DNA of 64,000 nucleotides. Origin: Marinobacter sp. DY40_1A1. GTDB lineage: Bacteria > Pseudomonadota > Gammaproteobacteria > Pseudomonadales > Oleiphilaceae. This document shows, one piece after another, positions 1 through 64,000 of the stretch. The notes beneath the pieces are model-generated. The model made no database searches, had not been told where the DNA came from, and saw only the letters and a list, made by a program, of their open reading frames with translations. The translations under genes were made by a program, and so were the position numbers. The stretch covers positions 310,001 to 374,000 of the forward strand of contig NZ_VCHA01000002.1 in assembly GCF_016597815.1 (NCBI RefSeq). Direction: 5' to 3'. Position 1 is the stretch's first letter. Each line of letters starts with the position of its first letter.

Positions 1-1250
1 TTTCCTGTCGTTCGCGAGATGAATCGCTGATTGCAGAGGTGATGCCCTCCATCCAGGGAATCAACTACACCCTGAAAAATCTCGGCGGCTGGATGAAGCC
101 TTCCCGCCGGCACGTTTCCATCCTTTTTCAACCTGCCAGCAACAAAGTCTGTTATCAGCCAAAAGGCGTGGTCGGCGTAATCGTGCCCTGGAACTACCCA
201 CTTTATCTGGCCGTAGGGCCGCTTGTTGCCTCTCTTTCAGCGGGTAACCGAACCATGATCAAGATGTCTGAGTTCACCCCTCACACATCCGCACTGTTCA
301 AAGAACTTATTGAAGCCACTTTCCCGGAAGACCTGGTCGCCGTTATTAATGGCGAAGCCGATGTTGCAGCCGATTTTTCAGCGCGACCTTTTGACCACAT
401 GCTATTCACCGGCTCCACCTCTGTAGGCAAGCTGGTCATGCGCGCTGCTTCCGAGAATCTGACACCGGTTACCCTGGAGTTAGGCGGCAAGTCACCTGCC
501 ATAGTTTCTCCGGATGTCCCGCTTGAAGACGCAGCCCAGCGCATCGCTTTCGGCAAGGCCTTCAATGCAGGCCAGACCTGTGTGGCGCCAGACTATGTGC
601 TCTGTCCGGCTGATCGCACACAGGCCTTTGTAGACGAGTTTCGGGCCCAGCTCTCTGAAATGTACCCCTCAATAAGAGATAACGACGACTACAGCGCCAT
701 TATCAATGAGCGCCAGTACAATCGTTTGAAAGGTTACCTCGAGGATGCCAGGGCCAAAGGCGCCGAGCTGATAGAGATCAATCCTGCAAAAGAGAACATG
801 AGTGATGGTACCCGGAAGATCCCGGTGACCCTGGTGCTGAAAACAACACCGGAGATGAAGCTCATGCAAGATGAGATCTTTGGCCCGATCCTTCCGATTG
901 TAAGCTATGACAATCTTGATGAGGCCATACAGTTCATCAATGACCGCCCGCGCCCTCTAGCCCTGTACTTTTTCGGTTACGACCGCGAACAGCAGAGCCA
1001 AGTGACCGATAAAACCCTGTCTGGCGGCATGTGCATAAACGACTCTCTGATGCACGTCGCCCAGGATGACCTGCCGTTTGGCGGTGTAGGGGATTCCGGC
1101 ATGGGCCATTACCATGGCAAGGAAGGTTTTTTGACCTTCTCACACCAGCGCGCAATTTTTGCAAAACAGAAGTTTAACAGTGGCAAATTTGTATACCCCC
1201 CATATGGCACATCTGCCCACAGAATGATTTACAAGCTTTTCATCCGTTAA
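1..1250 (+). CDS. Coniferyl-aldehyde dehydrogenase family protein, 5' end outside window
   Basis: NAD(P)-dependent aldehyde dehydrogenase that would oxidise an aldehyde to its acid. The reading frame is open from base 3 and residues before the first in-window start codon (GTG at 39) still look like family sequence, so the gene begins upstream. About 480 residues is usual; some 415 are present. The general-base Glu sits in ELGGKSP (codon 477-479) and the catalytic Cys in GQTCVAP (codon 579-581). The C-terminus (FLTFSHQRAIF) is typical of the coniferyl-aldehyde/CalB subgroup. It is followed by a Tat lipoprotein and a GMC oxidoreductase, which suggests it takes the aldehyde made by the GMC enzyme. 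The natural substrate is not shown; a fatty or aromatic aldehyde is possible. Confidence 0.9.
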   Translation, partial: SCRSRDESLIAEVMPSIQGINYTLKNLGGWMKPSRRHVSILFQPASNKVCYQPKGVVGVIVPWNYPLYLAVGPLVASLSAGNRTMIKMSEFTPHTSALFKELIEATFPEDLVAVINGEADVAADFSARPFDHMLFTGSTSVGKLVMRAASENLTPVTLELGGKSPAIVSPDVPLEDAAQRIAFGKAFNAGQTCVAPDYVLCPADRTQAFVDEFRAQLSEMYPSIRDNDDYSAIINERQYNRLKGYLEDARAKGAELIEINPAKENMSDGTRKIPVTLVLKTTPEMKLMQDEIFGPILPIVSYDNLDEAIQFINDRPRPLALYFFGYDREQQSQVTDKTLSGGMCINDSLMHVAQDDLPFGGVGDSGMGHYHGKEGFLTFSHQRAIFAKQKFNSGKFVYPPYGTSAHRMIYKLFIR

Positions 1251-1266
1251 GCACCTTGCACTGCAA

Positions 1267-1286
1267 CCGGGGCCCATTCGCCCCGG
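1267..1286. other. GC-rich hairpin between ALDH and Tat lipoprotein genes
   Basis: Seven-base arms CCGGGGC and GCCCCGG enclose a six-base loop. No T-run follows on either side, so it is not a standard intrinsic terminator. It could be a processing or mRNA-stabilising hairpin inside an operon, or a weak attenuator. Confidence 0.35.
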
Positions 1287-1320
1287 TAATCGCCTACTCC
1301 AAAACAAGAGCGAGCCGATT

Positions 1321-1956
1321 ATGACTGACCCCCTCTCTCCAACCGACGAACTGGATTCTCTTTGCCTCGACCGGCGCAGCTTTCTTCGTACCGGCCTTGG
1401 GGGCGCGCTCTTTTTGGGCACCGTGAGCCTGACTGCCGGCCTCAGTGGCTGTGCAACAGCACCCGCCGGCCGCCTTGGTGCTGTCGACACCCGCATGGAT
1501 GCGCGTTACCAATTCCAGTTTTTGTCCGCTGATGACATAGAACTATTAGAAGCCCTGCTCCCGGCCATCCTCGGCTCCGCGCTTCCAGAACAAGCTAACG
1601 CGAGACGCATCGCAATTGCAGGCACCGTCGAACGCATTGATATGGGCATTCACAAATTTGGCCCCGCGAACCAGAAAGAGCTCAGGCAATTGTTTGACCT
1701 GCTCAACTTTGGTCTTACGCGTGTCACCATAGCCCGAGTTTGGCCAGCTTGGCGCGACGCCACTGCGGAGCAAGCTGATGCATTCCTTCAGCGCTGGCGT
1801 TCAAGCAGCATTGGCCTTTTCAACAATGGCTATATGGCGCTGACAAAAATAAGCAACGTGGCATTTTACGGCCATCAGGAGAACTGGCAGCTTTCAGGCT
1901 ATCCGGGGCCACCCGACTGGGCGGTTCAGGCCCTGCCGCAATTCCGCAGCGCCTGA
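1321..1956 (+). CDS. Tat-exported lipoprotein, GMC dehydrogenase small-subunit type
   Basis: A 211-residue protein with a twin-arginine signal (DRRSFLRTG, Arg18-Arg19), a hydrophobic stretch, and a lipobox LSGC with Cys44. It is therefore predicted to be exported folded and lipid-anchored in the periplasm. The mature part resembles the small (gamma) subunits that accompany membrane-associated GMC dehydrogenases such as gluconate 2-dehydrogenase subunit 3, but the match is loose. It lies 66 bases upstream of a GMC oxidoreductase that has no export signal of its own, so it may carry that enzyme out as a complex. This partnership is inferred from order only. Confidence 0.7.
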   Translation: MTDPLSPTDELDSLCLDRRSFLRTGLGGALFLGTVSLTAGLSGCATAPAGRLGAVDTRMDARYQFQFLSADDIELLEALLPAILGSALPEQANARRIAIAGTVERIDMGIHKFGPANQKELRQLFDLLNFGLTRVTIARVWPAWRDATAEQADAFLQRWRSSSIGLFNNGYMALTKISNVAFYGHQENWQLSGYPGPPDWAVQALPQFRSA

Positions 1957-2022
1957 CGCTCCGCCAGCTGTTTTAGCCCGCTATTTTGACTGCCATCTAA
2001 CCCAAAAGGGGAACCACCATCC

Positions 2023-3615
2023 ATGTCGTTCAACGATCGCATCGCCCAAGGCCTGGAGTCTGGCTGGAAAGTTATCGACGGCGCCACGCTTACTGAAAAT
2101 CATACTGCTGAAGCAGATGTCGTTATTGTTGGCACCGGTGCAGGTGGCGGCACCACTGCTGAAATTCTGGCCAAAAGCGGCTTGTCCGTTATCCTGGTGG
2201 AAGAAGGTCGCCTGTATTACCAGAAAGACTTCAAAATGGACGAGCTTACGTCCTACGCAAACCTCTATCAGGAAGGCATGAGTCGCACTACAAAAGATGG
2301 TGCCATTGCTATTTTGCAGGGGCGCTGCGTGGGCGGCTCAACGACAGTCAATTGGACCAGCAGTTTCCGCACCCCGGATGAAACACTTAACTACTGGAGC
2401 AAGCGATTTGGTCTGGACGGGGTAAGCCCGGAAGCCATGGCACCCTGGTTCGACGGCCGAGAGACCCGCCATTCCATGGCCCCATGGGATACGGCCCCCA
2501 ACCTCAATAACGACATTTTGCGACAGGGGTGCGAGAAGCTCGGTTTTAGCTGGCAGATTATCCCGCGCAACGTCAAAGGTTGCTGGAACCTCGGGTACTG
2601 CGGTGTAGGCTGTCCTACCAATGCCAAACAAGGCGCACTGATGACAACCATCCCGGGCGCGCTAGATAACAATGCAAGTATGTACCACGGGCTGCGCGCC
2701 GAACGTTTTGTGATGAATCAGGATCGAATTGACTCCCTCGAAGCCACAGCTATGGCCAGCGATGGCATCACGCCTACCAGCGTTACGGTAACACTCAAAG
2801 CCAGGCACTTTGTGGTTGCCGCAAGTGCCATAGGCTCACCCGGCCTGCTGCTACGTTCCAAACTGCCCGATCCCTATGAACGGGTTGGCAAGCGCTCATT
2901 TATTCACCCCGTTAACGCCAGCGTTGCACAAATGCCCAAGCTGGTTGACCCATTCTATGGTGCACCCCAGTCGGTATATTCCGACGAGTTCAACTTTAGC
3001 AACGGCGTAGATGGCGATGCAGGCTACAAGCTGGAGGTGCCTCCTTTACACCCGGCCATGTCGGCAGGAGTTGTGCCGGGCCATGGCGACGAACAAGCTA
3101 AAAACCTGGCCGGCTTACCCTGGATGCAGTCAGTTATCGCTCTGGTGCGTGATGGTTTTCATGAGGACAGCCCTGGCGGCACTGTTTCACTTCGTGACGA
3201 TGGCAGCCCGATGCTTGATTACCCGGTAAGCGACTATCTCTGGAAAGGCCTTCGTAGAGCTTTCTACACCATGGCTGAAATCCAGTTTGCCGCGGGCGCA
3301 GACAAAGTGCGCCTGATGCACCTTGATTCGGATTGGTATTCCACCTGGGCCGACGCCAAGGCTGCTATTGACGGCTTTGCCATGGAGCCTCACCGGGTTC
3401 GCCTGTTCACCGCTCACCAGATGGGCGGCTGCGCCATGGGGAGCAATCCGGAAGAGTCTGTGGTCAACGGATTTGGTGAGCATCATCACGTGAGCAATCT
3501 CAGCGTGCACGACGCATCGATTTTCCCCACCAGCATTGGAGCAAATCCCCAGCTCTCGGTTTATGCCCTGGCGGCGAGAAACAGCTCTCGACTGGCACAA
3601 CGGTTGAAAGCCTGA
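2023..3615 (+). CDS. GMC family alcohol oxidoreductase
   Basis: FAD-dependent glucose-methanol-choline family enzyme of 530 residues. The N-terminal Rossmann motif is VIVGTGAGGGTTAEI with the acidic end of the fold in LVEEG. A central cysteine cluster (GYCGVGCP) is like that in bacterial long-chain alcohol oxidases and choline-dehydrogenase relatives. The C-terminal GMC segment holds HDASIFPTS and NPQLSVYALAAR. There is no signal peptide. With the upstream aldehyde dehydrogenase and Tat lipoprotein it probably forms an alcohol-to-acid oxidation pathway. Substrate and electron acceptor cannot be read from the sequence; no cytochrome c gene is adjacent. Confidence 0.88.
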   Translation: MSFNDRIAQGLESGWKVIDGATLTENHTAEADVVIVGTGAGGGTTAEILAKSGLSVILVEEGRLYYQKDFKMDELTSYANLYQEGMSRTTKDGAIAILQGRCVGGSTTVNWTSSFRTPDETLNYWSKRFGLDGVSPEAMAPWFDGRETRHSMAPWDTAPNLNNDILRQGCEKLGFSWQIIPRNVKGCWNLGYCGVGCPTNAKQGALMTTIPGALDNNASMYHGLRAERFVMNQDRIDSLEATAMASDGITPTSVTVTLKARHFVVAASAIGSPGLLLRSKLPDPYERVGKRSFIHPVNASVAQMPKLVDPFYGAPQSVYSDEFNFSNGVDGDAGYKLEVPPLHPAMSAGVVPGHGDEQAKNLAGLPWMQSVIALVRDGFHEDSPGGTVSLRDDGSPMLDYPVSDYLWKGLRRAFYTMAEIQFAAGADKVRLMHLDSDWYSTWADAKAAIDGFAMEPHRVRLFTAHQMGGCAMGSNPEESVVNGFGEHHHVSNLSVHDASIFPTSIGANPQLSVYALAARNSSRLAQRLKA

Positions 3616-3691
3616 TTCTCCATGGTTGGCACTGTTCTTCACGCCAGTGAAGGGCTTGCCACCCGGCCTACAGAAACTCTTTGAATACTGA

Positions 3692-4207
<516 letters not shown>

Positions 4208-4219
4208 TGTCTATCAGGC

Positions 4220-4258
4220 GGCAACAAAAAAGCCCCTTCGTGGGGCTTTTTTGTTGCC
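4220..4258. terminator. Bidirectional intrinsic terminator between coaD and DUF945 gene
   Basis: A perfect 17-base inverted repeat (4220-4236 with 4242-4258) with core AGCCCC / GGGGCT, flanked by A6 on one side and T6 on the other and closed by a TTCG-type loop. The A/T runs let it work for both convergent genes. Confidence 0.93.
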
Positions 4259-4268
4259 TTGAACCGCT

Positions 4269-5555
4269 TTAAAACACCGGTGGCAAGGGGATTTCCTGGC
4301 CGTTAACCTCAATCACCATGCCGGCCAGTTTTGCTGCCAGCACCAGCCGGTCGCCATCGGGCACCAACAGACCTTCTTTGATGAGTGGCGCAAACTGCAT
4401 ACGCACTGCCGGGTATTCATCCACCAGCACGGCAGGCAAACTCAAATTCATACTTCCATTGAGCTGCTGCATCACCATCAACATGCTCTCTTTCTGATCT
4501 TCAGTCAGTTCTGGATGGCTGAGCACCAGGTTGCCGGTTACTGCTCCTTCCGGCGTGTCCAAAGACAACTCAGGAACGCCCATCGAAAACCCTGCTGCTG
4601 CCAGATTTCTCATTGCCGTATTCACCTGCCCCATGGCTTCCATCTGCCGCTCAAAGGTTTCGCGACCTCCGGCATCAGGTGCCAACACCATGCCCTGAAG
4701 TTCAGCCATACTGGTGCTTAAGCTGTTCCAGCTGGCAACATCGAGGTTTTCCAGAGCGAACGCCAGCTTGTGTGGGCCGTAGGCCTGATCTTGATAACGA
4801 ACCTTTTTCGCCTCAATCGATAACAGGGAATCCAGGCGCTGCGCCTTGCCCTTCGCCTCGGTGCTGCTGCGAGCGAGCAATCCCTCGATGGTTACCGTGG
4901 AGGCCTCAGCAGGTGTCAATTCAACAGAGCCTATCGACGCTTCCATGGTTCCGGTCCAGACGCCACCCACCAGATGAGCCATGCTCTGTTCAACCCGGAA
5001 ATTATTAACCCGGATGCTCATATCCCGCCCGGACAGACTAACCTGTGGCCAGACAATCAGCGCTTCAGCCTGGGATCCTGTGTCACTTATTTCAATACGC
5101 GCAACACCGCCGCTGGCTCTCAGTGATTCACCGCTCTCCGGGTTAGTGATTGCCATAGCCGGCGCTTCCAGCTCCAGCACAGCCGTACCCCAGAGGCGCG
5201 TTTCCAGAGTCAGCCTTGGCCGCTCCTGAAACCAGTCGGCGCCTTGCGGTGTCCAACCATCAACGGGCACGAAATTCATAAAGCTACCGGTTATGCCATG
5301 GGTGACGCCGGCACGGTAAGCTATCCGGCGGGTTTGACCACTCTCAGGGTCAACCATGGTTACGGCTCCACTCATGTCCGAGCCGAAAAAGCCCCTGCGA
5401 TAGTTATCCGTCTGCATCTGGATAAATGGCTGCGACTGATTCAGCTCATGGGTAACCTCCTGCCACTGCTGTTCGGTTACATAACCCACGACCCATGGCA
5501 TTGCGCCAGCGACAACCAGAACACCTGCACCGCCAATGATCCATTTTGCTTTCAA
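4269..5555 (-). CDS. DUF945 (YdgA-like) family protein
   Basis: A 428-residue protein with one N-terminal hydrophobic helix (about residues 5-25), then a long region predicted to be periplasmic. The layout and motifs such as a short charged N-terminus, GY.TE..., and a late LNGSMNLSLPA segment fit DUF945/YdgA proteins, whose function is not established. The start codon is TTG at 5555, chosen because GGAGAGAG lies about nine bases upstream and the next residues KAKWIIGGAG give a normal anchor. It is 22 bases downstream of ppk1 and likely in the same transcript. Confidence 0.8.
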   Translation of the reverse strand: MKAKWIIGGAGVLVVAGAMPWVVGYVTEQQWQEVTHELNQSQPFIQMQTDNYRRGFFGSDMSGAVTMVDPESGQTRRIAYRAGVTHGITGSFMNFVPVDGWTPQGADWFQERPRLTLETRLWGTAVLELEAPAMAITNPESGESLRASGGVARIEISDTGSQAEALIVWPQVSLSGRDMSIRVNNFRVEQSMAHLVGGVWTGTMEASIGSVELTPAEASTVTIEGLLARSSTEAKGKAQRLDSLLSIEAKKVRYQDQAYGPHKLAFALENLDVASWNSLSTSMAELQGMVLAPDAGGRETFERQMEAMGQVNTAMRNLAAAGFSMGVPELSLDTPEGAVTGNLVLSHPELTEDQKESMLMVMQQLNGSMNLSLPAVLVDEYPAVRMQFAPLIKEGLLVPDGDRLVLAAKLAGMVIEVNGQEIPLPPVF

Positions 5556-5577
5556 GAACTCTCTCCGTCTGAAAATT

Positions 5578-7719
5578 TCAGGATTTGCCCGTCAGGCGCT
5601 CCAGAAGAACCAGTTGCGAGGCCACTCGCTCCTCACCCTCGGCCAGTTGATTTTGAACGTAACTGCCATCGGGCTGCAACATCCAGGACTGGCAGTTATC
5701 CGCCAGATAAGTATCCAGATCTTCGCGCACCCGCGCTACCAGATCCGGGTCCTCAATTGGAAACGCAATTTCAACCCGGCTTAGCAGGTTGCGTTCCATG
5801 CAGTCTGCACTTGAACAGTACACGTCAGGCTTACCGTCGTTACCAAAATAGTAAGCCCGTGTGTGCTCAAGGAACCGCCCCACAATGGAGCGCACACGAA
5901 TATTATCCGAGAGGCCCGGAACCCCGGGCCTGATACTGCAGATACCACGCACTATCAAATCAATCTGCACCCCGGCCTGGGAAGCACGATAGAGGGCCTT
6001 GATCAGTTGCACCTCTGTCAAGGCGTTAATCTTGAAAATGATACGGCCTTTTTCTTCCAACGCTGTCTCACGCTCAATCAAGCTGAGCAACCGCTTGTGG
6101 AGGGTGAACGGGGCATGGAACAGCTTCTTGATCTTCAGAGCCTTCCCCATACCGGTTAACTGCTGAAAGATTTTGTTAACATCGTCACCAATGGAATCAT
6201 CACAGGTCATGAAACTGTAATCGGTGTAAAGCCGAGCATTCACCGCATGGTAGTTTCCGGTTCCCAGGTGCACGTAGCGGAGCAACCGACCTTCTTCACG
6301 GCGTACAATCAGGATCATCTTGGCATGGGTTTTATAGCCCACAACGCCATACACCACGATCACGCCGGCTTCCTGCAAACGGCTGGCCAACTCCAGGTTC
6401 TCCGCCTCACTGAACCGGGCCCGCAACTCGACCACCACAGTCACTTCTTTACCGCGTTTGGCCGCATCGGCCAGTGCTTCAACAACCTCCGAATTGGCGC
6501 CAGTGCGGTACAAGGTCTGGCGGATAGCCAGCACCTGGGGGTCCTTCGCGGCCTGACGCAGCAAATCCACAACCGGGCTGAAGTTCTGGAATGGATGATG
6601 CAGCAATATTGGCCGTTTCCGTATGGCATCAAATATGGTTTCTTTGCTGCGGATCTGCCGGGGTATGGTGGGCGAAAAGCTGGAATATAGCAGATCAGGG
6701 CGATCCACCAAGCCGGTGACCGCCATCAGTCGTGTGAGGTTAACCGGCCCGTTCACCTGGTACAGATCTCTTTGCCCGAGGCCGAATTCCGTGAGCAGGA
6801 ACTGCACAAGCTCCTGAGGGCAGTTATCCGCAACCTCCAGCCGAACACCATCACCGAAACGCCGGCTGAGTAACTCACCGCGCAATGCGGACGCCAGATC
6901 TTCAAGGTCGTCTTCCAGCTCAAGGTCGGCGTTGCGGGTGAGCCGGAACTGATAACAACCCTTGACCTCCATACCCGGGAATAGCTCATCAGCGTGGGCG
7001 TGGATCACTGAAGACAGAAAAACCAGGTTCTCTCCGCCGTTGCAGACTTCATCCGGTAAACGCACCAGCCTGGGCAGGGAGCGCGGCGCCGGCACAATAG
7101 CCATCCCCGTTTCCCGGCCGAAGGCGTCTTTGCCATCCAGTTCGACAATAAAGTTCAGGCTTTTGTTAACCAACCGGGGGAAAGGGTGAGAAGGATCCAG
7201 TCCTATAGGGCTGACCACCGGCAGAATTTCTTCATCGAAATAATTGCGCACCCACTCTGCCTGTTCCGGCGTCCATTCCATACGCCGCACAAAGTGAATG
7301 TTTTGCTGCTCCATTTCGGGAATCAGCACATGGTTCAGAATGTCGTACTGCTCGTCGATATATTCATGGGCGATGCGGCTGATCTCGCTCAGCGCCTGTT
7401 CCGGCATTATCCCATCAGCGCCCAGGGTTTCCCGGCCGTATTTGATCTGCTGGCGCAGCCCTGCCACCCGAATCTCGAAGAATTCGTCCATATTGCTGCT
7501 AAAAATACAGCAAAAAATCAGCCGGTTAATCAGCGGATGAGTGGTATCCAGCGCCTGCTTCAATACTCGATAATTGAACTGAAGCTGGCTCAGCTCACGG
7601 TTGAAGTAGTTTTCACTGGCGTCCAGATCAATCACTTCACCTTCAGCTGGAAGGTCTATGGGAGCGGGTACGCTCTGCCCCCCGCTTGCTGTGAGATTTC
7701 TGACAATTTCCGCTCTCAT
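5578..7719 (-). CDS. ppk1: Polyphosphate kinase 1
   Basis: Ppk1 reversibly polymerises the gamma-phosphate of ATP into polyphosphate. The 713 residues cover the N domain (ENYFNRELSQLQFNYRVL), the head domain, and both C-terminal catalytic domains. The phosphorylated His is expected in VHLGTGNYHAVNA, and the second conserved region is VYCSSADCMERNLLSRVE. The segment LLHHPFQNFSPVVD is also family-typical. ATG 7719 is preceded by AAAGG. Pst transport, PhoBR and a PiT transporter in the same window make phosphate a recurring theme, but I see no Pho box directly in front of ppk1. Confidence 0.97.
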   Translation of the reverse strand: MRAEIVRNLTASGGQSVPAPIDLPAEGEVIDLDASENYFNRELSQLQFNYRVLKQALDTTHPLINRLIFCCIFSSNMDEFFEIRVAGLRQQIKYGRETLGADGIMPEQALSEISRIAHEYIDEQYDILNHVLIPEMEQQNIHFVRRMEWTPEQAEWVRNYFDEEILPVVSPIGLDPSHPFPRLVNKSLNFIVELDGKDAFGRETGMAIVPAPRSLPRLVRLPDEVCNGGENLVFLSSVIHAHADELFPGMEVKGCYQFRLTRNADLELEDDLEDLASALRGELLSRRFGDGVRLEVADNCPQELVQFLLTEFGLGQRDLYQVNGPVNLTRLMAVTGLVDRPDLLYSSFSPTIPRQIRSKETIFDAIRKRPILLHHPFQNFSPVVDLLRQAAKDPQVLAIRQTLYRTGANSEVVEALADAAKRGKEVTVVVELRARFSEAENLELASRLQEAGVIVVYGVVGYKTHAKMILIVRREEGRLLRYVHLGTGNYHAVNARLYTDYSFMTCDDSIGDDVNKIFQQLTGMGKALKIKKLFHAPFTLHKRLLSLIERETALEEKGRIIFKINALTEVQLIKALYRASQAGVQIDLIVRGICSIRPGVPGLSDNIRVRSIVGRFLEHTRAYYFGNDGKPDVYCSSADCMERNLLSRVEIAFPIEDPDLVARVREDLDTYLADNCQSWMLQPDGSYVQNQLAEGEERVASQLVLLERLTGKS

Positions 7720-7785
7720 GGCCTTTGATTTCCTGTCTGATTACCCCCCTGCCTCTTCCCGACAAGGGGTAGTCCGTTAACAGCC

Positions 7786-10019
<2,234 letters not shown>

Positions 10020-10178
10020 GATAGAGGTCAGTTCCGGCCATAGGTGGCTTGGCTACAATCCGGGGAAACAAGGACCGTAACGCTTTCAAGAGCCATATTA
10101 AGCGGAAACTGGGCGCGTGACCGAGACAGACCGCAAAAACAGGCCGGAGCATGCAGCCCCGGCCTGCAAAGACAATGC

Positions 10179-10409
10179 TCAGAGCGCGCGGTTATTAAAG
10201 CCTGTCTCCACCTTACGAGGGGAGTCAACGCGGAAAGATGTCTCAACTTCCTGGATTTTGCCGCCTTGGCTCAGGAAAGCATCGATATCCTGCTGTAGCT
10301 GCGCCCGTACCCGTGCCCTGCCAGCGATAGAATGTGTATCGTCACTCTCGCTGCCCGTACTAGCCCAGTTACCGGATTGCTCCAGATTGCTTTCGTCGAA
10401 CTCGCTCAT
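10179..10409 (-). CDS. SutA-like RNA polymerase-associated small regulator
   Basis: A 76-residue acidic-to-basic protein starting MSEFDESN. The second half (AFLSQGGKIQEVE, then DSPRK and a C-terminal basic tail) closely resembles the conserved C-terminal half of Pseudomonas SutA, which binds RNA polymerase and adjusts transcription during slow growth. The N-terminal acidic tail is shorter. ATG 10409 was chosen because GGAG lies six bases upstream; an in-frame TTG at 10424 would add five residues. The similarity is by recognition of the motif, not by search, so the functional label is tentative. Confidence 0.65.
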   Translation of the reverse strand: MSEFDESNLEQSGNWASTGSESDDTHSIAGRARVRAQLQQDIDAFLSQGGKIQEVETSFRVDSPRKVETGFNNRAL

Positions 10410-10642
10410 GGTTTTCTCCATCAACGAAAACAGTGTTACAAGCGCGGCAAACCAAATAAAGCAGCCGCACTCCGCCTCGACCAGCCGCTACTGCGGCGCC
10501 GTCTTGGCGTCTTTATAATCTGCTTTTCACGACAGAGCTATTACCGACAACATGTTTTTTGTAAATATTTGTAACAACCACTAACCTGATGAATTTTAAA
10601 GATAAAATAAAGGTAAAAAAAAGTGTTTGCCCTGAACCAAAG

Positions 10643-10660
10643 AATGAATCAATATTCACT
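10643..10660. promoter_or_regulatory. Candidate TetR operator
   Basis: Inverted repeat AATGAAT-CAAT-ATTCACT, six of seven arm positions symmetric, lying 18 bases before the TetR start codon. Position and size fit a TetR-family operator for autoregulation. The sequence recalls the TGAATGA-type half-sites bound by some fatty-acid-responsive TetR proteins. Inferred only from symmetry. Confidence 0.45.
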
Positions 10661-10677
10661 AATAGCGGGAGCCCGAA

Positions 10678-11310
10678 ATGGCTTATCGTGAAACGGAAAA
10701 GATGCGACTGCGTAAAGCCGCAGCACGTCAGCGGATCGCTGAGTGCACCTATGAGTGCGTTGCCGAAGGCGGCTTTCGCAACGCAAGAATTACTCGCATT
10801 GCGCAGCTTGCGAATGTTGCCACAGGAACGATCTACCGGCATTTCGAGTCGAAAGAAGACTTGTTTGCTGAAATCTTCCGACAGGCCACGCAGCGTGAAA
10901 TAGACAAGGTTACGAAAGCACTGGCAACACCGGGAAGTGCTACAGAGAGACTGGAAAAAGCATTGCGGCAATTTGCCGAGCGCGCATTGAAAGGGCCCGT
11001 AATGGCCTGGTCCCTCATTGCAGAGCCGGTGGACCCGAAAGTTGAGGAAGAGCGGCTGGCTTACCGAAAGGCCTACGCCGGCCTGTTTGAACAGGCGATC
11101 CGGGAAGGTATCGAAGAAGGGTGCATTCCGGATCAGAACCCCCGCCAAAGCAGCACCTGCCTGGTGGGGGCTATTGCGGAAAGCCTGGTTGGGCCTTTAT
11201 CACCAACCCAGATCGGGCAGGCAACCGAAAAAGAAACCGAGAACAACGACCAGCTGGTCAACACCATCATCTGCTTTTGCATACAGGGGTTGACCGGCAC
11301 GAGGAGGTAG
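10678..11310 (+). CDS. TetR/AcrR family transcriptional regulator
   Basis: A 210-residue repressor-type protein. The N-terminal helix-turn-helix covers about residues 20-60, with ARITRIAQLANVATGTIYRHF the typical TetR recognition region. The rest is an all-helical ligand-binding and dimerisation domain. GGGAG precedes the ATG. It is directly followed, with two bases between stop and next start, by an AidB-like acyl-CoA dehydrogenase, so the two are co-transcribed and an acyl-CoA or fatty-acid ligand is a reasonable guess. A palindrome 18 bases upstream may be its own operator. Confidence 0.9.
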   Translation: MAYRETEKMRLRKAAARQRIAECTYECVAEGGFRNARITRIAQLANVATGTIYRHFESKEDLFAEIFRQATQREIDKVTKALATPGSATERLEKALRQFAERALKGPVMAWSLIAEPVDPKVEEERLAYRKAYAGLFEQAIREGIEEGCIPDQNPRQSSTCLVGAIAESLVGPLSPTQIGQATEKETENNDQLVNTIICFCIQGLTGTRR

Positions 11311-11312
11311 TT

Positions 11313-13010
11313 ATGAATACCCCACAGCCCACGTCCGGAACACCCGAAGAACATGGTGATCGCTATTTGGCGATCACCCACGAGGTAGTCAACCAGCCCC
11401 CACCGCTGGAAAACTACAACCTGTATGAGCAGGACATTGCCCTGCAGAAGGCTGTGCACCGCGAAGGAGCGGGGAAGGCGGAAAGCGACCTGAAAGCCTT
11501 TGGCGCGCTGGCTGGCAGCGCCGCAACCATCGATCTCGGTTTTCGGGCCAATAACAATAAACCGGTGCTCAATACCCACGACCGCTTTGGCCACCGCATC
11601 GACGAAGTGGATTTCCACCCCTCGTACCACGAACTGATGGGCATTGCCTTTGAAAGCGGTCTTCACAGCAGCCCTTGGACAAACCCCGGCAAAGGCGCAC
11701 ATGTAACCCGCGCAGCAAAATACTATATGCACTCCCAAGTGGAAGCTGCACACTGCTGCCCGGTCACCATGACCTTTGCGGCCATGCCTTCCATTCGCAA
11801 ACAACCGGAGCTTGCAGCGCTCTGGGAATCCCGAATACTGGCCAACAGCTACGACTCCCGCAACGTCCCCGATAGCCAGAAGAGCTCAGTAACCATTGGC
11901 ATGGCAATGACCGAAAAGCAGGGTGGCAGCGACGTACGCTCAAACAGCACCCTGGCCTACCCGGTAGGAGCCAAAGGCCCGGGCCAGGCTTATGAGCTGG
12001 TAGGCCATAAATGGTTTGTCTCCGCACCTATGTGCGATGCTTTTCTGGTATTGGCCCAGGCCCCCGGCGGCCTGTCCTGCTTCCTGATGCCACGCTGGCG
12101 CCCGGACGGAACCAAAAACCCCTGGCAGATCCAGCGCCTGAAAAACAAAATGGGCAACGTAGCCAATGCCTCCAGCGAAGTAGAGCTGCGCGGCGCACTG
12201 GCATGGATGATTGGCGAAGAAGGCCGCGGCGTACCTACCATCATAGAAATGGTTGCCATGACCCGTTTCGACTGCATGATTGGCAGCTCTGCAGGCATGC
12301 GCCAGGCCGTCGCTCAGGCCACTCACCATTGCCGTCACCGGAGCGCCTTTGGCAACAGGCTCATTGACCAGCCACTGATGCAAAACGTACTTGCTGACCT
12401 GGCCCTGGAGAACGAAGCCGCCCTCGCCTACACCTTGCGAATCGCCCGAGCACTGGATAGCCAGGATCAGGAACACGAACGCCTTTTGGCACGGCTTGCT
12501 ACACCTGTTGGCAAATACTGGATCTGCAAACGCACACCTAACCACGCCTACGAAGCCATGGAATGCATTGGCGGCAGCGGCGTGATGGAAGACTGCATCA
12601 TGCCCCGCCTGTTCCGTGAATCCCCGGTGAATGCCATCTGGGAAGGCAGCGGCAACGTACAGTGTCTGGACACCCTGCGCGCCATCCAGAAAGAACCCGA
12701 AACCCTCGATGCCTTCTTCCTGGAGGCCGCCAAGGCAAAGGGGGCAGACCGCCGCTTCGACCAGTTCCTGGCACAGCTGCAAAATGACTTCGCCGACATC
12801 AGCGACTTCCAGTACCGCGCCCGCAACCTGGTTGACCGGCTGGCCCTGGTCATGCAAGCCTCCCTGCTATTACGCAACGGTGACAAATCCGTGGCCGATG
12901 CCTTCTGCGCTTCACGGCTGCAGTCCAATGGCGGCATGAACTACGGCAACCTGCCCTCGGGGATTGATGCTGCGGCTATTATCAAGCGGGCAACGCCTGT
13001 AGTAGGCTAG
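11313..13010 (+). CDS. AidB-like acyl-CoA dehydrogenase
   Basis: Flavoprotein of the acyl-CoA dehydrogenase superfamily, 565 residues, with close resemblance to E. coli AidB along its length: NQPPPLENYNLYEQD, HPSYHELM, CPVTMTFAAMPS, GMAMTEKQGGSDVRSN, KWFVSAPMCDAFLVLAQ, GGLSCFLMPRW, NKMGNVANASSEVE and ECIGGSGVMED. AidB is linked to the alkylation response, but its physiological substrate is unsettled. ATG 11313 is preceded by GAGGAGG, and overlaps the end of the TetR message; an open frame further upstream lies inside tetR and is not used. The tetR pairing suggests lipid or acyl-CoA control rather than Ada control. Confidence 0.9.
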   Translation: MNTPQPTSGTPEEHGDRYLAITHEVVNQPPPLENYNLYEQDIALQKAVHREGAGKAESDLKAFGALAGSAATIDLGFRANNNKPVLNTHDRFGHRIDEVDFHPSYHELMGIAFESGLHSSPWTNPGKGAHVTRAAKYYMHSQVEAAHCCPVTMTFAAMPSIRKQPELAALWESRILANSYDSRNVPDSQKSSVTIGMAMTEKQGGSDVRSNSTLAYPVGAKGPGQAYELVGHKWFVSAPMCDAFLVLAQAPGGLSCFLMPRWRPDGTKNPWQIQRLKNKMGNVANASSEVELRGALAWMIGEEGRGVPTIIEMVAMTRFDCMIGSSAGMRQAVAQATHHCRHRSAFGNRLIDQPLMQNVLADLALENEAALAYTLRIARALDSQDQEHERLLARLATPVGKYWICKRTPNHAYEAMECIGGSGVMEDCIMPRLFRESPVNAIWEGSGNVQCLDTLRAIQKEPETLDAFFLEAAKAKGADRRFDQFLAQLQNDFADISDFQYRARNLVDRLALVMQASLLLRNGDKSVADAFCASRLQSNGGMNYGNLPSGIDAAAIIKRATPVVG

Positions 13011-13070
13011 AGCTGGTGTCCACCAAGACATCAATATATGAGCTTGTTGGACTCCACTTGAATTGTTCGA

Positions 13071-13184
13071 GAACCGGCGAGGCAAGGCTTTCCAAAACTG
13101 TGCGGAGCCAGGGATGGCGGAGCCCAAGCGTCACATGGATGTGCCGCAAGGAGCGTGTTTTGGAAAGCCTTGCCTCGTCGGTTC
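13071..13184. repeat. Palindromic repeat element, copy A
   Basis: A 114-base element with 28-base terminal arms (13071-13098 and 13157-13184) that pair with a single mismatch. The conserved inner edge of each arm is GGCTTTCCAAAAC and its complement. The central region includes TGTGCGGAGCCAGGGATGG and GCGGAGCCCAAGCGTCACA. A related element lies at 15434-15620 in the opposite orientation. It has no coding content and ends 22 bases before the DUF503 gene. Confidence 0.8.
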
Positions 13185-13206
13185 CAGCACCAAAGCCGGA
13201 AAATCT

Positions 13207-13554
13207 ATGTCTGAAACACTCAGAAGACTGCTGAAAGAGGGCAAAGCGCCCCAACACAACACCGCGATAACACCCCACGTAGGCGTACTCACCTTGCACT
13301 TCCAGCTCTACGGCTGTGAGGACCTCAAAGCCAAGCGCAAAGTCTTCACCCCGCTACGCGCTGTCTGGGGCAAAGAGCCCGACTTGGCCGTGGCAGAAAC
13401 CGCTGACCTGGAAGCTCTCGACTGCGCCACCTGGACCATCGCAGCCCTCGGCACCTCCTCGCAACAAATCACCCAGCGCCTCGATCAGGTAGAAAAAGCC
13501 ATTCAGGAAAAGGTCGATGCAGCCATACTCGACATACACCGGGAAATTCTCTGA
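13207..13554 (+). CDS. DUF503 (YlxP-like) domain protein
   Basis: A 115-residue protein whose core begins HVGVLTLHFQLYGCEDLKAK and continues with LAVAE and a C-terminal AILDIHREIL. LK.KR after a short beta strand is the hallmark of DUF503. Family members are small, of unknown function, and in Firmicutes sit with ribosome-maturation genes. Here it lies between a palindromic repeat and panP, which gives no clue. An N-terminal 24-residue tail precedes the domain. The ATG at 13207 has only a weak upstream GGAAAA; GTG codons further in are possible alternative starts. Confidence 0.65.
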   Translation: MSETLRRLLKEGKAPQHNTAITPHVGVLTLHFQLYGCEDLKAKRKVFTPLRAVWGKEPDLAVAETADLEALDCATWTIAALGTSSQQITQRLDQVEKAIQEKVDAAILDIHREIL

Positions 13555-13727
13555 ACAAGCCCAGTGGCACAACATTTGAGCAGCCCGTATACTACGCCCC
13601 CTCAGGGATGCCAGTGTGCCTGGAAGCTACAGGTGACAAGTAACCAATGCCGGAAACAGACCCCGGCTGTATCCGTCGGGCATCCGGAACAGGCCCTGCG
13701 GATGACCACTGATCGTGTGTGGTATCT

Positions 13728-15404
13728 ATGACCGGCAAGAAAAAAACGGCCCAGGCCTCCATTGAAGCCATGTATCGCGTGTTCACCGTGCCCGAGGCAC
13801 CGGAGTCCACACTTAGCCGTATTGACCAGAATATTTCCAGCAACCTTGCAGGCTTCCTGCAGGAGCACATTGTTGCCGTTGAACGGGATCTTGCAGACGT
13901 CGAGAAAAACTTCTCCGACTACGCCATCCCGGAAAAGCCCGTGTTCGTTTCCGAGCAGGCTCAGTTCCTGCTCGACAAACTGGTTGCCAACTCCGTTCAC
14001 ACAGCATCACCCGCCTTTATCGGCCACATGACATCAGCGCTGCCCTACTTCATGCTGCCGCTGTCGAAAATCATGATCGCCCTGAATCAGAACCTGGTAA
14101 AAACTGAAACCTCCAAGGCCTTTACGCCCATGGAGCGACAGGTTCTGGGCATGATTCACCGGCTGGTGTATCAGGAAGACGGCGCCTTTTACCGGAAGTG
14201 GATGCACGACCCTCGCCACTCCCTTGGGGCCATGTGCTCAGGTGGCACAGTCGCCAACCTGACAGCACTGTGGGTTGCTCGCAACCGCGCTTTCCCCGCT
14301 GAAGGCAGCTTTCGTGGACTGCACCAGGAAGGTCTGTTCCGCGCACTGAAGTACTACGGTTACGAAGGTGCTGCCATAGTGGTATCCCGCCGAGGGCATT
14401 ATTCTCTGGGCAAAGCCGCCGATGTATTAGGCCTTGGCCGTGAATCCCTGGTGGCGGTAGACACAGACGACGACAACCGAATCCAGACCGACGCCCTGCG
14501 CGACAAGTGTCTGGAGCTGCAGAAACAGAAAATCAAGGTTATGGCCATCTGCGGCATTGCCGGCACCACCGAGACCGGCAACGTTGACCCGCTGGACGCC
14601 ATGGCAGACATCGCCCGGGAATTCGGTGCCCATTTCCACGTAGACGCAGCCTGGGGCGGCCCGACACTGTTCTCCCGGACCTACCGGCATTTGTTGCGGG
14701 GCATAGAGAAGGCGGATTCAGTCACCTTCGATGCCCACAAGCAGCTGTATGTGCCTATGGGTGTTGGTTTGGTGGTATTCAAAGACCCCAGCCTGGCTAG
14801 TGCTGTTGAGCACCACGCCCAGTACATTATCCGCAAAGGCTCCCGCGACCTGGGCTCTACCACGCTGGAAGGCTCGCGCCCCGGCATGTCGATGCTGATC
14901 CATTCCGGCCTGAAAATCCTCGCCCGGGAAGGCTACGAGATTCTGATTGATCAAGGCATCGAAAAGGCGGCAAGCTTCGCCGAAATGATCGAGGCCCAAC
15001 CAGACTTCGAGCTGGTGACCCGCCCTGAGCTGAACATTCTTACCTACCGCTACTGCCCGGAAAACGTGCAGCAGGCCTTGGCTTTAGCTGATCCCCTGCA
15101 GGCAGAAAAGCTGAATGCTTGTTTGAACAGCATTACAAAATTCATCCAGAAAACCCAGCGGGAACGGGGCAAGGCGTTTGTGTCGAGAACCCGGCTGGAG
15201 CCTGCCTGTTACTACAAATTCCCGTGCATTGTGTTCCGGGTTGTTCTGGCGAACCCGCTGACCACGCCTGAAATCCTCGCCGACATTCTGGAAGAGCAAC
15301 GTGAGCTTTCAGGGGATGAAGGAATTCAGGACGAAATCAGGATATTGCACCAAATGGCGGATGCGGTGCTGAAACAGCATGAGCAGGGTCAGAAGCAAGC
15401 CTGA
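13728..15404 (+). CDS. panP: Pyridoxal-dependent aspartate 1-decarboxylase
   Basis: PLP enzyme of the group II decarboxylase fold, 558 residues, matching the PanP type that makes beta-alanine for pantothenate where the pyruvoyl enzyme PanD is missing. The PLP lysine is Lys338 in TFDAHKQLYVPMG. Other landmarks are SGGTVANLTALWVARN, VDAAWGGP and GSTTLEGSRPGMS. The N-terminal segment (ISSNLAGFLQEHIVAVE, HMTSALPYFMLPL) is typical of PanP rather than of glutamate decarboxylases. Start at ATG 13728; a GTG three codons earlier is possible and neither has a clear Shine-Dalgarno. Function as aspartate decarboxylase rests on family knowledge. Confidence 0.85.
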   Translation: MTGKKKTAQASIEAMYRVFTVPEAPESTLSRIDQNISSNLAGFLQEHIVAVERDLADVEKNFSDYAIPEKPVFVSEQAQFLLDKLVANSVHTASPAFIGHMTSALPYFMLPLSKIMIALNQNLVKTETSKAFTPMERQVLGMIHRLVYQEDGAFYRKWMHDPRHSLGAMCSGGTVANLTALWVARNRAFPAEGSFRGLHQEGLFRALKYYGYEGAAIVVSRRGHYSLGKAADVLGLGRESLVAVDTDDDNRIQTDALRDKCLELQKQKIKVMAICGIAGTTETGNVDPLDAMADIAREFGAHFHVDAAWGGPTLFSRTYRHLLRGIEKADSVTFDAHKQLYVPMGVGLVVFKDPSLASAVEHHAQYIIRKGSRDLGSTTLEGSRPGMSMLIHSGLKILAREGYEILIDQGIEKAASFAEMIEAQPDFELVTRPELNILTYRYCPENVQQALALADPLQAEKLNACLNSITKFIQKTQRERGKAFVSRTRLEPACYYKFPCIVFRVVLANPLTTPEILADILEEQRELSGDEGIQDEIRILHQMADAVLKQHEQGQKQA

Positions 15405-15433
15405 CGTAGTGGAATTACCCTTCAGGAACCGCA

Positions 15434-15620
15434 AGGGAGGGAATCAGGCTTCCAAAACACACTGTAAATACCTCCCTGTACGCTCGGCTCCGCTTCTCAC
15501 TGCTTATTGCTCCTGCGGCGCAGTGAGAATCCTGGGTTGGCCGTCCTTGGCCAACCCGTGAAGAGCTTTTCGCTCTTCACCCATGGCTTCGCACGGTTTT
15601 GGAAGCCTGATTCCCTCCCT
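15434..15620. repeat. Palindromic repeat element, copy B, with three nested hairpins
   Basis: A 187-base element with perfect 25-base terminal arms (15434-15458 and 15596-15620). Read on the minus strand its edges (GGCTTCCAAAACCGTGCGAA, GCGGAGCCGAGCGTACA, GTGTTTTGGAAGCC) align with copy A. Between them an extra part of about 90 bases holds three further hairpins: TTCTCACTG/CAGTGAGAA (15494-15529), GGGTTGGCC/GGCCAACCC (15534-15557) and GTGAAGAGC/GCTCTTCAC (15558-15580). No open frame fits it. It lies 29 bases after panP. Confidence 0.8.
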
Positions 15621-15665
15621 CGCTCCGTGCTAGCCTCTAATACCGGATTTCCGGGGGCAACTAAC

Positions 15666-15935
15666 TCAGTAAAGCGCCTCTTCGTCATCCAACACTTCGT
15701 CAATAATTTCCAGGAACATTCGATCCGCATCACTCCACTTTTCCGGAATACGGATAGTCGTGTTAGCACTGATCTCCCGGGCTATCAGCTCGTCGGAATC
15801 TGGCTGTGAACGATACTTGCGGGCAATGTCGATAGACTTTACCGCAATGGTCGGATCGCTCAACACCTTTTTGATGAACACTCGAAGCTCATCAATCACC
15901 TTGGCCTGACGACGGCTTTCAATCGGTGTACTCAT
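15666..15935 (-). CDS. Small conserved-looking hypothetical protein
   Basis: An 89-residue acidic soluble protein that I do not recognise. GAGGGTGAGGT immediately precedes ATG 15935, a strong start signal, and codon use is like that of neighbours, so it is likely a real gene. It has no membrane segment, no Cys, and a helical charged C-terminus (DADRMFLEIIDEVLDDEE). It sits between repeat copy B and a phosphate transporter gene, on the same strand as the latter, 97 bases after its own start. Confidence 0.6.
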   Translation of the reverse strand: MSTPIESRRQAKVIDELRVFIKKVLSDPTIAVKSIDIARKYRSQPDSDELIAREISANTTIRIPEKWSDADRMFLEIIDEVLDDEEALY

Positions 15936-16032
15936 ACCTCACCCTCCGGGCAAATAAGTTCTGGGGGAGCATGAAGCTCCTGTAGCATAGACACAGTATG
16001 GCCAAACCCGCGCGTTACAACCAGCCAACTCG

Positions 16033-17592
16033 TTAGACGAACAACCCACGCAAAGTGAAAAACAGTATCGCCGCCATAATGGCCGAGGCAGGCACTGTGA
16101 TAATCCAGGCAGCCGCTATCCGCACAAGGTGAGACCGCTTGACCATTTCTTCTTTGTAGATTTTCTTGAGGCGTTTGCGGTCCGACTTGGTCAGGGGCAC
16201 ATGCTTCTTCTTCTTGGCCCGCTTGAGAAGCTTCTCCATCTCCTCAACGGAGGCGTTGCGGAAGTCATCCAGAAAAGGCTTGAGACGCTCAAGATCATCC
16301 TCATCACGCTCTTCCATGATCTTGTGCAACTGAGTCGCGTAATTGGATTTCAGGTATTCGCGCAGGAAGCCCACACCGAAAACACCACCAATGGCAATAT
16401 GCGTAGAGCTCACCGGCAAACCCAGTTGCGATGCCAGAATAACTGTAAGCGCAGCCGACAGTGCGATACAGAAGGCACGGGTCTTATCCAGCTCGGTAAT
16501 TTCGCTGCCCACGGTTTTGATCAGGCGCGGACCAAACAGCATCAAGCCGACCGTTAAACCCAAAGCGCCAATCATCATGACCCACAGAGGTATGCTTGAA
16601 GCCGTCGCTATCGCACCGTTAGATAGCGCATCGTTGATGGCCGCGAGCGGGCCGATGGCATTCGCTACGTCGTTTGCACCGTGGGCAAAGCTCAATAGCG
16701 CAGCCGCGAATATCAGTGGCCAGGTGAATAGGGTATTTACCCCTCCTGCACTGTTTTCCATGGTAGCTGCGCGACGGGAAGCCAGAGAGCGCACGATAAA
16801 AAAGGAAACTACAGCGGCACCCAAACCGACCAGAGAGGCCTGAAGGAAATCCACCTCAACAATTTTCTTTACGCCTTTGATCATCAGGTAGGTGCCAAAA
16901 GCCCACGCCATGACGGCGACAAGCCAGGGCACAAAGGTTCGCGCAGCAGGTATTACGTTCTTCCGGTAGAGCACTGTCTTATTGATAATAAATAGCAACA
17001 GGGCAGCCAGGGCACCACCAAGAACAGGCGAAATGACCCAGCTGGCAGCAATCTTGGCCATAACACCCCAGTCTGCGATGCCCCAGCCACCCGCCGCAAT
17101 ACCTGCGCCGAGAACGCCACCTACAATAGAGTGGGTGGTGGATACCGGCGCACCCATCCAGGTTGCCAGGTTGAGCCAGAGCGCGCCCGCAAGCAGAGCT
17201 GCAGTCATCAGCCAGACAAAGGCACGGCCATCTTCCAGGTTTGTGGGGTCAATAATGCCGCCCTTGATGGTAGAGACAACATCGCCGCCCGCAATCAACG
17301 CACCAGCGGACTCAAAGATACCTGCCAGAATAACCGCTGCGCCCAGAGACAGAGCGCCAGAGCCCACCGCAGGGCCAACATTGTTCGCAACATCATTAGC
17401 GCCTATATTGATAGCCATATAGCCGCCGATGACAGCCGCAGCCATGAGCAGCGTGCTATTGGGCAACCCTTCACTGAAGGAACCTACCGCCAGCCAGACA
17501 CCGAGCAGAAACAACAGGCTGAGCCCGACCCTGTATCGCTCTGTAGAGTTGCTGGTAAGAAGGGTATCCAGAAATCCGCTTGAACGGGCCAT
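16033..17592 (-). CDS. PiT family inorganic phosphate transporter
   Basis: Inner-membrane low-affinity phosphate symporter of 519 residues. The two duplicated PHO4 signatures are GANDVANNVGPAVGSGAL near the N-terminus and AHGANDVANAIGPLAAIN in the second half. About ten hydrophobic helices are visible, interrupted by a long charged cytoplasmic loop (EERDEDDLERLKPFLDD, KRAKKKKHVP) before the last helix. Start chosen at ATG 17592 (MARSSGFLDTLL); the frame is open a further 29 codons upstream. PiT carriers usually work when phosphate is plentiful, complementing the Pst system at 54-58 kb. Confidence 0.92.
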   Translation of the reverse strand: MARSSGFLDTLLTSNSTERYRVGLSLLFLLGVWLAVGSFSEGLPNSTLLMAAAVIGGYMAINIGANDVANNVGPAVGSGALSLGAAVILAGIFESAGALIAGGDVVSTIKGGIIDPTNLEDGRAFVWLMTAALLAGALWLNLATWMGAPVSTTHSIVGGVLGAGIAAGGWGIADWGVMAKIAASWVISPVLGGALAALLLFIINKTVLYRKNVIPAARTFVPWLVAVMAWAFGTYLMIKGVKKIVEVDFLQASLVGLGAAVVSFFIVRSLASRRAATMENSAGGVNTLFTWPLIFAAALLSFAHGANDVANAIGPLAAINDALSNGAIATASSIPLWVMMIGALGLTVGLMLFGPRLIKTVGSEITELDKTRAFCIALSAALTVILASQLGLPVSSTHIAIGGVFGVGFLREYLKSNYATQLHKIMEERDEDDLERLKPFLDDFRNASVEEMEKLLKRAKKKKHVPLTKSDRKRLKKIYKEEMVKRSHLVRIAAAWIITVPASAIMAAILFFTLRGLFV

Positions 17593-17806
17593 AACAGAAT
17601 AGGTCTCATTTGGTCTGAATGGAGAACGAACCGCCGTGTTGCGCGCAACTATAAATTTTTTACCCTGAAATTGAAACAAATGTGCGTCTGCGCGACCCGG
17701 TCACACAATACACTCGAAATAGATGCATACCTACCATTGCCTGATTCATAATGGGTAAAGAGCCAGAGTACTAAGGAAAAGCGTTGCATATACCTATAGG
17801 GCCGCT

Positions 17807-18910
17807 ATGACAAAATACTCAACTCTGGGCTACCAAGCTGCCCAGGAACGCGAAAGCGCACAGATTTCACTGGTGCTCACCTGGCTGTCACTCGCTGCGA
17901 TTCTGACTCTGATTGGCATTGGCGCAAAGGCATGGAGCTCCGCGCACTACAGCCACGCTTTTGCTCTTTGGGGGTTTATTCTTCCGGTCGCTGCAAACAT
18001 GGCCTGGTTTGCCATCTACCGTAATCGGGACGTACAAAAAACCGGGCTTCTGGTTACTGTCAGTTTTCTCTTTACTTACCTGATAGCCTCCGGTGGCGAG
18101 AGCAACACAGGCCCCCTGTGGTTCTATGTGTTTCCGCCTCTGTTGTTTTTCCTCACCAATCTGAAAACCGGCACCCTGATTCTGCTACTGGTCTATCTGG
18201 TTGCCATTATTGTGTTCCAGTTTCCCGGCCTGCCTTTTGTGCAAGCGGAGTACAGCAGTGACTTCAAGCTTCGCTTTTTTGCAACGCTGACCTTTGAATC
18301 TATTTTCTGTTTTGTTCTGGAAGCTAGCAGACTGAAGGCTCGTAACGAATTACTGGATCTAGCACTGACCCACGAGCACGCCGCCAAAACCGATGAGCTC
18401 ACCGGTCTTTCCAACAGGCGCGACATCCTGAACCGGCTGTCGGAAGAGTTTTCCCGGTACCAGCGTACCGGACATCACTTCTCCATTGTCCTGATCGATT
18501 TGGACCTCTTCAAGAATATTAATGACCATTACGGCCATAGCGCTGGTGATGCCGCTCTCAAACAGTTTGCAATAGTTGTGCAGTCCGTTATCCGCCAAAC
18601 AGATGTGGCGGCACGCTGGGGCGGCGAGGAGTTTCTGTTGCTGCTACCGGATACCTCCCTGATTCCAGCGCTCACATTAGCCGAACGCTTGCGCAGCGAA
18701 GTAGCACGGGAAAATTTCAGTTTCCAGGGGCAGGATTTACCCATAACCATAAGTGCAGGTGTCTGCTCTATTTCTCAAGCTGATTCCATCGATAACATGC
18801 TTCGCCAGGCCGATTTACACCTATACAGCGCCAAGGAAGCCGGGCGCAACCGGATTGCACCTCGGGTGCGCAGCCAGGCTGCAGACACCCAAAATGCGCC
18901 AAGCGCTTGA
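17807..18910 (+). CDS. Membrane diguanylate cyclase
   Basis: A 367-residue protein with several N-terminal membrane helices (about residues 20-165) and a C-terminal GGDEF domain beginning near DELTGLSNRRDI. The active-site motif is intact as GGEEF (residues 272-276), so cyclic-di-GMP synthesis is expected. An RxxD inhibitory site (RQTD, from Arg263) lies the usual five residues before it, predicting product feedback. The sensory part is only hydrophobic, with no recognised input domain. The next gene, a flavodoxin, follows after 76 bases. Confidence 0.92.
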   Translation: MTKYSTLGYQAAQERESAQISLVLTWLSLAAILTLIGIGAKAWSSAHYSHAFALWGFILPVAANMAWFAIYRNRDVQKTGLLVTVSFLFTYLIASGGESNTGPLWFYVFPPLLFFLTNLKTGTLILLLVYLVAIIVFQFPGLPFVQAEYSSDFKLRFFATLTFESIFCFVLEASRLKARNELLDLALTHEHAAKTDELTGLSNRRDILNRLSEEFSRYQRTGHHFSIVLIDLDLFKNINDHYGHSAGDAALKQFAIVVQSVIRQTDVAARWGGEEFLLLLPDTSLIPALTLAERLRSEVARENFSFQGQDLPITISAGVCSISQADSIDNMLRQADLHLYSAKEAGRNRIAPRVRSQAADTQNAPSA

Positions 18911-18986
18911 GGCTGGCTGGCCAGGCCGATACTATCCGGCACCAAAGGAACCCCGGCAATCCGCTTTGCACAGAACAGGTAATGAC

Positions 18987-19439
18987 ATGACAGATATTCG
19001 AATTCTGGTGGGCAGCGTCTACGGAGGCGCACTAATGACAGCCAGAGCCATCAAACAGGCCCTGGATGCTGATGGATATTCAGTTAAGGTTCTGGAAAAC
19101 CCGGTGTTGGATGATATAACGGGTGATGCATCCCCCCTGCTGGTTTGCACATCTACCACCGGTGAAGGCGAAATTCCGGGTAATCTTTTACCCTTTTATA
19201 TCGCTTTACGGGACCAGTTGCCGCAACAGCCAGGGCGCCCCTTTGGCATCATTGTTCTGGGGGACAGCTCCTACGGCGATACGTTTTGTGGTGCCGGCGA
19301 GCTAATGGAAGAAGCACTTTATGAAACCGCTGCCCGAAAGGTTGGCGACACTCTGCGCATTGATGCGCTGGAAACCCAGGAGCCAGAAGAAGAAGCTTTG
19401 CCCTGGGTGCGTGAATGGGTATCCACTGTATCAAACTAA
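18987..19439 (+). CDS. MioC-like flavodoxin
   Basis: A 150-residue FMN-binding electron carrier. The flavodoxin phosphate-loop region reads LVGSVYGGALMTA, the FMN loops are TSTTGEGEIPGN and LGDSSYGDTFCGAG. Size and motifs fit MioC-type short flavodoxins. ATG 18987 follows AACAGGTAATGAC; a nearby ATG at 18982 runs into a stop at once. It is read in the same direction as the cyclase upstream and the DISM-GGDEF-EAL gene downstream, but no functional link is evident. Confidence 0.87.
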   Translation: MTDIRILVGSVYGGALMTARAIKQALDADGYSVKVLENPVLDDITGDASPLLVCTSTTGEGEIPGNLLPFYIALRDQLPQQPGRPFGIIVLGDSSYGDTFCGAGELMEEALYETAARKVGDTLRIDALETQEPEEEALPWVREWVSTVSN

Positions 19440-19509
19440 GCGCGGCTTAAGTCGCCATTTGCTACAGTTCATACTGATTTTGGATAACAATCACAATTAG
19501 CGGTGAATC

Positions 19510-22071
19510 GTGACAAGGTTCCAATGGTCTCGCATTCTGGCAGCACTCACGCTGCTTGTGTCCCTGGCGTTTAACTGCCAGGGCGCCGAGGCTTTTCATT
19601 ACCCTAATGTCGAGTTTCTGCGTCTGGCACCGGACGCACAGCTGTCACCTGAAGAGGCGTCCGCTGCAACGGGCTGGCAGCCTCTTACAAACAGTAGCGC
19701 TAACTTTGGCTACACCCGTGATACTGTCTGGTTCCGCTTCAACGTTCCTGTTGATAGGCAGATTAATCTGCTTGAAATCAGCTACTCCCATCTGGATCAC
19801 GTTGCGTTTTACCTGATGGAAAATGGCGAGATTGCCGAGACAACCGTAACCGGGGACCACTACCCCTTTACAAGCCGCCCCGTTCTCAACCGCCATTTCT
19901 TGTTCCCGTTCAGTGCAAACATCAATACTGACCAACAGATATTTCTTGAGGTAAAAACAACAGGCACGTTGCAGGTGCCGCTGACACTATGGAATGCCCA
20001 GACGTTTTTCGAACATGCATCAATTGAGGAACAAATCCACGCCATCTATTACGGCGTGCTCATCAGCGTTATCTTCTTTAATTTGTTTGTATTTTTTGCA
20101 CTGCGGGAGAACGTTTATCTCTTCTATGTACTATCAACGCTAAGCTATCTGTTATTGATTGCCAGCCTGAACGGCACCGCCTTCCAGCTGTTATGGCCAA
20201 AAAGCCCGGAACTTCATAGCTGGACCATGCTGCTCTCCGTCCCCTTAGCAGTCATATTTACCCTGCTGTTTTCACGATCTTTTCTCCAGCTTGAACAGTC
20301 CGGGCCAATACTGAATCGGGTTGCCCTTGGTTTTGTCGCCATAAACGCCATTATGATCGCTGCCACCGGCGTGCTTGATTACAGCTCAGCCATCCGCCTG
20401 TCGGTCGCTGTGGCCATTCCAAGCACACTGCTTCTCACCATAATTGGCCCGCTGCAGTGGATACGCGGCAACCCCCAAGCTGGCTATTACACGATAGCCT
20501 GGTGCGCACTATCAGTGGGCAGTGCCATTACTGCCGCCAATAAAGCCGGGTTTCTCCCAAACAGTTTTATAACCACCTACGGCATGGAAATCGGGTCTGC
20601 ACTACAGGCAGTTCTGCTCGCCCTGGCCCTGGCGGCAAGGTTAAACCAGGAGCGACAGGAAAAAGTAGAGGCCCGCGAAGCAGAACTGAAAGCCATGACA
20701 GCCCGGCGCTCTGCTGAACTCAAACTCATTGAAAATGCACTGCACAACTCGCTCACCGGCCTGCCAAACCGCACCAACTTTGAAATGCAGGTGAATGACC
20801 TGATTCGCCGGTCACCAGACACTCGACATGGCATTGTTGTCATCCACCTGAATAACCTGCAATCTGTGACCAAGACTCTTGGCCACCAGAACAGCGATCT
20901 TATATCGGAGTTGGCCTCAAAGAATGCAAACGCTATTGCGCGTCAGATTCCGGGCATAATTTCCCTGGGGCAGCATAATGGACGCAGCTTTTACACGGCC
21001 TCTCTCGACCTGGAAACCCTGGTGTGCGTGGTGGATGCGGACACATCAGAGCATGCCCGCCGAGCCGTTGTACGTGCTCTGGACGCTATCCGAAGCCCCG
21101 TTGACTATCTTGGCATGCAGATCCCGCTAAATGCCCAGCTTGGGGTCGCTGTGTCGCCGGCTCATGGCACAGACGCATCTTCGTTAATTCGCAGAGCCTC
21201 AATAGCAGAGAGTTCCGAGCGTGCCCGTGAGCGGGGAATTGCGTATTACACCCCCTCCATAGACTCGTACAGCGCCAGCCGTCTCACAATGGTTTCAGCG
21301 TTACAGAAAGCCCTTGTAAATAATGAGCTAGCGCTTCATTTGCAACCAAAGCTGGATTTGAGAACCAGCAGAATCTCAGGAGTGGAAGCGCTCATTCGCT
21401 GGCCCGCACGAGAACAGCCTGTTCCTGCAGACGAGATCATCACCCTCGCGGAACAGACAGGGCTGATCAAACCACTCACCCGATGGGTGCTGGAGCAGTC
21501 ACTTGAGCTCCGAAGCCGTCTTCTCGATAGTGGCCACCTTCTCGATCTCTCGGTGAACATTTCACCCAACAACCTCCGGGAGCCGGATTTTCCGATTTTT
21601 GTAAAACGCCTGATGGGCGCTCATTTGCAGCACAGAGGTGCGATCATCTTTGAAGTCACGGAAACATCGATGATGCAGGATCCAGTCAACGCCCTGAAAG
21701 CTCTTAACTCACTGGCTTACGAAGGCATTCCGGTTTCCATTGATGATTTCGGGTCTGGTTATTCCTCGCTTTCCTACATCAAGCAATTACCCGCCAGCGA
21801 GATCAAGATCGACCGATCGCTTATAACGGATCTGGCTACCCGGGAAGAAGACAGAGTTATTGTTCAGACAACAATCAACATGTGTCACAGCCTCGGCTAC
21901 CAGGTTGTGGCCGAGGGCGTGGAAGATGAGGCTACTGCAGATCTACTGAAAGGAATGGGCTGCGATATGATTCAGGGCTATTTCCTGAGCCGGCCTCTGC
22001 CACTTGAGCAAATGCTGGCCTGGCTCTCCAAAAGGCGTGAAGCAGTCACCAAACAACACGCCCCCGGATAA
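19510..22071 (+). CDS. DISM sensor with degenerate GGDEF and intact EAL domains
   Basis: An 853-residue cyclic-di-GMP protein. A signal peptide precedes a periplasmic 7TMR-DISMED2-type beta domain (about residues 30-165), then seven membrane helices (about 175-375), a short coiled coil, a GGDEF-like domain (HNSLTGLPNRTNF) and an EAL domain (about 600-845). The GGDEF signature is replaced by HNGRSFY, so no cyclase activity is expected. The EAL part keeps EALIRW, VNISPNN, EVTETS, DDFGSGYSS, EIKIDRS and VVAEGVE, so phosphodiesterase activity is likely. DISM ligands are thought to be carbohydrate-like. Start is a GTG with no clear Shine-Dalgarno. Confidence 0.92.
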   Translation: MTRFQWSRILAALTLLVSLAFNCQGAEAFHYPNVEFLRLAPDAQLSPEEASAATGWQPLTNSSANFGYTRDTVWFRFNVPVDRQINLLEISYSHLDHVAFYLMENGEIAETTVTGDHYPFTSRPVLNRHFLFPFSANINTDQQIFLEVKTTGTLQVPLTLWNAQTFFEHASIEEQIHAIYYGVLISVIFFNLFVFFALRENVYLFYVLSTLSYLLLIASLNGTAFQLLWPKSPELHSWTMLLSVPLAVIFTLLFSRSFLQLEQSGPILNRVALGFVAINAIMIAATGVLDYSSAIRLSVAVAIPSTLLLTIIGPLQWIRGNPQAGYYTIAWCALSVGSAITAANKAGFLPNSFITTYGMEIGSALQAVLLALALAARLNQERQEKVEAREAELKAMTARRSAELKLIENALHNSLTGLPNRTNFEMQVNDLIRRSPDTRHGIVVIHLNNLQSVTKTLGHQNSDLISELASKNANAIARQIPGIISLGQHNGRSFYTASLDLETLVCVVDADTSEHARRAVVRALDAIRSPVDYLGMQIPLNAQLGVAVSPAHGTDASSLIRRASIAESSERARERGIAYYTPSIDSYSASRLTMVSALQKALVNNELALHLQPKLDLRTSRISGVEALIRWPAREQPVPADEIITLAEQTGLIKPLTRWVLEQSLELRSRLLDSGHLLDLSVNISPNNLREPDFPIFVKRLMGAHLQHRGAIIFEVTETSMMQDPVNALKALNSLAYEGIPVSIDDFGSGYSSLSYIKQLPASEIKIDRSLITDLATREEDRVIVQTTINMCHSLGYQVVAEGVEDEATADLLKGMGCDMIQGYFLSRPLPLEQMLAWLSKRREAVTKQHAPG

Positions 22072-22087
22072 TAATCAACAAAGGCTG

Positions 22088-22942
22088 TTAACGCCTGCGA
22101 ATCAGTGCTTCCTGCACAGCAGATGCCACCAGAACACCCTCCTGATTAAAGAAGTTACCCCGGTTGAAACCCCGCCCGGCCGACGCACTCGGGCTGTCCT
22201 TGTCATAAAGCAACCAGTCCTCCATGCGAAAATCCCGGTGGAACCACATGGCATGATCAAGACTTGCAGCCTGCAACTCCTTGTTCATAAACGATACACC
22301 ATGGGGGTTAAGGGATGTTCCCAAAAACGAGAAATCCGATGCGTAGGTAAGCAGGCAGCGGTGTAAAACCGGGTCGTCAGGCAAAGGGCCCAAAGCACGG
22401 ATCCAGCTTTGCTTAAGGGGTGGGCGCTTGTCCGGCTGAAACGGATTCGTGGGGTTCACTGGCCGGATTTCTATAGGACGGTCACGGGTCATAATCTCCC
22501 GCAAGGCTTCTGGCGCCTGTGGAGCCATCATCTTGCCCCAATCCTGCTCGGAGCGAAGGGTTTCAGGGTTTGGCGCATCGGGCATCTCCACCTGGTGCTC
22601 AAAACCTTCCTCAGAGGCATGAAACGACATGGAGCCGGTCAGGATTTCCTTGCCGTCCTGGCGGGCAATGACCCGGCGAACAGAAAAACTGCGTCCATCA
22701 CGAACCCGCTGAACCTCATACTCTATAGGCATTTTCTTGTTGCCGGGCCGCAAGAAATAGGCATGCAGGGAGTGGCAGAGGCGATCTTCGACCGTATGGC
22801 TGGCAGCCATTAGAGCCTGCCCGAGAACCTGCCCTCCAAACACATGGGGGAATCCCAGATCCTGGCTCTCGCCCCGATAGTGGTCACCGCCAGTGGGCGC
22901 AAGATACAGCAGTTCCACCAGTTTTTTTGTAACGTCAAGCAT
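22088..22942 (-). CDS. tesB: Acyl-CoA thioesterase II
   Basis: TesB hydrolyses medium and long acyl-CoAs to free acid and CoA. The 284 residues form a double hotdog fold. The catalytic Asp is in YASDFSFLGT, and Gln in VASAVQEALIRR. The third active-site position, Thr in E. coli (ATIDHSMW), is Ser here (ASLDHAMW), a conservative change. HVFGGQVLGQAL and HAYFLRPG are conserved N-terminal motifs. It converges with the DISM-GGDEF-EAL gene, with 16 bases between stops, and lies 92 bases downstream of the rubredoxin reductase gene. Confidence 0.95.
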   Translation of the reverse strand: MLDVTKKLVELLYLAPTGGDHYRGESQDLGFPHVFGGQVLGQALMAASHTVEDRLCHSLHAYFLRPGNKKMPIEYEVQRVRDGRSFSVRRVIARQDGKEILTGSMSFHASEEGFEHQVEMPDAPNPETLRSEQDWGKMMAPQAPEALREIMTRDRPIEIRPVNPTNPFQPDKRPPLKQSWIRALGPLPDDPVLHRCLLTYASDFSFLGTSLNPHGVSFMNKELQAASLDHAMWFHRDFRMEDWLLYDKDSPSASAGRGFNRGNFFNQEGVLVASAVQEALIRRR

Positions 22943-23034
22943 GCCTGCTCCTGTTGATTCGTTAGCTCACGAAGGGTTTTCTACCGCAAGCGGGGAACTT
23001 TCGCAACGAAAAGCGCCAACAGGAGGCAGCACAT

Positions 23035-24189
23035 TCAAGAATGAATGGGCGGTACCACTTTGGAGAGCGCCTGCTTTTCCAATGCAAACCGGCCGGTAAC
23101 CGCAAACCCCAGAACATCTCCCTCCGGGTTTTTGAACAGGGATTTTACATGGGTGCCATCCTGCTCGGTTTCCCAACTGCCTTGCGCATCCGATGGCGGT
23201 GGGCACACCGCTGCCGGGCAACATGGAGTTTTAATCATCACCGGCATGGTGCCATAGGTTACCTCTGTGGGCTCTCCAGTCAGGGTTTTTGCAAGGGCGC
23301 GGGCGCATGCCATCAACGGCAAAACATAAAGCAATACATGGCCATCCACCTCAGCACAGTCCCCCAAGGCATAAACATCCTTGGCCGAGGTTTCCAACAG
23401 CCTGTTTACTGTAACCCCACGGCCAACCTCGATCCCCGCTGCTCTCGCCAGTTGCGTACGGGGCCGCAAACCGACAGCAGAAATCACAATGTCCGCTGGC
23501 AGTGATTCACCATTCGCGAGGAACAGTTTTACACCTGCCTCAGCCGGCTCTAAACGCTCCACCACGGTTTCCAGATAAAACCGCACGCCCAAGGCTTCCA
23601 GTTCCTGCTGCACCGCGTTCGCGGCGACTGGAGGCAGCAAACTCGGCATGACAGCATCGGAAGGCGCAATTACATCCACCTCGTAGCCGCCATTACGCAG
23701 GTCGTTGGCAAACTCGCAGCCAATTAGCCCGGCACCCATAATAGCCACTCGGCCACCCGGCTTCAGCGCCTTGCGGAACACCCGGTAATCTTCCAGATCG
23801 TTGATCGGGAAGACTCGCTCCTGACCATCACCGGGTATCGTCAGCCGAATCACATCTGCACCCCAGGCCAGCACCAGCTTGCTGTATGTCAGGCTTCCGT
23901 CACCCAGCAATAATCGGTGGCCGTTGGTGTCTATGCCGGTCACGGTAGTGAAGGTACGCAGCTCCAGGTCCAATTGCTCAGCCATTGCCGCAGTGGCTGC
24001 CTGAGCCAGACCGTCTGCATCCTTACCTTTGGAAAACCCGGTAGACAGCATGGGCTTGGAGTAGCTGACGCCATCATCGGCGGTCACCATAACAATCCGC
24101 ACGTCTTTATCCTGCTTACGGATTTCACGGGCCAGGGAGTAACCTGCCAAACCGGTTCCGACAATTACGATGGGGGTCTGCTCTGTCAT
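23035..24189 (-). CDS. Rubredoxin-NAD(+) reductase
   Basis: FAD/NAD-binding flavoprotein of 384 residues that passes electrons from NAD(P)H to rubredoxin, in hydrocarbon degraders usually for alkane hydroxylases. FAD motif VIVGTGLAGYSLAREI is at the N-terminus, the NAD motif VAIMGAGLIGCEFA in the middle, and the second FAD motif YALGDCAEVDG near residue 290. The C-terminal region (MPVMIKTPCCPAAVCPP) resembles Pseudomonas and Alcanivorax RubB. Start taken at ATG 24189 with GGAG eight bases upstream; the ATG two codons earlier is too close to that site. The rubredoxin gene ends 19 bases before it, so the pair is an operon. Confidence 0.92.
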   Translation of the reverse strand: MTEQTPIVIVGTGLAGYSLAREIRKQDKDVRIVMVTADDGVSYSKPMLSTGFSKGKDADGLAQAATAAMAEQLDLELRTFTTVTGIDTNGHRLLLGDGSLTYSKLVLAWGADVIRLTIPGDGQERVFPINDLEDYRVFRKALKPGGRVAIMGAGLIGCEFANDLRNGGYEVDVIAPSDAVMPSLLPPVAANAVQQELEALGVRFYLETVVERLEPAEAGVKLFLANGESLPADIVISAVGLRPRTQLARAAGIEVGRGVTVNRLLETSAKDVYALGDCAEVDGHVLLYVLPLMACARALAKTLTGEPTEVTYGTMPVMIKTPCCPAAVCPPPSDAQGSWETEQDGTHVKSLFKNPEGDVLGFAVTGRFALEKQALSKVVPPIHS

Positions 24190-24208
24190 AGCCATGCTCC
24201 GTTCGGGT

Positions 24209-24376
24209 TCAACCGATCTCGATCATTTCAAAATCTTCCTTGCCCACACCGCAGTCGGGGCAAACCCAATCTTCGGGCACATCATCCCAGGCAGTCCCGG
24301 GCTCAATACCATCCTCCGGCCAGCCTTCTGCTTCATCGTAAACCAGGCCACACACTACGCACTGCCACTTCTTCAT
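24209..24376 (-). CDS. Rubredoxin
   Basis: A 55-residue iron protein. The Fe is held by four cysteines in two knuckles: Cys6 and Cys9 (CVVCG) and Cys39 and Cys42 (CPDCG). The core [19 protein letters not shown] is typical of the type II rubredoxins found with alkane hydroxylases. ATG 24376 has TGGAGAG upstream; the longer open frame to 24475 is not rubredoxin-like. It delivers electrons from the reductase encoded just downstream. No alkane hydroxylase gene is in the window. Confidence 0.96.
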
Positions 24377-24646
24377 AAACAGTCTCTCCACCACACTTTT
24401 TTGTGGCTGCAATGTTAATTGTCGAACAATACACCAGCAAGCGCTTTTTGCGCAGGCACACAGCAAAGCCTGCAACGCCGTTCATTTAAATGCACTGCGC
24501 CGCAATCATACGCGGCACATAATGATTGACCAATGCCAGCGAAGACGCTCTCGCAAGGTTTTTCTGCCAATTGTCGGTATTATACCCCCTCCCCTCCGCT
24601 GTCCCTCTCCGGTATAATCGCCCGTTTTACGACAGGACCGACCGTT

Positions 24647-25204
24647 ATGAGCGATACCGTCGCCGAAATGAATCAGGTTATGGCCGAAGCTGATTGCCTG
24701 GTTGATGAGCAGCGAGTACAGACTGCCATTCGCAATCTTGCCGACGACATTACCGGCCGCCTCAAAGACAGCAATCCCCTGCTGTTTTGTGTGATGAACG
24801 GCGGTCTGATCTTTACCGGTCAGCTGTTGCCCCGCCTCAACTTTCCGGTACAGGCGGAATACCTGCATGCAACACGCTACAGGCAGGAAACCACCGGCGG
24901 CATTCTGGAATGGACACTTCAGCCCAAAGCCGACATGAAAGGCCGCACGGTGCTGGTTATTGACGACATCCTTGACGAAGGCACCACCCTCTGTGCGATA
25001 GCTGACTATTGCCTCAACCAGGGGGCAAAGGAGGTTCTGACGGCCGTACTGGTAGACAAGCAGCACGATCGCAAGGCGCGCCCGAATCTGAAGGCTGATT
25101 TCACCGGCCTGTATGTTGAAGACCGCTTTCTGTTTGGCTACGGCATGGACTACAAAGGATACTGGCGCAACGCTCCCGGGATCTATGCCGTTAAGGGCCT
25201 TTGA
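24647..25204 (+). CDS. hpt: Hypoxanthine-guanine phosphoribosyltransferase
   Basis: Purine salvage enzyme of 185 residues that joins hypoxanthine or guanine to PRPP. The PRPP-binding loop is VLVIDDILDEGTT, the first loop is FCVMNGGLIFTG and the C-terminal part FGYGMDYKGYWRN is family-typical. ATG 24647 has CAGGA nine bases upstream, and TATAAT lies about 30 bases before it. The last 20 bases overlap the start of ubiC in another frame, so the two messages are linked. Confidence 0.92.
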   Translation: MSDTVAEMNQVMAEADCLVDEQRVQTAIRNLADDITGRLKDSNPLLFCVMNGGLIFTGQLLPRLNFPVQAEYLHATRYRQETTGGILEWTLQPKADMKGRTVLVIDDILDEGTTLCAIADYCLNQGAKEVLTAVLVDKQHDRKARPNLKADFTGLYVEDRFLFGYGMDYKGYWRNAPGIYAVKGL

Positions 25205-25766
25205 TATCGAATCTTTTGCAGATAGGCCGGGCACGGCGATACCACCAACCAATTGGTATAGCTCTTTTGCAGCTGCCGGGTTGCGCAACCCGGAGGTGCA
25301 TGGTCCGGCGAGTTACTGGCTGAAAGTTGAAGGCTCCTTCACCCGGGCACTGCAAAAACAGTGCGAGAGTTCGTTTCACGTAGAAGTGCAGCGCGAAGGC
25401 TTTGCCACACCCACCCTTGAAGAAGCCAGACGCCTGGGTATCCCTTTTCGCCAGCTCGCCTGGATTCGCGAAGTACGTCTGTGTGGCGATGGCGAGCCCT
25501 GGGTTCTTGCTCGCACCGTTATCCCCCTTGCTTGCCTCAAGGGTGAAGGCCGGCGGCTGCTTAATCTTGGCAGCAAACCCTTGGGCGCTTTCCTGTTCGG
25601 CAGCCGCGACTGGCAGCGCGGCCCTCTTGAAACCGGGCTCTGCACTGCTCCTTCAAGAGCCGGGCAATCGGAACCTGAACTTGCGCGTCGCTCCCTCTTC
25701 AGCAACAAGCAGAGCGCATTACTGGTCGGCGAATACCTGCTTCCTGTGCTTTACCGCGGGAACTGA
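25185..25766 (+). CDS. ubiC: Chorismate pyruvate-lyase
   Basis: UbiC removes pyruvate from chorismate to give 4-hydroxybenzoate, the first committed step of ubiquinone synthesis. The product has 193 residues; recognisable parts are [39 protein letters not shown] and the end region KPLGAFLF ... [20 protein letters not shown]. The ATG at 25185 lies inside the last codons of hpt, a 20-base overlap. ubiA follows 86 bases later and uses the product. Confidence 0.92.
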
Positions 25767-25852
25767 TGGGCTGCGGAGGAAGCTCCGACTTTCACCCCTG
25801 CCCGCCCACTGGCTATAATCCCTGCACATTTGCTTTCCACACATTCTGTTCC

Positions 25853-26761
25853 ATGCCCCAAACGGATAGACCCATGCTGCCTGACGCCGTGCCAGAACAC
25901 ATACGGAGCCGATTAACCGATTACGCAAAACTGCTGCGCATCGACCGACCCATTGGCACTCTCCTTCTGCTCTGGCCCACATACTGGGCACTCTGGCTTG
26001 CCGGTGAGGGCAACCCCGGCATTGGCAACATCATCGTCTTCACTCTGGGCGTTTTCTTTATGCGTGCCGCCGGCTGCGCCATCAACGACTTTGCCGACCG
26101 GGACTGGGACAAGCACGTAAAACGCACCAAAGACCGCCCGCTAACCACCGGCCGGGTAAAGGCCTGGGAAGCGGTCGCCCTGTTTGGTGGTCTCTGTATT
26201 ATCTCGTTCCTGATGGTGGTGCTTTTCACTAACACCCTCACGCTCTATCTGTCCTTTGGTGGCGCAGCGCTGGCGTTTATTTATCCCTTTTCCAAACGCT
26301 TCACCCATTTACCCCAGCTGTTCCTGGGCGCTGCATTTTCCTGGGCCATTCCCATGGCATGGGCTGCCGAAGCCGGCGAACTCAGCCAGATTACCTGGCT
26401 GCTGTTCACAGCCAACGTACTCTGGACTGTGGCCTACGACACCTTCTACGCCATGGTGGATCGCGATGATGATTTGAAAGTCGGCATAAAATCCACAGCC
26501 ATCCTGTTCGGCGATGGCGACCGTGCAATCATCGGCGCACTCCAGGCCATGGTGGTGCTCATCCTGATAATTGTGGGCAACCGCTGTGAACTGGGTAGTT
26601 TCTATTACCTTGGGCTGGTTGCCATGGCCTGCCTGTTTATCTACCAGCAATATCTCGCTAAAGATCGCGAGCGAGATGGTTGCTTCAAAGCCTTCCTGAA
26701 CAACAACTGGGCGGGGTTTGCGGTGTTCGCCGGGCTGGTTATTGACCTGATTGTCGCTTGA
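25853..26761 (+). CDS. ubiA: 4-hydroxybenzoate octaprenyltransferase
   Basis: Integral membrane prenyltransferase of 302 residues attaching the polyprenyl tail to 4-hydroxybenzoate. The two Asp-rich motifs that hold magnesium and prenyl diphosphate are [15 protein letters not shown] and [33 protein letters not shown] is the usual N-terminal entry helix, and about eight hydrophobic helices follow. ATG 25853 was chosen from similarity to family starts; ATG codons just downstream are possible. A TATAAT about 38 bases upstream may provide an own promoter. Confidence 0.95.
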
Positions 26762-26779
26762 GGGCACTGAATACCAAAG

Positions 26780-26797
26780 CTGTCACACAACTGTAAC
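26780..26797 (+). promoter_or_regulatory. Pho box upstream of phoB
   Basis: CTGTCAC-ACAA-CTGTAAC: two 7-base direct repeats spaced 11 bases apart, close to the PhoB consensus CTGTCAT-N4-CTGTCAT. It lies 56 bases before the phoB start codon. This predicts autoregulation of phoBR by PhoB-phosphate, as is known in enterics and pseudomonads. Confidence 0.8.
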
Positions 26798-26853
26798 ACT
26801 CTGGCGCTGTAATAGTTCAGCAACACATCATGGTCTGAAACAGGTTAGAGAAT

Positions 26854-27546
26854 ATGTCTGGAAAAACCGTCCTGATTGTCGATGACGAACCCGCTATCCG
26901 AGAGATGATCGTTGTTGCGCTGGAGATGGCTGATTACGAATGTATCGAAGCCGCCGATGCCCTGGAGGCTCATGCCTTAATCGTCGACCGCCAGCCAGAC
27001 ATAGTGCTGTTGGACTGGATGCTCCCGGGTACCAGCGGCATAGAACTCGCGAGGCGTCTGAAAAAAGAAGAAACCACCGCAAACATACCCATCATCATGC
27101 TCACCGCCAAGGTTGAGGAAGACAATAAAATCCGCGGCCTGGAAATCGGGGCTGATGACTACATCACTAAACCTTTCAGCCCGAGAGAACTGGTCGCCCG
27201 CCTCAAAGCCGTGCTACGCCGGGCAACGCCCCCCGGCATCGACGACCCCATTGAAGTGGATGGCCTCACGCTGGACCCAGCCAGCCATCGCGTCACTTCA
27301 AACGAGCGCTCCCTGAATATCGGGCCCACTGAGTACCGCCTGCTGCAGTTCTTCATGACCCACCAGGAGCGGGTTTACACACGCTCCCAGCTTCTGGATC
27401 AGGTATGGGGCGGGAATGTGTACGTTGAAGAGAGAACGGTTGATGTGCACATTCGACGGCTGCGCAAAGCTCTAGGTGAACATCACGACTATCTGATTCA
27501 AACTGTGAGAGGCGCAGGCTACCGGTTCTCTACCCAGCCCGCCTGA
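26854..27546 (+). CDS. phoB: Phosphate regulon response regulator PhoB
   Basis: OmpR/PhoB-class response regulator, 230 residues. The receiver domain (residues 1-120) has the acidic pair VDDEPA, the phosphoacceptor Asp54 in LLDWMLPG and the conserved Lys in DDYITKPFSPREL. The C-terminal winged helix (about 135-228) ends VDVHIRRLRKAL ... IQTVRGAGYRFS. phoR follows 43 bases later and a Pho box lies upstream. It is expected to activate pstSCAB-phoU at 53-58 kb. Confidence 0.97.
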   Translation: MSGKTVLIVDDEPAIREMIVVALEMADYECIEAADALEAHALIVDRQPDIVLLDWMLPGTSGIELARRLKKEETTANIPIIMLTAKVEEDNKIRGLEIGADDYITKPFSPRELVARLKAVLRRATPPGIDDPIEVDGLTLDPASHRVTSNERSLNIGPTEYRLLQFFMTHQERVYTRSQLLDQVWGGNVYVEERTVDVHIRRLRKALGEHHDYLIQTVRGAGYRFSTQPA

Positions 27547-27589
27547 TCTGCGCCTGCAGCTCACCAACAGCACCACAAGGCTGTCCTTA

Positions 27590-28897
27590 ATGCAGAATAT
27601 CTGGTCGCGACATCTGCGCTTCACACTAGCCGGGCTTGCAGGCAGCACGCTTGCCGGCCTGTACTTTGGCCACCCGGTTTACGGCCTGACCACCGGCCTT
27701 GGGCTTTATCTGTTGTGGACGCTCTATCAAACCCGGAGTTTGGCGCATTGGCTGGCAGACCCGAACACCGGCCATGAAGCACCTCAAAGCATGGGCATCT
27801 GGGGCAGTTTCTTTGAAAAACTGCACAAGCTCACCCAGAGCTCACGGCAAACCCAGGAAAGGCTACGATCGCGCATAGATCGCATACAGGAATCCACAAA
27901 TGCCATGCGCGACGGTGTCATCATGACCGATGCTCTCGGCGCTATGGAGTGGTGGAATGGGGCTGCAGAACATCTGCTGGGATTTCGCCGCTCTACGGAT
28001 CAGGGGCAGTATATTTACAACTTCATCCGCACACCGGCTTTCAAAGCCTACTTTGACGCAAAAAACTACCGTGACCCCCTGGAACTGAGTTCGCCCGCGA
28101 AACCGCATATTCATCTGCAAATCCAGATCAGCCTGTTCGGGGAAGACGACCGTCTTATCGTGGCCAAGGATGTTTCCCGCCTGCATCAACTGGAGCAGAT
28201 GCGTCAGGATTTTGTGAGCAACGTTTCCCACGAAATGCGTACACCACTGACGGTAATCAGCGGTTATCTGGAAACCCTGGTGGACAATGCCGATGATTTG
28301 CCCGCCAAGTGGCGGAGAGCCATCAACACAATGGCCACCCAGTCTTTTCGTATGGAAACGCTGATTTCCGACCTGATCCTTCTATCCCGGATTGAAACCG
28401 GAGAAGAGTCCGAGAACGACGTTCCAACAGACGTTGGCCAACTGGTGCGGCAGATCTGCCAGGACGCGCGAACCCTCAGCGGTGAAAATCAGCATGACAT
28501 CAGCTTCGAAGCGAGCAGCGAGTACCTGATAAACGGTAATGAAAACCAGCTACGCAGTGCCTTCTCAAACCTTATCTTCAATGCGGTTAAATACACCCCG
28601 GCCCGGGGCAAAATCAAGGTGCTCTGGTTCACAGACAGTGAAGGGGGCCACCTTTCAGTTAACGACACAGGTGCCGGTATTGATGAGGTTCACATCCCCC
28701 GGCTCACCGAGCGCTTTTATCGTGCGGATCCCAGCCGACATAAAGACACCGGTGGCACCGGGCTGGGCCTGGCCATCGTCAAGCATGTATTGATCAATCA
28801 CGATGGAAGCCTGGAGATCAAAAGCCGTCTCGGGGAAGGCAGTGAATTTGTCTGTCATTTCCCAACCGAGCGCTTAGTGTCGAAGACGACTGATTAA
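27590..28897 (+). CDS. phoR: Phosphate regulon sensor kinase PhoR
   Basis: Sensor histidine kinase of 435 residues, partner of PhoB. Two short N-terminal membrane helices (about residues 8-50), a PAS region (about 95-200, TDALGAMEWWNGAAEHLLG), a dimerisation domain with the phosphorylated His214 in SHEMRTPLTVISGYLE, and an ATPase domain with N-box LRSAFSNLIFNAVKYTP, G1 NDTGAGI and GGTGLGLAIVKH. The lack of a large periplasmic sensor fits PhoR, which senses through PstSCAB and PhoU. It ends one base before a convergent response-regulator gene. Confidence 0.96.
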   Translation: MQNIWSRHLRFTLAGLAGSTLAGLYFGHPVYGLTTGLGLYLLWTLYQTRSLAHWLADPNTGHEAPQSMGIWGSFFEKLHKLTQSSRQTQERLRSRIDRIQESTNAMRDGVIMTDALGAMEWWNGAAEHLLGFRRSTDQGQYIYNFIRTPAFKAYFDAKNYRDPLELSSPAKPHIHLQIQISLFGEDDRLIVAKDVSRLHQLEQMRQDFVSNVSHEMRTPLTVISGYLETLVDNADDLPAKWRRAINTMATQSFRMETLISDLILLSRIETGEESENDVPTDVGQLVRQICQDARTLSGENQHDISFEASSEYLINGNENQLRSAFSNLIFNAVKYTPARGKIKVLWFTDSEGGHLSVNDTGAGIDEVHIPRLTERFYRADPSRHKDTGGTGLGLAIVKHVLINHDGSLEIKSRLGEGSEFVCHFPTERLVSKTTD

Positions 28898-28898
28898 G

Positions 28899-29780
28899 CT
28901 AACGCTTGCCTGCCCGGAAACGGGCGATGAACCGGGAAAGGTCCTCCATTTTTTTTGGATCCTCATCCACAAACCGGATAGTGACGCTTACAAAATCAGT
29001 ATCCTTGCGTTTGTCCACGGCCTGCAACTGATGCACGTAACCATTCAGCCGCGCCATCTGACCCTCGCCGGTTTCTATATCCACCACCGCCTGATCCAGA
29101 ATGCCCGGAAAGGTTTGATCCCGCTTGGCAATCACCCGCACTTCCGTCAGGTTAATGTCTTTAACCACAGACTTCAGGGTACTGTCTGCAAAACGGATTG
29201 AAGCAAGACTCATGGCGCCCTTGGCCATCGTCGGCTTGGGCACTTCTGCGGATTGAGGGACAAGCGCGCCAGCCGTGGGCGTCGGCTGGCTCTCTTGCGC
29301 AGGCGCAGGCTCCCGCTTTTGTGTCAGCAGGGCCGCTGACTCCTTGAACGCATCGGCGGGCCCAGCCATGGATTTGCCACTCTGGCCCATAGCTGTGGTC
29401 AGTGTACTGCCCATTACCTTGATGATTTTTTTGCTTAACCCGTCCGGACTGAACGGCTTGCCAAGATATTCAGACACGCCTTCTTTCACGGCCTCAATCA
29501 CATGGCTTTTGTCGCCCCGGCTGGTAATCATGATGAAAGGCACTTTTTCGTACTGGGGCTGCTGGCGCATCCATTGCAGCAATTCAAGGCCAGACATCTC
29601 TGGCATCTCCCAGTCGCACAGAATCAGATCAAACATCCCACGGGACATCAGCGACTGGGCCCGGCGGCCATTCTGGGCATCGGTAGTTTCGATTACTGGA
29701 AAGCGCTGGCGTATCGTCCGCTTAACCAGATCCCTTACAAAACTGGCGTCATCAACCACCAGCGCTTTCAGCGTTGCCAT
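28899..29780 (-). CDS. Response regulator with C-terminal PilZ-like domain
   Basis: A 293-residue protein with an N-terminal receiver domain: VDDASFV, phosphoacceptor Asp in LILCDWEMPEMSG and Lys in YLGKPFSP. A proline- and alanine-rich linker (about residues 125-190) leads to a roughly 100-residue beta-rich domain beginning near GAMSLASIRFAD. That domain has the feel of a PilZ or YcgR fold but the usual RxxxR and DxSxxG motifs are not clear, so cyclic-di-GMP binding is uncertain. ATG 29780 (MATLKALVV) follows AAGAG. No kinase is adjacent except phoR, which has its own partner. Confidence 0.75.
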   Translation of the reverse strand: MATLKALVVDDASFVRDLVKRTIRQRFPVIETTDAQNGRRAQSLMSRGMFDLILCDWEMPEMSGLELLQWMRQQPQYEKVPFIMITSRGDKSHVIEAVKEGVSEYLGKPFSPDGLSKKIIKVMGSTLTTAMGQSGKSMAGPADAFKESAALLTQKREPAPAQESQPTPTAGALVPQSAEVPKPTMAKGAMSLASIRFADSTLKSVVKDINLTEVRVIAKRDQTFPGILDQAVVDIETGEGQMARLNGYVHQLQAVDKRKDTDFVSVTIRFVDEDPKKMEDLSRFIARFRAGKR

Positions 29781-30025
29781 GTTTTGAACTCTTATGAATG
29801 TATGCCCCAACTATAGAACAAAGGCCCGCAGGGGAAACCCGCATGCTACAAAAAACCACAAACTTACAACCTGCAAGCCGCCAAAAAGTGTGTTGCATTG
29901 GCCACGTGCTGCAACAGGTTAAAGAACTGTCACCCCCATGAACCTTGTAAAGTGTTTCACAAGCTGAAAAACGCGCTACCATGACCTTTTACTGTCCACA
30001 CCTTCTTCTATTACCGAGGTTTTCC

Positions 30026-31282
30026 GTGCTGACCAAGTTTGCAAGGATTCTGCCCAACCGGCGTATGGCATGCCATGTATCTGTATCCGCCCTTCTGGCC
30101 ATCTCCGCTCTGCCTGCCCTGGCCAAAGTGGCAGACAATGAGGCCGTACTGGCGGCGCCGGATGGCTTTGAAGAGTGCAAACTGCAACTTCAGGAAAAAG
30201 CCATTGCAGCCGGGGTGAGCGCTAAAACAGCCCAGGAGGTTATGACAGGGGTCAAACATATAAACCGGGTAATCGAGCTGGACCGCAGGCAGCCCGAGTT
30301 CACTACCACCTTTGCAGACTACCTGAACCGCAGGGTGAACGACGACAGGGTGAGCAAAGGCCGGGTGCTGATCAAAGAACACAGCGAACTTCTGGCCAGG
30401 GTAACTGAAGAGACCGGCGTGCCTGCTCCGTATCTCGTCGCCTTTTGGGGGCTCGAAACCAACTTCGGCAGCTACTTCGGCAAAATGTCCGTGCCAGACT
30501 CGCTGACAACTCTGGCCTGCGATCCCCGTCGCAGCACATTTTTTACCGAACAGTTGATTGCTGCGTTGCGCATTATTGATGAAGGCGCAATTCCGGTGGA
30601 GCAAATGGAAGGCTCCTGGGCCGGTGCAATGGGCCACGTACAATTCATGCCCACCGTTTTCCTGAAGCATGCGGTAGACGCCGATGGCGACGGCCGTCGC
30701 GACCTGTGGAACAGCCTGCCAGACGCCATGATGTCTGCTGGCAAGTTTCTTCAGTCCATGAACTGGGACGGAGACTACCGCTGGGGCCGCGAAGTGCTGC
30801 TGCCCAAGAACTTCGACTACTCATTGGCTGATGGACGTCGCCTTGAACTGAGCAAATGGGGTGAACTGGGTATTACCGATGCGTTCGGCAAACCTCTTGC
30901 CCAGGAAGAGATTACGGCGGCACTGATTGTTCCCGCCGGCCACCGCGGGCCCGCCTTTCTTGCCTATCACAACTTTAAAGTGATCATGGGCTGGAACCGC
31001 TCCGAGTTCTACGCCATAGCCGTGGGGCACCTGGCTGACCGCATTGCGGGCGCCGGAATGCTGCAGAATCCGCCACCAGAGGACACCCCCGCGCTATCCA
31101 GAGATACGGTTCTCGAACTTCAGGCAGCTCTCAACGAGCGCGGATACGATGCCGGCAAGCCAGATGGTATTACGGGCCCCGCAACCCGCTCTGCGATTCG
31201 TAAGTACCAGCATGCTGAAGGATTGATCGCTGATGGCTTCCCGGGACAGGAATTGCTTGATCGGCTTGGAGTCAGCATCTAA
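30026..31282 (+). CDS. Lytic murein transglycosylase, MltB type, with peptidoglycan-binding domain
   Basis: Periplasmic GH103-type lytic transglycosylase that cuts the glycan strand to 1,6-anhydro ends. Start taken at GTG 30026, six bases after GAGG, giving 418 residues and a normal signal peptide (VSALLAISALPALA). The catalytic Glu144 is in FWGLETNFGSYFG. Other landmarks are LDRRQPEF, GSWAGAMGHVQFMP and DADGDGRRDLWNS. A C-terminal peptidoglycan-binding domain 1 (LQAALNERGYDAGKPDG, then GPATRSAIRKYQ) covers the last 65 residues. No lipobox is seen, so it is likely soluble. Confidence 0.9.
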   Translation: MLTKFARILPNRRMACHVSVSALLAISALPALAKVADNEAVLAAPDGFEECKLQLQEKAIAAGVSAKTAQEVMTGVKHINRVIELDRRQPEFTTTFADYLNRRVNDDRVSKGRVLIKEHSELLARVTEETGVPAPYLVAFWGLETNFGSYFGKMSVPDSLTTLACDPRRSTFFTEQLIAALRIIDEGAIPVEQMEGSWAGAMGHVQFMPTVFLKHAVDADGDGRRDLWNSLPDAMMSAGKFLQSMNWDGDYRWGREVLLPKNFDYSLADGRRLELSKWGELGITDAFGKPLAQEEITAALIVPAGHRGPAFLAYHNFKVIMGWNRSEFYAIAVGHLADRIAGAGMLQNPPPEDTPALSRDTVLELQAALNERGYDAGKPDGITGPATRSAIRKYQHAEGLIADGFPGQELLDRLGVSI

Positions 31283-31356
31283 AACAGGCTGTCAGCTTTC
31301 TTTACAGCCAGAAAACAAACGACGCATAACACACTGATATATCGGAAAATATTTAG

Positions 31357-31374
31357 TTGGCACAAAACTAGCTT
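31357..31374 (+). promoter_or_regulatory. Sigma-54 (-24/-12) promoter candidate for the PEP-CTERM gene
   Basis: TTGGCACAAAACTAGCTT matches the sigma-54 consensus TGGCAC-N5-TTGCW with GG and GC exactly ten bases apart; the only core difference is TAGC for TTGC. It lies about 66 bases before the start codon of the PEP-CTERM gene. PEP-CTERM genes in several floc- and polysaccharide-forming bacteria are known to depend on RpoN with the PrsK/PrsR system. Confidence 0.65.
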
Positions 31375-31439
31375 AATGGTAGCAACTGACGACATAAAAC
31401 GAATTGTGTCATTTCACTGTTAAAGCTAGGAGTTATGCC

Positions 31440-32192
31440 ATGAAGATGTTGGCGAAGGGATCCATTGGTGCATTGTTGCTGACAGCAGCTATGAGTGTAG
31501 CTGCATATCCAGTAAATCTTGACTCTGTGAGCGGCGAATGGAAGTCGCCTGTGGGCGGATCAAATGTTCAAGGCGTTGGATCAGAGAGCATTCGCTGGGG
31601 TACCGGCGAGGAATCGTGCTCCGGAATTCTCTGGTGGAGAGAGTGCTCAAATGGGCCACAAAGTGGTTTCAGCTTCGAAGGGCCTAACAATCTGCCACAA
31701 ACGCTGACATCTAACGACCCGTTCGTGCTAGGAACTTTCACCCATTTTAACAACCGTATTACTGGCGATAGCATCTCTGGCGCCGCCCTTGACGTGTATG
31801 CTTCGTTCTCTACAAACCCAAGCAACGGCAATATCACTGGACCTTACACGTTTGATTTCAGTCATACTGAAACGCCAAACAAGCACTGCGGTCCACTTGC
31901 GTTTATTTTTGGCTGCTCAAGCCGCGACGTGGATGATGTTGTTCGCTTGGACAGCATGATCGAAAGTACAGAGTTTCAGTATGGTTCCAATATCTATTGG
32001 CTATCCCTCCTGGGCTTCGAAGGTGGTATCAAAGAAATATCCACCTCAGAAGGCGATGCAACCTCTGTTAACCTTCTTGCAAAACTGAACGTACGTTCTG
32101 TACCTGTAGATGTACCAGAGCCCGGCACTATCGCCCTGCTCGGCCTGGGCCTGGCCGGTCTCGGCATGGCACGTCGCCGCAAAGCCGCTTAA
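31440..32192 (+). CDS. THxN-type PEP-CTERM surface/exported protein
   Basis: A 250-residue exported protein. Signal peptide at residues 1-22 (LLLTAAMSVAAYP), then a beta-rich domain with SGEWKSPVGGSNVQGVG, SIRWGTG and GTFTHFNNRI, the last containing the T-H-x-N pattern that names this subfamily. The C-terminal sorting tag is VPEPGTIALLGLGLAGLG followed by ARRRKAA: PEP motif, hydrophobic helix, basic end. Exosortase (EpsH/XrtA type) recognises and cleaves this tag, often at sites of exopolysaccharide export. No exosortase is in the window. AGGAG lies eight bases before the ATG. Confidence 0.92.
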   Translation: MKMLAKGSIGALLLTAAMSVAAYPVNLDSVSGEWKSPVGGSNVQGVGSESIRWGTGEESCSGILWWRECSNGPQSGFSFEGPNNLPQTLTSNDPFVLGTFTHFNNRITGDSISGAALDVYASFSTNPSNGNITGPYTFDFSHTETPNKHCGPLAFIFGCSSRDVDDVVRLDSMIESTEFQYGSNIYWLSLLGFEGGIKEISTSEGDATSVNLLAKLNVRSVPVDVPEPGTIALLGLGLAGLGMARRRKAA

Positions 32193-32242
32193 TTGGCTAG
32201 CGCACTAACAGGGTCTCTATAGTCCTGCAGTGCACAGAGTAC

Positions 32243-32290
32243 AAAGCTGACACCCCGCGCTTGCATCAAGCCCGGGGTGTCAGCTTTTTT
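32243..32290 (+). terminator. Intrinsic terminator after the PEP-CTERM gene
   Basis: Long stem AAAGCTGACACCCCG pairing with CGGGGTGTCAGCTTT, 15-base loop, followed by a run of T. It closes the PEP-CTERM transcript about 50 bases after the stop codon. Confidence 0.92.
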
Positions 32291-32383
32291 AACACCCGTT
32301 TTTTCAACACATCCTTCTTCCCGTGATCTGAACCCGCATTCCACGCATAATACCCACTACCACTCTCTACTTTTACGGAATTC

Positions 32384-33412
32384 ATGGACTCAATCACTCA
32401 GGCTGCTCTTGGCGCCTCAATCGCTGGCCTTGTGGCAGGCAGAACACTCGGGCGGCCTGTTCTACTCACCGGCGCCCTGCTGGCTACGCTTCCCGACCTT
32501 GATGTGCTGATTGATTACGGAACGGCGGTGGCTAACTTCACCCAGCATCGGGGCTTCAGCCATTCTCTGTTTGCGCTCGCGCCTTTGTCGGTATTACTTG
32601 CGGTTTTGCTTTGGCGGTGGAAGCCAGAGCCGGGGTTTCCCCGCTGGCTGTTGCTAACAGCTTTGGCATTGATGACGCATCCGCTTCTGGACACCTTTAC
32701 CACCTACGGAACACAGCTTTTCTGGCCGATTGGCCAGCCCCTTGCCATAAGCAGCATCTTTATCATCGATCCTTTGTATACACTCCCGCTGTTGGCAGGC
32801 TGCATCGCCTTTTTAATACGCCCTCCGGCAGTGCGCGCCGTAGCGGCGGGACTGGTTCTGTCCACTGCGTATCTCGGCTGGTCGTTCGTGGCCCAACAAA
32901 TCATTACCGAGCGAGTCCAACCGGTTCTCGTAGAAGCGGGTTTTGAGAAGGCCGAACTGCTGGTGCAGCCCATGCCGTTCAATACGGTGTTATGGCGTGC
33001 CACGGCTATAAAGAATGATCAACGAGTCGAGATCGTAACCGGGTTTCTGGATGGCGGCGCTCCTTTAACCCTTGAATATTTCCCCCGCCAGCCAGAATTG
33101 GCGAGATCTGTCGCGCAATTACCCGAAACCCGTCGCCTCGAATGGTTTACCAAAGGCTTTCTCGACTACAAGGCACACAACGGCGAGATCACCGCAACCG
33201 ATGTTCGCCTTGGCATCCCCGGGGCACACCCATTTACCTTCATTCTGGCGGATGATCGAGACGGCGCAATCATGCCCGGCAATGGTGAACGTGCGCCACG
33301 CCCCATCATGAACACCGGTGCCCTGCCTTTACTTTGGGCCCGCACCACCGGCGCTATTCCTGTACTGTGTCTTGCCAACCTTGCAACGCCAGCCCCAGGC
33401 CAGGAGTGTTAA
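32384..33412 (+). CDS. Membrane-bound YdjM-type hydrolase-like protein (DUF457)
   Basis: A 342-residue inner-membrane protein of the YdjM/DUF457 family, often annotated as metal-dependent hydrolase. Conserved acidic and His positions are in TLPDLDVLIDYG, QHRGFSHSLFALA and THPLLDTFTTYG, which could bind metal. About five hydrophobic helices occupy the N-terminal half; the C-terminal 150 residues look soluble. The natural substrate is unknown. CGGA precedes the ATG. The rsuA-type gene starts five bases after its stop, so they share a transcript. Confidence 0.83.
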   Translation: MDSITQAALGASIAGLVAGRTLGRPVLLTGALLATLPDLDVLIDYGTAVANFTQHRGFSHSLFALAPLSVLLAVLLWRWKPEPGFPRWLLLTALALMTHPLLDTFTTYGTQLFWPIGQPLAISSIFIIDPLYTLPLLAGCIAFLIRPPAVRAVAAGLVLSTAYLGWSFVAQQIITERVQPVLVEAGFEKAELLVQPMPFNTVLWRATAIKNDQRVEIVTGFLDGGAPLTLEYFPRQPELARSVAQLPETRRLEWFTKGFLDYKAHNGEITATDVRLGIPGAHPFTFILADDRDGAIMPGNGERAPRPIMNTGALPLLWARTTGAIPVLCLANLATPAPGQEC

Positions 33413-33417
33413 AAACC

Positions 33418-34110
33418 ATGCGTCTTGATCAGTTTATTTCCACCAGCTCACCACTTTCACGCAAAGAGGCCAGGCGTGCCATACATGCGGGGAGGGTTAA
33501 GGTGAACGGCGAGGTTTGGAAAGACACAGGAAAGCACGTTCCTCAGGATGCAAAGATCTCTCTGGACGCTGCGCAACTGGCTATCCAGGGTGAACGCTAT
33601 CTCATGTTGAACAAGCCTGCAGGCGTTGTCAGTGCCACCCGCGACAGTGATCACCCTACCGCTCTGGATCTTCTTCCTGCGGAGCTGGTCCAGGATCTGC
33701 ACATTGCGGGGCGCCTGGATGCCGACACCACAGGTTTACTGCTACTGACAACGGATGGAAAATGGTCTCACCGGGTCACCTCACCCAAAGTGGACTGCCC
33801 GAAAACCTACCGGGTAGGCCTGAACACTCCTATAACAGATTCAGCCATCAAAGAATTGGAAACCGGCATTCTGCTCCACAACGACCCCAAGCCCACAAAG
33901 CCTGCGCAGGTAAAGGTTGTGGAGCCACAGTTGATTGAACTGACTATTTCAGAAGGGCGCTATCACCAGGTCAAGCGCATGTTGGCAGCGGTAGGGAATC
34001 ATGTGGAAGCTCTGCACAGACAGAGCATCGGTGCCATATCCCTCGACCCGGCACTGGAGTCGGGTGCTTTCCGGGAGCTGACGGAGCAGGAAATCGCTTC
34101 GATTAGCTGA
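33418..34110 (+). CDS. RsuA-type 16S rRNA pseudouridine synthase
   Basis: A 230-residue RNA-modifying enzyme. The N-terminal S4 RNA-binding domain (MRLDQFISTSSPLSRKEARR) is followed by the catalytic domain with motif GRLDADTTGLLLLTTDG, whose Asp is catalytic, and the tail EGRYHQVKRMLAAVGNHV. Length and domain order fit RsuA, which makes pseudouridine 516 of 16S rRNA; close paralogues (RluE, RluB) cannot be excluded by eye. GGAG precedes the ATG at 33418. Confidence 0.85.
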   Translation: MRLDQFISTSSPLSRKEARRAIHAGRVKVNGEVWKDTGKHVPQDAKISLDAAQLAIQGERYLMLNKPAGVVSATRDSDHPTALDLLPAELVQDLHIAGRLDADTTGLLLLTTDGKWSHRVTSPKVDCPKTYRVGLNTPITDSAIKELETGILLHNDPKPTKPAQVKVVEPQLIELTISEGRYHQVKRMLAAVGNHVEALHRQSIGAISLDPALESGAFRELTEQEIASIS

Positions 34111-34112
34111 AC

Positions 34113-34592
34113 TCAGGTACGCTCGAAGCGCTGGGCTTTCAGGTTTTTACGCACAGCGCCGGCCTCGAACACTTCTCCATTCATGGCAATATAGACACCG
34201 GGAGGCAATAGCTGCACCGCTGCCCAGGCAAAACCTATATTGAACACCGCATCACTACGACGCATTCGCGCGGGCTGCATGGCCCCCGTCAGCACAATGG
34301 TTTTGTCTTTCAGAGATGACAGCACCTGAGCGGTTTCCGCCATGGTGTCAGTGCCGTGGGTAATCAGAATGCGGCTGTTATCGCAGGCATTAACTGCAGC
34401 AAACACCTTGTCACGATCTGCATCGGTCATTTCCAGGCTATCTTTACGCAATAACCCCTGCAGGCTGTAGCCTTTGTGGATATTGGATTCTGCCAGCAGT
34501 TCGGGCACCAGCGACTCGCCAATTTCAAACTCGCTGTTAGCGTCAAAATACACCTTGTCGATGGTGCCACCGGTGGTAAAAATCCGGATCAT
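34113..34592 (-). CDS. Asparaginase N-domain-only protein
   Basis: A 159-residue protein that keeps only the N-terminal domain of type I/II L-asparaginases, which are about 330 residues. Both catalytic threonines are present, in FTTGGTIDK and THGTDTMAET, and the downstream TGAMQPARMRRSDAVFNIGF matches the family. The C-terminal domain, which completes the active site across the dimer, is absent, and the sequence ends in a stop with no trace of it. Start at ATG 34592 with AGGA six bases upstream. Amidase activity is therefore open. The gene ends two bases after the convergent rsuA-type gene stop. Confidence 0.82.
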   Translation of the reverse strand: MIRIFTTGGTIDKVYFDANSEFEIGESLVPELLAESNIHKGYSLQGLLRKDSLEMTDADRDKVFAAVNACDNSRILITHGTDTMAETAQVLSSLKDKTIVLTGAMQPARMRRSDAVFNIGFAWAAVQLLPPGVYIAMNGEVFEAGAVRKNLKAQRFERT

Positions 34593-34638
34593 GAAGGTTC
34601 CTGCCATGTTCAGCGAATTGTGCGATGTCGCTCGGGTT

Positions 34639-35583
34639 TTACTTCAGAGCGGTTGTGGTGCTGGTGCTCTGTGCCACAGCATTGTATGCCGCGTTCTTTT
34701 CCTGTGCATATTGCCGCGCCGCTTTAGCCACCTGCCCACTGGCTCCGGTATCCAGCCAGCGCTTGATGCGACCAGCATCCCCCATGGGGGATCGGGTTCC
34801 CAAAGAATCGAGAAGTACTGTGACCACCTGTTTGCCGTTCATTTCAGAGATCATCACAAGGCACCGCCCTGCCTCCGAAAGATAACCGGTTTTGCTCAAC
34901 TCCACCCCCCAGCTTTCGCGGTGTACCAAAGCATTGGTGTTACCAAACGACAAACTGTAACGGGGATTACGGAAGCTGCCACGAAAATAGCCGGTTGTGG
35001 AGTACTCTCGAATCTCCGGGTGCTTTGCAGCTGCATTAACAAGTTTCACCAGATCACCTGCGGTTGAAAGGTTCTCTGCCGAAAGGCCTGTAGGGTCCAC
35101 AAAGTGTGTGTTCATCATGCCAAGGGCCTTTGCCTTGGCATTCATGGCATCAACAAATGCATCGAAACCACCCGGATGGCTTCTGGCCAAGGTGTAGGCC
35201 GCAAAATTCTCAGACGACATAAGCGCAATACGCAGCACATCAGCACGGCGCATCGTCGAGCCAATCCGGATGCGAGTGTAGGCATTGGCGGCAGCAGCTG
35301 TGTGTCGCTTCTCGAACACCAGCCACTCATTCAGCGGAGCGCCGGATTCAAGCACAACCAGCGCAGTCATTACCTTGGTAATGGAGGCAATAGGCACCGG
35401 CCGGTCTGCATTTCGACCAAACACCAATTCATTGCTGCCTACCATCGCCACGGCTGCATTAACCGATGCCAGGTTGAGGTTCTGAGCACCAGCTACGCTG
35501 GCACCCTTCTGCTGTGCGCTTACTGCAAGTGGCAGGCATAAGACCAGCCACAACAGTATCCGCGCGATGTTCATTTTATGCAT
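34639..35583 (-). CDS. pbpG: D-alanyl-D-alanine endopeptidase (PBP7 family)
   Basis: Periplasmic penicillin-binding protein of 314 residues that cleaves peptide cross-links. Signal peptide at 1-23 (WLVLCLPLAVSAQ). The three active-site motifs are S67-I-T-K70, SEN in LMSSENFAAYTL, and KTG in GVELSKTGYLSEAG. There is no C-terminal PBP5-like domain, which fits PBP7/PbpG. Two start codons three residues apart are possible. The asparaginase-like gene follows 46 bases later. Confidence 0.92.
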   Translation of the reverse strand: MHKMNIARILLWLVLCLPLAVSAQQKGASVAGAQNLNLASVNAAVAMVGSNELVFGRNADRPVPIASITKVMTALVVLESGAPLNEWLVFEKRHTAAAANAYTRIRIGSTMRRADVLRIALMSSENFAAYTLARSHPGGFDAFVDAMNAKAKALGMMNTHFVDPTGLSAENLSTAGDLVKLVNAAAKHPEIREYSTTGYFRGSFRNPRYSLSFGNTNALVHRESWGVELSKTGYLSEAGRCLVMISEMNGKQVVTVLLDSLGTRSPMGDAGRIKRWLDTGASGQVAKAARQYAQEKNAAYNAVAQSTSTTTALK

Positions 35584-35613
35584 GTTGCGCTCTGTCGTTG
35601 CTTTATCGGTGCA

Positions 35614-37290
35614 TCATGGCAGGTCGGTAACCGCACCGGTGGATGCAGAGCTTACTGTGCGAGCATATTTGGCAAGCACACCACGGCTAAATCGTGGCTG
35701 GGGAGCAACCCAGGCTTTGCGCCGGCGCTCAAGCTCATCGTCTGACACGTCCAATACCATGGTATTTGCGACTGCATCGATGGTAATTGTATCGCCATCC
35801 TCAACCAGCGCAATGGGTCCACCCTCAGCAGCTTCCGGGCTGATATGCCCCACTACAAAGCCATGGCTGCCTCCGGAAAAACGACCATCCGTAATCAAAG
35901 CCACATCGTTGCCAAGGCCCTTGCCCATGATTGCCGAGGTAGGCGTGAGCATTTCACGCATACCTGGGCCACCTTTCGGGCCCTCATAACGGATCACCAA
36001 TACATCGCCGGCCACCACGGTCCCATCAATAATTCGTTCTTGGGCTTCTTCTTCGGAATGGAACACCCGGGCACGCCCGGAAAAGTGCGTGCCTTCCTTG
36101 CCGGTGATTTTAGCAACAGCCCCTTCCGGCGCCAGATTGCCATGGAGAATGCGCAAGTGACTGTCGGCTTTCACCGGGTTGTCGAACGCACGGATAATGT
36201 CCTGGTCTTCGGGATAAGGCTCAACTTCAGCCAAATTCTCCGCCAATGTCTTGCCGGTCACCGTCAGGCAATCGCCATGCAAAAGGCCACGCTCCATCAG
36301 CATTTTCATCAGCGGCTGTATGCCACCAATCGCCACCAGTTCGGACATCATGTAATGGCCGCTCGGGCGCAAGTCCGCAAGGACCGGAACGCGCTTACCA
36401 ATCTCTACGAAGTCTTCCAGGTTCAGCTCCACATCGACCGTGCTGGCCATTGCCAAGAGGTGCAGAACCGCGTTGGTTGAGCCACCCAGCGCGATCACAA
36501 CAGTAATCGCATTCTCAAATGCCTCTCGGGTCATAATGTCTCTGGGCTTGATGTCTTTATCCAGAAGATTCAAAACCGCTGCGCCCGCAGCACGGCAGTC
36601 ATCCAGTTTGTTATTGGATACCGCATTCTGTGCGGAGCTGCCCGGCAGGCTCATACCCATAGCTTCGATAGCCGATGCCATGGTGTTAGCCGTGTACATG
36701 CCACCACAGGAGCCCGGGCCGGGGATGGCTGTTTCTTCAATCTGCTTTACTTCGATTAAATCAAGGTCACCACGGGCATGGGCGCCCACCGCTTCGAATA
36801 CCGAAACAATATCGGTGTGGTTTTCTCCGGGCAAAATGGTGCCGCCATACACAAACACCGACGGCCGGTTGAGCCGGGCCAACCCCATAATGCAGCCGGG
36901 CATGTTTTTGTCGCACCCACCTATGGCAACCAGTCCGTCAAATCCTTCACAGCCCGCAACGGTTTCAATGGAATCTGCAATAACTTCCCGGGACACCAGG
37001 GAGTACTTCATGCCCAGGGTGCCATTGGCGATGCCGTCAGACACTGTGATGGTGTTGAAGATCAATGACTTGCCGCCAGCGGCATCCGCGCCCGCCGAAG
37101 AGGCTTCCGCTAACTCGTGAATGTGCATGTTGCAGGGCGTCAGATTGCTCCAGGTGGAAGCGATACCAACCTGCGGCTTACGGAAATCCTCATCGGTAAA
37201 ACCGACAGCTCGCAGCATAGCCCGGCTGGCAGACTTGCCCACTCCATCCACCACGGGGGCGGAATAGCGGCGGCGTTTGTCATCAGTCAT
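35614..37290 (-). CDS. ilvD: Dihydroxy-acid dehydratase
   Basis: Fe-S enzyme of branched-chain amino acid synthesis, 558 residues, dehydrating 2,3-dihydroxy-isovalerate and its homologue. Cluster cysteines are in [10 protein letters not shown] (Cys53), [10 protein letters not shown] (Cys126) and [32 protein letters not shown] near the C-terminus is the family's active-site loop. AGGAG six bases upstream sets the ATG at 37290. It stands apart from other ilv genes and is divergent from the phosphoketolase-like gene. Confidence 0.97.
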
Positions 37291-37420
37291 CAGTTTCTCC
37301 TAAAAAACAGTTACAAAACACAGTTGTTGCCAGAAGGCTTCCCGACTGACCTGCATCAACCGGCACAACGCGCGTGCCTCTTACAATCGTTGCACAATAA
37401 TTATGCCTTGGAGGCACGCC

Positions 37421-39820
37421 ATGTCATCCCCGATTTTGCCATCAACGGCTTGTTCCGAGTACGAACTCTGGCGCTCTGGCTATGGCGTCATCCAACATAC
37501 CGACGCAACCAGCGAGCACGTTCAGGCACTCGCTTCACGTCTCGTCGCTGCAAATCTTCAGCCTGACACCGCTACAGTCTTCCGCAAGCTGGCAGATCTT
37601 GATCGACTAACCAGTGCCGGCATGTGGCTGGTTGTACACATGACCTACGCAAACCGCGTAGACAGCTCTGGTGCTCCACTGGCCGCAAAAGACTTCAAAT
37701 GCACTCCGGAAGGTCACACCGGCGGGGCACTGAACATGGTGCCGGCCTACGCGGCTTATATGGCCCTCAATAATCTGACGGGGCAAACCCGCAGTTGGCT
37801 GATGGGCCAGGGGCATTGCGTAGCCGCCATTGATGCACTGAACGTGCTGACCGGCAACCTTCTTCCCGAGCAGCATAAACGCTACACCGCAACAGACGGG
37901 CTGTCACGAATGGTAGCGGATTTCTACAGCTACCAGCAAAAACCGGATGGCAGTGTGGTGGCGCCATTGGGCAGCCATGTTAACCCATACACAGCGGGTG
38001 GCATTATTGAAGGAGGTTATTTGGGCTTTGCCGAACTCCAGTACGCGCACATGCCACTGCCCGGCGAGTCTCTGATTGCCTTTCTATCCGATGGCGCAGC
38101 CGAAGAACAGCGTGGCAGCGACTGGATTCCCCGCTGGTGGCGGGCAGCCGATTGTGGTCTGGTGACACCCGTAATGATTGCCAACGGTCGCCGCATTGAA
38201 CAACGCACCGAGCTAGGCACCCGAGAAGGGCTTGAACGATTCGAGGCCCGGCTGGAAGCTCTTGGCTTCGAGCCGTTCCGATTTGACGGCCGCGACCCGG
38301 CGGCCTTCGTTTGCGCCCTTGCAGAAATGGAAAACTCACTACAGCAAAGGAGCGACCGGGCGCTGGCAGGCGAGCTGGACTACCCGGTTCGCATTCCCTA
38401 CGGCATTGCTGAAACCGTGAAAGGCTTCGGTTTTTATGGTGCCGGCTTAAACCCGGCCCACAACCTGCCGCTCCCGGGCAATCCGCGCCTGGACGTCCGC
38501 GCCCGGGAACTATTCCAGACGCACGCCTCTCGTCTGTGGGTTGAGCCCGAAGAACTTGCACAAAGCGTACTGCGGTTAAAAGAACACGAACAGCAATCGC
38601 GCCCCTTGGAACGTGATCACCCTTTGGCCAGGCGCAATCCGCCAGACCTTGTTATTCCAGTCCTCCCTGAGCGTAATGATCCAGTTTCGCCAATGTTGGC
38701 GGTGGATGACTTTTTCCGAGCCCTGGTTGTGCAGAACCCGGACCTTAGAGCTCGGGTTGGCAACCCTGACGAACTTGCCAGCAACCGCCTGACCGGCATA
38801 CTGGAAGATCTGAAGCACCGGGTGATTGACCCCGAGAACGATTCCGAGTCGGTTCATGGAAAAATCATCACCGTGCTGAATGAGGAAGCGGTTGTCTCTG
38901 CTTGCCTGGCGAACAAAGCCGGAATCAATTTGGTGGCCAGCTACGAAGCTTTCTGCGTAAAAATGCTGGGCGCCATCCGCCAGGAACTGATTTTTGCACG
39001 GCACCAGAAAGCCGTGGGCCGCCCCGCCCGCTGGCTTGGCCAGCCGATTATTGCCACATCCCACACCTGGGAAAATGGCAAAAACGAACAGTCCCACCAG
39101 GACACCACCTTCTGTGAAAGCCTGTTGGGTGAAATGAACGATGTTTCCCGGGTGATTTTTCCTGTGGATTACAACAGCACACTCGCCGTTCTTCCTTCGG
39201 TATTTACCAAACGCGGAACCATCAGCTGCATGGTGATTCCGAAACGAAACCGGCCTTGCGTGTTTGATACCCATGAAGCAGAAGCGCTAGCACAGAATGG
39301 CGCCCTGGTGGTGGACGAAGACACATCCGGGGGAGAACCGATATTGCTGATCGCCAATGGCGCTTATCAACTTTCAGAAGCGATCCGCGCCTGCGAACGT
39401 CTGCGCGATACCGGCACATCATTTCGCTTGGTCTATATTCAGGAGCCAGGGCGATTCCGGGAGCCAAGAGACACCCTGGAAGCGGAAAGTTGCATGTCGG
39501 AATTCGAGCGCGAGCGCCTGTTCCCGAGCCGGCTACACCGACGAGTGGCATTGACTCACATGCGCCCTGAGGTATTCCGCGGGCACTTGCACACTCTATT
39601 CCCCGACCCCGGCCACAGCAGGGTGCTAGGCTACATTAATAGAGGGGGAACACTAAACGAGGCTGGAATGCTGTTTGCCAATCACTGCTCTTGGGGCCAT
39701 GCGTTGGCCGCATGCGCCAGCGTTCTGGACAAGCCACCCGGAGAGTGGCTATCCAGTGCTGAACTGGCAGCGGTGGAAGGCCGCGGTGACCCTGCCCTGA
39801 TCACTCGCGGCATATCCTGA
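37421..39820 (+). CDS. Divergent phosphoketolase-like (XFP family) protein
   Basis: A 799-residue protein that follows the XFP plan: EGHTGGALNMV (first His), MGQGHCVAA (second His), LGSHVNPYTAGGIIEGG (third His), and in the second domain ASYEAF and NEQSHQDTTF, all matching phosphoketolase landmarks. The thiamine diphosphate motif is altered: LSDGAAEEQRGSD with NGRRIE in place of the usual GDGEAETG and NGYKI. The glutamate expected in the segment before ASYEAF seems to be replaced. It may act on xylulose-5-phosphate or another keto sugar, or have a changed reaction. ATG 37421 with GGAGG six bases upstream is preferred to the in-frame ATG at 37403. Confidence 0.75.
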   Translation: MSSPILPSTACSEYELWRSGYGVIQHTDATSEHVQALASRLVAANLQPDTATVFRKLADLDRLTSAGMWLVVHMTYANRVDSSGAPLAAKDFKCTPEGHTGGALNMVPAYAAYMALNNLTGQTRSWLMGQGHCVAAIDALNVLTGNLLPEQHKRYTATDGLSRMVADFYSYQQKPDGSVVAPLGSHVNPYTAGGIIEGGYLGFAELQYAHMPLPGESLIAFLSDGAAEEQRGSDWIPRWWRAADCGLVTPVMIANGRRIEQRTELGTREGLERFEARLEALGFEPFRFDGRDPAAFVCALAEMENSLQQRSDRALAGELDYPVRIPYGIAETVKGFGFYGAGLNPAHNLPLPGNPRLDVRARELFQTHASRLWVEPEELAQSVLRLKEHEQQSRPLERDHPLARRNPPDLVIPVLPERNDPVSPMLAVDDFFRALVVQNPDLRARVGNPDELASNRLTGILEDLKHRVIDPENDSESVHGKIITVLNEEAVVSACLANKAGINLVASYEAFCVKMLGAIRQELIFARHQKAVGRPARWLGQPIIATSHTWENGKNEQSHQDTTFCESLLGEMNDVSRVIFPVDYNSTLAVLPSVFTKRGTISCMVIPKRNRPCVFDTHEAEALAQNGALVVDEDTSGGEPILLIANGAYQLSEAIRACERLRDTGTSFRLVYIQEPGRFREPRDTLEAESCMSEFERERLFPSRLHRRVALTHMRPEVFRGHLHTLFPDPGHSRVLGYINRGGTLNEAGMLFANHCSWGHALAACASVLDKPPGEWLSSAELAAVEGRGDPALITRGIS

Positions 39821-39822
39821 AC

Positions 39823-40398
39823 CTAGGCTTGACGCGGATCGGTTTCGGCTACCCACGGAAGGGTGTTATGACTATCACGGAAGGCAATCAGGCTTTCAAT
39901 GCCGGTGAAGTCCACAAGATCACGAAAATCGAGCCAGTCCACCAGACAATAGAGGCAGATAGCCGGGTAATTCCACTCTTCAAACTGACCATCTTCCACT
40001 TGCGCCGCAAGCGTGCGCAGCGTTGTCATGATGCGCTCACGCTGCAGATCAAAAAACAGCACGCCGGGTGCGTCTACATCTACGCCCGAACGCTTCGCCA
40101 ACAGCAGGATAACTGCAGAGTCATTAGCACCATCAATCAGGGTTAGCTGGTTTTGCTGATCCCAGGTAAGCGGGTCTCTGCCCTGTTTGGAGCTGAGATA
40201 GCGGGCAATAATCCGCGAGTCATAAATTTGCTGACCATCGCTCTCCAGCACAGGTATTTTCAGTGCGGGATTGGTGCTTCTGATTTCGTCGCGGTCTGCG
40301 CCGTAAATATCGAGATTAACGAAGTCGTAGCGCTCCTCGTCCAGCAGAATGCGGATGCGCCGAACATAGGGCGAGGTAGTTGATCCAATCAGCTTCAT
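39823..40398 (-). CDS. Glutathione S-transferase family protein
   Basis: A 191-residue cytosolic GST. The thioredoxin-like N-domain starts MKLIGSTTSPYVRRIRILLD, with Ser/Thr near the place of the catalytic residue, and contains the cis-Pro (NPALKIPVLE) and the gamma-glutamyl-binding YDSRIIARYL. The all-helical C-domain follows. GGAGAGCTT precedes ATG 40398; the longer frame is not GST-like. The class cannot be assigned by eye. It converges with the phosphoketolase-like gene, two bases between stops. Confidence 0.87.
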   Translation of the reverse strand: MKLIGSTTSPYVRRIRILLDEERYDFVNLDIYGADRDEIRSTNPALKIPVLESDGQQIYDSRIIARYLSSKQGRDPLTWDQQNQLTLIDGANDSAVILLLAKRSGVDVDAPGVLFFDLQRERIMTTLRTLAAQVEDGQFEEWNYPAICLYCLVDWLDFRDLVDFTGIESLIAFRDSHNTLPWVAETDPRQA

Positions 40399-40548
40399 AA
40401 GCTCTCCGGTTGTGTAACCCAGTGATACTCTTTGTTGACACTCATGGGTGACGATCGCCAGCAATTCTCTTTGGGCAACTCACTGTGCCCGGCTGAAAAT
40501 GTACCACATCAGTGCCTCAGTGCAGGAAAAGAACCTAGCCTTATAACG

Positions 40549-40576
40549 AAAAAAAGGCAGCCGAAGCTGCCTTTTT
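40549..40576 (-). terminator. Intrinsic terminator after the cold-shock gene
   Basis: On the minus strand AAAAAGGCAGC-TTCG-GCTGCCTTTTT, an 11-base stem with a TTCG loop and a T-run, about 27 bases after the cold-shock stop codon. A-rich flanks could let it act from the other side too. Confidence 0.92.
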
Positions 40577-40603
40577 GGCGGTTACTACTCTATCCGAGTG
40601 GGA

Positions 40604-40810
40604 TTAGAGAGGAGTAACGTTTTCCGCCTGAGGACCTTTCTGGCCCTGGGTAACGGTGAACTCAACTTGCTGGCCTTCAGCCAGAGTCTTGAAACCGCCG
40701 CCCTGAATTGCGCTGTAGTGAACAAAAACGTCCGGGCCGCCTTCACGAGTGATAAAGCCAAAGCCTTTAGCTTCGTTGAAGAACTTAACAGTACCGGTAG
40801 TAGTAGACAT
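40604..40810 (-). CDS. CspA-family cold-shock protein
   Basis: A 68-residue single OB-fold RNA chaperone. RNP1 is KGFGFI and RNP2 [23 protein letters not shown] is the classical start. ATG 40810 follows AGGAAG at 9-10 bases. The 235 bases upstream, to the next gene, hold no open frame and could contain a long 5' leader, as in cspA genes, but no conserved cold box was recognised. A strong terminator closes the gene. Confidence 0.95.
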
Positions 40811-41045
40811 ACTTAAACTTCCTGAAATCAATCATATTAACTGCTGCCATTCACTGAATGTGAGTGGTCAGCGTTTTACGGAAATACAGAACTCGCGGAA
40901 TCAAAAACAGGACGGTGACTACTAACTGCGGAGTACGTCTTATTCATGAAATGCTTTGCTGAATCTTTCCTTCCAAAACACTCTACTACTGAATCACTGG
41001 CTTGCCAAGTAGATTTAAAATAAATCCTGTAGGTAGTCGTACCCA

Positions 41046-41426
41046 TTAGCCTTTCATTAGACTAAAGGTGTAAATACCCAATGCAGTCATGAGTATAGAG
41101 CCAATTACGTGAGCGAGAACCCCGGTTATGGCCATTGCCCACTTCCCGTCCTGAATAGCAGAAAACATTTCCAGAGAGAAAGTGGAAAAGGTTGTCAGCG
41201 CGCCACACAAGCCAGTGATTGCAAACAGACGCCACTCAGGCGCAAGGGTGCTGGCATGACTGAAATAGCCAATGAGCAAGCCAACCAGCCAACCACCGCC
41301 AAGATTGGCAGCGAGGGTGCCATAGGGAATCACGTGGTAACTGGTATTAAGCCACAACCCCAACAACCAGCGCAGGTTGGCGCCAACAACGGCGCCAACA
41401 CTCACGGCCAGAAAAGACAACCACAT
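41046..41426 (-). CDS. crcB: Fluoride channel CrcB/FluC
   Basis: Small dual-topology membrane channel exporting fluoride; 126 residues with four hydrophobic helices. The signature GLCGALTTFSTFS carries the Thr/Phe track and sodium-site region, and NLGGGWLVGLL holds the conserved Asn. It starts 17 bases after fadE stops, so it is probably the last gene of the fadE transcript. No fluoride riboswitch is seen in front of it. Confidence 0.94.
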   Translation of the reverse strand: MWLSFLAVSVGAVVGANLRWLLGLWLNTSYHVIPYGTLAANLGGGWLVGLLIGYFSHASTLAPEWRLFAITGLCGALTTFSTFSLEMFSAIQDGKWAMAITGVLAHVIGSILMTALGIYTFSLMKG

Positions 41427-41443
41427 ACTAGCGGCCTGCCCCG

Positions 41444-43894
41444 TTACGCTGGATTGTGATCAATCACCGTGTCCTTGTTGCGGGCAAACTCATCAAACGG
41501 GAAGTCATCCACGGTAAGCATGTCAAAAACAACAGCTTCGTACTCGCCCATGAACTGAGCTTCTTCTTTGGTGAAAATACCCGCTTCCAATGCCGCGTCA
41601 AAACGCTGTTCCGGGTGCAAAGCGGTCATTGGCAGCTCGCCTTTCGCGTATGCCTTGGTGGCTTTGCGGTAAAGTTGCTCGGCTTTGTCATAGTCTTTCA
41701 GCAGGCCGTTGTAACGCGCTACAGGATTCTCCACCGAGCCTTCACCGTCTGTTGTCCAGGTGCCCGCAAGCAACTTGTGACGAATGGGCGTATCGGTGGA
41801 TATAAACCGCGCGATTTTACGGGCAAGGTCATCGTGGGGATTACCCCAGCGCCGGCCAAGAGGCAGAGTGATACCACGCAGAACCAAAGCGACCGCACGA
41901 TTTGGCAGGTTTTGCAGGAAACCGTCCAACGCTTCTTCTGTGCGATGCAGTAGCAAGCCAAGGCTGTACTGCATTACCTCTTTCTCACCTTCCACTGGCT
42001 GGGTTTCATGCCAGTTCTTGAGCACCATGGAGGCAAGATAAAGGTTAGACAGCATGTCACCCAAGCGAGCTGAAATCAGCTCACGCATCTTCAGCTCACT
42101 GCCAAGAGTAGTCATGGCTGCATCTGAACACAGACCAAACGCGGCACTAAAGCGGGCAACCGCTTGAGCGTACTTGCGGCTGGCGCTATCGAAGGGTACG
42201 TCTGCACGGCCGATACTCAATGCCTGGGTAAAGGCTCTTGCGGCGTTACCAAAAATCAGACCGGCATGACTAAAGAAGGCATCGTCGAATGCATTGATAT
42301 CGTCCTTGTCTTTGGCCGCCAGCTCTTTGAGCACATAAGGATGGCAGCGGATAGCACCCTGACCAAAAATCATCAGGCTGCGGGTCATGATGTTCGCGCC
42401 TTCCACCGTAATGGAAACCGGTGAACCGCTGTAGCTTATGCCGAGATAGTTACGGGGCCCCAGAGTCACGGTTTTGCCTCCGTGAACATCCATGGCGTCA
42501 GCCATAATGCCACGCTGGAATTCCGTCAGGTGATACTTGAGGATCGCAGAGGGCACGGCAGGCTTTTCGCCCTTATCAATCATGTTGGCCGTGTGATTAA
42601 CCGCCGCTTGGGAAATATAGGTTTTGGCGGCAATGCGAGCCAAGGGCTCCTGCACACCTTCCATATCGGCCACAGGGGTGTTGAACTGGCGCCGGATGCG
42701 GGTGAAACCACCTGCAGTGCCCACAGCATAGGCAGCGGCGCCTGCAGCGCCGGAAGGCAGGGTAATGCAGCGACCAACCGAGAGGCATTCAACCAGCATA
42801 CGCCAGCCCTGCCCGGCCATATCCAGCCCGCCAATAATATAATCCAGCGGTATGAACACATCCTTGCCGATGATCGGGCCGTTCAGGAACGGGCTTCCGA
42901 TAGGGCAGTGGCGGCGGCCGATTTCCATACCCTTGGTATCACGGGGAATCAGTGCGCAGGTAATACCGTAATCCTTGGTGTCGCCAACCAGGCCATCCGG
43001 GTCAAACATGCGGAACGCCAGGCCTACAACGGTCGCGATGGGCGCCAGAGTGATCCAGCGCTTTTCGAAATTCAGTTTTATTCCAATAACTTCCTTGCCG
43101 TCGATCTCCTGCTTGCACACAGTTCCAACATCCGGCAACGAAGTGGCATCAGAGCCTGCGCGAGTGCCGGTCAAGCCAAAACAGGGAATTTCACGGCCGT
43201 CTGCCAAGCGCGGCAAATAGTGCTCTTTCTGCTCTTCTGTACCGTACTTGAGCAGCAGTTCGCCAGGGCCGAGGGAGTTGGGTACACCCACGGTAACCAT
43301 AAGCATTTCATTGGCGGCAATTTTTTGCAGTACCGCTGTCTGGGCTTTTGCGGAGAAGCCGAGCCCGCCATACTCTTTGGGGATGATCATGCCGAAGAAC
43401 TTCTCTTTCTTGAGGAAGTCCCACAACTCTTTCGGAAGGTCCGCTCGCTCTACCGCAATGTCCCACGCATTACACATGGACACTGCCTGAACGCACTGGT
43501 TATCCACAAACGCCTGCTCTTCTTCGCTCAGGCCTGTGTGGCGATTGATCAGCAAGTTGTGCCAATCCGGCTTCCCGGTAAACAGCTCTCCATCCCAGCC
43601 AACGGTGCCCGCCTCAAGCGCCACTTTCTCGGTATCAGATACCTTGGGGGCGACTTTTTTGAACATGGCAAAAATACGCGGCGTTAGCCAGCCCTGGCGA
43701 AGGCCGGGCAAACCCGCCGCTGCAGTAACTCCGGCGCCAACAAAGAGAATCAGTGCCAACCATCCGGATGCAAAGATCATCGACAGAACACCAACGACTA
43801 CCATTACGCCAATGGCAGGTTTGGCACCGGATTCACGCCGCATGACAATCAACAGGCCTGTCAGCGCCACTATAAACAGAATCAAAGTCATCAT
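41444..43894 (-). CDS. fadE: FadE acyl-CoA dehydrogenase
   Basis: First enzyme of fatty-acid beta-oxidation, making trans-2-enoyl-CoA; FAD-dependent. The 816 residues match the E. coli FadE length. Two N-terminal hydrophobic helices (about 1-65) anchor it to the membrane. Landmarks are EKFFGMIIPKEYGGLGFS, GPGELLLKYGTEEQKEHYLP, GTRAGSDATS, the glycine-rich segment AGQGWRMLVECLSVGR and MDVHGGKTV. A long unique C-terminal region follows. It lies 67 bases after rapA and before crcB on the same strand. With TesB and the AidB-like enzyme it points to active lipid use. Confidence 0.96.
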   Translation of the reverse strand: MMTLILFIVALTGLLIVMRRESGAKPAIGVMVVVGVLSMIFASGWLALILFVGAGVTAAAGLPGLRQGWLTPRIFAMFKKVAPKVSDTEKVALEAGTVGWDGELFTGKPDWHNLLINRHTGLSEEEQAFVDNQCVQAVSMCNAWDIAVERADLPKELWDFLKKEKFFGMIIPKEYGGLGFSAKAQTAVLQKIAANEMLMVTVGVPNSLGPGELLLKYGTEEQKEHYLPRLADGREIPCFGLTGTRAGSDATSLPDVGTVCKQEIDGKEVIGIKLNFEKRWITLAPIATVVGLAFRMFDPDGLVGDTKDYGITCALIPRDTKGMEIGRRHCPIGSPFLNGPIIGKDVFIPLDYIIGGLDMAGQGWRMLVECLSVGRCITLPSGAAGAAAYAVGTAGGFTRIRRQFNTPVADMEGVQEPLARIAAKTYISQAAVNHTANMIDKGEKPAVPSAILKYHLTEFQRGIMADAMDVHGGKTVTLGPRNYLGISYSGSPVSITVEGANIMTRSLMIFGQGAIRCHPYVLKELAAKDKDDINAFDDAFFSHAGLIFGNAARAFTQALSIGRADVPFDSASRKYAQAVARFSAAFGLCSDAAMTTLGSELKMRELISARLGDMLSNLYLASMVLKNWHETQPVEGEKEVMQYSLGLLLHRTEEALDGFLQNLPNRAVALVLRGITLPLGRRWGNPHDDLARKIARFISTDTPIRHKLLAGTWTTDGEGSVENPVARYNGLLKDYDKAEQLYRKATKAYAKGELPMTALHPEQRFDAALEAGIFTKEEAQFMGEYEAVVFDMLTVDDFPFDEFARNKDTVIDHNPA

Positions 43895-43961
43895 AGGGTC
43901 TCTCTGTCATCCATGGATCAATTTACAAAATGTTACGTTAAGGGTATCTCAAAAAACAGCA

Positions 43962-46847
43962 TCAAGCTGTGACGATAACCCGAATCCCTTCCAGAGCCAG
44001 GCTGGCGTGTCCAATAGCCTCACGCGCGGCATCCAGCTGGTTTCGGAAATAATCAATTTCCTCATCCCGAATCGCCGGATTCACTTTTTTCAGGGCTTCC
44101 AGCCTGCGAATCTCTGGCTCAAAGTTAGCGGCCAACTGCGCCAGCGCTTTTTGCTTCATTGGATCCAGATGTGGTGCCGACAAGCGCTCCACATGATCCA
44201 CCATGGTTTCCACCTGGGGCCGGATCTGCGGCACGATTGCCTGAGCAGTGCGGCGGCGAATGTTGGAACACAAGTCATTCAGGCGATCATGAGGCAATGC
44301 CGCAGAGAGTTCTTTTCCATTCACATCCACCAGTAGCCGCAAGGGTGAAACCGGCAGATATCTTGTCAACTGCAGGGCTTCCGGGGCCGGGCAATGTACG
44401 GTAAACAGTGCTTCCATCAGCAAAGTGCCCGGTGGTAGCGCCTTCACCGACAGGCTGGCCAGAGCGGCTTTGCCCAAGCCGGAGCTGGTTACTGAATCCA
44501 TTACGCCCGTTACCATGGGGTGTTCCCAGCTCATGAAGGCGATGTCTTCACGTTCAAGGGCATGCTGCCGATCCCAGGTAATGGTTACACCGTCTTCCGG
44601 CAGCTCGGCAACATGACCCGCCTGATACTGTTCACCGGGGCGCAGAATATCCGCAAGGTCAGAATGGTCTTCGACGTCCACCCCGAGAATGTCGAAGGCC
44701 TCCATCATGTAATCACGCACCTGCGCCGATCCTTCTTCTTCCTCAATACCGGCAATCAGCGTATCGGCTATGTCTCCCCGGCAGGAATTGAGCTCAATCA
44801 GCGCATCGCGACCATTTTGCAGGAGCGTTTTCAGGCGACTGGTCTCGGCTGCCGAGGCTTCAACCAGGCCATCCAGTACAGACAGATCGCCTTCGAGAGC
44901 ACTCATCCATTGCCCGCCAACCTTTTCCTGTACCGCAACACCAACGGCACAGCTTTCCGAAAACGCGTTCAAACCTTCCTGGAACCAGCGGTACTGAACC
45001 TCTTGCGAGGTGCCCTGAAGGTAAGGGATATGAATGTCGATGGTTTCAGTTTGCCCGATACGGTCCAGCCGCCCGATGCGCTGCTCAAGCAGGTCGGGGT
45101 TTGCTGGCAGATCAAACAGCACAAGGTGGTGAGCAAACTGGAAGTTACGGCCTTCGCTGCCAATCTCCGAACAGATCAGCGCCTGGGCACCCTGTTCGTT
45201 ATCAGCAAAGTAGGCAGCAGCGCGATCACGCTCAACCAGGCTCAAATGCTCATGGAATGCCGCACTGCGAATACCGGCACGCAACTGAAGATAGTGCTCC
45301 AGCGCCATAGCGGTTTCGGCCAGGGCACAGATAACCACCACCTTGGCCGGGCGCAGGCTGGCCAGCTTCTTTTCCAGCCAGGCAACCCGGGGATCATCCG
45401 CCAGCCACTGCTCTTCAGCCACTGACTGCTCCGGCGCCAGCCCGGCATAGCCAAACTCCTGCCCCTGGTACATCTCTGGACACTTCAACGGAATCGCATT
45501 GGCACAACGCTCTGGAAAACCCTGAATTGCTGCCCGCGTATTACGGAAAAGAACCCGCCCGGTGCCATGGCGATCCAGCAGCGCATCTATAACAGCCTGA
45601 CGCGGTGAGTCACCCGCCAGCAGCTGCTCCAGCTCATCACCCAGCCAAGCTTCCAGTGCTTTGCGGTCGTCCTCATGGATGTCTGAACTCTCATCCTGCA
45701 AGCGCCGCACCACGCTGTTAATCGCCTCGTACTGTTGCTCTTCGTCCTGAAACGCCTGCAAATCGTGAAAGCGTGCGGGATCGAGCAGTCTCAAGCGGGC
45801 AAAGTGACTGGCCACTCCCACCTGTTCCGGCGTCGCAGTCAGCAACAGAAGGCCTTCGCTGATTGCCGAAAGCTCCTCCACCAACTGGTATTCCGGACTA
45901 ACATCGTCTGGGCTCCACGCCAGGTGATGGGCCTCGTCCACCACCATCAGATCCCAGTCTGCTTTCAACACATCTGCCCGGGCCTTCTCGCTGTTCACCA
46001 GAAAATCGAGGCTGCACAGTACTAGCTGATCACTTTCAAAGGGATTCACAGATGAGTCGTCGCCGAAGATGTGATCCATCAAGGCATCAACATCATCCTC
46101 TGCGTCTTTAAGAGCATCGTATCGGCTCTGGTCAACAATCGAGAAGCGCAGATTAAAGCGCCGAAGCATCTCCACCAACCACTGGTGAATAAGAGAGTCC
46201 GGCACCACAATCAAAGCCCGCCGTGCCCGGCCAGTCTGTAACTGATAATGCAGAATAAGACCAGCCTCTATGGTTTTACCAAGACCAACCTCATCTGCCA
46301 GAAGCACTCGCGGCGCGTGGCGTTTGGCTACTTCGTGGGCGATATAGATCTGGTGCTGTAAATGCTGTGTGCGAGCACCAATCAGCCCGCGGGCGGGAGA
46401 TGCCCGCAACCGGTCCATGTGCTGCAGAGTCGCGAAACGCAGACGGAAGGCGCCGTTACGATCAAATTGCCCTGCAAAGAGACGTTGATGGGGCGCAGAA
46501 AAATTGACAGAGCCGGCGAGTTTAACTTCAGAGATCTGCTCCAGGTTCGCCTCAGGCTGTTCGGCCCCCTCCGCCAAGGGCTCCGCGTGGTACAACAGCA
46601 CGCCCCCGATATCCTCAACGGCACGCACCAGATATCTGGCGCCGTCAAAGGTCTCTATTTCCTCGCCAAGCTGATACACGATGCGCGAAAGCGGGGCATT
46701 ATCAATGGCGTAGGTGCGCTCTTCGTCTGCCGCAGGAAAACCCAAAGTGATCCGGCGGCCAGAAATGTCTGTCACTATTCCCAGGCCTAGCGCTGTATCA
46801 CTGTGGCTGACCCAGCGCTGACCAATAGCAAGTTCCGATGCGTCCAA
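43962..46847 (-). CDS. rapA: RNA polymerase-recycling ATPase RapA (HepA)
   Basis: Swi2/Snf2 ATPase that binds RNA polymerase and helps its recycling. The start is a TTG at 46847 (LDASELAIGQRW), four bases after GGAGG, giving 961 residues against 968 in E. coli; the open frame upstream enters cysZ and is not RapA-like. N-terminal Tudor-like domains lead to Walker A LADEVGLGKTIEAG, the DEAH box VVDEAHHLAW, and later helicase motifs (SEIGSEGRNFQFAHHLVLFD, QRIGRLDRIGQ). cysZ ends 16 bases before the start. Confidence 0.95.
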   Translation of the reverse strand: MDASELAIGQRWVSHSDTALGLGIVTDISGRRITLGFPAADEERTYAIDNAPLSRIVYQLGEEIETFDGARYLVRAVEDIGGVLLYHAEPLAEGAEQPEANLEQISEVKLAGSVNFSAPHQRLFAGQFDRNGAFRLRFATLQHMDRLRASPARGLIGARTQHLQHQIYIAHEVAKRHAPRVLLADEVGLGKTIEAGLILHYQLQTGRARRALIVVPDSLIHQWLVEMLRRFNLRFSIVDQSRYDALKDAEDDVDALMDHIFGDDSSVNPFESDQLVLCSLDFLVNSEKARADVLKADWDLMVVDEAHHLAWSPDDVSPEYQLVEELSAISEGLLLLTATPEQVGVASHFARLRLLDPARFHDLQAFQDEEQQYEAINSVVRRLQDESSDIHEDDRKALEAWLGDELEQLLAGDSPRQAVIDALLDRHGTGRVLFRNTRAAIQGFPERCANAIPLKCPEMYQGQEFGYAGLAPEQSVAEEQWLADDPRVAWLEKKLASLRPAKVVVICALAETAMALEHYLQLRAGIRSAAFHEHLSLVERDRAAAYFADNEQGAQALICSEIGSEGRNFQFAHHLVLFDLPANPDLLEQRIGRLDRIGQTETIDIHIPYLQGTSQEVQYRWFQEGLNAFSESCAVGVAVQEKVGGQWMSALEGDLSVLDGLVEASAAETSRLKTLLQNGRDALIELNSCRGDIADTLIAGIEEEEGSAQVRDYMMEAFDILGVDVEDHSDLADILRPGEQYQAGHVAELPEDGVTITWDRQHALEREDIAFMSWEHPMVTGVMDSVTSSGLGKAALASLSVKALPPGTLLMEALFTVHCPAPEALQLTRYLPVSPLRLLVDVNGKELSAALPHDRLNDLCSNIRRRTAQAIVPQIRPQVETMVDHVERLSAPHLDPMKQKALAQLAANFEPEIRRLEALKKVNPAIRDEEIDYFRNQLDAAREAIGHASLALEGIRVIVTA

Positions 46848-46863
46848 AAAACCTCCAAACTCT

Positions 46864-47613
46864 TTAAATTCGTGTTGCGCCGTTTTCGCGCACCCAATAG
46901 GCGGTCGCCCCACAAACAGCTGCGGGAACCACAATAAGATTCAAAACAGGCACCATGGCTGCCAAAGCTACTGGCAACCCGAAACCCAGGGCAGACAAGC
47001 GGGTGTCGGCAAGCAGTTGGCGCAATGCCTTGAAACTCACCTTGTGGTTGTCTGCGGGGTAATCCACATACTGCAGCGCCATCATCCAGCTGTTGAACAG
47101 AAACCACAGCACGGCTGCCACCAGATTGACTACTGGAATAAGCCCAATAATAAACAGACCAATAGCCCGTGGCAGGTAGTAGGCAATTTTCTGCACTTCC
47201 CTCCAGAGCGCACGGGGGATGTCTTTTATGATGGCTGTCCAGCCTTCGTCAGTGCTGACTTCCTGGCCGGTGAGGTGTTTCTCCGTAAGCTCAGCCAGAT
47301 AACCGTAGAAAGGCGAGCCAATCAGGTTGGCAATTATCACAAAGCCGTACGCCAACATAAGCAGAATCACAGCGCCGTACAAAATCCAGAACAGCCAGTC
47401 CAGCGCCTGCAGCCAGGCCCAATCGGGCAGCCAGCCCATGGCCGTAGCAATCAAGGCGCCGAAGAGTTCACCCAGAAAATAGAAAAGTAACCCGAAGAGA
47501 AAAATGTTGATAACAAGCGGAATGACGACAAATAGCCGCAAACCAGGCTGGCGAATCAGGTGAAAACCCTCACCCAGATAGCCCAGTCCACGAAAAAAAT
47601 TACCTCTGAGCAT
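46864..47613 (-). CDS. cysZ: Sulfate transporter CysZ
   Basis: Inner-membrane sulfate uptake protein of 249 residues (253 in E. coli). Recognisable are MLRGNFFRGLGYLGEGFHLI, IANLIGSPFYGYLAEL and NSWMMALQYVDYPADNHKV. About four to six hydrophobic helices. ATG 47613 has GGAGG upstream at a rather long spacing; an earlier in-frame start up to 47655 is possible. rapA follows after 16 bases, then fadE and crcB, a mixed-function run on one strand. Confidence 0.93.
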   Translation of the reverse strand: MLRGNFFRGLGYLGEGFHLIRQPGLRLFVVIPLVINIFLFGLLFYFLGELFGALIATAMGWLPDWAWLQALDWLFWILYGAVILLMLAYGFVIIANLIGSPFYGYLAELTEKHLTGQEVSTDEGWTAIIKDIPRALWREVQKIAYYLPRAIGLFIIGLIPVVNLVAAVLWFLFNSWMMALQYVDYPADNHKVSFKALRQLLADTRLSALGFGLPVALAAMVPVLNLIVVPAAVCGATAYWVRENGATRI

Positions 47614-47710
47614 CGCCGAATGGCCCTCCGCTTCAATGACAGTGACGGGGCGCAAAGCATATCATGTTGAAAACCTTCACACAGCCAGAGAACTCTGACG
47701 GATTTCACCA

Positions 47711-48115
47711 ATGGCAACACTGAAACACCAACTGACAAGCTTGCTGAACTTCCGGCCGCTGTGGCGCCTTGCCCTGCTGCTATCGGTAATTTCCATTGGC
47801 TTTCTGGCAACTACAAGCAGCAGCTACCCCATTCCTTCTGCTCCCAGCGACAAAGTGAACCATTTGATCGCGTTTATTGAGCTCACACTGGTTACGCGAC
47901 TGGCCTGGCCGGAGCTCCGTGCCACTTGGTACGCACCGGCCTTGCTGGCTTTCGGGTTTGGCATCGAGGCTGTTCAGGCCCTTCTTCCCTACCGCGACTT
48001 CTCGCTGGCAGACGTGGCTGCCGACGGCGTGGGAATACTGATCGGACTCCTGCCCTGGCCAGGCCTCCCCTCAAGCAACAAAAGAGACTTGAGAAATTCG
48101 CCCAATTCTGTGTGA
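47711..48115 (+). CDS. VanZ family membrane protein
   Basis: A 134-residue protein with about four hydrophobic helices. The VanZ pattern is SDKVNHLIAFIELTLV, then FGFGIEAVQALLPYRDFSLADVAAD, where Asp, His, Glu and Gln are conserved. VanZ-like proteins are of uncertain function; the namesake gives low teicoplanin resistance. Its stop codon overlaps the GacA-like palindrome upstream of the small RNA gene. Confidence 0.85.
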   Translation: MATLKHQLTSLLNFRPLWRLALLLSVISIGFLATTSSSYPIPSAPSDKVNHLIAFIELTLVTRLAWPELRATWYAPALLAFGFGIEAVQALLPYRDFSLADVAADGVGILIGLLPWPGLPSSNKRDLRNSPNSV

Positions 48116-48128
48116 GATATATCGCACA
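48111..48128. promoter_or_regulatory. GacA/UvrY-like upstream activating palindrome
   Basis: TGTGAGATATATCGCACA, an 18-base inverted repeat symmetric at all but one pair. The left half TGTGAG fits the known GacA/UvrY half-site TGT(A/G)AG; the right half CGCACA fits CTTACA less well. It lies about 170-190 bases before the predicted start of the CsrB-type RNA, the distance seen for csrB and rsmZ genes. It overlaps the vanZ stop codon. Confidence 0.6.
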
Positions 48129-48285
48129 AGTGTGTGCGATTTTGCAGCAATTGCTCGTGCGCACCCACTAAGGCCATCACCGGGAATTACTTAACATACT
48201 GATATAATTACACTTCAGTAATCTCTTTGGGAAAGCGCCAGACACAAGCGTGCACAGCTCACACATTTCCACACTCACCCGTTGC

Positions 48286-48291
48286 TATAGT
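48286..48291 (+). promoter_or_regulatory. Predicted -10 element of the CsrB-type RNA
   Basis: TATAGT lies seven bases before the first GGA hairpin of the RNA. No good -35 is present at the right spacing, as expected for a promoter that needs an activator. The start of transcription would be near 48298. Confidence 0.5.
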
Positions 48292-48297
48292 GGCTTC

Positions 48298-48526
48298 GTC
48301 AGGGATGACAAGGATAAGGACGACGCACTGGATGCACCCCGGCATGGAATGCAGGGAGAAGCAGGGAGAAGCAGGGATACCTGGCTTAGGGATAACTATT
48401 CGGATCGCTGGCTCGGAAGCCGGCACCACGGAGTGGCAAAAGGATTCGCAACACGGTTGTTGCACTCAGCGCAAGGATGCGCCGACCTGTTCCGGTAAAG
48501 GGCAGCCCGAGGGCTGCCCTTTTTTT
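48298..48526 (+). ncRNA. CsrB/RsmZ-type CsrA-sequestering small RNA
   Basis: About 229 bases with no credible gene. I count 14 GGA motifs between 48302 and 48478. Six sit in the loops of perfect short hairpins: GTCA-GGGA-TGAC (48298), GCA-CTGGA-TGC (48325), GCAT-GGA-ATGC (48342), GGCT-CGGA-AGCC (48410), CCAC-GGA-GTGG (48426) and GCGCA-AGGA-TGCGC (48469). A triplicated decamer GCAGGGAGAA/GCAGGGATAC (48351-48380) gives three more. GGA in a hairpin loop is the CsrA/RsmA binding site, so the RNA should titrate CsrA. A strong terminator ends it. The primary sequence is unlike csrB or rsmZ that I can recall, so assignment rests on architecture. mnmH follows. Confidence 0.88.
48500..48526 (+). terminator. 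Intrinsic terminator of the CsrB-type RNA
   Basis: GGGCAGCCC-GA-GGGCTGCCC followed by seven T: a perfect nine-base GC-rich stem. Confidence 0.96.
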
Positions 48527-48588
48527 CACGGAATTTTTGCACATCCGCTATACTGCTGCCTCATTCTGGCAAGCGATTGAGCCCTGAA

Positions 48589-49692
48589 ATGCCAAGCAGA
48601 CCCGACACTGAAGACTACCTCTCACTTTTCCTGAACGACACCCCGCTGATGGATGTCCGGGCACCAGTGGAGTTTGCCAGAGGCAGCTTCCCTGGCGCTA
48701 TAAACGCACCACTGATGAATGATGAAGAACGACACCGGGTCGGCATCTGCTACAAAGAGAAAGGGCAGGATGAAGCTATCCGGCTCGGCCACCAACTGGT
48801 TTCCGGGGATATCCAGGCTCAGCGCATTGAAACCTGGATGCGGTTTGTGGCAAATCATCCAGAAGGTTATCTGTTCTGCTTCCGTGGCGGCTTGAGATCC
48901 AGACTAACCCAACAATGGATCAAGGATACCGGCATTGAATACCCACTCGTAAAGGGCGGCTATAAAGCCTTACGCCGGTTCCTTATCGACAGCCTCGACG
49001 CGCTCATCAAATCCAGTGATTTTCGCATTATCAGTGGGCGCACAGGTACTGGCAAAACCCGTGTACTGCAGCAACTCCCCAACCCGGTAGATCTGGAAGG
49101 CCTGGCAAATCACCGGGGCTCCAGCTTTGGGCGGCAAGTAACTCCCCAGCCATCGCAAATAGATTTCGAAAATCGCCTGGCCATTGCCCTGTTGAAAGCG
49201 CGCCACCTGAAGGACGGCCCGATTTATCTGGAAGATGAAAGCCGCCTGGTTGGCCGCTGCGCCCTTCCCGAAGCACTGAAAGAGCGGATGGCCCGCACTC
49301 CCCTGCTCATTCTTGAGGAATCGCTGGAAGACCGCACCCGCATTATCCGGGAAGACTATGTCGAGCACATGGCCTCCAATTATATAAAAAGAGATGGCGA
49401 AGAAGCTGGCTGGCTGAACTTCCGTGATTACCTGCTGGGCTCGCTTGAACGCATTAGTAAACGACTGGGAGGCGAACGGTACCGCCAGCTGCGCAATGTT
49501 ATGGAGCAAGCGCTCGAGCAACAGGAACACAACGGCACCCTGGAAGGTCATAACGCCTGGATTCAGCCGCTGCTGCAGGATTACTATGATCCTATGTACG
49601 ATTACCAGCTTGGGCAAAAGAAGGGGGAAATCCTTGTTCGTGGGGATTCTCGCGCCTTGCTCAAGTGGGCTGCAGAAAAAACCCCGGCTTGA
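48589..49692 (+). CDS. mnmH: tRNA 2-selenouridine synthase
   Basis: MnmH (SelU) replaces sulfur by selenium in 2-thiouridine of tRNA anticodons, and also geranylates it. The 367 residues start with a rhodanese domain whose catalytic Cys97 is in YLFCFRGGLRS, the same number as in E. coli. The second part is a P-loop domain with GRTGTGKTRVLQQL and EDESRLVGR. ATG 48589 is chosen from similarity; the Shine-Dalgarno is weak. It needs selenophosphate, so a selD gene is expected elsewhere in the genome. Confidence 0.94.
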   Translation: MPSRPDTEDYLSLFLNDTPLMDVRAPVEFARGSFPGAINAPLMNDEERHRVGICYKEKGQDEAIRLGHQLVSGDIQAQRIETWMRFVANHPEGYLFCFRGGLRSRLTQQWIKDTGIEYPLVKGGYKALRRFLIDSLDALIKSSDFRIISGRTGTGKTRVLQQLPNPVDLEGLANHRGSSFGRQVTPQPSQIDFENRLAIALLKARHLKDGPIYLEDESRLVGRCALPEALKERMARTPLLILEESLEDRTRIIREDYVEHMASNYIKRDGEEAGWLNFRDYLLGSLERISKRLGGERYRQLRNVMEQALEQQEHNGTLEGHNAWIQPLLQDYYDPMYDYQLGQKKGEILVRGDSRALLKWAAEKTPA

Positions 49693-49827
49693 GCCATGCG
49701 CGCTCTGCAACTCAGATATACCTTAGCCAGTTTGTCTGCTATATAGAGTCTTTAACCTATCCGGTTGCACTGGATTTTTAACTGCAAGCGTTACGCATTC
49801 ATCATCAGGAACTAATAAGGAATCACT

Positions 49828-50661
49828 ATGGAAGACCTATTCAGCGCGGACGGGCGCGCATCAGAATATATGGATCAAGCCATCACATTGGTCATGACCT
49901 ATGCCCCGAAAGTCCTGCTAGCGATTGTCACCCTGATTATCGGTATGTGGCTGATCAATCGCCTTGTAAACGTGCTGGACGCTAAGCTTGGCAAAAAAGA
50001 CCCGACCCTGAACAAGTTCCTGTGCGGCCTTATCAGCGTCATTCTGAAGATTCTCCTGCTCGTCTCTGTCGCCTCCATGGTTGGCATTGCAACCACATCC
50101 TTCGTTGCCATCATTGGTGCCGCCGGTTTGGCCGTTGGCTTCGCGCTGCAAGGCAGTCTGGGCAACTTTGCAGGCGGCGTGCTGATCCTGCTGTTCAAGC
50201 CATTCAAAGTAGGTGATGCAATTGAAGCACAGGGCTTTCTCGGCTCAGTGCGAGAAATCACTATTCTGTACACGATTATCGATACTTTCGATAACCGCCG
50301 CGTGGTGATCCCTAACGGCCAGCTGTCTAATGCCAGCCTGACCAACATGAGCGTCTATGAAACACGTCGCTGCGACATGTCCTTTGGCATCGGCTACAGC
50401 GATGACATCGACAAGGCGAAAGACATTATTTTACGCCTTATCTCTGAAGACGAGCGTGCATTGAAAGATCCCGCCCCTCTCGTGGTTGTTGGTAGTCTGG
50501 GCGACAGCTCAGTCAATCTGACCGTTCGCGCCTGGACCAAGGCCGGCGACCTGTGGCCATTCAACTGGGCCATGCAGGAAGCTGTGAAGAAAGCGTTTGA
50601 TGCAGAAGGTATCTCCATCCCCTTCCCCCAGCGCGACGTGCACTTATACAAATCCGAGTGA
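49828..50661 (+). CDS. mscS: Small-conductance mechanosensitive channel
   Basis: MscS-type channel of 277 residues, near the E. coli 286. Three N-terminal helices, with the pore-lining TM3 as VAIIGAAGLAVGFALQGSLGNFAGGVLILLF region around residues 90-120, and the beta domain motif VVIPNGQLSNASLTN. AAGGA precedes the ATG. It opens when membrane tension rises on osmotic downshock, a useful trait in a marine cell. It is read alone. Confidence 0.93.
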   Translation: MEDLFSADGRASEYMDQAITLVMTYAPKVLLAIVTLIIGMWLINRLVNVLDAKLGKKDPTLNKFLCGLISVILKILLLVSVASMVGIATTSFVAIIGAAGLAVGFALQGSLGNFAGGVLILLFKPFKVGDAIEAQGFLGSVREITILYTIIDTFDNRRVVIPNGQLSNASLTNMSVYETRRCDMSFGIGYSDDIDKAKDIILRLISEDERALKDPAPLVVVGSLGDSSVNLTVRAWTKAGDLWPFNWAMQEAVKKAFDAEGISIPFPQRDVHLYKSE

Positions 50662-50829
50662 AGTAGCAATTCGTATCGCATAGATACAACCCGTTACTCG
50701 CATTCGGCACAACCTCAGCTAAGCTGACGATTAATGACGGGGCCTGGTGGCCCCGCCAGAACGTCGTCGGAGTGGAGCTCATATCAAGCCATTCCGGGTT
50801 GCTGTCCATGCTGGTAGGAGGCTGTCACT

Positions 50830-51384
50830 ATGCCGATTCAGCAGTTAAAAGAATTTCTGGATGGGGCAAATGTTGAATACATGTGCCTCAGCCACCCCTC
50901 CGCGTTTACCGCGCAAGAGCTTGCTCACCATGTAAAGATTGCCGGTGACAAGGTAGTCAAAACCGTCATTATTGAGCTCGATGGAAAAATGGCCATGCTG
51001 GTCATGCCGGCAACCTGGCGTGTTCGCTGGGAAAGCCTTTCCCGTATTCTGGATACCGATTTTGTCGACCTTGCCGACGAGCAGGAGTTTCAGGATCGTT
51101 TCCCGGATTGTGAGGTCGGCGCCATGCCGCCCTTCGGCAGTTTGTTCGGGATGACGGTGTATTGTGCTGAGCCGCTGACAGAACAGCCGGAACTCGCCTT
51201 TGCCGCAGGCAGCCATACCGAAACCCTGCACATGAAAACCCGGGATTTCCTGAACCTGGTACAGCCCATCGTGCTCAACCGGGGCTTCATCAAGCCTGGC
51301 GCCCAAAAGCCTGCCTGGCTTAAAAAAGGTCGGCGCCAGCCAGGAGAAACCTCCGAGCAATTGGTCTCGGGCATGATAGGTTAA
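50830..51384 (+). CDS. YbaK/ProX-type aminoacyl-tRNA deacylase domain protein
   Basis: A 184-residue protein with the YbaK fold: YMCLSHPSAFTAQELAHHV, the active-site lysine region AGDKVVKTVIIELDGKMAML, and GAMPPFGSLFGMTVYC. Such proteins clear mischarged tRNA in trans. The C-terminal 30 residues are a charged tail. AGGAGG precedes the ATG at a normal distance. The specific tRNA it edits cannot be told. A GC hairpin (GGGGCC/GGCCCC near 50738) lies in the upstream gap. Confidence 0.85.
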   Translation: MPIQQLKEFLDGANVEYMCLSHPSAFTAQELAHHVKIAGDKVVKTVIIELDGKMAMLVMPATWRVRWESLSRILDTDFVDLADEQEFQDRFPDCEVGAMPPFGSLFGMTVYCAEPLTEQPELAFAAGSHTETLHMKTRDFLNLVQPIVLNRGFIKPGAQKPAWLKKGRRQPGETSEQLVSGMIG

Positions 51385-51470
51385 CGGAGCTTTCATAACA
51401 GGCTTGATCCCGGTCGCTTGTCTGATCCTTGCCATCGCGTAAACTGTGGGGCATCAGACAGGAACCCGAT

Positions 51471-52766
51471 ATGACTCAAGCTTTTGATATTGTAATTGTC
51501 GGCGCCGGCATGGTCGGCGCCGCACTTGCCACTGGCCTCGGGCGAGAGGGCTTTAGCGTCGCGATGGTTGATCGCGCCCCTGCCCCCGGTTTCGACCCTG
51601 ATTCGGCCCCCGATATCCGCGTGTCAGCTCTCAGCGCAGGCAGTGAGCGTTATCTGCAAAGCCTTGGCGCCTGGGATCATATCCTGGGTATGCGCGCCAC
51701 GCCTTATCGCCGTCTCGCGGTGTGGGACGAAACCCGCCACCCCCTGAGTAACTTGCTACCGCGCACGTCCAATCAGGTGGAGTTCGACGCCGCCGGGCTG
51801 AATGCCTCTCACCTTGGCCATATTGTGGAAAACTCCGTAACCCAGCAAGGCCTTTGGCAAGCGGCGGAAGCGGAGCCCTCGGTTACCATACTGGCGGGCA
51901 ATGGCGTTACTGGCATTACACAGGTGGATGGACAGGCCAGGGTCGGGCTTGAGAACGGCGAGGAACTGGCCGCTACCCTGATTATTGGTGCCGACGGCGC
52001 GCAATCCCGAGTGCGTGATATGGCCGGCATTGGGGTTACAAGAAACCAGTACGGCCAACAGGCCATGGTTATTTCCGTGCGTTATCAGGGGCCCGTGCAA
52101 GACATTACATGGCAGGGATTTTACCCGTCTGGCCCGAGAGCCTTCCTGCCGTTATACAGTGCAGACCCAAACCACCCAGGTGAAAGCCGCGCTTCGCTGG
52201 TGTGGTACGACTCGCCTGAAGAAATTGCCCGCCTTAAAAATCTGAGTGACGAAGCGCTGATGGCAGAAATACAGCAGGGCTTCCCGGCAGAGCTGCCGCA
52301 CCTTACCCATATTGAAGATCGCGCCAGTTTTCCCATCGCCCGCCAGCACGCCAAGCACTACTCGGCGGGGCGCATTGTGCTTGTGGGGGATGCGGCTCAT
52401 ACCATCAACCCCTTGGCTGGGCAGGGTGTGAATCTTGGATTTCAGGATGCCCAGTGCCTGCAATCTATTCTGAAAGAAGCACGTAGGGCTGGCAGGGATC
52501 TGGCCGACGCCTCGGTATTGGTAAGCTATGAGACGCAACGGCGACCGGCCAACCGGCGCATGATGTTTGCCATGGATGCGTTTTATCACCTGTTCAGCAA
52601 CCAGATTCCGCCGCTGCACCTGCTCAGGAACATCGGCCTGGGCGCCGCCCGCGCGCTGCCCTTTGCCCGTAACCGGGTGGCACGCTATGCCATGGGGATC
52701 GACGATGAGCTGCCAGCGATTATCCGCCAGTTAGCTGCCCGGCTACCGGGCCTGAACCAGCTTTAA
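51471..52766 (+). CDS. UbiF/UbiH-family FAD hydroxylase
   Basis: Flavin monooxygenase of ubiquinone synthesis, 431 residues. FAD motif IVIVGAGMVGAALATGL at the N-terminus, the DG motif LIIGADGAQSRVR in the middle, and GRIVLVGDAAHTINPLAGQG with NLGFQDA near residue 310. The segment LGHIVENSVTQQGLW and the preceding VEFDAAGL are most like UbiF, which hydroxylates the C6 ring position. UbiH or UbiI type remains possible. ATG 51471 has AGGA at six bases. ubiC and ubiA are elsewhere in the window, so the pathway is split. Confidence 0.85.
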   Translation: MTQAFDIVIVGAGMVGAALATGLGREGFSVAMVDRAPAPGFDPDSAPDIRVSALSAGSERYLQSLGAWDHILGMRATPYRRLAVWDETRHPLSNLLPRTSNQVEFDAAGLNASHLGHIVENSVTQQGLWQAAEAEPSVTILAGNGVTGITQVDGQARVGLENGEELAATLIIGADGAQSRVRDMAGIGVTRNQYGQQAMVISVRYQGPVQDITWQGFYPSGPRAFLPLYSADPNHPGESRASLVWYDSPEEIARLKNLSDEALMAEIQQGFPAELPHLTHIEDRASFPIARQHAKHYSAGRIVLVGDAAHTINPLAGQGVNLGFQDAQCLQSILKEARRAGRDLADASVLVSYETQRRPANRRMMFAMDAFYHLFSNQIPPLHLLRNIGLGAARALPFARNRVARYAMGIDDELPAIIRQLAARLPGLNQL

Positions 52767-52808
52767 GTACCTGAACAATCGAGTCACAACAAATAAAAGG
52801 AAACCAGG

Positions 52809-53174
52809 ATGTCCGAAACCCTTTTTACCAAGATCATCAACCGCGAAATCCCGGCGGATATCGTTTACGAAGACGATATCAGCCTGGCATTCCGTGATAT
52901 CAACCCGCAAGCGCCAGTGCACCTGCTGATTATCCCGAAAAAGCTGATCGCGACCATTAACGACATCGAAGAGATGGATCGCGAGCTGGTTGGCCACCTG
53001 TACTGGGTAGCCGCCAAGCTCGCAAAGGAGATGGGCTTTGCCGAAGACGGTTATCGCACCGTGATGAACTGCGGCGAAAACTCTGGCCAGACGGTATTCC
53101 ATATTCACCTGCACTTGCTGGCAGGAAAACCTCTGGGCTGGCCACCTTATACCGACAAAATGAAGCAGGCCTAA
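52809..53174 (+). CDS. hinT: HIT family nucleotide hydrolase (HinT)
   Basis: A 121-residue histidine-triad protein. The catalytic motif is HIHLHLLAG; other landmarks are [18 protein letters not shown] and NCGENSGQ. HinT hydrolyses adenosine phosphoramidates and is widely conserved. AAAGGAAACCAGG precedes the ATG. It converges with phoU and shares a hairpin with its end. Confidence 0.95.
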
Positions 53175-53193
53175 GCAGCCCTGGCTTGGCTAG

Positions 53194-53214
53194 AGTGGGG
53201 CTTAACGCCCCACT
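53194..53214. other. Hairpin between hinT and phoU, over the phoU stop codon
   Basis: AGTGGGGC and GCCCCACT flank a five-base loop; the phoU stop codon (53202-53204) lies in the loop. No T-run follows on either strand, so termination would not be the standard kind. Confidence 0.4.
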
Positions 53215-53924
53215 ACACGCTCCGCCTCTTCCATGGGTGTATGGCGCACGTCTTCGCCTTTGACCATGAAAATCACGTTCTCGGCAATGTTGCAGGCGTG
53301 ATCCCCCACCCGCTCCAGCGACCGCAGAACCCACATCACTGACATGCACCGTGAGATGTTACGGGGGTCTTCCATCATAAAGGTCAGCAGGGTGCGGGCC
53401 GCAGCCTGATATTCCTCATCCACCCGTTTGTCTTCCTTCATTACTCGCAGTGCCTGCTCGGAATCCAGGCGCGCAAACGCATCCAGTGAATCGTGAAGCA
53501 TGGTCATCACATGGGCGCTGATATTGCGCACCTCCACATAGCCCTGGGGCGACTGACCTTCATCCAGGAGCTTGATGGCAAACTTGGCGATTTTCTTGGC
53601 TTCATCGCCCACCCGCTCCAGATCTGCAACCATTCGGATCACAGAAATAACCAGTCTCAGATCACGAGCTGTCGGCTGGCGGCGGGCAATGATCAGCATC
53701 GCCTCTTCATCAATATCCATCTCCATCCGATCCACCAGCTTGTCTTTGGAGCGGATCTCTTCCGCCAGCTGGCCATCGCCCTCAATGAGCGCCTTAACGG
53801 CGCTGTCTATCTGGGTCTCCACCAGGCCGCCCATTTTCAGGAATCGGGTTTGCAGGGCCAGCAACTCATCATTGAATCGATTGGAGATATGATCTCCATA
53901 AACGTCATCTTTTTTCGTAGGCAT
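53202..53924 (-). CDS. phoU: Phosphate transport regulator PhoU
   Basis: PhoU links the Pst transporter to PhoR, keeping the Pho regulon off when phosphate is plentiful. It has 240 residues in two repeated three-helix units, each carrying the metal-binding pattern: DKLVDRMEMDIDEEAM and DLERVGDEAKKIA in the first, ERVGDHACNIAENV in the second. GGGGAGAG precedes the ATG. It is 32 bases after pstB, completing pstSCAB-phoU. Confidence 0.96.
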   Translation of the reverse strand: MPTKKDDVYGDHISNRFNDELLALQTRFLKMGGLVETQIDSAVKALIEGDGQLAEEIRSKDKLVDRMEMDIDEEAMLIIARRQPTARDLRLVISVIRMVADLERVGDEAKKIAKFAIKLLDEGQSPQGYVEVRNISAHVMTMLHDSLDAFARLDSEQALRVMKEDKRVDEEYQAAARTLLTFMMEDPRNISRCMSVMWVLRSLERVGDHACNIAENVIFMVKGEDVRHTPMEEAERVVGR

Positions 53925-53956
53925 TGTGACTCTCCCCCTGTTCTTTAAACCCTGAA

Positions 53957-54784
53957 TCAGCCAAACCGGCCAGTGATGTAGGATTCCGTCAATTCATGTT
54001 CCGGCATGGTGAATACCTTGCTGGTGTCGTTTACTTCCACAAGATGGCCCAAATGGAAGTAGGCGGTGCGATTGGAAACCCGCGCGGCCTGCTGCATGGA
54101 GTGGGTCACGATCACAATGGTGTAGCTCTCGGACAACTCGGCAATCAGCTCCTCAATTCTGGCAGTGGCTATCGGGTCCAGCGCCGAACAAGGTTCATCC
54201 ATTAACACCACTTCCGGGCTAACCGCTATGGCTCTGGCGATGCACAGCCGCTGCTGCTGTCCGCCGGACATGCCGGTTGCCATGGCATCAAGGCGGTCTT
54301 TAACCTCATTCCACAAGCCGGCCTTACGCAGGCTGTTTTCCACTATGTCGTCCAGGTCTGACTTGCGGTTGGCCAGGCCATGAATTCGGGGGCCGTAGGC
54401 GACGTTATCGTAAATAGACTTGGGGAAGGGGTTGGGCTTCTGGAATACCATACCTACCCGGGCACGCAGCTCCACCACATCCCGTTTGGGGTCGTAGATG
54501 TCCTGGCCGTCCAAGAGCAAAGAGCCCTTGATCTGGCAACTCTCGATACTGTCGTTCATCCGGTTCAGGCAGCGCAAGAAGGTGGACTTACCGCAGCCGG
54601 AAGGCCCGATAAACGCAATAACTTCGTTGCGGGCGATATCCAGGCTGATGTTTTTAATGGCCGGCGATTCGCCATAGAAGACTTCCACATTCCGCAGATG
54701 AAATTTGGGGTCGTCGGAGAAGGGAATGCCAACGGTTTTGCCTTCTTCAATCGTGGTTTCTGCAGGGCTCATACTAATACTCAT
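53957..54784 (-). CDS. pstB: Phosphate ABC transporter ATPase PstB
   Basis: Cytoplasmic ATPase of high-affinity phosphate uptake, about 275 residues. Walker [15 protein letters not shown]-loop VFQKPNPFP, signature [14 protein letters not shown], Walker [14 protein letters not shown], His switch IVTHSMQQA. Start chosen at ATG 54784 (MSISMSPAE), where AAGAG lies upstream; an open extension of ten residues exists. It begins 13 bases after pstA stops. Confidence 0.97.
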
Positions 54785-54797
54785 AAGTGTTGTCTCT

Positions 54798-56096
54798 TTA
54801 CCAACGGCGCTCAAGGCGTTTACGCAGCCAGATGGCGAACGCGTTCATGGTGATCAGGAAGGCGAGCAGTACCATAATGCCGGCGGAGGCCAGCTCCACG
54901 AATCCCTGCTCTGCACTGCCGGCCCAGATGAAGATCTGTACGGGCAACACGGTGGCGGAACTGAAGAAGCCATCCGGTATCTCGACAATAAACGCCACCA
55001 TGCCAATCAACAGGAGAGGCGCTGTCTCTCCCAGGGCTTGCGCCATACCAATGATGGAGCCGGTCAGCATGCCAGGCATGGCCAGGGGCAGAACGTGGTG
55101 CAACACCACCTGCATTTTTGACGCGCCTATGCCTTCGGCTGCCTCCCGAATCGACGGGGGCACACTCTTTATGGCTGCACGGCTCGAAATGATGATGGTG
55201 GGCAGAGTCATCAGCGCCAACACAAGGCCACCGACCACGGGCACCGAGCGAGGCATACCGAACAGGCCGATAAACACCGCCAGCCCCAGCAACCCGAAGA
55301 TGATGGAGGGCACGGCTGCCAGGTTGTTGATGTTGACCTCAATAAAGTCCGTCAGGCGGTTGCTGGGGGCAAACTCTTCCAGATAAATCGCCGCGGCTAC
55401 GCCCACCGGGAAGGCAATGACCAGGGTAATGCCCATGGTGAGCAAGGAGCCAACCAGCGCGCCCAGAATACCGGCGTTAGACGGCTCCCGAGAGTCACCA
55501 CTGGTGAAAAACACATCGTTAAACCCGGTATCGATAACGCCCTTACTCAGCAGTTCATCCGTCCAGCGCTGTTGCTGCTCTGTGAGGCGTATGGAGTAGC
55601 CAGGGTCGCCGGCATGCTTTACATAAACGGACACCGTATCGTGGGCCGGGAACTCAATGGTGCGGGTAGTGCCCAGCCAATCCGGATTCTCCTTCAGCAA
55701 GTCGCGAACCTGGTTGCTGGCATAACTGCCTGTCATGCGGCTGAGCTCCCGCATATCCGCCCGGCTGGAAGCCTCCGGGAAATACGCCTGCATGGCCTTG
55801 ATGATGGGCGCCTGGAAGTCTGCCATGGCGATCTGTTCCGGATCTGCGGCATCGTTCAGGTACATCAGTTCGCCATCCAGATGCACCTCAAGGGTCACGG
55901 TGGTTTTGATGAAGCCGGTGTATCCCTTGCTGATAATGTCCGTAAACAGAATCACCAGCGAGAAGAGCGCAATGAAAATGGCCGTGATGCCATAAAGGCG
56001 GAACCGGCGTTCCTTGCGATAACGGCGCTTGAGCGAACGGCGAATCAGCTCCGCCTGCGAGCCTTCACGCTCCGCGTGTGAACCTGGCTTAGTCAT
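54798..56096 (-). CDS. pstA: Phosphate ABC transporter permease PstA, with N-terminal DUF3333
   Basis: Inner-membrane permease of 432 residues. An N-terminal part of about 180 residues with a single helix and a large periplasmic region ([18 protein letters not shown]) is the DUF3333 extension seen in marine and other proteobacteria. The C-terminal half carries the ABC permease domain ([20 protein letters not shown] and the EAA-loop [19 protein letters not shown]). Start overlaps the end of pstC by eight bases, which suggests translational coupling. Confidence 0.95.
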
Positions 56097-57477
56097 ATTG
56101 TTCCCTGTATTTACGCACGACTTTCAGTGCGATCACGTTCAGCAGCAGCGTTACGATAAAGAGCATCATGCCGAGGGCGAATGCGGCCAGTGTTTTGGCG
56201 CTGTCGAACTCCTGGTCACCGGTCAGCAGGGTGACAATCTGTACGGTTACCGTAGTCACAGAATCCAGAGGGTTGGCCGTCAGATTTGCGGCCAGGCCAG
56301 CGGCCATCACTACAATCATGGTTTCACCAATGGCACGGGATGCAGCCAGCAAAATGCCGCCCATAATGCCTGGCAGCGCCGCCGGAAAAATCACGTTTTT
56401 CATTGTTTCAGACTGAGTGGCACCCAATGCCAGGGAGCCATCGCGAAGGCTGCGTGGCACTGCGTTGATCACGTCATCAGATAGCGAAGACACGAAGGGA
56501 ATGATCATAATGCCCATCACCAAGCCCGCTGCCAGAGCACTCTGGGAGGAAGCTTCAAGGCCAACCATCAGAGCCAGATCACGGATGAAAGGCGCTACCG
56601 TGAGCGCCGCAAAGAAGCCATAAACGACGGTGGGCACCCCCGCCAGCATTTCCAGCAATGGCTTAACCACCGAGCGCATCCGTGGGCTAGCGTATTCTGA
56701 AAGATAAACCGCAGACAACAGGCCCACCGGCACGGCGATCAGCATGGCAATGGCGGAAATCATCAGGGTGCCAGTGAAGAGCGGAATAACGCCGAAGGCA
56801 CCCTCTGAACCTACCTGATCCGCCCGCAACGCAGTTTGCGGGCTCCAGTTGGTGCCAAACAGAAACTCGCTCATCGGCACCTTGCCAAAGAAGCGGACGG
56901 TTTCAAAAATAACGGAAAAAACAATGCCGATGGTGGTCAGTATCGCCACAGCGGCACACACAAAGAACAGGCGCTGAAGCGTAAGCTCCACGCTCTTGCG
57001 AGCGTTTATAGTCGGGGCCACTCGTGTCCAGGCGAAGGTGCCGCCAAGAACGGCAATCAAAATAACCAAAAGGCTTTTGAAGCGGCTGCTTTGCTCTCGC
57101 AACTCCTGCAACAATACGGCCGCATTGGAAATGCCATCGGGCACCATGGCGGGGTTCAGCTTACCTGCTGCCAGGTTACTGATCTGGGAAAGTGTCAGGC
57201 TGGCGTGCCCTGCCGATTGCGGCGTCAACTCTGCCGGCAGGGAAGCCATCACAACGTTCTGAATAACCTTGCCTTCAAAAGCGGCCCAGGCACCCAGGAT
57301 GATCAGGGCTGGAATCGCACACCAAAGCGCAGCCCTGGCGGCATAGTATGCCGGCAGGGCCTTGAGGTTACGGATGCCCCCCAGGGGTGCTGCCACAGCC
57401 CGGGAACGCATATAAGCGAACCCGTAAGCTACTGCGGCAAGCACCAGAACCAGGGGCAATAAATCAGCCGTCTGCAT
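56089..57477 (-). CDS. pstC: Phosphate ABC transporter permease PstC
   Basis: Permease partner of PstA, 462 residues, longer than the E. coli 319 because of an N-terminal extension of about 150 residues with two extra helices. The permease domain holds IAVPVGLLSAVYLSEYA, MLAGVPTVVYGFFA and the EAA-type loop PRSLRDGSLALGATQSETMK. Start and the pstS stop overlap as TAATG. The long N-terminal form pairs with the DUF3333-type PstA. Confidence 0.95.
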   Translation of the reverse strand: MQTADLLPLVLVLAAVAYGFAYMRSRAVAAPLGGIRNLKALPAYYAARAALWCAIPALIILGAWAAFEGKVIQNVVMASLPAELTPQSAGHASLTLSQISNLAAGKLNPAMVPDGISNAAVLLQELREQSSRFKSLLVILIAVLGGTFAWTRVAPTINARKSVELTLQRLFFVCAAVAILTTIGIVFSVIFETVRFFGKVPMSEFLFGTNWSPQTALRADQVGSEGAFGVIPLFTGTLMISAIAMLIAVPVGLLSAVYLSEYASPRMRSVVKPLLEMLAGVPTVVYGFFAALTVAPFIRDLALMVGLEASSQSALAAGLVMGIMIIPFVSSLSDDVINAVPRSLRDGSLALGATQSETMKNVIFPAALPGIMGGILLAASRAIGETMIVVMAAGLAANLTANPLDSVTTVTVQIVTLLTGDQEFDSAKTLAAFALGMMLFIVTLLLNVIALKVVRKYREQYD

Positions 57478-58526
57478 TAAAGCTCATCACCTGTCATTGG
57501 TTTGAGTTCCCGAACTGCTTTCGCGGTTTCCATGCGCACGTTGCGGGGGTTAGGGATCAGCCCCACATCCACCAGGTAACCGTTATCGCCCCACGCGCCT
57601 TCAGTGGTAAATTCCTGTGCATACTCGGCAATGCCTGGAACCACACCTGCGTGTGCATTCTTGATATAGAAGAACAGGGAGCGGGCAACCGGGTATTTCT
57701 CATCGGCAATGGTGTCTGGTGTTGGCGCCACTCCGTTGATGGTTGTCGCCTGAATTTCACCGCTGTTTTCCATCAGGAAACTGTAGCCGAAGATACCCAG
57801 GGTGTCTTTGTCCTGCACCAGGCGCTGCACGATCAGGTTATCGTTTTCGCCAGCCTCTACAAATGCGCCATCTTCGCGCATATTGTGGCAAACACCGCGC
57901 ATTTCTTTCTTTTCCATGGCCTTGATGAAGCCGTAGGTCTTACAGCCACCTTCCATCGCAATTTCTACGAAGGCGTCACGGGTGCCGGACGTAGGAGGCG
58001 GCCCCATCACACGAATGGCCTTAGCTGGCAGGCCGGAATCGATATCGCTCCACTTCTCATAAGGATTGGCAACCAGCTTGTCACCGCCTTTTGGGTCGGG
58101 AACTTCTTTGGCCAGCGCCAGGAACACCTGCCGCAGGCTCAGATCCATCTGGTCAGCTTGTTTGGAGTTTGCGATTACAATGCCATCAGCGCCGATTTTT
58201 ACTTCGGTAATGGCTTCCACACCATTGCGCTGGCACATGTCGAATTCGCTGGCTTTCATGCGGCGGGAGGCGTTGGTAATGTCCGGGTGCTGAGTGCCAA
58301 TACCCGCACAGAACAGCTTGAAGCCGCCGCCAGAACCGGTTGATTCCAGCTTGGGTGTTGGGAAGCTGGTGTTGCGGCCAAAGCGCTCGGCCACAACCGT
58401 GGCAAAAGGATAAACCGTTGAAGAACCCACAACGTTTACGGTGTCACGGGCCAATGCCGGAGCGGAAAGCATGGATAACCCGCCAGTCAGTGCAACAATA
58501 GCAAAAGCTGTATTCGGTTTAATCAC
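57477..58526 (-). CDS. pstS: Periplasmic phosphate-binding protein PstS
   Basis: High-affinity phosphate-binding protein, 349 residues. The start is a GTG at 58526 with GGAG eight bases upstream. Signal peptide ends near residue 26 (LSMLSAPALA). Phosphate-site motifs are VGSSTVYPF, TGSGGGF and PPTSGTRDAF. This is the longer type found with extended PstC and PstA. A Pho box lies about 73 bases upstream. As first gene it is expected to be the most strongly induced at low phosphate. Confidence 0.96.
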   Translation of the reverse strand: MIKPNTAFAIVALTGGLSMLSAPALARDTVNVVGSSTVYPFATVVAERFGRNTSFPTPKLESTGSGGGFKLFCAGIGTQHPDITNASRRMKASEFDMCQRNGVEAITEVKIGADGIVIANSKQADQMDLSLRQVFLALAKEVPDPKGGDKLVANPYEKWSDIDSGLPAKAIRVMGPPPTSGTRDAFVEIAMEGGCKTYGFIKAMEKKEMRGVCHNMREDGAFVEAGENDNLIVQRLVQDKDTLGIFGYSFLMENSGEIQATTINGVAPTPDTIADEKYPVARSLFFYIKNAHAGVVPGIAEYAQEFTTEGAWGDNGYLVDVGLIPNPRNVRMETAKAVRELKPMTGDEL

Positions 58527-58598
58527 GTTAAATCTCCATCAGTCACTAAAATTGTGTACAGCACCGGTTTACTGATGGCTAAAGACTAGAGCTTCTGT

Positions 58599-58616
58599 AT
58601 GACAGCTTTGTTACAC
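58599..58616 (-). promoter_or_regulatory. Pho box upstream of pstS
   Basis: On the minus strand GTGTAAC-AAAG-CTGTCAT: one perfect 7-base PhoB repeat and one with three changes, 11 bases apart. It lies 73 bases before the pstS start. With the Pho box at phoB it predicts a PhoB-controlled uptake operon. Confidence 0.75.
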
Positions 58617-58719
58617 CTGCTGAAATATTGTGCCGAAGCAATAAATAAGCTTGCAGCCGTGCTGCAGGTCGTTACCATGCTAAGAAAATAATTCCAGAAC
58701 CTAATAAAAGGCAGGCTTC

Positions 58720-59124
58720 ATGACGGCGTACGATGACGACAAACCCAGTCCCCGCGGCGACTTGACCCTTCAGATTGTTCCCCTACCACAAGATACCAAC
58801 GCCAATGGCGACGTATTTGCTGGCTGGCTAGTCAAGCAGATGGATATTGCTGCAGCAACTATGGCTGGCCGCATATCTCTGGGCCGCAATGCCACTGTGG
58901 CAATGGATGGAATGGAGTTTCTCTCACCTCTGCGAGTGGGTTCGCAGGTGGGCTGCTACTGCGAACTGGTAGACATCGGCCGCAGCTCCATGAAAATCCA
59001 TGTGGAAGTGTGGACCCTTGATCGTGCAGCCAAACACCCGCGCAAGGTCACTGAAGGTCGGTTTGTATACGTTGCCATTGATGAACAAGGTCGGATCCGG
59101 GAAGTGCCCGAACAGCCAGCCTGA
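58720..59124 (+). CDS. YciA-type acyl-CoA thioesterase
   Basis: A 134-residue single-hotdog thioesterase. The motif DTNANGDVFAGWLVKQMDIAA carries the catalytic Asn/Gly/Asp region of YciA, and MEFLSPLRVGSQVGCYCELV follows. YciA hydrolyses a wide range of acyl-CoAs. AAAAGGCAGGCTTC precedes the ATG. It converges with the glycosyltransferase gene. Confidence 0.92.
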   Translation: MTAYDDDKPSPRGDLTLQIVPLPQDTNANGDVFAGWLVKQMDIAAATMAGRISLGRNATVAMDGMEFLSPLRVGSQVGCYCELVDIGRSSMKIHVEVWTLDRAAKHPRKVTEGRFVYVAIDEQGRIREVPEQPA

Positions 59125-59132
59125 GTGCCAGC

Positions 59133-60236
59133 TCAATCCGGGCAGGCCCGGATGAGTTCACCAAACAGCAACCGGTACTGCTCTGCCAGTACCGATGCTT
59201 TCCAGGGGTCCGGCCGACACCGGCTGGGCGGTTTCTCCAGAATCCGTTGCAAACAGCTGATCGCAGCTTCAGCTTCCGCACCAGCGTCCTGCTCATGGCT
59301 TTCATAGCGACAGCTGTCGGGCACATATTCTCGATACGCCAGCCGGTCGGGCGCCAGAGGAACGCATCCGGACGCCATAGCTTCCAGCATCGACAGCCCC
59401 TGAAAATCATGAAGCGCGGTAGATAAAACAATATCTGCCTTGCGTAGCAGCCTGTCGTATTCAGCCCGACTTTCCAGAAAGCCCCAGTTCTCGAGGCGAT
59501 GACTGAACCGGGTCGCTATCTGATCAAACGATTTCGGGTGATTACGAAAGCCTTCTCCGACCAGGCTTAACCGATATGGCTGCTGCCGATTTTCAAGTCG
59601 CGCCAGAAAGCCCAGCAGCCTGTCTGGCGCTTTATCGTATTCCCAGCGGTGGTTCCAGAGGAGATGTGGACACGCTCTGTTCAAGGGTTCCGGATTGTCC
59701 ACAAACAGATAATCTTCGATAGGCACCGGAAGCACTCTGGACTTTAGCCGAAGACGTTCAATCAGCCCTTCCGGCACGGCATCCGGCATCTTGCCCAAAA
59801 ACTCTGATGCTCCTTTCAGAAAGCTGTCTCGATTCCAGGCACTGTTAAATACCACGCTATCCGCAGCCACCGCACCATACAAATTGACCATCTGGGGCTC
59901 CACCCGCCCCTGCTGCTGGTTACTGACAGGGAAAGCAAACTGGTTCTCGTGCATGTATAGCAAGCAAGGTGTGTTCGCCAGTTGTGGATGCAAGCCCCGC
60001 AAGGTTGCGAGATCCACCATGGACGTGGCAATAACCAGATCCCAGGGTTCCTGAAGACACGGCTCGTTCAGCCAGCTCAACGGGTTGCCGCGGATACGCC
60101 ACTGAAAATACCGGGGAGCCAATATCAGTGTATGCCAGTGATATTCCGGCAACAGTGCAATGAGCTGTTCACGCCAGCGCTTGTGGCTGGCAGCGTCGTA
60201 CGCCGACAGCAGCAGAATGCGTGGTTTGATACTCAC
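59133..60236 (-). CDS. tRNA-queuosine mannosyltransferase-like glycosyltransferase (DUF3524/QTMAN)
   Basis: A 367-residue GT-B glycosyltransferase. The N-terminal DUF3524 region begins RILLLSAYDAASHKRWREQL, with LYMHENQFAFPVS and ADSVVFNSAWNRDSFL; the C-terminal GT4 domain ends with GLSMLEAMASGCVPLAPD. This is the family of the animal queuosine mannosyltransferase (GTDC1/QTMAN), and bacterial members are predicted to act on queuosine in tRNA. Start is GTG 60236, overlapping the SDR stop as GTGA. Function in bacteria is an inference from family knowledge. Confidence 0.82.
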   Translation of the reverse strand: MSIKPRILLLSAYDAASHKRWREQLIALLPEYHWHTLILAPRYFQWRIRGNPLSWLNEPCLQEPWDLVIATSMVDLATLRGLHPQLANTPCLLYMHENQFAFPVSNQQQGRVEPQMVNLYGAVAADSVVFNSAWNRDSFLKGASEFLGKMPDAVPEGLIERLRLKSRVLPVPIEDYLFVDNPEPLNRACPHLLWNHRWEYDKAPDRLLGFLARLENRQQPYRLSLVGEGFRNHPKSFDQIATRFSHRLENWGFLESRAEYDRLLRKADIVLSTALHDFQGLSMLEAMASGCVPLAPDRLAYREYVPDSCRYESHEQDAGAEAEAAISCLQRILEKPPSRCRPDPWKASVLAEQYRLLFGELIRACPD

Positions 60237-60904
60237 CAGGGCAGCTCTTCACCATTGCTATGCCAGAAAGAGCCGGTATTCTCCAGGTTCAGCCTGGCAA
60301 TCTGCTCCACCAGCCCGCGGGCAGACTCTTCCGGAGTGATCAGGCCGCCAAAGTTCACCATTCGGGTCTTCACAAAACCAGGGTGCAGCTGCGCGACAGC
60401 AATCCCCTTGGGTTTCAAATCCATCGCCAGAGATTTACCAAAGGCGTTTAACGCCGCCTTGGACGCTCGATAGCCGTAACGGCCACCAGAATCGTTATCG
60501 GCAATTGAACCCATGCGGCTGGTGATATTGGCGATCTTGCTGCCCTGCCCCATTAAAGGAATCAAGGCCTCAGCTACACGCAGGGGCGCGTAGGCGTTGA
60601 TCTCCATTTGTGTACGGATAGAGTCAAAATCGATACTGCCCAACACCTCATCCTGTAACAGGCCAGCATTGTTGATCAGCAGGCTGATATGTTTGCCTGC
60701 TAACCCGGTTTTCAGTTTTGCGATCCCCTCAGCGGTGGTGACATCAACGCCTTCAATGACCTGCCTCGCCACTTTTGCCAACTCATCAGACGATTGCCGG
60801 CAAACACCCACTACTTCATAACCTTCAGAAGCATAATGGCGGGCAAGCTCCAGACCAATTCCACGATTGGCGCCGGTGATTACTACCAAGCTCGAAATGG
60901 ACAT
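60233..60904 (-). CDS. Short-chain dehydrogenase/reductase
   Basis: A 223-residue classical SDR. NAD(P) motif VVITGANRGIGLELARHYA, the NNAG motif LINNAGLLQDE, and the catalytic Tyr/Lys in GRYGYRASKAALNAFGKSLA with Ser about ten residues before. Arg in VCRQSSDE after the second strand suggests NADP preference. Substrate unknown. The stop overlaps the start of the mannosyltransferase gene, so the two are translated together. Confidence 0.93.
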   Translation of the reverse strand: MSISSLVVITGANRGIGLELARHYASEGYEVVGVCRQSSDELAKVARQVIEGVDVTTAEGIAKLKTGLAGKHISLLINNAGLLQDEVLGSIDFDSIRTQMEINAYAPLRVAEALIPLMGQGSKIANITSRMGSIADNDSGGRYGYRASKAALNAFGKSLAMDLKPKGIAVAQLHPGFVKTRMVNFGGLITPEESARGLVEQIARLNLENTGSFWHSNGEELPW

Positions 60905-61057
60905 ATGAAAAAACTCCCTTCAGAACAGGTTCGATAGACTAGCAGGGCAACTTTCTTTCCGGGTCAGTCTAGCCTATTGGCAAGATTGCCCGAGTCTGTA
61001 ATGCTTATACATTATCGCCCGACACAGTCCTTTCAAGAAATCAGAGATCCTCAGCCC

Positions 61058-61684
61058 ATGAGCTTCAGGCAGCTATTTATACTCACGACAGCCCTTTCCC
61101 TGATTTCGAGCCCAGTAGCTGCCGATTTTGGCATCACGCCTTTCGCAGGCTACCGCATGGGCAGCTCTATCGATATTGAATCCGCCAGCGCCAGCACCAA
61201 GGATCAAATCAAATTCAAGGACTCTGTTAGCCAAGGGATTGTTCTAAACTTTGACTTGCCAGAAGCAGGCAAGCAGGGCGAACTGTATTTTGGCCGGCAG
61301 GATACCTCGGCCAAGCTCGATAGCGGTTTGTTTACCACGGGAGCACAGGCAACTGACGTTACGATTTATCAGCTGCAGTTCGGTGGGCTCTACTTTCCGG
61401 GCCGAAAAACCCACGGTGGCTTTGCCTCTGGGGTGTTGGGCGTAACGCGGCTTGAGCCAAAGGGTTCAGGTTTCGATACGGAGCATCGCCTTGCGCTCTC
61501 CCTCGGAGGTGGTTATCAATTCTTACTTAACGACAGCTTGCGCCTGCGACTGGACCTTCGTGGAATCTACACAGCCCTGGATTCCGGCGGTTCTGTGCTC
61601 TGCTCCGGCGGCTGCGAACTTACCTACCGCAGCAGCGGCTACCTTCAGATTGAAGCAGGCGCAGGGCTGGTTCTGCGTTTTTGA
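61058..61684 (+). CDS. Small outer-membrane beta-barrel-like protein
   Basis: A 208-residue exported protein. Signal peptide ALSLISSPVAADF at residues 9-21, then alternating polar and hydrophobic strands (ITPFAGYRMG, YQLQFGGLYFPG, LALSLGGGYQFLLN) ending in a Phe (AGAGLVLRF), which is the mark of outer-membrane barrels. Two cysteines close together (LCSGGCEL) may pair. Start at ATG 61058; the frame opens further upstream but without a signal peptide. Function unknown. Confidence 0.8.
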   Translation: MSFRQLFILTTALSLISSPVAADFGITPFAGYRMGSSIDIESASASTKDQIKFKDSVSQGIVLNFDLPEAGKQGELYFGRQDTSAKLDSGLFTTGAQATDVTIYQLQFGGLYFPGRKTHGGFASGVLGVTRLEPKGSGFDTEHRLALSLGGGYQFLLNDSLRLRLDLRGIYTALDSGGSVLCSGGCELTYRSSGYLQIEAGAGLVLRF

Positions 61685-61696
61685 TTTCACCTGCTG

Positions 61697-62890
61697 TCAT
61701 GCTTCAGCCACATGCCTTTCCGGCAGCATCAACGACAGCAACGCTGCTGTTAATACCAGACCCGACGATATCCACAAGCATGCCTCCAGCCCGTAAACCT
61801 GATACACCCAGCCAGACAATATCGTACCCAGCAGCCTGCCTGCGGCATTGGACATGTAATAAAAACCCACATCCAGGGATACACCATCACCTCTGGCATA
61901 GCTGACAATCAGATAGCTGTGCAGGGAGGAGTTGATGGCAAACAAGATTCCGAACAGCAACAAACCACCGATAACCACGATCTGTGGTGACCAGCCGGCC
62001 ATCAGACCAAGGGCAATAGCCGCAGGAACCAATGCCAGTGCTGCGGCCCAGAATGCGGCAGGTTGCTTGCCTTCGCTTGTGCCGGTAATCCGGGGCGCTA
62101 TGGTCTGGATAAAGCCATAGCCGATGACCCAGGTGGCCATAAAGCCGCCGACCTTCCAGAAATCCCAACCAAAGACCGTATGCAGATAAACGGGCAGAGC
62201 CACAACAAACCACACATCCCGGGCACCAAACAGAAACATACGGGCTGCAGACAGCACGTTAATGGCAGGGCTTTTTGAAAGAATCTCCCGGAATTTGGGT
62301 TTTGCGGTGCTCTTGCCCAATTCCTGTTTAAGCAAAAATAGACTGGCCAGCCAAACCAACCCGAGAGCCGCAGCCATGGTAAGCACCGCGCCGGTGAAAC
62401 CCACCGACATCAGCAGCACGCCACCCAGAAAAAAGCCCACGCCTTTCAGCGTGTTCTTCGATCCCGTCAGTATGGCGACCCATTTATACAAAGTGCCCTG
62501 CTGCTCATCTGGCACCAGCAATTTGATGCCGCTTTTGGCAGACATTTTGTTCAGGTCTTTGGCAATACCAGACAAAGCTTGCGCCGCCATCACCCAGGGC
62601 ACTGAGAGCATGGCCGCCGGGACAGCCAGCATGGCCAAGGCTGCGATTTGCAGGAACAGCCCGATGTTCATGGTGCGATTCAAACCCATGCGAGCGCCCA
62701 GATAACCACCCACCAGATTGGTCACCACCCCGAAGAACTCGTAGAACACGAATAGCAGGGCGATTTCCAGCGGCGAGTAACCAAGCTGGTGGAAATGCAG
62801 CACCACCAGCATGCGCAACGCCCCATCCGTCAGGGTGAAGGCCCAATAATTACCCGTGATCACCAGGTACTGACGAATGGCGGTATTCAT
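61697..62890 (-). CDS. arsJ: Organoarsenical efflux MFS protein ArsJ
   Basis: ArsJ exports 1-arseno-3-phosphoglycerate, made from arsenate and glyceraldehyde-3-phosphate by its partner GAPDH, and so gives arsenate resistance. The 397 residues have about eleven hydrophobic helices and the family sequence GNYWAFTLTDGALRMLVVL, FYEFFGVVTNLVGGYLGAR and SGIKLLVPDEQQGTLYKWVA. Start is ATG 62890, one base after the GAPDH stop. An open N-terminal extension overlaps the GAPDH gene and is not used. Confidence 0.95.
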   Translation of the reverse strand: MNTAIRQYLVITGNYWAFTLTDGALRMLVVLHFHQLGYSPLEIALLFVFYEFFGVVTNLVGGYLGARMGLNRTMNIGLFLQIAALAMLAVPAAMLSVPWVMAAQALSGIAKDLNKMSAKSGIKLLVPDEQQGTLYKWVAILTGSKNTLKGVGFFLGGVLLMSVGFTGAVLTMAAALGLVWLASLFLLKQELGKSTAKPKFREILSKSPAINVLSAARMFLFGARDVWFVVALPVYLHTVFGWDFWKVGGFMATWVIGYGFIQTIAPRITGTSEGKQPAAFWAAALALVPAAIALGLMAGWSPQIVVIGGLLLFGILFAINSSLHSYLIVSYARGDGVSLDVGFYYMSNAAGRLLGTILSGWVYQVYGLEACLWISSGLVLTAALLSLMLPERHVAEA

Positions 62891-62891
62891 A

Positions 62892-63896
62892 TCAAGCCAG
62901 GCCCACCTTGCGCGCCAGTTCAACGGTGCGGTTGGCGTAACCCCACTCGTTGTCATACCAAGCGTAGATCTTCACCTGAGTTCCGTTGACCACCAGCGTG
63001 GACAAGGCATCGACAATGGATGAGCGCGGGTCTGTTTTGTAATCGATGGATACCAGCGGGCGTTCTTCGTAGCCCAGAATGTCCTTCAATTCACCCTCTG
63101 AGGCTTCTTTGAGCAGCCGGTTTACCGCATCGCGATCTGTGGGCGTTTCCACCTCAAACACACAATCCGTCAGAGACGCGTTGGTGAGGGGAACACGCAC
63201 TGCGTGGCCATCCAAACGTCCTTTAAGGTCCGGGAATATTTCGATAATCGCCGTGGCAGAACCGGTACTTGTGGGAATCAGCGAACTGCCGCAAGCCCGT
63301 GCCCGCCGCAGGTCTTTGTGGGGCGCATCAATGATTGTCTGGGTATTGGTCAGGCTGTGGATGGTGGTAATGGAGCCGTGTTTGATACCCAGTTTCTCGT
63401 GAATCACTTTCACCACTGGCGCCAAACAGTTAGTGGTGCACGACGCCGCGGTTACAATTCGATCCCTGGCCGGATCAAAAATGTCTTCATTCACGCCCAC
63501 AACAATATTCTTCGCGCCCGCTTCTTTCACCGGCGCGGTGACCACCACCCGTTTTACGCCTTGATCGAGGTAGCCCTGCAGCACCGACACTGTCTTGTGC
63601 GCACCGCTGGCTTCGATCACCAGATCGCATCCAGACCAGTCGGTATCGGCAATGGCTTTATTACGAGTGACACGGATGCGCTGGCCATCAATCACCATGT
63701 CATCGCCATCAGCAGCTGCCTCACGGCTCCAGCGGCCATGGATACTGTCGAAGTTCAGCAGATGAGCCAAAGTATGAGCGTCTGCGCCCGGGTCATTAAT
63801 CGCCACAAATTCCAGTTCAGGCCACTCCCAGGCGGCCCTTAACGCCAAGCGACCAATACGGCCAAACCCGTTAATGCCTACTTTGATTTTGCTCAT
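62892..63896 (-). CDS. ArsJ-associated glyceraldehyde-3-phosphate dehydrogenase
   Basis: Type I GAPDH of 334 residues. NAD motif [15 protein letters not shown], catalytic Cys153 in [12 protein letters not shown], and [18 protein letters not shown] in the substrate loop. The pairing with arsJ and the divergence from core GAPDH show that it makes 1-arseno-3-phosphoglycerate for export rather than serving glycolysis. AAGGAG precedes the ATG. A further gene of the operon ends 45 bases upstream, at the window edge. Confidence 0.95.
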
Positions 63897-63941
63897 GGTG
63901 TTCTCCTTGCGAATTTCGCAGGTGATGTATCCAATGAATGT

Positions 63942-64000
63942 TCAGGGGCACTGCGGTGCCGGGCGCTCGGCCATTGCCTGCAGCTTCGCCATAGGCGTTT
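63942..64000 (-). CDS. C-terminal fragment of an upstream operon gene, possibly ars regulator or reductase
   Basis: Minus-strand frame entering from outside the window and stopping at 63944-63942. The visible end (MAKLQAMAERPAPQCP) is too short to name. Position before the ArsJ-GAPDH pair fits an ArsR regulator or an arsenate reductase. Confidence 0.35.
   Translation of the reverse strand, partial: TPMAKLQAMAERPAPQCP

What the first reader, a model, noticed from the sequence alone, without database searches (positions are those of the whole stretch)
48298..48526. A CsrB/RsmZ-type regulatory RNA between vanZ and mnmH
The 470-base gap holds about 229 bases with 14 GGA motifs. Six of these lie in loops of perfect 3-5 base-pair hairpins (for example GCAT-GGA-ATGC, CCAC-GGA-GTGG, GCGCA-AGGA-TGCGC), the known layout for CsrA/RsmA binding. 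A triplicated decamer GCAGGGAGAA adds three more. It ends in a perfect nine-base terminator stem and T7. I cannot recall its primary sequence from csrB, csrC, rsmY or rsmZ, so standard family models may miss it.
Basis: partly seen in the sequence, partly recalled or inferred. Interest (0 to 1): 0.85.

Follow-up and report, generated by a model that had tools for sequence, protein, structure and literature searches.

The report
Conserved Marinobacter CsrA-sponge small RNA
Between two genes of a Marinobacter-type marine bacterium lies a stretch with 14 GGA motifs, many on small hairpins, found in nearly every genome of the genus searched; it is predicted to be made into a small RNA that would mop up the global regulator protein CsrA, a familiar kind of switch that standard RNA-family models do not recognise here.

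Summary
48298-48526 carries 14 GGA motifs, more than any of 2000 dinucleotide shuffles, with small hairpins and an intrinsic terminator. One detail is overstated: the decamer occurs twice exactly plus one 8-of-10 copy; the exact doublet is in this row alone of 33. A covariance model from 33 genus sequences finds the RNA in 121 of 124 genus genomes and 153 of 163 family genomes. At 12 of 14 motif positions at least 29 of 33 sequences keep GGA. Ten stem pairs show two-sided change, above all 500 shuffles. A GacA/UvrY-type box lies about 187 bases before the predicted start in 31 of 33 sequences; no distant position has it in more than 2. The genome encodes CsrA, UvrY/GacA and a BarA/GacS-like kinase. 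Rfam's CsrB and RsmZ models match none of 37 genus genomes. Best reading: a Gac-activated RNA that sequesters CsrA; transcription and binding are untested. New member of a known kind. A second GGA-rich RNA, box at -74, matches 104 of 124 genus genomes.

The parts
48111..48128 (+). GacA/UvrY-type upstream activating box TGTGAG-ATATAT-CGCACA (consensus TGTAAG-N6-CTTACA), 187 bases before the predicted start; overlaps the end of the vanZ-like gene
   Evidence: 9 of 12 consensus letters here; 31 of 33 genus rows have 9 or more of 12 at -192 to -184, against at most 2 of 33 rows in any 9-base position bin away from there. In one genome alone it is weak: 103 of 1000 shuffles of the upstream 400 bases reach 9.
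48286..48291 (+). Predicted -10 element TATAGT; no good -35
   Evidence: TATAGT in 26 and TATATT in 5 of 33 rows; the consensus promoter scan did not list it
48298..48526 (+). Predicted CsrA-sequestering small RNA, 14 GGA motifs (start inferred from the -10 element and the conservation boundary)
48298..48309 (+). Hairpin 1, GTCA-GGGA-TGAC
   Evidence: 87% of cells paired in 33 rows, no pair with two-sided change
48325..48335 (+). Hairpin 2, GCA-CTGGA-TGC
   Evidence: 87% of cells paired, no pair with two-sided change
48338..48356 (+). Hairpin 3, CCC-G-GCAT-GGA-ATGC-A-GGG
   Evidence: 85% paired; 3 pairs with changes on both sides
48359..48387 (+). Hairpin 4, AAGC/GCTT (plus AGG/CCT) around GGAs 48365 and 48375, with part of the duplicated decamer
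   Evidence: 100% of cells paired but no two-sided change; a rival GAGGC/GCCTC register pairs in 80% of cells over the 33 rows but not in this genome
48407..48424 (+). Hairpin 5, GCTGGCT-CGGA-AGCCGGC
   Evidence: 99.5% paired; 2 pairs with changes on both sides
48426..48436 (+). Hairpin 6, CCAC-GGA-GTGG
   Evidence: weakest helix: 71% paired; 1 pair with changes on both sides (C-G to G-C in 5 rows)
48448..48463 (+). Hairpin 7, GCAAC-ACGGTT-GTTGC; no GGA in this genome's loop
   Evidence: 93% paired; 3 pairs with changes on both sides
48469..48482 (+). Hairpin 8, GCGCA-AGGA-TGCGC
   Evidence: 80% paired; 1 pair with changes on both sides
48497..48526 (+). Intrinsic terminator, AAAGGGCAGCCC/GGGCTGCCCTTT then T7
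   Evidence: the aligned rows end in a similar element with varied stem sequence, seen by eye

Best explanation
The locus likely encodes a small RNA of about 229 bases that would bind several CsrA dimers on its GGA hairpins and so free CsrA-repressed messages. Shown by sequence and comparison: 14 GGA motifs, conserved GGA positions with covarying stems, a conserved -10 element, a terminator, a GacA/UvrY-type box at a near-fixed distance, and genes for CsrA, UvrY/GacA and a BarA/GacS-like kinase in the same genome. Inferred: phosphorylated UvrY/GacA binds the box at 48111-48128 and switches the RNA on; the RNA titrates CsrA; translation of CsrA targets rises. The targets and the signal are not known here.
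For: GGA enrichment: 14 against shuffle mean 7.9, 0 of 2000 reach it, and the densest place in the window. GGA columns are more conserved than the rest of the RNA: mean identity 0.949 over 42 columns against 0.819 over 155, p about 1e-7, 27 of 42 invariant against 35 of 155. Structure on 33 rows: 88.3% of cells paired against 27-49% when slid, 10 pairs with two-sided change against 4.8 shuffled, 0 of 500 shuffles as high. Distribution: 121 of 124 genus genomes, 153 of 163 family genomes in 14 of 16 genera. Neighbourhood: vanZ-like gene upstream on the same strand in 33 of 33 loci and in 57 of 59 named Marinobacter loci (the other 2 end before it). No conserved frame: the three forward frames hold a stop in 33, 30 and 31 of 33 rows. 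GacA-type box at -192 to -184 with 9 or more of 12 letters in 31 of 33 rows, at most 2 of 33 elsewhere; in P. aeruginosa the sites lie at -75 (rsmY) and -196 (rsmZ) (PMC4950607 passage). CsrA, UvrY/GacA above its cut-off and a BarA-like kinase.
Against: No transcript or binding data were available. In this genome the GacA-type box matches only 9 of 12 letters, reached by 103 of 1000 shuffles; two rows score 8; because the distance shifts by a few bases, the mean score at any single offset is only slightly higher at -186 (5.5) than at the next best place away from the box (4.8 at -40). Some helices are imperfect (hairpin 6, 71% paired; 11 of 33 rows lose the first pair of hairpin 1), and two-sided changes are few and partly shared by descent. 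The RNAalifold covariation term is small (-1.24 kcal/mol). No convincing -35 element. Two near-complete genus genomes (G004, G072) gave no match, and three (G026, G103, G125) match mainly through the 3' half. Rfam Csr families do not match. The kinase scores under the curated BarA cut-off.
Confidence: 0.92

Rival explanations
1. It is a cis-acting 5' leader or attenuator of mnmH rather than a free RNA: transcription would stop at the terminator, or read through under CsrA control.
For: The terminator ends 50 bases before the mnmH ORF start here, on the same strand, and mnmH lies downstream in 32 of 33 loci and 51 of 59 named loci.
Against: In most of those loci mnmH starts about 750-870 bases further on and in G020 about 10 kb away, yet the RNA is kept; the terminator is strong; a GacA-type box at about -187 fits Gac-activated sRNAs. 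No search for an anti-terminator pairing was made.
Confidence: 0.04
2. It is a base-pairing (Hfq-type) sRNA whose GGA content is incidental.
For: Intergenic, a conserved -10 element, terminator with a T tail.
Against: Conservation is higher in the GGA columns than in the rest; GGA number exceeds every shuffle. Target pairing was not searched.
Confidence: 0.02
3. It encodes a small protein: ORFs of 117 and 82 codons overlap it.
For: Open frames 48227-48580 and 48250-48498.
Against: The three forward frames hold a stop in 33, 30 and 31 of 33 rows; gaps that would shift a frame occur and stems covary.
Confidence: 0.01

Closest known systems
PrrB/RsmZ (Rfam RF00166) and RsmY of Pseudomonas
   Same: GGA motifs in hairpin loops and a GacA-type box; the box at about -187 resembles rsmZ (-196 in P. 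aeruginosa; PMC4950607, passages)
   Different: About 229 bases and 14 GGA against 118 and 133 bp and eight GGA each for RsmY and RsmZ of P. fluorescens SS101 (PMC4353343, passages); no RF00166 match in any of 37 genus genomes searched; neighbours vanZ-like/mnmH, not the fdxA/rpoS region of the Pseudomonas rsmZ figure legend
CsrB (Rfam RF00018)
   Same: Many GGA motifs in loops and between them on an RNA over 200 bases (CsrB layout recalled)
   Different: No match to RF00018 in any of 37 genus genomes searched nor at this place up to E = 10
Pf1 of Pseudoalteromonas fuliginea (PMC9927453, passages)
   Same: CsrB-like function with little sequence similarity to E. coli CsrB; putative GacA box CGTGAGACATCTCTTACA, close to the form TGTGAGATATCTCTTACA of three genus rows
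   Different: 21 GGA motifs; tested by binding and knockout there, nothing tested here; no sequence comparison was made
CsrR2 of Alcanivorax (PMC9788540, passages) and Aln1a-c of Alteromonas (PMC5864184, passages)
   Same: Predicted CsrA sponges of marine gammaproteobacteria
   Different: [quoted passage not shown] Aln1a-c are three RNAs from one 404-base region; no sequence comparison was made

Membership tests
CsrA/RsmA-sequestering sRNAs (functional class) | Many GGA motifs, several in hairpin loops | tested here: met
   14 GGA, conserved and more than in any of 2000 shuffles; hairpins conserved and partly covarying
CsrA/RsmA-sequestering sRNAs (functional class) | Free-standing non-coding RNA with its own promoter and intrinsic terminator | tested here: inconclusive
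   Terminator present and no conserved frame; of the promoter only a conserved -10; no transcript data
CsrA/RsmA-sequestering sRNAs (functional class) | GacA/UvrY-type box upstream | tested here: met
   Box at -192 to -184 in 31 of 33 rows, at most 2 of 33 in distant bins; binding not tested
CsrA/RsmA-sequestering sRNAs (functional class) | CsrA and the Gac/Bar two-component pair in the same genome | tested here: met
   CsrA over its cut-off; UvrY/GacA 299.9 bits over cut-off 280; BarA is the best model for the kinase at 851.3 bits but under its cut-off of 890; sCache_4 over its cut-off
CsrA/RsmA-sequestering sRNAs (functional class) | Binds CsrA and relieves repression | not testable with these tools
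   needs gel shift and mutants
Rfam RF00018 CsrB | Match to the covariance model at the gathering score | tested here: not met
   0 of 37 genus genomes, with strict filters; the E. coli control rings. At the locus, with permissive filters, none up to E = 10
Rfam RF00166 PrrB_RsmZ | Match to the covariance model at the gathering score | tested here: not met
   0 of 37 genus genomes, with strict filters; no named control passes the cut-off, but one other-family relative, G055, does with 84.2 bits. At the locus none up to E = 10
Other Csr/Rsm families of Rfam (RsmY, RsmX, CsrC; names recalled) | Match to the covariance model | tested here: not met
   All 4227 Rfam families were scanned at the locus; the six matches up to E = 10 include none of these

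The most novel reading that the evidence does not exclude
Marinobacter and its family run a two-RNA Rsm system that keeps the promoter geometry of Pseudomonas rsmZ and rsmY (GacA-type boxes at about -187 and -74 against -196 and -75) while the RNAs themselves have lost recognisable sequence: diverged orthologs, with the promoter as the surviving signature. The second RNA gains and loses GGA hairpins within one genus (8 to 19 GGA), so CsrA-titration capacity is an evolving, countable trait.
Probability: 0.35. Interest if true: 0.62.

Novelty: new member of a known kind. Interest (0 to 1): 0.5.

Why it matters
CsrA and its RNA antagonists set carbon use, motility and biofilm growth in gammaproteobacteria (general knowledge). 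Here a likely antagonist that the Rfam CsrB and RsmZ models do not find is placed in 121 of 124 genomes of one genus, with its likely activator box and a second, length-variable partner. A metatranscriptome paper reports CsrA up-regulated in Marinobacter sp. C18 in one nutrient-amended treatment (PMC10516948, passages), so a handle on Csr control in this genus would be of use. The covariance model also matches in 14 of 16 genera of the family.

Tried and rejected
Coding ORF over the RNA: disfavoured, each frame interrupted in 30 or more of 33 rows. Leader of mnmH: disfavoured by variable distance. Known Rfam family: none at gathering score over the window except a cspA thermoregulator elsewhere; the permissive scan of the locus gave six matches, none a Csr family, best sbrA at E = 0.063 over the terminator. 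Order search with model R1: 19 of 390 genomes, all but one in the same family; the one outside (G247, E = 6e-4, 19.8 bits) was not followed; only 6 candidates per genome were scored there, so absence elsewhere is weak. A DNA pattern from the alignment hit 62 stretches in genome contigs, 59 of them Marinobacter; the 3 others (Elusimicrobia, Streptomyces, Pseudonocardia) match 19 model positions at 5.8-9.3 bits and look like chance. In this genome R1 also gave a third match, 30 bases, 8.4 bits, E = 4.17, not pursued. G079's second match (22.9 bits) was looked at as sequence only. Rows dropped: L035 (short form) before the alignment; terminator-only matches were not used. The rival register of hairpin 4 (GAGGC/GCCTC) fits most relatives but not this genome. 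Literature: searches for Marinobacter with CsrB, RsmZ, CsrA, GacA + small RNA, sRNA + transcription start site and two wider ones listed no paper whose title or shown start of abstract describes such an RNA in Marinobacter; most listed papers were not opened. PMC10516948 was searched for terms: CsrA yes, CsrB and sRNA none. Kulkarni et al. 2006 is not held, so an earlier computational prediction cannot be excluded; Table 2 of PMC5568370 lists no Marinobacter.

Full report
What is there. The stretch 48298-48526 lies between a VanZ-like gene (Pfam VanZ) and mnmH, all on the + strand. It holds 14 GGA motifs in 229 bases. None of 2000 dinucleotide shuffles reaches 14, and no other place in the 64-kb window reaches 12 GGA in about 190 bases on either strand. 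The terminator is stronger than described.

Whose genome. I take the genus to be Marinobacter.

Conservation. A DNA search of 58 genomes (this one and relatives) matched 36; 34 are genus genomes, this one included, and 2 match only through the terminator. I aligned 33 sequences (this one and 32 relatives; the short form L035 was left out). At 12 of 14 GGA positions at least 29 of 33 rows have GGA in the same columns; at the other two (48346, 48442) 22 and 15 do, and 32 and 33 have one within three columns. GGA columns are more conserved than other columns (0.949 against 0.819). For a named structure of 8 helices, 88.3% of cells pair, against 27-49% for slid versions; 10 pairs show two-sided change against a shuffled mean of 4.8, with 0 of 500 shuffles as high. 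Two-sided changes are clearest in hairpins 3, 5 and 7; hairpins 1, 2 and 4 have none, hairpin 6 is the loosest, and related rows share changes, so the statistic is supportive rather than a probability. The structure was drawn by me from these sequences. An RNAalifold run on the same alignment finds much the same hairpins, hairpin 6 excepted, with 7 of 34 pairs changed on both sides and a small covariation term.

Distribution. A covariance model (R1) matches 121 of 124 genus genomes (108 of 110 good-quality ones) and 153 of 163 genomes of the family, in 14 of 16 genera. The training sequences are part of these counts. Misses in the genus: G004, G072 and the incomplete G033. In G026, G103 and G125 mainly the 3' half is recognisable. 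The VanZ-like gene lies upstream on the same strand in 33 of 33 loci and in 57 of 59 named loci (the other two end first); mnmH lies downstream on the same strand in 32 of 33 and in 51 of 59, the 8 others ending within about 800 bases. The two sets overlap in genomes. mnmH is either about 40-220 bases or about 750-870 bases from the matched RNA, so the RNA is not tied to it.

Regulation. A search for the GacA/UvrY consensus TGTAAG-N6-CTTACA finds, 187 bases before the predicted start, TGTGAGATATATCGCACA here (9 of 12) and versions with 9-11 of 12 at -192 to -184 in 31 of 33 rows. In a single genome this would not be notable (103 of 1000 shuffles reach 9); the near-fixed distance is the evidence: away from there no 9-base position bin has such a match in more than 2 of 33 rows. 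The mean score at a single offset shows the peak only weakly, because the distance shifts by a few bases (5.5 at -186, 4.8 at -40). The first half of the box overlaps the end of the vanZ-like gene, which may add to its conservation. PMC4950607 (passages) puts the P. aeruginosa sites at -75 (rsmY) and -196 (rsmZ). The Pseudoalteromonas Pf1 box CGTGAGACATCTCTTACA (PMC9927453, passages) has the same GTGAG half. The genome encodes CsrA, UvrY/GacA about 1.2 kb before the UvrC RNase H domain, as expected of a uvrY-uvrC pair (the pairing is recalled), and a BarA/GacS-like hybrid kinase with the sCache_4 domain (BarA is the best model but under its cut-off).

A second RNA. The model's next match in this genome (16.6 bits, E = 0.005) is another GGA-rich element, which shares the first 15 bases, has 17 GGA and a GacA-type box (10 of 12) at -74. 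Its DNA matches 104 of 124 genus genomes. In the 30 best-scoring loci (of those 104 genomes, this one included) a box with 8 or more of 12 letters sits at -74 in 30 of 30, 9 or more in 27; the length from the first base to the end of the terminator-like element runs from 133 to 256 in the 28 where that end was found, and GGA number from 8 to 19. That hairpin units are gained and lost is my reading of these lengths; no tree was made. Rfam gives only a non-significant RsmZ match there (14 bits, E = 0.55). So this genome has an rsmZ-like and an rsmY-like promoter geometry on two RNAs that Rfam does not match; whether they are true orthologs is open.

Known or new. It works like CsrB/RsmZ RNAs by the features that sequence can show, apart from an unproven promoter, and does not belong to the Rfam families CsrB or PrrB_RsmZ as modelled. 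Csr RNAs of marine gammaproteobacteria that were described one by one are precedents: Aln1a-c (PMC5864184, passages), CsrR1 and CsrR2 (PMC9788540, passages), Pf1 (PMC9927453, passages); Shewanella CsrB1 and CsrB2 depend on BarA/UvrY (PMC3171408, passages). It is therefore a new member of a known kind. I found no description of it in Marinobacter in the searches (listings only, apart from the papers named), within a library that lacks most subscription papers and Kulkarni et al. 2006.

Noticed in passing
G000:C9:216419-216799 minus (L079 1300-920 minus): Second GGA-rich RNA in the same genome: 17 GGA, first 15 bases the same as the first RNA, GacA-type box TGTAGGAAATGTCTCACA at -74; DNA matched in 104 of 124 genus genomes; GGA number 8-19 across 30 loci.
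   Followed up: partly
L065 (G094:C4:337850-338236 minus): Two tandem short copies (about 110 bases each) of the same RNA family in a genome that also has the full copy; by eye each ends in its own terminator.
   Followed up: partly
L066, L067, L068 (G026, G103, G125): Short forms beside mnmH that match mainly in the 3' half (CCACGGAGTGG to GCGCA-GGATGCGCC); the 5' GGA hairpins are lost or replaced.
   Followed up: partly
G516:C7:6736-7222: Four partly overlapping model matches in about 490 bases of a family member, suggesting a tandem or enlarged RNA.
   Followed up: no
L007-L031 and L034, between the RNA and mnmH: These relatives have about 0.75 kb more DNA between the RNA and mnmH than this genome has; not identified.
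   Followed up: no
window 40548-40890 minus: Rfam cspA thermoregulator leader at 89.4 bits, the only gathering-level Rfam match in the window.
   Followed up: no
L037/L038 (G043:C77:71053-71498) and L039 (G055:C2:338312-338448): Relatives in other families with a sub-threshold CsrB match (55.3 bits) and a clear RsmZ match (84.2 bits): possible links between this RNA and the Rfam families; R1 scores only 14.4 and 5.2 bits in L037 and L039.
   Followed up: partly
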